Assembly (NCBI GenBank): GCA_945787715.1
Contig: CALZJE010000038.1
Span: 1 to 33,342 of the forward strand
DNA length: 33,342 bases
From: an uncultured Ectothiorhodospiraceae bacterium
GTDB taxonomy: Bacteria > Pseudomonadota > Gammaproteobacteria > S012-40
Reading direction: 5' to 3'
Below the pieces are notes generated by a model. The model had not been told where the DNA came from, searched no databases, and saw nothing but the letters and a program-made list of their open reading frames with translations. Position 1 is the stretch's first letter; the number at the start of each line of letters is the position of its first letter. This document shows, piece after piece, positions 1 through 33,342 of this stretch. The position numbers and the translations under genes were made by a program.

Positions 1-1321
1 ACACCAATGGCAAGATCAACAGTGGTTAGAGCAACGTCAAAACCAAAACTGGCAACACGCTCCCGTATCTGTTTACGAAGTACACCTTGGATCATGGAAG
101 CGCGACAGTAATCACCATTTCATGAACTACCGCGATCTTGCGCATGAGCTTGCTGCCTTTGTAAATGAAGCAGGTTTCACCCATATTGAACTGCTACCTA
201 TCACAGAACACCCCTTTGATGGCTCCTGGGGTTATCAAACCCTGGGTTATTTTGCACCCACCAGCCGATTTGGCTCCCCCGACGATTTTCGATACTTTGT
301 TGATTATATGCATCAACACAATATTGGCATTATTCTCGACTGGGTGCCTGCTCACTTTCCCACCGATAGCCACGGCCTAGCACGATATGACGGAACTGCG
401 CTCTACGAACATGAGGACCCACGTAAAGGTGAGCATCGCGACTGGGGTACATACATCTACAATTACGGTCGGAATGAGGTGAAAAACTTTTTGATCGCCA
501 GCGCACTCTACTGGCTTGAAGAGTTTCACCTTGATGGACTACGCGTAGACGCTGTCGCGTCTATGCTCTACCTCGATTATTCACGCGAAGCCAATGATTG
601 GATACCCAATGAACACGGCGGCAACGAAAACTTTGAAGCCATTGAGTTCTTAAAGCACGACAAACTCACCTTTGGTCTGATGTACGCTTTTAGTGAAAAC
701 TTCATGTTACCATTTTCTCATGATGAAGTGGTGCACGGCAAAAGCTCAATGATTGAAAAAATGCCAGGGGATGAATGGCAAAAATTTGCCAATTTGCGTT
801 TACTCTATACGTTTATGCTCACATATCCTGGTAAAAAATTGTTATTTATGGGCAATGAGTTTGCGCAATACAGTGAGTGGAATGAAGCAACAGAATTGAG
901 CTGGCATTTATTGAATGGCGTTATGCATCAAGGCATTCTCAAACTGCTCTCAACACTAAATCGCTTTTATCGAGAAAATTCAGCGTTACATTATTACGAT
1001 TTTGATGGTCAAGGTTTTCAGTGGCTAAACTGTGAAGACAACCAAAACTCTGTGATTAGTTATCTACGTAAACACGACAATCAACATTTTTTAATCGTAT
1101 TAAACTTTACACCAGTGCCAAGAAAGAACTATCGATTGGGAGTTCCCCGCCTTGGTCGCTATACTGAACACTTTAACTCCGATTCAGAGTTTTATGCAGG
1201 CAGCAACTTCCATACAATAAAAGAAGTAAGCACGACAAATCAGGGGCACATGGGTTTCGAACACTCTATAACACTCGATTTACCACCACTGGGCGGTTTA
1301 ATTTATCATTATCATGAATAG
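1..1321 (+). CDS. glgB: 1,4-alpha-glucan branching enzyme GlgB, 3' part, internally deleted
   Basis: The frame is open from base 2, so the gene starts left of the window; 439 C-terminal residues are visible against about 730 for the family. GlgB makes alpha-1,6 branches in glycogen (GH13). Family motifs seen are [10 protein letters not shown] (codons from about base 74), YNYGR, the nucleophile motif [18 protein letters not shown] and [10 protein letters not shown]. After EAIEFLK (to base 655) the frame jumps straight to HDKLTFG. In E. coli GlgB about 63 residues lie between these blocks, including the MAEES segment with the general acid/base Glu458. The deletion is in frame, so the rest reads normally to a TAA at 1319. 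The first triad Asp (405 in E. coli) and the third (526) are kept. As written, the protein should be catalytically dead. The family call is certain; whether the deletion is real or an assembly error cannot be told from here. Confidence 0.93.
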
Positions 1322-1428
1322 CGAATTGACACACAACACAACAAAACTTCAACTTAAAGCTATATAAAACGTGATGACATAACATGTGTAAAAAAAACCT
1401 AAGTTAAACGAGTAACTTTAATATCATT

Positions 1429-1600
1429 TGCTAGGAGGCTGTCGGGCATAGGATTAATCTACTGCGGAAAAGCTAATTTGATCAGATTTTTTGCTCCTTT
1501 AACGGCGAATAGCCACGGCTATTAACCTCAAACGAACAAAAAATCTGCTTAAAATAATTTTCCCTCGCTACGATCACCTAAGTTCGACAGCCTCCTAGCA
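1429..1600. mobile_element. MITE-like foldback element between glgB and pgi
   Basis: The left end TGCTAGGAGGCTGTCG (1429-1444) is repeated exactly inverted at 1585-1600. The ends include CTAG, which may be a palindromic target site. Inside is a second pair of arms, CAGATTTTTTG and CAAAAAATCTG, around a core AATAGCC-AC-GGCTATT. The whole unit can fold into one long hairpin of about 170 nt. There is no ORF of useful size, which fits a non-autonomous miniature transposable element or a large REP-like repeat. It ends 34 bp before the pgi start codon. No transposase is visible in the window. Confidence 0.7.
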
Positions 1601-1634
1601 TGCAAAATAACCAGCAATCCATTAGGAGACAGTT

Positions 1635-2957
1635 GTGACTAATCTTTCACGTCTTTCAATTGATAACACTAACCTGACAAGCACCGGTATTGGAAAAGGT
1701 GGCGTTTCAGACGATGATGTCATCGCCTTATCACCAAAACTCGACTCTTTGCGAAATCGCATCCAAAAATGGATAGACTCCAGGCAACCAACAATTTTAA
1801 ACCTTCCCTTTACCAACAATCTCGAAGAGATTAAAGAAAAGGGACAGGATATCGCGCATAATTTTAAACGAACGGTTGTATTTGGTATTGGTGGCTCGTC
1901 ACTCGGCGGTGAAATGCTCGTTCGTACTTTGGGCGACTCCACCCCAAAAAACACAGTTTCTTTCTATGACAATGTTGATCCGTCTACTATGGTCGAGCTA
2001 GAAACTGTTGACTGGCATGAAACTCTACTTCTTGTCATTTCCAAATCTGGAAATACGGCTGAAACCCTTAGCCAGTTTTTGACAATCCTACCCGTGATGG
2101 AACACGATTTAGGATTTAGTAAAGCAAAAGAGCACATTCTATTCATCACTGAAAATAAAGAAGGTGCCCTTTACCAATTAAGCAAAGAGCTTAAGATTGA
2201 AGTCATCGAACACCCTCCTGTCGGCGGCAGGTTTTCAGTTCTTTCTGTAGTCGGGCTACTACCAGCGTATGTTGGCGGCGTCGATATTGAAGGTGTTATG
2301 GAAGGTGCGCGCTCGATGGTACAGCGCTGTGCTACCAAAAACATTTTAGATAACCCTGCATTTTACAATGGCGCTGTTCAGTATCTACATGCAGAACAGA
2401 ATAGAACGATTAGCGTCGTTATGCCTTATGCAGACAATTTACGTTTTGTTGTGAACTGGTTTAGACAGCTATGGGCAGAAAGCCTCGGTAAAATCGACAA
2501 AAATGGCGTACACAAAGGGCTAACACCAACAGAAGCTCACGGTGTAACCGATCAACATTCACAATTACAATTACTCTTGGAAGGACCAGATGATAAGCTG
2601 GTTACTTTCATTACCGACCCTGGATTTCGATTCCGTGGACGTCGCATACCAATGCAATTTAAAGATATTCCTGCTATCGCACCATTAGCAGGACATACCA
2701 TTGGGGAGTTATTTTTAGCGGAGTTAAAAGCGACACGCACCACATTAAGCCGTCGTGGCCGCCCAAATCGAACACTTGCTTTATTAGAACGTGATGCGTA
2801 TGCATTGGGCGAACTAATCATCCTATTGGAAATGGAGACTATCGTTGTCGCGGAGCTCATGGGAGTTGATCCATTTGACCAGCCAGCTGTAGAAGAGAGT
2901 AAAGTATTAACACGAGAGTATTTAAGTGATATAAGCTCGGTTAGTGATTTAATATAA
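1635..2957 (+). CDS. pgi: glucose-6-phosphate isomerase (short bacterial type)
   Basis: 440 residues. It interconverts glucose-6-P and fructose-6-P in the cytoplasm. The N-terminal SIS half has the phosphate-binding loop FGIGGSSLGGEM and the block ISKSGNTAET. The C-terminal half carries FVVNWFRQLWAESLGK, which resembles the PGI signature and contains the catalytic Glu region, and VTDQHSQLQLLLEGP with the conserved His. The length matches the 440-450 residue type of Bacillus and Thermotoga rather than the 549-residue E. coli enzyme. The start is GTG at 1635, chosen for the AGGAGA ribosome site at 1624-1629. It lies downstream of glgB, a sensible sugar-phosphate pairing, but the foldback element separates the two. 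Its promoter must therefore lie in or very near that element unless read-through from glgB occurs. Confidence 0.93.
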   Translation: MTNLSRLSIDNTNLTSTGIGKGGVSDDDVIALSPKLDSLRNRIQKWIDSRQPTILNLPFTNNLEEIKEKGQDIAHNFKRTVVFGIGGSSLGGEMLVRTLGDSTPKNTVSFYDNVDPSTMVELETVDWHETLLLVISKSGNTAETLSQFLTILPVMEHDLGFSKAKEHILFITENKEGALYQLSKELKIEVIEHPPVGGRFSVLSVVGLLPAYVGGVDIEGVMEGARSMVQRCATKNILDNPAFYNGAVQYLHAEQNRTISVVMPYADNLRFVVNWFRQLWAESLGKIDKNGVHKGLTPTEAHGVTDQHSQLQLLLEGPDDKLVTFITDPGFRFRGRRIPMQFKDIPAIAPLAGHTIGELFLAELKATRTTLSRRGRPNRTLALLERDAYALGELIILLEMETIVVAELMGVDPFDQPAVEESKVLTREYLSDISSVSDLI

Positions 2958-2964
2958 TTTATCC

Positions 2965-2986
2965 CGGATATTTCAAGAAATATCCG
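2965..2986 (+). other. hairpin just after pgi
   Basis: CGGATATTT (2965-2973), loop CAAG, AAATATCCG (2978-2986). A perfect 9-bp stem without a T-run. It may assist termination or protect the 3' end, acting with the terminator next to it. Confidence 0.45.
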
Positions 2987-2998
2987 AGTTACATAATT

Positions 2999-3034
2999 CG
3001 CCAGAGAATCTATTATTTTCTGGCGTTATTTTTT
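2999..3034 (+). terminator. intrinsic terminator of pgi
   Basis: CGCCAGA (2999-3005) pairs with TCTGGCG (3019-3025) and is followed by TTATTTTTT. Stem plus T-run is a standard rho-independent terminator. It also separates pgi from the next gene. Confidence 0.75.
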
Positions 3035-3053
3035 GATTTTAAGCGATGCACAA

Positions 3054-3512
3054 ATGCTAAAAATAACTCTCATTCTCATATTTAGTTTTCTCTACAGCTT
3101 TCAAGTTTCTGCAGCAGAGGGTTTAATAATCTCCAAAAGTCGCTTTAAAGTTCCTCACACTGCAGATCGATTTAAAGGCATTGCTCAAAAAAACGGCTTA
3201 ATCATATTCAAGCATATTTTCCATTCGAACAATGCTCGGTCTGCTGGAAAAACTATCAGACCAATGGAGCTTGTTATTTTCGGTAACCCAAAAATTGGTT
3301 CTGAGCTTATGAAATGTAGCCCGACAATTGGTATCGACCTTCCTCAAAAGTTATTAGTTTGGCAGGATGAAATGGAACAAACTTGGATAGGTTACAATCA
3401 CCCTATTTACATCGCAGATAGACACCACCTAAACAAAGAATGCCGAACATATTTAAGTAAAATCGCCGATGCGTTAGCAATGTTTACAAAAAAAGCTAGC
3501 GGTATCGAATAA
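3054..3512 (+). CDS. exported DUF302 domain protein
   Basis: From ATG 3054 the protein has 152 residues. An upstream in-frame TTG at 3033 is possible, but the signal peptide begins cleanly at the ATG (MLKI, then a hydrophobic stretch, VSA-AEG cleavage). The mature part matches the DUF302 pattern: a RFKVPHTADRFKGIAQKNG start, MELVIFGNPKIGSELM, then DLPQKLLVWQDE and YNHPIYIADRH. DUF302 proteins are small, often periplasmic, and of unknown function; some accompany redox genes. It has its own terminator upstream and no close partner downstream. The family call comes from motif memory and is fairly sure; no function is claimed. Confidence 0.78.
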   Translation: MLKITLILIFSFLYSFQVSAAEGLIISKSRFKVPHTADRFKGIAQKNGLIIFKHIFHSNNARSAGKTIRPMELVIFGNPKIGSELMKCSPTIGIDLPQKLLVWQDEMEQTWIGYNHPIYIADRHHLNKECRTYLSKIADALAMFTKKASGIE

Positions 3513-3865
3513 CGCACAATCATCAACTTCACATCAAAATATTGTTTTAGCCCAGATATATTATGAATTATGCGAATTAGTCTTAACAAATCTAATAGCT
3601 ATAGTTTTGGGCCAGTGCAAACCCTAAATATCAGCGTCAGAAAAAAGTAAAACTTGTCGCTAAGAAAATAACTCTGCAATACCGATCAATAAACAACCCA
3701 TCCGGAGATTGTTGAACAATTGCAGCTTTCAGACGCTCAACCTAATTTATTGGCGGCAAAACTCCCCCTATCTTACTGATAATTAAGGCGGGTAAATATA
3801 TGCTATACATAAAGACAAATATTAACTAGAATATGTTATACATTGTAAAACAATCAAGGCGCACT
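3513..3865. other. intergenic region, no clear gene
   Basis: AT-rich spacer of about 350 bp. A 28-codon stretch at 3693-3776 reads like protein (HPEIVEQLQLSD...) but has a stop on each side and no start codon. No repeats or convincing promoter boxes were seen. Confidence 0.4.
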
Positions 3866-4684
3866 ATGTTAAATTTAAATATAAAGACACTGTCACTAAC
3901 CATTATTCTTTCACAAATAACACTCTCTTCATATGCTAATCAAAATAGCCCACTGATTGAAAGCTCTGCCGAATCTATTGTTGCTCATTGCGATAATAAA
4001 TACCCTGGTGAGAACCAAACAACACAATTAAGTGTCACCGTAAAAAACCGCTTAGGCAGTGAACAGAAAGCAGTCTATAAACGTTTTTGGCAAAAAACCA
4101 AAGATGAACAAGAGCAAATGACACTATTCACTATCACACCTTTGGACGCAAAAAATACAGCTTTCATGCAATACACTTATCCTGCCTCGCTGAATAAAGA
4201 TACTGAGCAGTGGATCTATCTTCCCAATTTACGGAAGCTAAAAAGGATAACCATCCGCGATTTGAGCGATAGCTTTCTGGGATCCGACCTTACACATGAC
4301 GACATTAGACTTCGCCTCCCTGAGGACGATACGCACAAACTCGTGCGTGTCAAAGATGGAAAAAAGGTTAAACATTTTTTGATCGAAAGCGTCCCTAATG
4401 AGAAAGAGTCTATGTATTCAAAAAAAGTAGTGCACTATGTTTTGGAAAAAATGAGTGGCCATTGCTTAAAACTAAACATTGCTTATTATGATAAAAAAGG
4501 AAGCCCACTTAAAAAACAAAAAAATACTTGGCAGAGAGTTAAAAATGCATGGCTTTGGGAGCGTGTAGAGGTAGTCAACACCCAAACCTTCAGCTCATCG
4601 TTATTTGAAGTGAAAAACCCTGAAGTAAACGAAGGTGTTGACGAAAAATGGTTTACAGTTAGAGCTCTAAAAAAAGGGCTTTAA
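3866..4684 (+). CDS. outer membrane lipoprotein-sorting (LolA-like) protein
   Basis: From ATG 3866 this is 272 residues with a signal peptide (MLNLNIKTLSLTIILSQ..., cleavage near SSYA-NQ). An ATG at 3833 would add 11 charged residues ahead of the signal and is less likely. The body fits the LolA-like fold of the uncharacterised TP0789 type: FMQYTYP, EQWIYLPNLRKLKRI, SFLGSDLTHDDI and a late VVHYVLEKMSGHCLKLNIAYYDKKG block. Relatives often sit next to RND/MMPL exporters and are thought to carry lipids or hydrophobic molecules in the periplasm. No exporter is present here, so the partner is unknown. The fold assignment is good; the cargo is not known. Confidence 0.75.
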   Translation: MLNLNIKTLSLTIILSQITLSSYANQNSPLIESSAESIVAHCDNKYPGENQTTQLSVTVKNRLGSEQKAVYKRFWQKTKDEQEQMTLFTITPLDAKNTAFMQYTYPASLNKDTEQWIYLPNLRKLKRITIRDLSDSFLGSDLTHDDIRLRLPEDDTHKLVRVKDGKKVKHFLIESVPNEKESMYSKKVVHYVLEKMSGHCLKLNIAYYDKKGSPLKKQKNTWQRVKNAWLWERVEVVNTQTFSSSLFEVKNPEVNEGVDEKWFTVRALKKGL

Positions 4685-5002
4685 TTTTTCATCACGCTTG
4701 ATCTGAGTAATTAGCAGCTTTTTTCAACATTGCTCCGATAAATCAAACATATATGACAGACTTCTTTTACCCAAACGAATTACCTGAAAATTCATTGTAA
4801 ATGGATGCAAATTCATGAAGCAATCACAAAAGCTCCACGCCAATCAATAACACCAACCGTATTTCTTATTCCGGATTCATATAGCTCGCGCAAAGTACTA
4901 TAATTCCTTTTAGAAACTCCAACAGCGCTTGACCTTACTTGATAATTACGTGAAATGCAGCGTAACTATTAACAATTTCGATCGTCACAAACGAGATTAC
5001 GA
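4685..5002. other. intergenic region, nothing recognised
   Basis: About 320 bp of AT-rich sequence. No ORF with a start and ribosome site, no long repeat and no terminator with a T-run was found. It must hold the promoter of the gene at 5003. Confidence 0.4.
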
Positions 5003-5548
5003 ATGAATCGGCTACAGGAAAACGAACTGACCTCACAGCAAAAAAGGAAACTAATGAGGCAAAGCACTTTACTATCACTCATTGGAATTTCCTTTGCTGC
5101 TGTAGCTACAATCTACATAGTTTCTAGTAGTCCATCGATTAAAACCCACTATGAATCAGCCATTAAACCAGGAACCGATCCGCATTTAACTATTGCAGCA
5201 TTCACGAAGAACAAACTAGGTAGTTTTAGTGAAGTAAACTCACTATTAAATGAAGGTGAAACCGTAATATTCAAAGCGTCCACAGTTACCCCTATACATG
5301 TAGCACTATTAAGATCAACAAATAATCAAACGCCTTCAGCAGTGTTTGATGTGTTAATTCCGCCTGGGGAAAATAAGCTCTTGGAAAAAGCGGGAGACAA
5401 ATATATTTATACAATCAATCAGCAGGATAAAAACCTAAAATTTTGTGTTATTTATGCTGAGTCACGAAATCTGCTTGCAGAACGCCTTGTAAAACTTGAT
5501 GACATTTGGTCGACAATCCCTGAAACAGCTTGTTTAACATTAAGATAA
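5003..5548 (+). CDS. hypothetical single-pass membrane protein
   Basis: 181 residues, not recognised. A basic, Gln/Lys-rich N-terminus (residues 1-22) precedes one hydrophobic segment at about 23-43 (TLLSLIGISFAAVATIYIV), followed by about 135 residues expected in the periplasm. That part is mixed beta-like sequence with two Cys (CVIY and ETACLTLR). The layout resembles small membrane-anchored sensor or anti-sigma-type domains, but no motif supports a function. It ends 9 bp inside the 3' end of yifB on the other strand, a tail-to-tail overlap. Codon use looks like its neighbours, so the ORF is probably real. Confidence 0.6.
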   Translation: MNRLQENELTSQQKRKLMRQSTLLSLIGISFAAVATIYIVSSSPSIKTHYESAIKPGTDPHLTIAAFTKNKLGSFSEVNSLLNEGETVIFKASTVTPIHVALLRSTNNQTPSAVFDVLIPPGENKLLEKAGDKYIYTINQQDKNLKFCVIYAESRNLLAERLVKLDDIWSTIPETACLTLR

Positions 5549-7048
5549 TGCGCGATCTAAGCGACGATAACTAACTGCTTCCGCAAGATCTTCAATTTCA
5601 ATTTTATCACTGCGGCGTAAATCAGCGATAGTACGAGCAACTTTTAATACACGGTGGTATGCTCTGTTTGAGAGGCTGAGTTTTTCGATGGTCTTCATTA
5701 AAAATGTATGCTCCCCATCTCTTAACTTACAACTCTTTTCAATATCTTCTACACTCATTTGCGCATTACACTTACCTGAACGGGAAACTTGTCGGCGGCG
5801 ACACTCTTCAACCCGCTGTTTAATCTCTTCACTTGCTTCTACTTGATCGCCAGAAACCTGTGTAGAAATATTCTTAACGCGCGGTACTTCAATATGAATA
5901 TCAATACGATCCAACATTGGGCCGGAAATTTTATTTCTATAACGCGCAACCTTTTCCTCACTGCAATGACACTTACCACTACTATCACCATAATAACCAC
6001 AAGGACACGGGTTCATCGCAGCAATCAGCTGGAATTTTGCAGGAAACTCGGCCTGTCTTGCAGCCCGGGAAATAACAATTCGGCCAGATTCCAGCGGTTC
6101 TCTCAAAACCTCCAGCACTTGTCGATTAAACTCTGGAAACTCGTCTAAAAATAAAATGCCATGATGAGCTAATGAGATCTCACCCGGTTTTGGATTACTT
6201 CCTCCACCCACTAATGCCGCACCAGATGCTGTGTGATGAGGCGCACGGAAAGGCCGTTGTTTCCACCCAGAGGCATCAAAACCTTGACTGCTAATGGATT
6301 GAATTGCTGCTGACTCGGTTGCCTCTTCTTCAGACATTTCAGGAAGAATACCTGGTATTCGACTTGCTAACATGGTTTTTCCTGTACCTGGTGGACCAAC
6401 CATTAGTAGACTATGACCTCCAGCAGCAGCCACTTCCAACGCTCGTTTCGCGTGGTACTGAAATTTGACATCTTTCATATCAGCGACACGTCTTAGCTTA
6501 ATTTCTGAGGTATTAGCTTGGTTAAGTAAGAGCTTTTGCTGTCCACTTAAATGCTGACAGACTTCTAACAAATTATTCGCTGAATATATTTCCAGGCCAT
6601 TTATTAGTCCAGCTTCACAAGTGTTTTCGTTCGGCAAAATGAGTTTACGACCAGCTAGCTTACATTGCATAGCAACTGGCAATAAACCAGACACAGGCCG
6701 TATATCACCACCTAAAGCGAGTTCACCAATAAATTCATATTTCTTGATATCAGATGCTTCAATCTGACCTGACGCCAGCAAAACCCCGATTGCAATTGCA
6801 AGGTCAAATCGTGCTCCTTCTTTCGGTAAATCGGCAGGAGCAAGATTAATCGTGATTCTTTTAGCCGGAAAGCTAAAATGAGAATTAACAATTGCACTTC
6901 TCACTCTGTCTTTACTTTCTTTTACCGCAGCTTCAGCTAATCCAACAATCGATAAGCCAGGTAAACCATTTGCCACATGAACTTCAACTGTTACCAATGG
7001 TGCAGACACACCAACCCCAGCTCGACAATAAGTAACAGCTAATGACAT
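5540..7048 (-). CDS. YifB/ComM family Mg-chelatase-like AAA+ ATPase
   Basis: 502 residues, the usual length. An N-terminal ChlI-like fold domain (residues 1-130, with GLSIVGLAEAAVKESKDRV) precedes the AAA+ core with Walker A GPPGTGKT (218-225) and Walker B ILFLDEF (about 298-304). The block NPCPCGYYGD, the PMLDRIDIHIEVP stretch and a C-terminal lid (YHRVLKVARTIADL) follow. The Vibrio cholerae homologue ComM is a hexameric helicase that aids branch migration of incoming single-stranded DNA during natural transformation; that is family knowledge. The ATG at 7048 lies 8 bp after the ubiK stop, so the two are probably one transcript, an arrangement common in gammaproteobacteria. Confidence 0.93.
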   Translation of the reverse strand: MSLAVTYCRAGVGVSAPLVTVEVHVANGLPGLSIVGLAEAAVKESKDRVRSAIVNSHFSFPAKRITINLAPADLPKEGARFDLAIAIGVLLASGQIEASDIKKYEFIGELALGGDIRPVSGLLPVAMQCKLAGRKLILPNENTCEAGLINGLEIYSANNLLEVCQHLSGQQKLLLNQANTSEIKLRRVADMKDVKFQYHAKRALEVAAAGGHSLLMVGPPGTGKTMLASRIPGILPEMSEEEATESAAIQSISSQGFDASGWKQRPFRAPHHTASGAALVGGGSNPKPGEISLAHHGILFLDEFPEFNRQVLEVLREPLESGRIVISRAARQAEFPAKFQLIAAMNPCPCGYYGDSSGKCHCSEEKVARYRNKISGPMLDRIDIHIEVPRVKNISTQVSGDQVEASEEIKQRVEECRRRQVSRSGKCNAQMSVEDIEKSCKLRDGEHTFLMKTIEKLSLSNRAYHRVLKVARTIADLRRSDKIEIEDLAEAVSYRRLDRALS

Positions 7049-7056
7049 AACGACTG

Positions 7057-7317
7057 TTAACTTTCTACTTTCTGTTGAATTGCCGCTTCTAAAACAGCAA
7101 CTTGTTTTTCCAACTGTTCCAGCTTTTCTCTGGTACGGGTTAAAACTGCAGATTGCACATCAAATTCTTCTCTCGTCACCAAATCCATTCGTGAAAAACT
7201 ATTCTGCAAAACTGTTTTAAAATTCTTCTCAATGTCTTTTTGAACGCTTTGCAAACCTTCAGGTAGGAAAGCGCCTAATTTTTGAGATACATCATCTAGT
7301 ATTTTTGGATCAAGCAA
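7057..7317 (-). CDS. ubiK: ubiquinone biosynthesis accessory factor UbiK
   Basis: 86 residues, BMFP/YqiC family. The N-terminal amphipathic part (LDPKILDDVSQKLGAFLPEG) is followed by a linker with FSRMDLVTREEFDVQ and a C-terminal coiled coil (about 58-82, heptads of Leu/Val). Family members trimerise and help the Ubi complex make ubiquinone in aerobic conditions. The start is a TTG at 7317, chosen because AGGAG lies about 9 bases upstream and the family sequence begins at this point. It is first in a ubiK-yifB unit. Confidence 0.88.
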   Translation of the reverse strand: MLDPKILDDVSQKLGAFLPEGLQSVQKDIEKNFKTVLQNSFSRMDLVTREEFDVQSAVLTRTREKLEQLEKQVAVLEAAIQQKVES

Positions 7318-7987
<670 letters not shown>

Positions 7988-8008
7988 TTATTATTCGGAG
8001 GCAGTACT

Positions 8009-9259
8009 GTGAAAGAAGTATTAGAACTCGGTTACGCGCTGGATACATTTTATTTTCTCGTATCAGGTGCATTGGTTATGTGGATGGCTGCTGGTTTCGC
8101 TATGTTAGAAGCTGGTTTGGTCCGCGCAAAAAATACAGCAGAAATTCTTATTAAGAACATCGCTCTTTACGCCATAGCATGTATTATGTATCTGCTAATG
8201 GGCTACAGCATTATGTATGGAACTTCAGATAGCTCCATTATTCCAGATTTCGGTTTTCTAATTGGAATGGAGCACACATCCGATGCATTACATGCAGGCG
8301 GAGATGATGCACCTTACTATTCAAAACTCTCTGACTTTTTCTTCCAAGTTGTATTCGTAGCGACAGCGATGTCTATCGTTTCTGGCGCGGTTGCTGAGCG
8401 GATGAAGCTTTGGTCTTTCCTTGCCTTTGCCGTTGTAATGACTGGTTTTATCTATCCTGTACAAGGTTACTGGAAATGGGGTGGTGGTTTCCTAGATGCA
8501 GCAGGATTCCAAGACTTCGCAGGTTCTGGTGTTGTGCACATGTGTGGTGCCGCCGCTGCTCTTGCTGCGGTTATCGTTCTTGGAGCTCGTAAGGGGAAAT
8601 ACGGAAAAGATGGTTCAATCAACGCGATTCCCGGCGCAAATATGCCATTAGCAACTTTAGGAACTTTTATTCTTTGGTTGGGCTGGTTCGGATTTAACGG
8701 TGGTTCAGAATTGAAACTATCCAACTTTGATGAAGCTAACGCTGTTGCTTCAGTATTCGTAAACACCAACATGGCTGCTGCAGGTGGCGTTATCGCAGCG
8801 ATGATCGCATCAAGAATCCTGTTTGGTAAAACAGATTTAACCATGGCACTCAATGGCGCGTTAGCCGGACTAGTTGCAATCACGGCAGAACCTCTTGCTC
8901 CAACGCCGCTACTGGCAACAGTTATTGGTGCAATTGGCGGCTTGATAGTTGTATTTTCAATCGTTGGTTTAGACAAGTTGAAACTTGATGATCCTGTCGG
9001 TGCTATTTCAGTTCACGGTGTTGTTGGTATGTGGGGCTTGATCGCTGTTCTTTTCTCAAACGGCGACGCAACGATTGTTGGCCAGCTTACTGGTTTAGCG
9101 ACAATATTCGCCTGGACGTTCCTTGTTTCACTTCTGGTTTGGTATGTACTCAAACTTGTTATGGGCATCAGGGTTACTGAAGAAGAAGAATACAACGGTG
9201 TTGATCTTTCCGAGTGTGGAATGGAAGCTTACCCAGAGTTCACAGCTTCTACACGCTAA
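8009..9259 (+). CDS. amtB: ammonium transporter AmtB
   Basis: 416 residues with about 11 hydrophobic segments and no cleavable signal peptide. It moves ammonium/ammonia across the inner membrane as a trimer. The conserved channel histidines are His177 (SGVVHMCGAAAALA) and His336 (ISVHGVVGMWGL). Other family blocks are MLEAGLVRAKN at the start and the GFNGGSE stretch. The start is GTG 8009, supported by GGAGG at 7997-8001. Second gene of the glnK-amtB operon. Confidence 0.96.
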   Translation: MKEVLELGYALDTFYFLVSGALVMWMAAGFAMLEAGLVRAKNTAEILIKNIALYAIACIMYLLMGYSIMYGTSDSSIIPDFGFLIGMEHTSDALHAGGDDAPYYSKLSDFFFQVVFVATAMSIVSGAVAERMKLWSFLAFAVVMTGFIYPVQGYWKWGGGFLDAAGFQDFAGSGVVHMCGAAAALAAVIVLGARKGKYGKDGSINAIPGANMPLATLGTFILWLGWFGFNGGSELKLSNFDEANAVASVFVNTNMAAAGGVIAAMIASRILFGKTDLTMALNGALAGLVAITAEPLAPTPLLATVIGAIGGLIVVFSIVGLDKLKLDDPVGAISVHGVVGMWGLIAVLFSNGDATIVGQLTGLATIFAWTFLVSLLVWYVLKLVMGIRVTEEEEYNGVDLSECGMEAYPEFTASTR

Positions 9260-9280
9260 TTACAATAATAAAGCTGAAAG

Positions 9281-9312
9281 AAAAGCGAGTAGCGAAAGCT
9301 ACTCGCTTTTTT
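9281..9312 (+). terminator. intrinsic terminator of glnK-amtB
   Basis: A perfect 13-bp stem, AAAAGCGAGTAGC (9281-9293) with GCTACTCGCTTTT (9298-9310), GAAA tetraloop, then more T. It ends 16 bp before the converging CDGSH gene stop and can serve both strands because of the A-run on the left. Confidence 0.9.
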
Positions 9313-9327
9313 ATGCCCACTCATTTC

Positions 9328-9564
9328 TTACAAGCTGCCATGGCTACCATCACAGAACGGCTTATGCTCCGTATGTTTGCAACCACAAAGAAAAAGTGTT
9401 TTCGCTTCCTCAACCACAATCTCTACGGGTGAGAAATCTGTTCCTGCATGTGAGCCATCACAGAAAGGCTGAGATTTTGATTTTCCGCACGAACACCAGT
9501 GATAAGTTCCTGGCTCCACGTCAACAATATATGGTCCTGCTTGAGCAATTTCCGGCTTTGACAT
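9328..9564 (-). CDS. CDGSH iron-sulfur protein with two CDGSH motifs
   Basis: 78 residues with two complete motifs, CSCGKSKSQPFCDGSH and CGCKHTEHKPFCDGSH. Each gives three Cys and one His to bind a [2Fe-2S] cluster. Two motifs in one chain imply an internal pseudo-dimer with two clusters, as in mitoNEET-related type 2 bacterial proteins. It is probably cytoplasmic, as no signal or membrane segment is seen. The ATG at 9564 follows the speE stop by 2 bp, so the two are surely co-transcribed. A role in polyamine metabolism is not known; redox or Fe-S handling is the family-level guess. Confidence 0.9.
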   Translation of the reverse strand: MSKPEIAQAGPYIVDVEPGTYHWCSCGKSKSQPFCDGSHAGTDFSPVEIVVEEAKTLFLCGCKHTEHKPFCDGSHGSL

Positions 9565-9566
9565 TA

Positions 9567-10421
9567 TTATCCCTTTATTTCCTGATAAAAAAACTCCGGC
9601 ACAGCCAGAGCTCCATGATGAATCCCACAGTTGTAATAGTGAGTTGAAAAATTTTTATTGGCTGAGTCAGATTCTCGAAAGCCGTTAAAGCTCCCTCCTT
9701 TGCAGGCCATTGTTGCTGACCACCAACCTGTCGGATAGATACACTGAGGGAAAAAGGCTGTTTTTGCTTCAGAATAGCCCGCCCCTTTCATTGCATTGTG
9801 CATATCTCGTAAAATATTCATATGAATCAACGGCGATTCGCTTTGCTGAACCAAAATGCCATTCTCAGATAACACACGATAGCACTCTTGATAAAAATCC
9901 TTTGAAAATAACCCCTCAGCAGGACCAACCGGGTCAGTACTGTCGATAATAATCACATCGTAAGAATTTTCTTCAGCATCTTTTACCCATTGGATTCCAT
10001 CGATAAACATCAGCTCTGCTCGTGGATCATCGTTAGAGGCACAAAGCTCAGGAAAATAAATTTTAGATAATCGTGTTACCGCTTCATCAATATCGATCTG
10101 CTGAACAATCTCAACGCTGTCATGTTTTAATACTTCTTGCAACGTACCACAATCACCACCACCAATAATTAATACACGTTTTGGACTCGGATGGGTAAAT
10201 AGTGCAACATGGCTCATCATCTCGTGATAAATAAAGTTATCCCGGGTAGTGAGCATAGTACAACCATCAATGACCATTAGATTTCCAAAACCTTCGGTTT
10301 CGTATATTTCTATTTTTTGATATGGCGTTTGCTCTTCATGCAATTTAGCCTTGGCTTTTAAGGAAAATGCAGTTCCTGCATCCCCATGGATTTCTGTAAA
10401 CCAAGTATCGTCTAATGACAT
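9567..10421 (-). CDS. speE: spermidine synthase SpeE
   Basis: From ATG 10421 it is 284 residues. This start has GAGGA 8-12 bases upstream; a GTG at 10454 would add 11 residues but is weaker. The N-terminal tetramerisation beta part is DTWFTEIHGDAGTAFSLKAK. The Rossmann motif is IIGGGDCGTLQEVLKH, where relatives usually have GGGDGG, so one Gly is Cys. The catalytic block is IIDSTDPVGPAEGLF. It transfers an aminopropyl group from decarboxylated S-adenosylmethionine to putrescine. It is divergent from speA across 111 bp, completing an arginine-derived polyamine locus. Confidence 0.93.
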   Translation of the reverse strand: MSLDDTWFTEIHGDAGTAFSLKAKAKLHEEQTPYQKIEIYETEGFGNLMVIDGCTMLTTRDNFIYHEMMSHVALFTHPSPKRVLIIGGGDCGTLQEVLKHDSVEIVQQIDIDEAVTRLSKIYFPELCASNDDPRAELMFIDGIQWVKDAEENSYDVIIIDSTDPVGPAEGLFSKDFYQECYRVLSENGILVQQSESPLIHMNILRDMHNAMKGAGYSEAKTAFFPQCIYPTGWWSATMACKGGSFNGFRESDSANKNFSTHYYNCGIHHGALAVPEFFYQEIKG

Positions 10422-10532
10422 GGATTTAGTCCTCAATATATTGATATTATCCACCCTATGTATTCCACAAATGTTGAGGCTGATGTCTCACTCAAATTAT
10501 CGTCTTATAGTATAGATTAAGGTTATTTATTA

Positions 10533-12422
10533 ATGACAGATTGGTGTATCGATCAAGCGCGAAAGCTATACAATATTAACCACTGGGGCAAGCCCTATTT
10601 TGACATTAACGAAAAAGGCAATATTTGCGTTAAGCCCCGCCAAAACCGAAGTATTAAAATCGACCTTGCTCAAGCTGCTGAGGAGATAAGCAAGACTAAC
10701 CTCAATTGGCCAGTGTTAGTACGAATTACCGACATATTACACGATAGAGTCGATACGCTCTGCAATGCCTTCGCAGATGCCATGCAAAAAAATGAATATA
10801 ACAGTGTTTACACCTCAGTTTATCCCATCAAGGTAAACCAGCAGCGCACAGTTGTTGAGCATATCCTGGAAACAGAAAACCAACCCGTCGGGCTTGAAGC
10901 AGGAAGTAAACCTGAGTTAATGGTTGTGTTATCACATTCCAATGCTTGCGGGGGCGTGATTGTCTGCAATGGCTATAAAGATCGAGAATATATCCGCTTA
11001 GCGCTAATTGGCCAAAAATTGGGCCACAAAGTCTATATCGTTGTGGAAAAACTCTCAGAACTATCCATCATCCTCGAAGAATCCAAAAACCTGAGGATTC
11101 CACCATTGCTTGGCATTCGTATTCGCCTCTCATCAATAGGCAAAGGAAATTGGCAAAATACAGGTGGTGAAAAGTCCAAGTTTGGACTATCTGCAAGCCA
11201 AGTTCTTCAAGTTATTAAGATTTTGGAAAAGCAAAATGCTACTGACTCATTGAAGCTCATCCACTGCCACCTTGGTTCGCAATTAGCAAACATACGAGAT
11301 ATTCAAAAGGGACTACAAGAAGTTGCGCGATACTATGCTGAATTAAGATCACTGGGCGCACCCATCGATCAAGTAGATGTGGGTGGAGGGCTTGGTGTCG
11401 ATTACGAAGGTACCCGCTCACGAAGTTATTGCTCGATGAACTATAGCATTGAAGAATATGCTAATGATGTTGTTTATGCATTGTCACAAATTTGCAAACA
11501 AACCGGTGACCCACAGCCAAATATTATTACAGAATCAGGCCGTGCGCTAACGGCCCATCACGCAATGTTAATCACCAATATCATTGATACTGAATCAAAC
11601 AACGATAACAATGCGATTGAAGAACCGGACAAATCAGCGCCACATATTATTCACAGTTTGTGGGAGACGCTAAATACACTCTCCCACCGTTCAGTACTTG
11701 AGGCTTATCATGATGCAGTACATTGGCTTGCAGAAGCACAATCCATGTATACACATGGTGTCTTGTCACTTTTACACCGAGCCGAAGCTGAGAGAATTTA
11801 TTTCCGAATTTGTCACAAAGTTCGTCCATTACTATCCCCTCAATTGCGATCACACCGAGAAATTATTGACGAGCTAAACGAAAAGTTGGCAGATAAATAT
11901 TTCTGCAATTTATCAATATTTCAGTCGTTGCCCGATATTTGGGCAATCGACCAGATTTTCCCGATCACACCACTACAGCGGATGGATGAAGAACCCGTCA
12001 ACAGAGTTACATTGCAAGACCTAACATGTGACTCGGACGGAGCCATTGATCATTATGTGAGTGGTGAAAGTATCGAATCAACCCTACCAGCACACAATAT
12101 TAGGGAAGACGAAAAATATTTAATTGGAATATTCCTCGTTGGCGCCTATCAGGAGATATTGGGAGATATGCATAACTTACTTGGAGATACTCACTCTATC
12201 GATCTTGAACTTGCAGATAATGATAAAGGCTACCAATTGGTAGATCCCGAAAAAGGAGATATGATTAATGAGATATTGCACTATGTCCACTACAACTCTG
12301 AAGACTTGCTCGAAAATTACTCGCGGAAAATTCAAAACTGCAAATTAACGATAGAAGAACAAGAATTGTTTTTTACAGAATTGCAAAATGGTCTAACGGG
12401 ATATTCGTATTTAGAGGATTGA
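10533..12422 (+). CDS. speA: biosynthetic arginine decarboxylase SpeA
   Basis: 629 residues, the normal length of about 630-660. A PLP enzyme of the alanine racemase-like fold III group that converts arginine to agmatine, the first step to putrescine. The PLP lysine is K100 in SVYPIKVNQQ. Further motifs are GLEAGSKPELM, HCHLGSQLANI, VDVGGGLGVDYEG and ITESGRALTAHHA. The C-terminal part has the long SpeA-specific domain (LHYVHYNSEDLL near the end). The start is ATG 10533 with only a weak ribosome site. Agmatine ureohydrolase or deiminase is not in the window, so the rest of the route is elsewhere. Confidence 0.95.
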   Translation: MTDWCIDQARKLYNINHWGKPYFDINEKGNICVKPRQNRSIKIDLAQAAEEISKTNLNWPVLVRITDILHDRVDTLCNAFADAMQKNEYNSVYTSVYPIKVNQQRTVVEHILETENQPVGLEAGSKPELMVVLSHSNACGGVIVCNGYKDREYIRLALIGQKLGHKVYIVVEKLSELSIILEESKNLRIPPLLGIRIRLSSIGKGNWQNTGGEKSKFGLSASQVLQVIKILEKQNATDSLKLIHCHLGSQLANIRDIQKGLQEVARYYAELRSLGAPIDQVDVGGGLGVDYEGTRSRSYCSMNYSIEEYANDVVYALSQICKQTGDPQPNIITESGRALTAHHAMLITNIIDTESNNDNNAIEEPDKSAPHIIHSLWETLNTLSHRSVLEAYHDAVHWLAEAQSMYTHGVLSLLHRAEAERIYFRICHKVRPLLSPQLRSHREIIDELNEKLADKYFCNLSIFQSLPDIWAIDQIFPITPLQRMDEEPVNRVTLQDLTCDSDGAIDHYVSGESIESTLPAHNIREDEKYLIGIFLVGAYQEILGDMHNLLGDTHSIDLELADNDKGYQLVDPEKGDMINEILHYVHYNSEDLLENYSRKIQNCKLTIEEQELFFTELQNGLTGYSYLED

Positions 12423-12434
12423 TTTACGCTTTAA

Positions 12435-12464
12435 TAACTAAGCTCAATCTTATGAGCTTAGTTA
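12435..12464. terminator. bidirectional terminator between speA and the rsd-like gene
   Basis: A perfect 12-bp inverted repeat, TAACTAAGCTCA (12435-12446) and TGAGCTTAGTTA (12453-12464), with a 6-base loop, placed between two converging genes. The T-runs are short, so efficiency is uncertain. Confidence 0.6.
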
Positions 12465-12474
12465 AATTAGAATA

Positions 12475-12945
12475 TTATGTGCGAGATTCACTAAGCACAT
12501 CAACCAGTTTATCTTCTTGCTCAATGCGATCAGCAAGCTTTTCACCAAGCGTAGATAAATCATTCTCTAATGCTGTTAGTGGCATACTTTCGCCATCAAC
12601 ATCATATTTATCATTAAAATCCAAAATCATCTGTGTGGAAGATTCGATATGAGGATAAACCGATTGAGCAATCCCAACTACTGATGCGCGGCGCTCTTTG
12701 TTATTATCAAAAAAACGATATAACCTAAAATGGGCATCTGCGGTGTAATCAATGAGTGCCTGACAAAAACGCTGGAGAAGATTAGTCGTATATTCAGAAT
12801 TTTCAGCAGCTGTGAATGGTCTGTGGGCTGCTAGCTCACCATACAATGCAAGCATTTGTGTACGATGATCAACGAGTTTTTTTATAGCATGGTGCGATTG
12901 TGAACGGCGTTCTACTTTAATCTTAATAGCTTCAGAAGTAGTCAC
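12475..12945 (-). CDS. rsd: Rsd/AlgQ family anti-sigma-70 factor
   Basis: 156 residues, all-helical in appearance. It matches Rsd/AlgQ: an N-terminal helix HHAIKKLVDHRTQMLALYGELA, then LLQRFCQALIDYTADAHFRLYRFF, PHIESSTQMILDFNDKYD and the final ALENDLSTLGEKLADRIEQEDKLVDVL. Family members bind region 4 of the housekeeping sigma factor and shift RNA polymerase toward alternative sigma factors in stationary phase; the Pseudomonas one influences alginate. The start is GTG 12945, supported by GGGGGA at 7-12 bases upstream. It faces speA tail to tail. The family call comes from pattern memory and is good; the regulatory role here is inferred. Confidence 0.8.
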   Translation of the reverse strand: MTTSEAIKIKVERRSQSHHAIKKLVDHRTQMLALYGELAAHRPFTAAENSEYTTNLLQRFCQALIDYTADAHFRLYRFFDNNKERRASVVGIAQSVYPHIESSTQMILDFNDKYDVDGESMPLTALENDLSTLGEKLADRIEQEDKLVDVLSESRT

Positions 12946-13121
12946 GGTATATCCCCCTAAATTAACTCGATTCTTCGTATTTTACATGAATCATGCAGAT
13001 TGTGTACCGATAGCTTTCTATTTGCTCGTACAGCAATCAATGCAAACATCGCATAGTACCTTACTCTGAACCGTTTCGTTTGTAAAAAGTCTTTTTTTAT
13101 CAAATAGATAAAAAATCGTTA

Positions 13122-14294
13122 TTAAAGTTTTTTTTCATGAGGATTTTCAATGACTTTGAATGGTGAATGCTTTTGTAGCTCTTGAACATAATCCTTCATG
13201 TAAATGCGCTCCCTCTCAATAAACTGGCTAATGACCAAAGAAAATTCAGGATCTTTAATCCAATGCGATGACCATGTTAACTTTGGCAAAAAACCTCGAC
13301 TAATCTTATGCTCTCCCTGAGCACCAGGTTCGAAATGTTTTATACCATGTTTAATCGCATATTCAATCCCCATGTAATAACAAACTTCAAAATGCAAACT
13401 ATCAAATTGATCCAAACAACCCCAATGACGCCCATAAAGATGATGGCGGTCTTTATAAAAAATGGCGCTCGCGACGGTCTGTTCACCATTGTAAGCGAGG
13501 ATAACTAATAGCTGCTCCCCCATACTTTTACTAATGCTTTTGAAAAAAGGGAGGGTAAAAGTGGCATAACCACCCTTTTCATCAAACGTTTTTTTATAAA
13601 ATTCGTATATTATTGGCCATAATTTGTCTTCAATTTCATTACCTTGCAGAACTTCAAAATGAAACCCCTGAGCTTCGACTCTAGCGCGTTCTTTTTTAAT
13701 GTTTTTACGCTTTCTCGAAGTGAGCGTTGATAAAAATTCATCAAAACGTTCATAACCTTCATTGTGCCAATGAAATTGACAAGCCATCCGTGTTTCAAAT
13801 TTATGGTTGTTAAAAACATGACACAAATCATGTTCAGGAAACAGACAATGGATACTTGAGATATTAAGTGATTGCGCTTCGTGCAAAATACCTTGGATCA
13901 GTTTTTTTTCGACAGACTTTTTATTGGCGGAAGGATTGATCAACATCCTCTCTCCAGTCACCGGTGTGTAAGGTATTGCAGAAACCAATTTTGGATAATA
14001 TTCTCTACCAGTACGCTCATAAGCATTAGCCCAAGCCCAATCAAAGACTAATTCGCCGTAAGAATTAGTTTTAATATAAAGCGGCATTATACCGAGCAGC
14101 TCTCCACTAGAGAGCTCTTCAACGACGGCGTGATAAGGAATCCAGCCTACATGCTCCCCGACACAACCATGCTTTTCCTGGGCATGTAAGAACTCAAATC
14201 GGAGAAAAGGAGAATCACCGCTGTATATTTTCTGCCATCTTTCGCGTCCAATCTCTGCGATGCTATTCACTATTTTAAACTGCATAACGCTCAT
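13122..14294 (-). CDS. FemAB-like / GNAT-fold protein (DUF482 family)
   Basis: 390 residues, cytoplasmic. Family blocks are SPFLRFEFLHAQEKHGCVG near the N-terminus, the AWANAYERTGREYYPKLVSAIPYTPVTG stretch, LTSRKRKNIKKER, HLYGRHWGC and a late FEPGAQGEHKISRGFLP. The fold is a double GNAT-like one related to FemAB aminoacyl transferases, but the substrate of this family is not known; it is sometimes labelled peptidoglycan biosynthesis without proof. Two starts are possible (14294 and 14285) and neither has a clear ribosome site. No partner in the window points to a substrate. Confidence 0.85.
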   Translation of the reverse strand: MSVMQFKIVNSIAEIGRERWQKIYSGDSPFLRFEFLHAQEKHGCVGEHVGWIPYHAVVEELSSGELLGIMPLYIKTNSYGELVFDWAWANAYERTGREYYPKLVSAIPYTPVTGERMLINPSANKKSVEKKLIQGILHEAQSLNISSIHCLFPEHDLCHVFNNHKFETRMACQFHWHNEGYERFDEFLSTLTSRKRKNIKKERARVEAQGFHFEVLQGNEIEDKLWPIIYEFYKKTFDEKGGYATFTLPFFKSISKSMGEQLLVILAYNGEQTVASAIFYKDRHHLYGRHWGCLDQFDSLHFEVCYYMGIEYAIKHGIKHFEPGAQGEHKISRGFLPKLTWSSHWIKDPEFSLVISQFIERERIYMKDYVQELQKHSPFKVIENPHEKKL

Positions 14295-14445
14295 ATTTTA
14301 TAGTTTTAAAATTCGGCTAAAGTTTTGCTTATCTATGTGACGATTATATGGATAATCCTAGATAAAGTAGTTGGAAGTGGAATTGGATCAACTGCTATTT
14401 CTAGGATACTACATCCATTCCACTAAAAAATGAGAGAAGAGTCAT

Positions 14446-15210
14446 ATGTCAACATTCGACATCTTAAACGAATTAAAAGAAACATATCTAGCTACTTTCC
14501 CTGCTCAGATCGATGAAATAGAAACCCTCATTTTAAATATTGAGAAAAAACGTGGCGCCCATAAGGCGAACTTTGAGGCTTTATACAGGAAAGCGCATAG
14601 CCTTAAAGGAAGCGGTGGAACCTATGGATTCAATATCATCTCCAGCATATGTCATCAATTGGAAGATTTTCTCAGCGCATCATTCGTTGAGGAAGCCAGT
14701 GTCACACAGGACAATGTAGATACTGTCTTTTCATATACCGATCTACTAAAAGAAACACACAATTTATTGGAAAACGAAAGAACAGATTTTGCGGATATAT
14801 TACACAAACTTGAGTTAATCAAGAAAAAAGAAAGTGATCACGAGCTTAAAGGGCTTTTTGTAGGCCCTGCCAGCCAGGTATACAGCAAGATGTCCATAAC
14901 TTTGTTTGAACAATTAAACATTCAATGCTCAACAATAGAAAATGGTATGACAGCTTTACAACGTTTATTACATGAGCATTTTGACTTTCTAATAACATCT
15001 AAAGAAAATTTGGAACTCAACGGACTAGCACTTATCGCGGCAATAAAACTAAATCACGGAAAAAACCAAAAAATTAAGACCATTCTCATAACAACTAACG
15101 CAACAAATGATGCTCCAAAAGGCTACGAGCCAGACTGCATTATTTTAAAAAATAAGGATTTTAGTCAAAACCTACAAAAAACAATGGAAGAATTACGACA
15201 CAGCATTTAG
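14446..15210 (+). CDS. Hpt-domain protein with degenerate receiver domain
   Basis: 254 residues. The N-terminal Hpt domain (about 1-115) carries the phospho-histidine at H51 in AHSLKGSGGTYGF. After a short linker, residues 134-254 read like a response-regulator receiver (LKGLFVGPASQVYSKM..., FDFLITSKENLELNGLALIAAIK, KTILITT, ILKNKDF). The residue at the phospho-acceptor position is Ser185 where active receivers have Asp; a Lys near 235 is kept. The C-terminal half is therefore probably a pseudo-receiver used for binding. There is no histidine kinase, so the upstream partner is encoded elsewhere. The Hpt call is firm; the pseudo-receiver call is moderate. A DUF2835 gene follows 13 bp downstream. 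Confidence 0.8.
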   Translation: MSTFDILNELKETYLATFPAQIDEIETLILNIEKKRGAHKANFEALYRKAHSLKGSGGTYGFNIISSICHQLEDFLSASFVEEASVTQDNVDTVFSYTDLLKETHNLLENERTDFADILHKLELIKKKESDHELKGLFVGPASQVYSKMSITLFEQLNIQCSTIENGMTALQRLLHEHFDFLITSKENLELNGLALIAAIKLNHGKNQKIKTILITTNATNDAPKGYEPDCIILKNKDFSQNLQKTMEELRHSI

Positions 15211-15223
15211 AAAGAGGAAATGC

Positions 15224-15448
15224 GTGATAAAAATTATGCAATTTCATTTGAATATCAGCTATGAAAAATATCTTTTAGTCTATCAAGGTCATGCAAGCAA
15301 TATTGTTGCAACGGCATCTGACGGACGGAAAATTCAATTCCCTGCAGAAATAGTAAAACCTTATTTAACTCGCAGTGGAATCCAAGGTTTTTTTGAAATC
15401 GCGTTTAATCGAAGTAACAAATTTCAATCTCTTAAAAAACTTAGTTAG
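15224..15448 (+). CDS. DUF2835 family small protein
   Basis: 74 residues from GTG 15224, or 70 from ATG 15236. An AGAGGAAA ribosome site (15213-15220) favours the GTG. The pattern fits DUF2835: MQFHLNISYEKYLLVYQGHA, then VATASDGRKIQFPAEIVKPYLTRSGIQGFFEI and a closing basic tail. It looks like a small beta-rich cytoplasmic domain of unknown function, found in gammaproteobacteria. It lies 13 bp after the Hpt gene, so it is probably in its operon. Its last 4 bp overlap the end of rluE on the other strand. Confidence 0.78.
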   Translation: MIKIMQFHLNISYEKYLLVYQGHASNIVATASDGRKIQFPAEIVKPYLTRSGIQGFFEIAFNRSNKFQSLKKLS

Positions 15449-16002
15449 ATTCTGGGTAGATGAATATTCTCTAGACGATGTTTTCCTTGCTCAATATTGT
15501 CCAATTTCCATTGCCCAATAGAGTAACGGATTAAACGCAATGTAGGAAAACCAACTGCTGCAGTCATACGCCGAACTTGTCGGTTTTTTCCTTCAGTAAT
15601 TGTTAGCTCCAACCAACTAGTAGGGATATCTTTTCGGAATCTCACCGGCGGAACTCTTTGCCATAGATTTTCAGGCTCATTCATTTTTCTCGCTTTTGCA
15701 GGTCGAGTTTTACCATCTTTCAGTTCAACACCCTTTTCCAACTGTTGAATTGCATCAGATGTGATTAACCCTTCAACTTGAACCCAATATGTTTTGGGCA
15801 TTTTTTTTCGAGGATTTGCAATCCTATGCTGGAGCTTGCCATCATCTGTGAGTAGTAATAATCCTTCACTGTCATAATCCAGTCTTCCGGCAACATAAAC
15901 ACGCGGAATAGAAATATAGTCCGCTAACGTTTTACGCCCCTCCTGATCGGTAAACTGAGAAAGTACGTAAAAAGGTTTATTAAACAAAACAAGTTTTGCC
16001 AT
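15445..16002 (-). CDS. rluE: 23S rRNA pseudouridine(2457) synthase RluE
   Basis: 185 residues, RsuA/RluB/E/F family but without an S4 domain, which is typical for RluE. The catalytic Asp is D42 in VAGRLDYDSEGLLLLT. Other family blocks are KTYWVQVEGLI, RFRKDIPTSWLELTITEGKNRQVRRM and VGFPTLRLIRYSIG. It isomerises one uridine of 23S rRNA in peptidyl-transferase domain V. Expression starts from ATG 16002 on its own promoter. Confidence 0.92.
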   Translation of the reverse strand: MAKLVLFNKPFYVLSQFTDQEGRKTLADYISIPRVYVAGRLDYDSEGLLLLTDDGKLQHRIANPRKKMPKTYWVQVEGLITSDAIQQLEKGVELKDGKTRPAKARKMNEPENLWQRVPPVRFRKDIPTSWLELTITEGKNRQVRRMTAAVGFPTLRLIRYSIGQWKLDNIEQGKHRLENIHLPRI

Positions 16003-16193
16003 CGATCTTCTAAAATAGTAATAAAACGCATGATTTTACACCGTATCCACTCAATCGAATACATCTCAAGCTATCTTAATTCAATCTGAGTAAGTATTTC
16101 AGATAAATATCTAACCCCTTCCAACCGCTAATTATATATAGCGCAGACATTCGCCCGAAATATATGAAACCTTATTGACTCTCTTTTATTCTT

Positions 16194-17594
16194 ATGACAA
16201 ATCGTTTACTCACATACTTACTGATTACTATTTTAACGTGCTTGGTTTATAGCCCAACTAATTTTGCTGAATTGCAACGAAGCACTAAAGAGGATATTCA
16301 ACCGAACCTGACACGAGATCCCTTTCAACGTGCGCGAGACAGCATTCCCCGTTCAGAAAATAGATCTACTGTAACTGAAGAATCTGCAGAACTTCCCTTT
16401 CCAATACAAGATGAAAATAACCTTCCACCGAAAGAAACTGCAAGCCAAGCTGCTATAGAGGCTTTTTCCTACGAATTTGCAGCCACTATTGATGCATTTT
16501 CCATTACCGCAGGAGGAATATTAAATCCAGATCCTAAGGCACATGAACAAGATTCCACTAGCGTTTTTGGCGTTATCGATTTGGTGGCAGAATTTGATAC
16601 CAAAAAATCTAATTTATGGAATAACGGACTATTTTTTATATACACGGCACTCGCTTTTGGTGCGGCGCCTACCGTTGGTGACATAAATGGAATTAGCGAC
16701 AAATACGTAGGCGATAATACTTTAAGAATTATCGAAGCCTGGTATGAGCACAGCTTCCCATACAGTCATTCCTCATTTCTCATTGGTTTACAAGATTTCA
16801 ACAACGAATTTTACCAAACAACATTCACCAAGCCATTACTCAACAACGGCTTTCGACTGGGCAAACCTATACGTACACATGGAAATGTATCTACCTATCC
16901 ATTTACGACATTGGGATTGCGTTTTAAATCCTCACTCTCCAAAAACTCATACCTACAAATTGCCATATTTGATGACGAATCAGGCAAGAATGCATTCAAC
17001 AAGGTGGTAGATATTGACATCAACCATAGTGATAGCTTTTTACTCGTTTCAGAAATAGGAGTCACAAAAAATAGGCCTGAAAGCATTAATGGATACCATA
17101 AATTTGCGCTTGGTGCGTGGTATCTCAAAGATGAACAATTCGGTTTTCGGGAGAATATTGGTGAGTCAAACGAACGTTATCTACTTACTGAAAACCCTCG
17201 CTCAGGAAATGGCGGAGTATATCTGTTAGCAGAAACATCAGTAACGAAAAATATAGGGCTGTTTTTCAAGCATGGTCGAGCTCAAAAAGAGTTTAATCGA
17301 TATACCGAACACTATACCGCAGGTATTACCCTTAAAGGAATTATCCCTGAACGAGATGACGATGTTATTGCTTTAGGCGTGGTACATACTCGCCATTCCG
17401 ACGCATTTATGGAGAGTAATCCAGACAAGTTTTTTACTTTTGAAACCGTATGGGAAATTACATATATGACAAAAGTAACCCAATGGCTGACCATCCAACC
17501 CGATTTTCAATATATCCAACAACCCAGTATGACCTCACCTCTTGATCAAGCAAATACCGCAGTAATTGGTGTTAGAGCACAAGCCACTTTCTAA
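16194..17594 (+). CDS. OprB-type carbohydrate porin
   Basis: 466 residues. A signal peptide (about 1-25, ending PTNFA) precedes a roughly 50-residue polar, Pro-rich segment and then the barrel. Typical OprB features are YEFAATIDAFSITAGG, the FGVIDLVAEFDTKK strand, EAWYEHSF, a conserved LGLRFKSSL block, ENPRSGNGGVYLLAE, and a C-terminal strand ending in Phe (VRAQATF). OprB proteins form outer-membrane channels for sugars. There is no clear ribosome site before ATG 16194, so translation may be weak or the start slightly different. No sugar ABC or PTS genes adjoin it, so the substrate cannot be named. Confidence 0.85.
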   Translation: MTNRLLTYLLITILTCLVYSPTNFAELQRSTKEDIQPNLTRDPFQRARDSIPRSENRSTVTEESAELPFPIQDENNLPPKETASQAAIEAFSYEFAATIDAFSITAGGILNPDPKAHEQDSTSVFGVIDLVAEFDTKKSNLWNNGLFFIYTALAFGAAPTVGDINGISDKYVGDNTLRIIEAWYEHSFPYSHSSFLIGLQDFNNEFYQTTFTKPLLNNGFRLGKPIRTHGNVSTYPFTTLGLRFKSSLSKNSYLQIAIFDDESGKNAFNKVVDIDINHSDSFLLVSEIGVTKNRPESINGYHKFALGAWYLKDEQFGFRENIGESNERYLLTENPRSGNGGVYLLAETSVTKNIGLFFKHGRAQKEFNRYTEHYTAGITLKGIIPERDDDVIALGVVHTRHSDAFMESNPDKFFTFETVWEITYMTKVTQWLTIQPDFQYIQQPSMTSPLDQANTAVIGVRAQATF

Positions 17595-17968
17595 TTCTTT
17601 ACAATCTAAAAATCGTCTATATTATCGCCACTACTAAATTGTGACAATAGAACATATAATCCTAAATTAAACAGTTGGGCGCGAATTTAGAGTGCAAGCA
17701 GTTGGTTTGATTAGCGTAATGAAAAGTTTTGCGTTCACCTGGTTGGTGAATCAAACACTTTTCATATAGCCAAGCAAATCAAATGATTGTGCTATAAATC
17801 GTGAATCAACTGATTAATTTAGGATAATAGCCTTTTGCGGCAAAATTGTTTTTCAACACCTTGTTAGAAGGCTTTCAGGAGCGGGAAGTTTAAATCGTAC
17901 TGCAATCTCTATAAAATAATATTCAGTCAGTATAAAAACTCAAAAAATTTTTCAGTAGGAGAGAGGGA
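17595..17968. other. intergenic region upstream of nikR
   Basis: About 370 bp, nearly half taken by the palindromic element at 17661-17823. The remainder (17824-17968) must carry the nikR promoter. No NikR-type operator (GTATGA-N16-TCATAC) was found. Confidence 0.5.
17661..17823. repeat. 163-bp long imperfect palindrome
   Basis: The left arm starts CCTAAATTAAACAGTTG and the right arm ends CAACTGATTAATTTAGG, so the outer ends are inverted copies. The inner ends (17719-17739 and 17745-17765) match at 17 of 21 positions around a TGGTT loop. The intermediate sequence also aligns loosely along both 80-nt arms. The folded form would be a single long hairpin. This is typical of a decayed foldback or MITE element, or of a large structured RNA. 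It is unlike the element at 1429-1600 in sequence. Confidence 0.65.
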
Positions 17969-18430
17969 ATGGAACGTTTCACCATGTCGCTTGAAGATGA
18001 TTTGGCAAAACAATTTGATGAATACATCAATGAAAAAGGTTATTCAAATCGTTCAGAAGCAATGCGAGATATCATCCGAGAACGACTTGAAAACGTCAGG
18101 CTCAATGACAACAAATCAGGAGCCTGTGTCGGTAGTCTTAGCTATGTTTATAATCACCATGAAAGTGAGTTAGCTGGTCGAGTAACGTCTGCCCATCACA
18201 ACCATCATGAATTAACGTTGGCAACTATGCATGTCCATCTCGATCACGACAATTGTTTGGAAACTGTCATACTAAAAGGACCTATTGAGGAAGTGCAAAG
18301 CTTCTCAGATACTATTCAAGCTGTGCGCGGTGTGCGACATGGAAAATTGCACATGGTACCTGTGGAGGTTAGTGTATCTTCACACTCTCCTGATGGAAAA
18401 ACCCATACTCATAGCCGCCCAACAACTTAA
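17969..18430 (+). CDS. nikR: nickel-responsive regulator NikR
   Basis: 153 residues. The N-terminal ribbon-helix-helix DNA-binding domain (MERFTMSLEDDLAKQFDEYI, then GYSNRSEAMRDIIRERL) precedes the ACT-like metal domain. Nickel ligands by alignment with E. coli NikR are H77, H88, H90 and C96 (in ATMHVHLDHDNC). The tail is long and rich in Ser, His and Thr. The gene has a clear GGAGAGAGGG before the ATG. It stands alone: no nickel transporter or urease/hydrogenase gene is in the window, so its targets are elsewhere. The family call is firm; direct repression by nickel is known from E. coli and assumed here. Confidence 0.93.
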   Translation: MERFTMSLEDDLAKQFDEYINEKGYSNRSEAMRDIIRERLENVRLNDNKSGACVGSLSYVYNHHESELAGRVTSAHHNHHELTLATMHVHLDHDNCLETVILKGPIEEVQSFSDTIQAVRGVRHGKLHMVPVEVSVSSHSPDGKTHTHSRPTT

Positions 18431-18433
18431 TTG

Positions 18434-18467
18434 AAAAAAATAAGGCTGCTAATAATTAGCAGCCTTA
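18434..18467 (-). terminator. intrinsic terminator of the Sel1 gene
   Basis: TAAGGCTGCTAAT (18441-18453) is repeated inverted at 18455-18467. Read on the minus strand the stem is followed by a run of T (18434-18440), so it terminates the gene at 18520-18906. On the plus strand there is no T-run, so it acts weakly at best for nikR. Confidence 0.75.
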
Positions 18468-18519
18468 CTCTGTTATCATCACCCCGCGTTGATGATTCTT
18501 TACATAATATATTAATCAA

Positions 18520-18906
18520 TTATGGATTTAATCGGGCTTCCCAATGTTTAGCTTTAGCATTATCTTTTTTAAGTCCAAACCAACCTTCTCGATAGCCCAC
18601 AGCCATATATTCTTGAGCCTGATAACTTCCATTTTGAGCTGCTTTTAAATACCATTTTAATGCTTGTTTTTCGTTGAAAACACCGGCAACGCCACTGTGA
18701 TACATCAAACCCAAATTAAACTGCGCATCGGGAATACCTTTTTTTGCCAGTTTTTGCCAAAGCTTTGAAGCTTCTACAAAGTCGTTTTGATATGACGCAT
18801 CAAAAGCATTAGCTGCGTCTTTATAATCATCATTTGCAACAGCTAAGCCAGAAAGCCCTATAAGACCAAATGCTATTACACCAATTTTAGCTGCTCTAAA
18901 TTTCAT
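18520..18906 (-). CDS. exported Sel1-repeat protein
   Basis: 128 residues with a signal peptide (MKFRAAKIGVIAFGLIG..., cleavage near AVA-ND). The mature part holds a helical pair followed by Sel1-like repeats: DFVEASKLWQKLAKKGIPDAQFNLGLMY, then NEKQALKWYLKAAQNGSYQAQEYMAVGY, and a short third unit ending AKHWEARLNP. Such repeats are protein-protein docking surfaces, often in envelope processes. GGAGAG precedes the ATG. It is divergent from ampD, with no other clue to its partner. Confidence 0.88.
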   Translation of the reverse strand: MKFRAAKIGVIAFGLIGLSGLAVANDDYKDAANAFDASYQNDFVEASKLWQKLAKKGIPDAQFNLGLMYHSGVAGVFNEKQALKWYLKAAQNGSYQAQEYMAVGYREGWFGLKKDNAKAKHWEARLNP

Positions 18907-19033
18907 TTTATTCTCTCCAATAAATATAATTTAACAATACTGATAAAATCGGATTGCTTGTCGATAAGATGAGAAAATAAGGATCGCTATTTCGTAAACT
19001 CTTTCACAGATAGTAAGGACATAGGAAAAATAA

Positions 19034-19582
19034 ATGAATATTGATGAAAAAACGGGGCTTTTAGACGGCGCGGAATATATCCCATCCCCTAATTGCGATT
19101 TTCGGCCTGAAAACTGTGACGTAAGTCTCCTTGTTATCCACAATATCAGTCTTCCACCGGGAATATTCGGAGGTCCGTATATCAGCCAATTATTTACAAA
19201 TTGCTTAAACTCGGAAGATGATCCATTCTTCCTGGAAATCTGTCACCTGAGAGTCTCTTCACACTTATTAATACGCCGCGATGGGAACATTATTCAATAT
19301 GTCCCTTTAAACCAACGCGCATGGCATGCTGGTGTTTCTGAATTTAACGGGCAGGCTCATTGCAATGATTACTCAATCGGCATTGAACTTGAAGGTACCG
19401 ATACAAATGAATATGAAACTATTCAATATGAAGTGCTAGCGGAAGTCAGTAGAGAAATATTAAAAACTTATCCAGCGATCACACCAAACCGAATAACAGG
19501 ACATAGCAATATTGCACCAGAGAGAAAAACCGACCCTGGGCCTGCGTTCGATTGGGCAAAGTATCGCTCTTTAATTGAGTAA
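19034..19582 (+). CDS. ampD: 1,6-anhydro-N-acetylmuramyl-L-alanine amidase AmpD
   Basis: 182 residues, cytoplasmic, amidase_2 fold. Zinc ligands by alignment are H36 (LLVIHNISLPPG), H157 (ITGHSNIAPERKTDPGPAFDW) and D167. It splits the muropeptide stem from anhydro-MurNAc in cell-wall recycling; in many gammaproteobacteria its loss derepresses AmpC beta-lactamase. AGGA lies about 10 bases before the ATG. It is followed by ampE, the classical pair. Confidence 0.95.
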   Translation: MNIDEKTGLLDGAEYIPSPNCDFRPENCDVSLLVIHNISLPPGIFGGPYISQLFTNCLNSEDDPFFLEICHLRVSSHLLIRRDGNIIQYVPLNQRAWHAGVSEFNGQAHCNDYSIGIELEGTDTNEYETIQYEVLAEVSREILKTYPAITPNRITGHSNIAPERKTDPGPAFDWAKYRSLIE

Positions 19583-19644
19583 TCGTTTTTCGACCATTAC
19601 TCGCTGACTATTTATTTCAACAACCATCATCAAAGATTATTATT

Positions 19645-20508
19645 GTGACACTTATATCTATCGTCATTTGTTTGTTCTCTGAACGCTTTCTTAGCGAACT
19701 GCACACATTTAGAAACTACACATGGTTTGAAAAGTTTACAACTTCAGTCAGTAGGTTAACAAAACATCTCTCAATAAAAACAGTTGTTATGCTTATTGTA
19801 TTACCTGTTCCTTTGTTGATTGCATTCATTGATTATAACGTTATCCATAATTCCATTATTCAATTCCTGTTCGCTACAGCGATTTTACTTTTTAGCATGG
19901 GTCCGAAACAGTTTTACGAACTAGCCAAAGAATTTTGTCAGACGTTCAAAAAAGGCGAATTAGATATCGCTCTTTGGATCGCCTCAAAAATACTCGACAG
20001 GGATTTGTCACCGGAAGAAAAAACCAATCTTGCGAATACTGTTGTGCACTGCTTGTTCATTATTGCAAATGATCGCATCCTGGCGCCAATTTTCTGGTTC
20101 ATCATATTAGGACCAATGGGCGCTGTTTTTTTTCGACTTAGCTCAGAACTACGTTACCTCTGTGAAAAAAATGAACGTATAAAAGATCTACAAACTGGAG
20201 CGAATCTTCTACACGCTATTTTAAATTGGATTCCATCACGGCTAACAGCATTCAGTTACGCTGCTATGGGGAATTTTGTATATGCGATGAGTAAATGTAG
20301 GAATGGAGAAAACTTATTCGAAAAGCTGACATTAAACAATAATCAGCGCCTGCTCCATACTGCAGGAACCGGTGCACTAACAATGTCCGACGACCCAAAA
20401 ACATTCAATCATCATGATGTCTATCAAACCCTATCCCTAATTAGAAGAACCTATGCCCTGACTCTTGGGACAATAGCCTTGTTAACACTTGGCGGTTGGT
20501 TGATTTAA
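19645..20508 (+). CDS. ampE: AmpE-like inner membrane protein
   Basis: 287 residues with about four membrane segments: 1-12, around 50-85 (VVMLIVLPVPLLIAFIDYNV and IIQFLFATAILLFSMGP), around 150-160 (IFWFIILGPMGAVFFRL), and a last one at 270-286 (LGTIALLTLGGWLI). The soluble part between has the AmpE features KILDRDLSPEEKTNLA and RILAPIFWFIILGPMGAVFFRL. The function remains unclear; AmpE is called a sensor in beta-lactam induction because of its place beside ampD. The start is GTG 19645, 62 bp after ampD, with no clear ribosome site. Confidence 0.88.
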   Translation: MTLISIVICLFSERFLSELHTFRNYTWFEKFTTSVSRLTKHLSIKTVVMLIVLPVPLLIAFIDYNVIHNSIIQFLFATAILLFSMGPKQFYELAKEFCQTFKKGELDIALWIASKILDRDLSPEEKTNLANTVVHCLFIIANDRILAPIFWFIILGPMGAVFFRLSSELRYLCEKNERIKDLQTGANLLHAILNWIPSRLTAFSYAAMGNFVYAMSKCRNGENLFEKLTLNNNQRLLHTAGTGALTMSDDPKTFNHHDVYQTLSLIRRTYALTLGTIALLTLGGWLI

Positions 20509-20610
20509 CAGCACTCTTCGCTATTTACCCACTTGTACCAAAAAGCCGAATAGTTATAATAAACGGCTTGCTGTTCTTTCAATCCGCAATTTCAACATTT
20601 GGGGCTTCAG

Positions 20611-22227
20611 GTGAAGGATAAGAAACACGTATATACAAGATTCAGTTTAGTAATCTTTTTCTCTTCTTTAGCGATGACAGGCTGCGCAATAATTAAACAG
20701 CCTCATGAAATTGTTCCTTCCGAACAAGAAATTGCTAAATATCGAACTTTACCATCAAACACAGCCATCGATAGGGTCGAAAAGATCTATAATAATGAAA
20801 AAATAAAACAGCTCGATTTTTATGCGCCAACCCACTTCGCGGTTGCGGGCAAGGCCTTAGACGAAGCAAGAGCCCTGCTTGCTTACAATAACTCACAAGA
20901 TCAAATTACTAGTAAAGTTGCGGTTGCCGATGCTGTTTTAAAAAATGGTAATCTGGTTATGCGTAGAGTAAAAGATCAGCTAGATACAGAACTTACGCTA
21001 AAAAATAAACTCGATTCGCTCAATGTAGAATCCTCCCACCGCACGGAATATAGCAGCCTACTTGAACGCTTGAACGGAGTTATCAAAGAGATCGAAAATG
21101 GCAATCTAATAAGTAGTGAAGCAAGTCGAGAGCAACTTATTGAGGATATGAAAAACCTTGAGCGTCGTTCACTTTATTTTAATGCCATGAATGAACCACA
21201 GGAAATTTTAAAGCGCGTCAAATACCGAGATGGTGATCAGATAGCACCAATCACCTATAAAGACGCAACTATAATCTTTGAACGTGCAAATCAATTCATC
21301 AAGCAAAACCCCGACAATGAACAGGCTATTGCTCAAGTTGGGGAAGAAGCGCTTTTCGCCACAAAACGTGCGCTGTACATCACAGAAGCTGTTACTGCAC
21401 TCAACCAAAAAACAAGCTTATCACCTGAACAAATTGTTTTGGATGAAGAATACCGACTATTACGCATTGCACGTCAAATTGCTAATGCTGATTTTCGAGA
21501 TCATCCACTCGAAATCCAATCAGAGCTTATTGCTAAAATCGCGAGAGAAAAAGTAACAGAACTCAATAATAAAGAAGAATTTGTTCTTGCACTAAGAGAT
21601 ACACTCATCCAAGTGCGCGACTCATCTAGCCGTTTATCGTTAGTCAGTGCAACTGCTGAGGGCCTACTCGAAGAAAAAAATGAATGGATTGCCAAAGAAG
21701 CACTCTATAAAGCAAAAGTTTCTGATTTAAAAGAACAGCTGACTAAAACAAAAGAACAACTCAATAGTACACAAGATACGATTATCGATATCACAACAGA
21801 AAATATTAATATTACCAACTTAATCGAAATGAAAATCAGTGAAGCAAAAACTCTTGAAGCAAAAATAAATGAAAGCCAAAAAGATAATATAATAAGTCAA
21901 CATACTATTTCAGCACTACAAGCAGAAATTGCAACCCATCAAAAAGATAAAGCAACACAAGACCTTAAGATAAGCACACTTGAAGAGCAACTAAGGCTAG
22001 CTAGTGCAAACAAAGAAAAAACAGAAGAAGCAATTGATCTCGAAAAAGATCGAGCAAAAATCACAAAAGAAGAAACATTACGAGCGCTTCAATCCGCTAA
22101 AGAACTTATAACAACCTATCAAACAGCGAATAAGTCTCAGGATAAAAAAACTACCTCAGAACCACGGCCAGAAATTTCAAACCATGAAGAACTCTCTACA
22201 GAGACATTTGTAAATGCAGATCATTAG
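20611..22227 (+). CDS. long coiled-coil lipoprotein, DUF4398-like
   Basis: GTG 20611 is preferred over TTG 20599 because GGGG lies 6 bases upstream; it gives 538 residues. A lipobox (SLAMTGC) at residues 20-25 puts it in an envelope membrane, and no inner-membrane retention Asp follows the Cys. The N-terminal half has helical segments such as HFAVAGKALDEARALLA and SKVAVADAVLKNGNLVMRRV, which resemble the DUF4398 type. From about residue 345 to 520 the sequence is a continuous coiled coil rich in Glu, Lys and Thr. It precedes the rssA-like gene by 14 bp. Function unknown; a scaffold or spacer in the envelope is a guess. Confidence is high for the gene, low for the family. Confidence 0.8.
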   Translation: MKDKKHVYTRFSLVIFFSSLAMTGCAIIKQPHEIVPSEQEIAKYRTLPSNTAIDRVEKIYNNEKIKQLDFYAPTHFAVAGKALDEARALLAYNNSQDQITSKVAVADAVLKNGNLVMRRVKDQLDTELTLKNKLDSLNVESSHRTEYSSLLERLNGVIKEIENGNLISSEASREQLIEDMKNLERRSLYFNAMNEPQEILKRVKYRDGDQIAPITYKDATIIFERANQFIKQNPDNEQAIAQVGEEALFATKRALYITEAVTALNQKTSLSPEQIVLDEEYRLLRIARQIANADFRDHPLEIQSELIAKIAREKVTELNNKEEFVLALRDTLIQVRDSSSRLSLVSATAEGLLEEKNEWIAKEALYKAKVSDLKEQLTKTKEQLNSTQDTIIDITTENINITNLIEMKISEAKTLEAKINESQKDNIISQHTISALQAEIATHQKDKATQDLKISTLEEQLRLASANKEKTEEAIDLEKDRAKITKEETLRALQSAKELITTYQTANKSQDKKTTSEPRPEISNHEELSTETFVNADH

Positions 22228-22241
22228 ATATTGAACCTCCT

Positions 22242-23156
22242 TTGAGCAAACAAACAAAACAGATCAAAATTGGCCTGGCACTTGGCAGTGGTTCCGCACG
22301 TGGCTGGACTCATATCGGCGTAATCAACGCGTTAAATAAACTGGACATTGAACCAGACATTGTCTGCGGCACCTCAATCGGGGCACTTGTCGGCGGCTTG
22401 TATGTCACCGGACACCTCGACACCTTGCACAAATGGATACTCACTCTCGATAAACGAGAAATCATCAAATACCTTGATATAAACTTATTGACCGGCGGTG
22501 GCTTTGTTGAAGGGAAAAGTATTATTACTTTTTTTCATGAGCACATGGGTGACCAGGAAATAGAATCAATACGAAAAACTTATGCCAGTGTTGCAACAGA
22601 ACTCGAAACTGGCAAGGAAATCTGGATTCAATCTGGCTCGATTTTAGAGTCCATTCGTGCATCGATGGCAATACCCGGTATTTTCACACCAGTTAATAAA
22701 GATGGCACGTGGTTAGTGGATGGAGGAATCGTCAATCCAGTTCCAGTTTCTGTTTGCCGCGCACTGGGCGCAGACAAAGTCATTGCTGTGAATCCTAACG
22801 GAAATATTGTCGGCAAACATGCACGAAGTAAAAACTCCACCGCGCTTGCTGAAAAAACTTTGCTCAGCCGATTTACAAAAACAGTGAAAGGCCATGCCAA
22901 TAATTATTTTCCAGAGTTTTTTGAAGAGGGTGAAACGCCACCTGGGCTATTTGACGTAATGGCAAGCTCACTCAATATTATGCAGGATCGAATCACTCGA
23001 AGCCGTATGGCCGGTGATCCACCTGATATACTGATATCGCCGAAACTCGCATCTATTGGCCCGATGGATTTTGACCGGGCTGCCGAGGCCATCGAAGCCG
23101 GTGAAAACTCCGTTCATCAGATAGAGCAACACTTACGAGACATGATTAACGAATAA
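22242..23156 (+). CDS. rssA: patatin-like phospholipase of the RssA type
   Basis: 304 residues. The oxyanion hole is GSGSARGWTHIGVI, the nucleophile Ser45 sits in CGTSIGALVGG, and the catalytic Asp160 is in LVDGGIVNPVPVSV. This Ser-Asp dyad defines the patatin group. The annotated start is TTG 22242, overlapping no other gene and 14 bp after the coiled-coil lipoprotein; it lacks a good ribosome site, so coupling with that gene is plausible. It is probably cytoplasmic or loosely membrane-bound. Substrate and role are not known for RssA in general. Confidence 0.9.
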   Translation: MSKQTKQIKIGLALGSGSARGWTHIGVINALNKLDIEPDIVCGTSIGALVGGLYVTGHLDTLHKWILTLDKREIIKYLDINLLTGGGFVEGKSIITFFHEHMGDQEIESIRKTYASVATELETGKEIWIQSGSILESIRASMAIPGIFTPVNKDGTWLVDGGIVNPVPVSVCRALGADKVIAVNPNGNIVGKHARSKNSTALAEKTLLSRFTKTVKGHANNYFPEFFEEGETPPGLFDVMASSLNIMQDRITRSRMAGDPPDILISPKLASIGPMDFDRAAEAIEAGENSVHQIEQHLRDMINE

Positions 23157-23212
23157 TATGATTTATAGTATTCAAAAATTGGGGTCCGCTAATATTTTAA
23201 CAAACAGCACTA

Positions 23213-23692
23213 ATGAATAAGCAAAGACGAATTCAGATATGGGTTGATGCTGATGCATGCCCTAACGTAATTAAAAATGTTCTTTTTCGCGCCGCAAGGC
23301 GCGTGGGAATTACCACGACTTTTGTCGCCAACCAGGTTTTAAATATTCCACCCTCACCATTTTTAAAAAAGCTGAAAGTTGGTGCTGGATTTGACGTCGC
23401 CGACAATCGCATCGTTGAAGAACTGCATGAAGGTGATCTGGTTATAACAGCAGATATACCACTTGCATCCGAAGCTATTAAAAAAGGTGCATTTGCCCTA
23501 AACCCACGGGGCGCTTATTATACTGAAGAAAATATTCGCCAACGCCTCACCATGCGTAACTTTATGGAAGAACTACGCAGTGGTGGTGTAAATACCGGTG
23601 GGCCTCCCGTATTCAACCAAACTGATATACAAGAGTTTGCCAACCAATTAGATAGGTTTTTAACAAAGCACTTTCCCCACAAGTCAGATTAA
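23213..23692 (+). CDS. YaiI/YqxD family protein (DUF188)
   Basis: 159 residues, the normal length. It has the PIN-like core [18 protein letters not shown], the [15 protein letters not shown] block and the conserved [24 protein letters not shown] stretch. The fold resembles NYN/PIN nucleases with several acidic residues kept, but no activity is established for the family. It follows the rssA-like gene by 56 bp. Confidence 0.9.
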
Positions 23693-23759
23693 ATTCAATA
23701 TGAGATACAAGCAAAGTCATACATTGTTAATGCCTGAGTAACGTACTCTTTACTCCAAG

Positions 23760-24620
23760 TTAAGCACTAAATGTATTTGTGTATTTTTTTACAATATCGA
23801 TTAGTAAATCTGCAACAGCTCGCACTCGTGGCGAACGTCGAACATCAGGGTGCATGACCAAGCATAACGGGCATAATGGCAACTTGGAGGCACCGGGTAC
23901 TGAGACGAGTTTATCCGTAGTTTGCACAAGAAAACTGGGCAATACTGTTGCACCCCAACCCTCGCATGCGCTGCGAAAAAGTAGAAAAAGATCATTACTC
24001 CGCATCACAAAACGGCGTTTTTCAGCAAAATCCTCAAGCCACTGCTTTTGCGGAATATCAAACGTATTATGATCAAATCCAAGAAAAGTCCACTCTGAAG
24101 CGGGGCCTGCGATTGCATCAGGAGTTGCGTAAATCCCATATTCCAACTCAGCTAATGTACGGCTGACAAGTCCCTGTTCTGTTGGTTGTCCAATACGCAA
24201 TGAAATATCCGCTTCCCTGCGAGCCAAATTGGCAAAACGCATTTCGCCCATCAACTCGAGATCAATGTTTGGCAGTTCTTTTCGTAATATTTTTAGCTTA
24301 GGAAGAAGAAAGTGACTGACTAAAAGCGGAGGCGCAGACACACGAACTTTGCCTGTCAAGCTAGCAACACCAAGCGCTGCTCTTTCAAATCCGAGCGCCT
24401 CTTCTTCCATACATTCAGCCAAGCTAAGTAATTCTCTACCTTCCGAAGTAATTTGCCAACCACGGGGAAGACGATCAAACAAACGAACTCGTAAAGCACG
24501 CTCAAGGGCATCAACACGACGACCAACTGTGGAATGCTCCACAACCAACGCCCGGGCTGCCGCTGATAAGCTCCCTTGACGAGCTACTGCGAGAAAATAA
24601 CGAACATCATCCCATAACAT
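23760..24620 (-). CDS. LysR-type transcriptional regulator
   Basis: 286 residues. The N-terminal winged helix-turn-helix is LAVARQGSLSAAARALVVEHSTVGRRVDALERALRVRLF; the C-terminal effector domain begins near residue 90 (KVRVSAPPLLVSHFLLP). The DNA-binding part is closest to the subgroup that starts WDDVRYFLAVA, often next to oxidoreductases. It is divergent from the oxidoreductase gene at 24727 across 106 bp holding a nested dyad, the usual autoregulatory layout. The inducer is unknown. Confidence 0.93.
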   Translation of the reverse strand: MLWDDVRYFLAVARQGSLSAAARALVVEHSTVGRRVDALERALRVRLFDRLPRGWQITSEGRELLSLAECMEEEALGFERAALGVASLTGKVRVSAPPLLVSHFLLPKLKILRKELPNIDLELMGEMRFANLARREADISLRIGQPTEQGLVSRTLAELEYGIYATPDAIAGPASEWTFLGFDHNTFDIPQKQWLEDFAEKRRFVMRSNDLFLLFRSACEGWGATVLPSFLVQTTDKLVSVPGASKLPLCPLCLVMHPDVRRSPRVRAVADLLIDIVKKYTNTFSA

Positions 24621-24628
24621 GAGTTTTT

Positions 24629-24688
24629 CCGATTATTTATGCACATATATTGTCGAATTATAGCTCTATTCGACCATAAATAAACCGG
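24629..24688. promoter_or_regulatory. nested dyad, probable LysR operator
   Basis: Inner arms GTCGAAT (24652-24658) and ATTCGAC (24668-24674) flank 9 bases, giving a T-N11-A-like layout. Outer arms CCGATTATTTATG (24629-24641) and CATAAATAAACCGG (24675-24688) are inverted copies with one extra base. Both sit midway in the divergent promoter region. Confidence 0.6.
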
Positions 24689-24726
24689 ATAGTATCTATC
24701 TCAGTTGAATTCTGGAGCAACAAACC

Positions 24727-25761
24727 ATGAAGACCATAGCAGCATACAAGGCTCTCCCCATCGATCACCCTGAATCTTTATTGGATATAGATTTACCGAT
24801 TCCAAATCCAAAAGAACATGATTTACTGATTAAAGTCAGAGCAGTGAGCGTTAATCCCGCTGATTACCGGGTTCGGAAGCGCATAACGGAAGGATCTACA
24901 GCCACAATCTTAGGCTGGGATGCATCAGGGGTAGTAGAAAAAGTCGGAGCGCTTGTCACTGAATATAAATCCGGCGATAAAGTGTTTTATGCCGGTGACC
25001 TCAATCGCCCCGGATGTAATAGCGAATATCAACTGGTAGACGCACGCGTTGTCGGTAGAAAACCCAAAACCATCGACCATGCACATACTGCTGCAATGCC
25101 ATTAACTTCACTTACTGCCTGGGAGGCCATATTTGAAAGGCTGCAACTCCCCAAGGCGGGCAAACCTGTTGACCAAAGTTTATTAATTATCGGTGGTGCT
25201 GGCGGCGTTGGTTCGATGGCAATTCAGCTGGCTCAATTTGTACCTGGCTTAACTGTCATCGCTACGGCCTCGCACTCGGAGTCTAAACATTGGGTTAAAG
25301 ATTTAGGGGCCCATTACATCATTGATCATAGCAAAGATATCTCCAAACAACTTACGGTACTTGGTTATGAATACGTTGATACCATTCTATGTCTTAACTC
25401 CCCTGATGAACATTGGAATGCCATATGTAATATCACTGCCCCAATGGGAAAGATATGCGGCATTGTCCCATTTCTGAAAGCCCCGGATATAAATCTACTC
25501 TTACACAAAAGTGCGAGTTTTATTTGGGAAATGATGTTTACTCGGACCATGTTTCAAACCGCAGATATAACAACGCAACGAAATATTCTCAATGCTATTT
25601 CTGAGATGGTGGATGCGGGATCACTACGAAGCACACTAAAACAAATTATTGGCCAGATCAACGCAGACAATCTGAAAAAAGCTCATGCGCAATTGGAGTC
25701 TAATCGCACGATTGGTAAATTAGTTCTTGAAGGCTTCAACTCACGCTCTATTAATCACTAA
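24727..25761 (+). CDS. medium-chain dehydrogenase/quinone oxidoreductase family protein
   Basis: 344 residues of the zinc-binding alcohol dehydrogenase family of the quinone-reductase type. The N-terminal GroES-like domain has LLIKVRAVSVNPADYRVRK and ILGWDASGVVEKVG. The NADPH site is IIGGAGGVGSMAIQLAQ. The usual catalytic zinc cysteine is absent (NPADYRVR replaces the Cys-His pair), so it is likely a zinc-independent NADPH reductase. GGAG precedes the ATG. It forms an operon with the SnoaL-like gene 9 bp downstream and is divergent from the LysR gene. The substrate is not identifiable. Confidence 0.88.
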   Translation: MKTIAAYKALPIDHPESLLDIDLPIPNPKEHDLLIKVRAVSVNPADYRVRKRITEGSTATILGWDASGVVEKVGALVTEYKSGDKVFYAGDLNRPGCNSEYQLVDARVVGRKPKTIDHAHTAAMPLTSLTAWEAIFERLQLPKAGKPVDQSLLIIGGAGGVGSMAIQLAQFVPGLTVIATASHSESKHWVKDLGAHYIIDHSKDISKQLTVLGYEYVDTILCLNSPDEHWNAICNITAPMGKICGIVPFLKAPDINLLLHKSASFIWEMMFTRTMFQTADITTQRNILNAISEMVDAGSLRSTLKQIIGQINADNLKKAHAQLESNRTIGKLVLEGFNSRSINH

Positions 25762-25770
25762 GGAAATAAC

Positions 25771-26169
25771 ATGAATACACTAGATACCGTTAAGCATTTT
25801 TTAGATAACGTTTTCAGCGGAAAAATGGAGGATGCACTTTCTATGGTGCATAGGAATGCCAAGATCATCCCCAGTCGCTCAGAAGCTGGAAACCGTAATC
25901 CACTATATGGGAGTTACGAAGGCCCGGAAGGAATGCGAGACATGTTTACAACCTTTGGCGAGCTATTAGAGCCAGAAAATTTCGATGTCGAAGATAGCTT
26001 TTTTGAAGGAGAGCATGCCGCAATGTATGGCAAGTTAATCCATCGCAGTCGCCAAACTGATAAAAAGTTTGCGAGTGACTGGGCATTGATATGTAGAGTA
26101 AAAGAGGAAAAGATTGTGTTCTATCATTTTTATGAAGACACTGCTGCATTGGAAGAAGCTATTAATTGA
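25771..26169 (+). CDS. SnoaL-like / NTF2-fold protein
   Basis: 132 residues. The pattern is that of small NTF2-like ketosteroid-isomerase-type proteins: TVKHFLDNVFSGKMEDALSMV, then a charged middle with MRDMFTTFGELL, FEGEHAAMYGKLIHRSRQTDK and IVFYHFYEDTAALEEAI. These bind or isomerise small hydrophobic molecules. AAGGA precedes the ATG and it sits 9 bp after the oxidoreductase, so both are probably induced together under the LysR regulator. Confidence 0.85.
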   Translation: MNTLDTVKHFLDNVFSGKMEDALSMVHRNAKIIPSRSEAGNRNPLYGSYEGPEGMRDMFTTFGELLEPENFDVEDSFFEGEHAAMYGKLIHRSRQTDKKFASDWALICRVKEEKIVFYHFYEDTAALEEAIN

Positions 26170-26932
26170 GTAGCCTACCAATCTTTCTGTCTAATTATAA
26201 CTTAGATTTATAAAACGAACGCGTGATGTGGGTCACCCATTTCCCAACCCTGCTCAGGCCCGCATATATGCAGGCCTGAGCCTACTCCTGCCATCTATGT
26301 CAAACGAAATACCGTAGAGAGAACCCCTCTCCATACACTTGTTAGTCGTTTTTCCGGATAAAATTTATACAACCTACTTCTACAGTACTAGACAATGACA
26401 TTAACCAATCCACTGTGGAAGTAATATCAGAAACTGGAATAGGCACTTATTATTTGAAACACCCCTTCTATTTTGATCGGTTCTAAGAGTTTGCACAGAA
26501 CTTGCGGAAACTAGAATTATCGTATTATTTAAACGTTAATATCTAAAGTGATATGTCAGTTGCAGAGTATAAATTACGTAAGTGATACAGAACCCATTAG
26601 CTATAATGACTGACAATAAATAAAGTATAAATCGCACATAAATGCAAAAATTTCTTAAGGAGTTAAGTTGCTTCGAAGCGTATAGCGGAAAAAATTAGAC
26701 GGTTCGAGGTGAAAGTCATAAATGCAAAGAAATTTACCAGTCAAAAAATGCACTGAGAACTAAGAGTGAACTTATCTATGTATATCACAACAAAGAATGT
26801 AATACCGTTCTAACTTAGAACACTCGAAGTTATTTTTATTAAAAAACTCTCTTTCTAATTTTCTTATCTCGAAGTAGTAGCTATACTAATTTAAAAAAAT
26901 CAATCTAAACTAACAACAGGGAAGGTGGATTA
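26170..26932. other. long intergenic region before the cytochrome cluster
   Basis: About 760 bp. It begins with a CRP-like GTGA-N6-TCAC (26223-26236) and a strong hairpin (26252-26281). The rest is AT-rich with no believable gene; a 50-codon open stretch ending at about 26486 lacks a start. No riboswitch core, FNR box or T-run terminator was recognised. The strong AGGGAAGGTGG at 26918-26927 serves the triheme cytochrome gene. Such a long leader may hold regulation for the cluster. Confidence 0.4.
26252..26281 (+). other. strong hairpin after the SnoaL gene
   Basis: GCTCAGGCC (26252-26260) pairs with GGCCTGAGC (26273-26281), and inside is GCATATATGC, itself a palindrome. This is nearly a 30-nt perfect hairpin but without a T-run. 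It may end the upstream operon by a non-canonical route. Confidence 0.5.
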
Positions 26933-28765
26933 ATGTATATATATAGCAAATATCTTACGCCAATTTTATTAACGCTTACTATTGTGACGCTTGCAGGATG
27001 TTCAGATAGTGATAGCGACCCCGATACCGCTTCAATTGTTCCAGGAATAAATCCAGCTTTTGATACAATTACAGAAGTTGCAAGCAGTGCAGCTGCGAGC
27101 GGTACCTACAGTGCTATTGCGTCTACCGAATACTCCTATCAAGATGAGGTTATTACGTTAACAGAGGGGACGGTATCTTCTGGCGGACTATATTTAAAAA
27201 TTACAGGTGATGCCACACTTGACGGAAACCAAAGCAGTTATACGGTTTATACTTTTGCTGCAAATAACGCCAGCTCAGTAGCAGCCAATGAATTAACCAG
27301 TACAGCTGTGCTCAGAGTCGGAAATGGTGATTCTGAAACATTTGATGCGGCAATTGCCAGTGTAGCAACGAGCACAGGTTTAAGTAGCAGCGATATCACA
27401 TCAGCAACAAAAGCAGATGATCGAGAGGAAGAGCTAACGCAACTAATGCGTACACTAGCACCTTATTTTAGAGATGGCGCTGCCATACCAGGCACAACAA
27501 ATCCCACAAACATAGCTCTCGTTGAAGCACATGATTTGGAGAATATAGCCCTCGGCGCTCACGCTTACGATAATTGGTTGAAGGTGTGTTCAGCACAAGA
27601 TTGTTCAGACAAACCCAGTACACCAGATGAAATAAAAGTGTCACAGTCTGATGAAAGCACAGTCGAATATGATGAATTTGTACGCTGCTCATCTTGCCAT
27701 GGTTGGGATATGTTGGGAGAAAAAGGGGGGTTTGCTTTTCGTAGTCGCTCTCAAGATGGAGAATACATCAGTCGTCCAGATTCCGGAAGTGCCGGCACAA
27801 GTGAAAGCAGAGATATTTCAGCAGGCGGTGTTGAAACGGATGACATAATAAATGCCGGATCGACAAACCGCTATGCAAACAATCCCACTGCTACTCCTTT
27901 CGTCGCAGAAATAATATCTGCCGAAGATTGGAATGCCGTGTTAAACGTAGAGGGCACAAATATTAAAAAGAGCGATGAGCATCCAAATTTCGACTCAAGC
28001 GCTGATGGTCGCATAAACTCAGTTGCGCCCAGCAATGAAGTTATAGAGGCGCTAACAGCATTTCTAAACTATGAAGATGCCAAATGGAGTAAGGTATTTG
28101 AGTCTATTGAACCAGACACCAATTCAGAAACGATAGACCATACTTTAGTCTCAACAGCAAACTCCGCTCGCGGCGCGCAATATTATGCGACTTATTGTTT
28201 TCGTTGCCATGGCGCGCCGAACAATTCTGGCCCAAATCTTTTAAACGGCTTTAGTTCAACAGTAACCGGCAATTTTGCAACTTATTTGAATTCAGAAGGG
28301 AACCATAGCAGGTTAAGGTTTAGAGCGCAGTGGGGTAAAGCAGGCTCAGCCATGACGCGCACCAGATTGGGTGATCCTACATCCGCAGATGTTGCAGATC
28401 TTATGGCTTTTTTGCAGGGCGTTAATTTAGGCGATATCACTGAAGGAACGGGTTTTTCCCACTTGGGTGACGTTACAGCGGGTAACACTATGTATGACAA
28501 CATTTGCGCCAACTGCCATAAAGCTAAAGTTTATGACACTACTAGCAAGTTTTTTGATCTTGATACAGGGGAATCTGTAACTGAACCTGACGAAGATTCA
28601 GTCGAAGCACCCGATCTCACTGCGAGACATTTTCGGATGCAAAAAGACTTGGGTGATCTCAGCGATATTATGGGCAGAGCCCCTAAACTGACACAACAAG
28701 AAATTAATGACCTTGCAGCGTTTTTATCATCTCCGTTGGTAGATGAAGCATCTGAGTCACTTTAG
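26933..28765 (+). CDS. triheme c-type cytochrome lipoprotein
   Basis: 610 residues. A lipobox TLAGC puts the lipidated Cys at 23, followed by SDSDSDPD; no inner-membrane retention signal is evident, so it is probably outer-membrane. Residues 30-170 are Ser/Thr/Ala-rich and beta-like without heme. Three CXXCH motifs follow: C252 (CSSCH), C422 (CFRCH) and C525 (CANCH). The last two lie in monoheme cytochrome c folds with closing helices (ADVADLMAFLQG, INDLAAFLSS). The first has CSSCHGWDMLGEKG, typical of a class I fold. There is no MtrC/OmcA-like decaheme pattern, so this is a distinct electron carrier. Its place at the head of the conduit cluster suggests it is an outer-membrane partner. A strong ribosome site precedes ATG 26933. 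Confidence 0.87.
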   Translation: MYIYSKYLTPILLTLTIVTLAGCSDSDSDPDTASIVPGINPAFDTITEVASSAAASGTYSAIASTEYSYQDEVITLTEGTVSSGGLYLKITGDATLDGNQSSYTVYTFAANNASSVAANELTSTAVLRVGNGDSETFDAAIASVATSTGLSSSDITSATKADDREEELTQLMRTLAPYFRDGAAIPGTTNPTNIALVEAHDLENIALGAHAYDNWLKVCSAQDCSDKPSTPDEIKVSQSDESTVEYDEFVRCSSCHGWDMLGEKGGFAFRSRSQDGEYISRPDSGSAGTSESRDISAGGVETDDIINAGSTNRYANNPTATPFVAEIISAEDWNAVLNVEGTNIKKSDEHPNFDSSADGRINSVAPSNEVIEALTAFLNYEDAKWSKVFESIEPDTNSETIDHTLVSTANSARGAQYYATYCFRCHGAPNNSGPNLLNGFSSTVTGNFATYLNSEGNHSRLRFRAQWGKAGSAMTRTRLGDPTSADVADLMAFLQGVNLGDITEGTGFSHLGDVTAGNTMYDNICANCHKAKVYDTTSKFFDLDTGESVTEPDEDSVEAPDLTARHFRMQKDLGDLSDIMGRAPKLTQQEINDLAAFLSSPLVDEASESL

Positions 28766-28815
28766 TAATGCTCAGTTGTTAAGTGATTCATACACCGGTT
28801 TCGAAGCGCTGGTTG

Positions 28816-28842
28816 GATAGCACAGCAGTCAGCTGTGCTATC
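28816..28842 (+). other. hairpin between the triheme gene and the NapC-like gene
   Basis: GATAGCACAGC (28816-28826) pairs with GCTGTGCTATC (28832-28842), an 11-bp perfect stem with a 5-base loop. No T-run follows, so it may be a processing or attenuation site rather than a full terminator. It could allow the triheme gene to be expressed at a different level from the genes after it. Confidence 0.5.
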
Positions 28843-28892
28843 TTCTGTGTTGAAGCCAATCGCGTATTAATCCTGAATGGTTGGGATTAACC

Positions 28893-29453
28893 ATGAGCAA
28901 TCATTCGTATCCTTCTTTCTATGGAAAAACGTTAATAACGTTTATCGTAGCTGCTTCGGTAGTTGGTCTGTTTTTAGTAGGCAGCGCGAATTATGTGCTT
29001 GAATCCACCAATGACATGGAATTTTGCATTTCCTGCCATTCCATGCAAACAAACTACGAGGAATATAAAGAGACAATACATTTTAAAAATGCCTCAGGTG
29101 TTCAAGCAACTTGCGCTGACTGCCATGTCCCCAAGCCACTCGGGCCGAAGTTATTGGCGAAATTATTGGCCGCCAAGGATGTCATGCATGAAATCCTTGG
29201 AACTATCGACAGTAAAGAAAAATTTGAAAAGCATCGTTGGTCTATGGCTAATGCTGTTTGGCAGAAAATGAAAGCCAATGACTCGCGAGAGTGTCGCACC
29301 TGCCACACAACGGCCGCAATGGATTTTAGTGAGCAAGACAAAACTGCCGCAAAAAAACATAAAAAGGCAACAGAGAATGGCAAAACCTGCATAGATTGCC
29401 ATCGAGGTATTGCGCATGAGGAGCCTGATGAGCCAGATGAGGAAATGCATTAA
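28893..29453 (+). CDS. NapC/NirT/CymA-like tetraheme quinol dehydrogenase
   Basis: 186 residues from ATG 28893; TTG 28881 is an alternative. One N-terminal membrane anchor (about 12-35, LITFIVAASVVGLFLVG) is followed by a periplasmic domain with four CXXCH at C45 (CISCHSM), C74 (CADCH), C134 (CRTCH) and C166 (CIDCH). These proteins take electrons from the membrane quinol pool and pass them to periplasmic cytochromes; Shewanella CymA feeds MtrA this way. The tail is very acidic (EEPDEPDEEMH). Its place before an MtrA/MtrB pair suggests the same job, but the direction of flow could be reversed. Confidence 0.92.
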   Translation: MSNHSYPSFYGKTLITFIVAASVVGLFLVGSANYVLESTNDMEFCISCHSMQTNYEEYKETIHFKNASGVQATCADCHVPKPLGPKLLAKLLAAKDVMHEILGTIDSKEKFEKHRWSMANAVWQKMKANDSRECRTCHTTAAMDFSEQDKTAAKKHKKATENGKTCIDCHRGIAHEEPDEPDEEMH

Positions 29454-29493
29454 ATCGGATTTTTAAAGGTGCCACTAAAAAGGAACGCATTAC

Positions 29494-30147
29494 ATGATGT
29501 ATAAGCAAGTCATCATTTTCACTTTGCTCGCAGTTTTTTTAAATCCACTTTCTGCGAATGCAACAAGTGCTGGAGAATTACTTGCCCTCACTTGTTCGAG
29601 CTGTCATGGCACGAAAGGAGTTTCACACGGCCCAGCGACACCCAGCATAGCTGGATTATCAAAAAATTATATTATTGCCTCCATGTTATCCTACAAACAT
29701 ATCGACAACTTAGACCATGCCCAAGATATTGTTGATGAAAGGAAAAATCTGGACGACGTAGTCATACTCAAACGTTCCGCAACAATCATGACACGTATTG
29801 CAAAAGCCTATAGTATCGAAGAAATCGAAAAACTAGCGGATTACTTTAGCTCACAAAAAATCACACTTGCAGTGCAAGACTCTGACAAGGATCAAGCAAA
29901 AAAAGGCGAAAAGCTCCATGATAGATATTGCGAAAAATGTCATGAAGAAGGCGGCATAAAGCCAGATGATGATGTTGGATTACTGGCAGGGCAATGGCAA
30001 GATTATTTGCGCAACAGTATGCATGATTTTCGTAACAGTGATCGTGAAATGCCAAAAAAAATGCGAAATAAAATTGATAAGATGGTGAAAAAGAAAGGTG
30101 CAAACTCCATTGAGGCGTTAATTCAATATTACGCCAGCCAGAAATAA
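29494..30147 (+). CDS. diheme cytochrome c, FccA-like
   Basis: 217 residues. Signal peptide 1-24 (cleavage near ANA-TS). Heme motifs are C34 (CSSCH) and C146 (CEKCH). The second half closely follows the cytochrome subunit of flavocytochrome c sulfide dehydrogenase: KLHDRYCEKCHEEGG, LAGQWQDYLRNSMHDF, EMPKKM and a closing ALIQYYASQK. Possible axial Met residues are M99 (SATIMTRIAKAYS) and M186. Compared with FccA as I recall it, about 20 extra residues lie near 66-94. It sits 28 bp before an FccB-like gene, as in fccAB operons. AAGGA precedes the ATG. The family call is good. A cytochrome c4 reading is the main alternative, but the C-terminal block favours FccA. Confidence 0.85.
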   Translation: MMYKQVIIFTLLAVFLNPLSANATSAGELLALTCSSCHGTKGVSHGPATPSIAGLSKNYIIASMLSYKHIDNLDHAQDIVDERKNLDDVVILKRSATIMTRIAKAYSIEEIEKLADYFSSQKITLAVQDSDKDQAKKGEKLHDRYCEKCHEEGGIKPDDDVGLLAGQWQDYLRNSMHDFRNSDREMPKKMRNKIDKMVKKKGANSIEALIQYYASQK

Positions 30148-30175
30148 ACCCAGCAATAAGCGAAGGAAAATAAAC

Positions 30176-31435
30176 ATGGATAAAATCGACAGACGACGAT
30201 TTTTAAAACTTGCTGGCTTTTCGCTAGCAAGTAGCGCATTATTTTTTTCGACTAAAGCGTTTGCTGATTCACAACGAATAGTTATAGTTGGCGGTGGCAT
30301 TGCAGGAACTACAGCAGCAATTTACCTTAAGACACTAGTGCCAAACCTTTCCATCACGTTGATTGAAAAAAATACGAAATATACCGCAGGCATCATGAGC
30401 AATGAAGTTATTGCAGGTCTACGTGATATTAGCAGCATTACATTTGGCTATGAGAATTTGAATAAAATAAATATCAAGCTAATCAATGACGCTGCGGTAG
30501 AAATTGACACCAATGATCAATTGATTCATGGAAAAAAAGATAAGTACAAATATGATCGCTTGATACTAGCACCGGGAATTAGTCTCGACTGGCAATCTAT
30601 TCAAGGCATCGATAATGCTAAAAATATTACAGGCTGGCAACGCGGCGTCGACGTTACAACGCTTAAAGAGCAAATCACAAATATAAAGAATGGCGGTAAC
30701 ATTCTTATCAGTATTCCTAAAGGGCCAATAAGTGGTCCTGCTGCACCTTATGAGAGAGCTAGCTTAATTGCTCATTACCTAAAGTCACAAAAATCGAAAT
30801 CTAAACTCTTCATATTAGATGGCAATAGCCCATCTGAACAAACTGCTCTGTTTAAATCGATTTGGTCTCAAAAGTATAAAGATCTTATTGAACTACAGAC
30901 AAATACTACCACTGAAGGTGTTGATGTGGGCAATAAAACAATAATCACCAATCAAGGAAAAATAAAAGGCGAAGTTATCAATATAATACCAGCACAACGA
31001 GCAAATTTAATTGCTCAGCAAGCAGCGCTAACAGATAAAGATGGTTGGTGTCCGGTTGATCAGCGTTCATTTTCTTCAACCAAAGCAGATAATGTTCATA
31101 TTCTTGGCGACGCTATCAGCCCGGCATTAGGCTTAAGAAAAACAGCTCAATGCGCCAACTCACAAGCAAAACATTGTGCGCTAGCAATAGCTGCTACAAT
31201 AACTAACAATGAAACATATAAACGGAGTATGCCATTGATTGATGTGGAATACAGTATCATTGCCCCGTCTTATGCGATATCCACCGTGCAAATACACAAA
31301 CAAGCCAGGGAGGGTTTGAGATATCAACAGTTAGATACCCATGTAAAAGATGTAAAAGTCGCTGATAAAGCGCATAGAGAATATGGCTATGCAGTAAGTT
31401 GGTTTAATAATATTACTCAGGAAATATTCGCTTAA
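30176..31435 (+). CDS. FccB-like flavoprotein lacking sulfide-dehydrogenase cysteines
   Basis: 419 residues. A Tat signal (DRRRFLKLAGF, then a hydrophobic stretch to AFA) exports it folded with FAD. FccB-family motifs are RIVIVGGGIAGTTAAIYLK (FAD ADP loop), MSNEVIAG, LAPGISLDW, PYERASLIAHYLKSQKSKSK, INIIPAQRANLIAQQAALTD, GWCPVD, HILGDA, YSIIAPSYAIS and the C-terminal YAVSWFNNITQEIFA. In Allochromatium vinosum FccB, Cys42 holds FAD covalently and Cys161-Cys337 form the redox disulfide. Here those places read Ala/Gly (71-72), Gly187 and Glu358. Only C292, C326 and C334 remain. FAD must bind non-covalently, and sulfide chemistry through the disulfide is not possible as known. It probably pairs with the diheme protein before it. 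Substrate unknown. Confidence 0.88.
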   Translation: MDKIDRRRFLKLAGFSLASSALFFSTKAFADSQRIVIVGGGIAGTTAAIYLKTLVPNLSITLIEKNTKYTAGIMSNEVIAGLRDISSITFGYENLNKINIKLINDAAVEIDTNDQLIHGKKDKYKYDRLILAPGISLDWQSIQGIDNAKNITGWQRGVDVTTLKEQITNIKNGGNILISIPKGPISGPAAPYERASLIAHYLKSQKSKSKLFILDGNSPSEQTALFKSIWSQKYKDLIELQTNTTTEGVDVGNKTIITNQGKIKGEVINIIPAQRANLIAQQAALTDKDGWCPVDQRSFSSTKADNVHILGDAISPALGLRKTAQCANSQAKHCALAIAATITNNETYKRSMPLIDVEYSIIAPSYAISTVQIHKQAREGLRYQQLDTHVKDVKVADKAHREYGYAVSWFNNITQEIFA

Positions 31436-31448
31436 TAAGCTATCAGCC

Positions 31449-32420
31449 ATGCGCATACGACACGACTTCTTTATTACAATATTTTTTCTTGCACTTTGCT
31501 CAAGTTCATCTGTTATCGCAGAGGAGGAAATAGACACAGATTGGCGTAAACAAATCAATGCGCCTTATACAGATAAAGGAGCAGACCGCTGTTTAAAATG
31601 TCATGATGAAGATAATGAATATCCTGTCATGCCTTTGTTCAACAACAAGCACGGCCAATTCGCTAATCCAAACTCGCCAATGTCAGGTAAACAATGTGAG
31701 TCCTGTCATGGTCCTGGTGGGCTACACATAAAGCGTCCGAAGCGCGGTGAAAAACGTGCACCTATAATGAATTTCGGAAACAAGTCCTCCGCACCTGCTG
31801 CGGAGCAAAACAAAAAATGTTTACAATGCCATCAAACCTACGCAAGAATCGGATGGCAAGGTAGTCCTCACGAAAAGAATGGTCTTGCTTGTGCAAATTG
31901 CCATACGATTCATGTTAAAAAAGACTATGTTTTTGATAAACGCAGTCAGGTAAAAATATGTTATCGCTGCCACAAAAAACAGCGCAGTGAATTTCTAAAA
32001 CCCTACGTTCACCCTGTGCGATTTGGGTTGCTTAGCTGTACCGATTGTCATAACACCCATGATTCATTAGCAGATAATTTGTTAAATACGCCAAGTGTTA
32101 ACGAAACTTGTTTTCAATGCCATGCAGAAAAGCGCGGCCCTTATGTATGGGAACATGCGCCGGCTGCAGAAAATTGCGCCCTCTGCCACAAAGCACACGG
32201 CTCTAATCATCCTGCGTTGTTAAAACGACGACCACCGTTGCTGTGCCAACAATGTCATATGCAGCGCAACAATCATGCTAATGTACTTTACAATGATGCT
32301 GGCTTACCTGATGGTAGTGTGAAGGATAGAGGTAACTTTATGTTAGCTAAAGGATGTTTAAACTGCCACTCTCGTGTGCATGGTTCTAATCATCCTTCGG
32401 GTGTAAAACTAATGAGATAA
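31449..32420 (+). CDS. decaheme c-type cytochrome, MtrA/DmsE/PioA family
   Basis: 323 residues; signal peptide 1-24 (SSSVIA-EE). Ten CXXCH motifs start at C48, 83, 124, 148, 171, 197, 221, 243, 266 and 303. CESCHGPGGLH, CHTIH and repeated CHKAHGSNHP are typical of the DmsE/MtrA group. These rod-like periplasmic proteins insert into the MtrB barrel and carry electrons across the outer membrane. The start is ATG 31449, 13 bp after the flavoprotein. The stop codon shares one base with the possible ATG of the barrel gene, so the two are translationally coupled. Whether electrons go outward (respiration) or inward (iron or sulfur oxidation) cannot be read from it. Confidence 0.95.
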   Translation: MRIRHDFFITIFFLALCSSSSVIAEEEIDTDWRKQINAPYTDKGADRCLKCHDEDNEYPVMPLFNNKHGQFANPNSPMSGKQCESCHGPGGLHIKRPKRGEKRAPIMNFGNKSSAPAAEQNKKCLQCHQTYARIGWQGSPHEKNGLACANCHTIHVKKDYVFDKRSQVKICYRCHKKQRSEFLKPYVHPVRFGLLSCTDCHNTHDSLADNLLNTPSVNETCFQCHAEKRGPYVWEHAPAAENCALCHKAHGSNHPALLKRRPPLLCQQCHMQRNNHANVLYNDAGLPDGSVKDRGNFMLAKGCLNCHSRVHGSNHPSGVKLMR

Positions 32421-33342
32421 TGGGTAAACTGCTTATGCCTAACGCTTTTCATTTTCTCAGAAATATTTTATACAGCACAATATTTATTGCGTTCAGCATG
32501 TCTGTTTGTTTTGCAAATGAAGCGGAGGAATCCGGCATTGAACGTTGTAACTTTTGTCCAGATCTAGAGCCATATCTTGCCTCAATTGACTTGGGCTTTG
32601 CTTATGTAAGTGATGACAGTGCTAAATACAACGAATTTCGTGGTTGGGATCAAAAAGGCCTTATGCCAGTTTTGGATATTGAGCTAAGTTTATTGAACGA
32701 AGATGCTGATTACCTTTCGATAACAGCGTCCAATTTAGCACTTGGTTCGAGAGATATTTCCTTCGAAGGCGGTCAACAAGGTAATTATCGACTTGATTTT
32801 GATTATCAAGAAATAACACATTTACAACAAACGAAAACTAAGACACCTTATCTTGGAGTAGGAACTGATACATTAACGTTGCAGAGTGATTGGCAATCAG
32901 CTGATGACGTTAGCCAGCTTTCTGATCTTGAAGAGAACTTAAGCCCCTTCGATATCAAACAGAAAAGAAAGAGAATCAGTGCTGAAATAAGTAAGTCTTT
33001 AAATAAATCCTGGCAAACCAAGTTGGGATTCCAGCAAGAAACAAAAAAAGGAGTTGGCACCACTGGCGCAGCATTTGGCAGCTCGTACCTTAATGCTATG
33101 TCAGTAATTTTACCCGAGCCGATTGATTACGTAACACGTCAACTGAGTCTTTCTCTAAATTATTCAGGTAGCAAAATACAAACTGAATTAGGTTACCATA
33201 GTTCATTTTTTTATAATGAAAATGATTACTTAAAGTGGCAAAATGCTTTTTCCAATATTATTAATAATCCCTCTCTCGAACCGGTAGATGGTCAAATGGC
33301 TTTGCCGCCAGATAATCAACATCATCAACTCTATGCACGCCT
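32420..33342 (+). CDS. MtrB/PioB-family outer membrane barrel, 5' part
   Basis: The frame runs open from ATG 32420 (TAATG overlap with the decaheme stop) or ATG 32435 to the right edge; about 307 residues are visible of about 650-750. The signal peptide (FIAFSMSVCFA-NE) is followed by an early CXXC pair (ERCNFCPDLEPY), a hallmark of MtrB-type proteins in Shewanella. Then come alternating beta strands: ASIDLGFAYVSDD, the FRGWDQKGLMPVLDIELSL stretch, YRLDFDYQEI, and ISAEISKSLNKSWQTKLGFQQETKKG with the conserved charged GFQQETKKG turn. It would form the porin sheath around the decaheme cytochrome. The end of the gene and any MtrC-type surface cytochrome lie beyond the window. Confidence 0.9.
   Translation, partial: MGKLLMPNAFHFLRNILYSTIFIAFSMSVCFANEAEESGIERCNFCPDLEPYLASIDLGFAYVSDDSAKYNEFRGWDQKGLMPVLDIELSLLNEDADYLSITASNLALGSRDISFEGGQQGNYRLDFDYQEITHLQQTKTKTPYLGVGTDTLTLQSDWQSADDVSQLSDLEENLSPFDIKQKRKRISAEISKSLNKSWQTKLGFQQETKKGVGTTGAAFGSSYLNAMSVILPEPIDYVTRQLSLSLNYSGSKIQTELGYHSSFFYNENDYLKWQNAFSNIINNPSLEPVDGQMALPPDNQHHQLYAR

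Follow-up and report, generated by a model that had tools for sequence, protein, structure and literature searches.

A flavocytochrome c sulfide dehydrogenase homologue without its catalytic cysteines is encoded in a predicted electron conduit cluster of an uncultured Ectothiorhodospiraceae bacterium

Flavins are the usual device for coupling two-electron chemistry to one-electron hemes and in flavocytochrome c sulfide dehydrogenase (FCSD, FccAB) the flavin terminates the heme path and does not lie midway along it. In the known mechanism sulfide reacts at a disulfide next to this flavin and the electrons travel through FAD to the FccA hemes (PMC12010331). In Shewanella a fumarate reductase, also named FccA, takes electrons from CymA and hands them to outer-membrane reductases, and this periplasmic flavocytochrome both ferries electrons from CymA to MtrA and reduces a substrate (PMC4484225). 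Conduits of the Mtr/Dms type (MtrCAB, DmsEF, PioAB) carry a decaheme cytochrome of the DmsE/MtrA family, an MtrB/PioB porin and a quinol cytochrome of the NapC/CymA type. Here we describe a locus that shares features with each of these systems.

The window analysed, a whole stretch of 33,342 nucleotides from an uncultured Ectothiorhodospiraceae bacterium, contains near its end a forward-strand cluster in which an FccB-like flavoprotein gene lies among heme-protein genes, as the original prediction had described. The first gene (26933-28765) encodes a triheme c-type lipoprotein with a lipobox LAGC followed by Ser, a PF00034 domain and three CxxCH motifs, and its product is a candidate surface or outer-membrane cytochrome. 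It is followed by a membrane-anchored tetraheme cytochrome of the NapC/NirT (CymA) type (28881-29453; PF03264, 5e-69), a diheme FccA (29494-30147), the FccB-like flavoprotein (30176-31435), a decaheme cytochrome of the DmsE/MtrA family (31449-32420; TIGR03508, 7e-87, 291 bits against a cut-off of 192) and the N-terminal part of an MtrB/PioB outer-membrane beta-barrel (32420-33342; PF11854, 4e-51, 174.8 bits against a cut-off of 23). The mtrB gene is cut by the contig end and its truncated ORF stays below the NCBIfam cut-off while passing that of Pfam PF11854, and the remaining part is matched on another contig of the genome (C158:45-1157) where unrelated genes come next.

Searching 13 genomes of the same family revealed one close relative, in a different genus (G003), with the same six genes in the same order, all complete and flanked on both sides by unrelated genes. 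Identity between the two clusters is highest for NapC (65%) and DmsE (61%), followed by FccA (46%), the FccB-like protein and the lipoprotein (41% each) and MtrB (36%). This FccB is absent from the remaining family members, and the only other DmsE in the family (G005) lies in an MtrB cluster without one. In common with conduits of the Mtr/Dms type the window cluster has the decaheme cytochrome, the porin and the quinol cytochrome, but it differs from them in having a triheme lipoprotein and no MtrC-type decaheme, and in including a flavocytochrome of the FccAB type. No extracellular multiheme cytochrome of the MtrC/OmcA type was found in the G003 cluster, which is complete, or in the genes that follow MtrB in the window genome. 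The six-gene set is predicted to form an electron conduit that links the quinone pool of the inner membrane with the cell surface. A triheme lipoprotein 37% identical to that of the window was also seen at the end of a contig from another family (L062/L063, G104:C72:3227-5179).

Among solved structures the diheme protein matched the heme subunits of FCSD (3vrd_A 1e-38, 1fcd_C 1e-37) far better than cytochrome c4 (8e-10). Of the 36 columns invariant in FccA, 33 are retained in both clusters, including both CxxCH motifs, Met99 and Met190, and judged by these residues the protein is a well conserved FccA, an identification that the original prediction did not make. It also resembles PdsA, which like the Shewanella fumarate reductase is one of the periplasmic shuttles of Shewanella and Vibrio. 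These work between a donor of the CymA type and an acceptor of the MtrA type, the position that is also proposed here for the FccAB pair. Its score against the PdsA family model (NCBIfam NF049874) is however only 113 bits with a cut-off of 330, and FccA of FCSD is the better fit among solved structures. The Shewanella fumarate reductase, for its part, is a flavocytochrome unrelated to the FccAB of the window.

The neighbouring gene at 30176-31435 is an intact ORF of 419 aa starting with ATG, with a twin-arginine (Tat) signal, DRRRFLKLAG, at the N-terminus of its product followed by an FAD-binding fold. Pfam assigns the product to FCSD_central (PF21706, 2.5e-30) and to the FCSD flavin-binding domain (PF09242, 1.2e-6), and the best phmmer matches among solved structures are the FCSD flavoproteins 3vrd_B (5e-75), 5n1t_A and 1fcd_A (range 5e-75 to 4e-70), with identities of about 38-40% across residues 33-418 (2-418 for 5n1t). 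On this evidence it is a true FccB homologue. It shares with FCSD the sequence family and fold, the adjoining diheme FccA, the Tat signal and the flavin motifs (G39, G41, G44, G134, G311 and D312). Also kept are the active-site glutamate of the PYER segment, Glu193 (codon 30752-30754), which is Glu in all 137 homologues aligned, and Trp409 (codon 31400-31402), the conserved tryptophan close to the flavin in FCSD, which is Trp in 132 of the 137. Where it departs from FCSD is in its linkage to DmsE, MtrB and the triheme lipoprotein and in its cysteines. A model predicted from this one sequence had a mean pLDDT of 31.5 and no usable fold.

Alignment with the 137 FccB homologues bears out the original prediction that the FAD-attaching cysteine and both cysteines of the redox disulfide have been lost. 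Gly72 (codon 30389-30391) aligns with the FAD-attaching cysteine, Gly187 (30734-30736) with the first disulfide cysteine and Glu358 (31247-31249) with the second. The "Ala/Gly" originally given for the covalent FAD site is thus Gly72. In the G003 relative the three positions are occupied by Ala, Gly and Glu.

In order to see how unusual these losses are we extended the comparison to 186 other FccB homologues, made up of the 137 from a sample of the class and from the loci and a further 49 from a sample of the phylum, a set that does not take in about a dozen of the higher-scoring matches from one search and roughly fifty intermediate-scoring ones from another. The first disulfide cysteine is kept in 136/137 and 49/49 of these, the protein of G003 being the sole exception, and its loss is more than a chance substitution by this comparison. 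The second is absent in three of the 186 (G003, L154 and L168). The FAD-attaching cysteine on the other hand is absent in 26, mostly with Gly in its place and with the disulfide nearly always intact (L180-L182, L184, L186, L189, L190, L193, L201, L203 and others show Gly together with the full disulfide). That loss is therefore ordinary by itself and the disulfide loss is the exceptional part, which does not agree with the equal weight that the original prediction implied for all three. Non-covalent FAD may indeed be ordinary in the FccB family and many FCSDs perhaps carry no covalent FAD.

L154 (G021:C121:4287-5537) and L168 (G283:C201:5704-6774) are FccB paralogues of one other family in which the FAD-attaching cysteine and the second disulfide cysteine (Val or Leu) are gone and the first is retained, a separate partial loss. 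Both are located downstream of an argH-like gene, and their genomes carry further FccB copies. Repeat units resembling a CRISPR array were seen at the end of the contig carrying L168 (L177, G283:C201:11245-11820). When 398 genomes of the phylum were scanned with a DNA pattern encoding the Cys-less motif GPxAP[YF]ER no second FccB came to light, and one scan of genome contigs returned a distant relative and nothing else. In the open-licence literature, seen mostly as titles and abstracts, we found neither a Cys-less FccB nor an FccAB in an MtrAB cluster described.

G003, the only close relative found, has the conduit as well as the cysteine loss. An open reading frame together with the same losses and the same gene order in a second genus rules out a pseudogene or a sequencing error. 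When columns were ranked by their conservation in 134 disulfide-bearing FccBs, identity between the two Cys-less proteins fell from 0.74 through 0.51 and 0.41 to 0.18 as conservation fell, a gradient which matches that of the disulfide-bearing proteins and which a decaying gene would not show. Clean replacement, as had been proposed originally, is thus the better description, the relative being 41% identical with matching substitutions at the disulfide positions. Among 53 columns at least 95% conserved in the 134 proteins, 34 are kept in both Cys-less proteins and eight are lost in both (A153, R186, C187, P189, P321, S323, N356 and C358), five of them with an identical new residue (S186, G187, T323, D356 and E358). 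Seven of the eight fall in three segments around the disulfide site, a grouping made post hoc, and the clustering gives p = 0.00015 with windows picked afterwards, 0.010 with fixed windows and 0.08 when the cysteine columns are excluded, so that we regard the apparent crowding of losses at the disulfide pocket as no more than suggestive.

In a phylogenetic tree the two Cys-less proteins, the only two sequences by which the group is defined, form one group (support 100/99) within the FCSDs that have a diheme FccA (99/98), indicating that the cysteine loss arose within true sulfide dehydrogenases. The pair sits on a stem of 1.48 with tips of 1.54 and 2.0, the median being 0.33, and these branches are long enough to leave its exact position uncertain and possibly reflect relaxed constraint on part of the protein. 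Loci with the gene order napC-fccA-fccB, the same as that of the window trio, occur in other gammaproteobacteria (L026, L027, L031, L042, L044, L047, L050), but unlike the window locus all seven keep the three cysteines and have no DmsE or MtrB gene in the wider regions read. As disulfide-bearing FCSDs of several other families have a tetraheme gene immediately upstream of fccA-fccB the trio probably predates the cysteine loss, and such loci would be a natural ancestor for the window arrangement. Disulfide-bearing fccA-fccB genes were also seen adjoining an mfd-like gene (L066 and L067 in G056 and G196, L069 in G191), and in G056 and G196 they are preceded both by a tetraheme gene of the NapC type and by divergent ccm-like genes, possibly representing a quinone-linked FCSD.

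With no disulfide the known sulfide chemistry of FCSD is not available to the FccB-like protein, and since that mechanism requires the disulfide we infer, in line with the original prediction, that a label of sulfide dehydrogenase is probably wrong. Membership of the FccB family and the presence of C292 and C334 might suggest that sulfide or polysulfide is still oxidised, by a disulfide-free route or through other cysteines, but this appears very unlikely. C292 is a cysteine in 127 of the 137 homologues and C334 in 95, nearly all of which have the disulfide, making these family residues and not replacements, and the position of C326 is Ala or Ser in most homologues and Ser in G003. A substitute redox pair drawn from C292, C326 or C334, which the original prediction had named as the finding that would count against it, is unlikely from the alignment and is unsupported at the sequence level. 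In addition the same genome carries a separate gene for an SQR-like protein of 436 aa (G000:C26:34776-36083, minus strand) beside an apparent gene for a sigma-54-type regulator, and it may handle sulfide through this protein instead. Use of NAD(P)H, as by the type II NADH dehydrogenases (NDH-2) of the same superfamily, is hardly credible. When the motif GxGxxGxE of their second nucleotide-binding domain is laid by hand on the PYER segment, Glu193 does fall at the position of the catalytic Glu172 (PMC5299459), however the window protein has SGPAAPYE in place of the motif and the GxGxxG part is not restored in either Cys-less form (SGPAAPYE, SGPWAPFE). Moreover a loop in FCSD blocks the NADH site (PMC5299459) and Tat export would take the protein to a compartment without available NADH.

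The loss of the catalytic cysteines, the fast evolution of the FccB-like protein and the better conservation of the key FccA residues would also fit a catalytically dead subunit kept to fold or dock FccA. We consider this unlikely, as the flavin-binding motifs have been preserved, along with Glu193 and Trp409 of the active site, despite a sequence difference of about 60%. A possibility to be taken more seriously, though we lean against it, is that FccAB shuttles electrons between NapC and DmsE with the FAD storing two electrons and no substrate of its own. Shewanella FccA and STC act as such shuttles between CymA and MtrA, but Shewanella FccA showed no interaction with DmsE (PMC4484225). In the window the fccAB genes sit between those of NapC and DmsE and FccA is intact. 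Against this, a flavin at the end of the heme path, as in FCSD, would not be required for a pure relay. Given the usual role of flavins in coupling and the fact that all other redox parts of the conduit are heme, a non-sulfide two-electron role is favoured, with the pure relay close behind. A new substrate and a relay were also the two roles suggested by the original prediction.

The best overall explanation, which we put forward tentatively, is a sulfide-inactive flavocytochrome c that has been recruited to a conduit of the Mtr/Dms type and whose flavin serves non-sulfide two-electron chemistry. In its favour are FccB homology combined with the losses, the conserved cluster, the pairing of conduit and cysteine loss in G003, the well kept FccA and flavin motifs, the napC-fccA-fccB loci as an ancestral form and the Shewanella precedent. 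The core of this explanation, namely that the flavocytochrome is inactive on sulfide and belongs to the conduit, is likely, while the substrate role specifically is a somewhat weaker proposal than the explanation as a whole. NapC in the inner membrane would form the quinone-pool end, FccA and the FccB-like protein would lie in the periplasm, presumably as a complex, and DmsE would be enclosed by the outer-membrane barrel MtrB, while the triheme lipoprotein might form the outer terminus. The FccB-like protein probably retains its FAD without the thioether bond, beside the hemes that homology predicts for FccA. In a pocket lined by Glu193, Glu358 and Trp409 the flavin would switch between two-electron and one-electron chemistry for a non-sulfide compound, electrons being exchanged through FccA with NapC and DmsE in a direction that may run either way.

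It is conceivable, if somewhat doubtful, that a second and unrelated kind of flavocytochrome, derived from FCSD, directly connects a periplasmic substrate with two-electron chemistry to a conduit of the MtrAB type. If true the substrate would either be oxidised and its electrons passed out of the cell, or be reduced by electrons drawn from outside. Genomes and metagenomes are screened for sulfide oxidation with FccB as a marker gene, and organisms with the Cys-less group would be miscounted as sulfide oxidisers although the residues for that chemistry are missing, which inspection of the two cysteines would prevent. More broadly, the locus suggests that a sulfide enzyme has been remodelled as a component of a chain for extracellular electron transfer.
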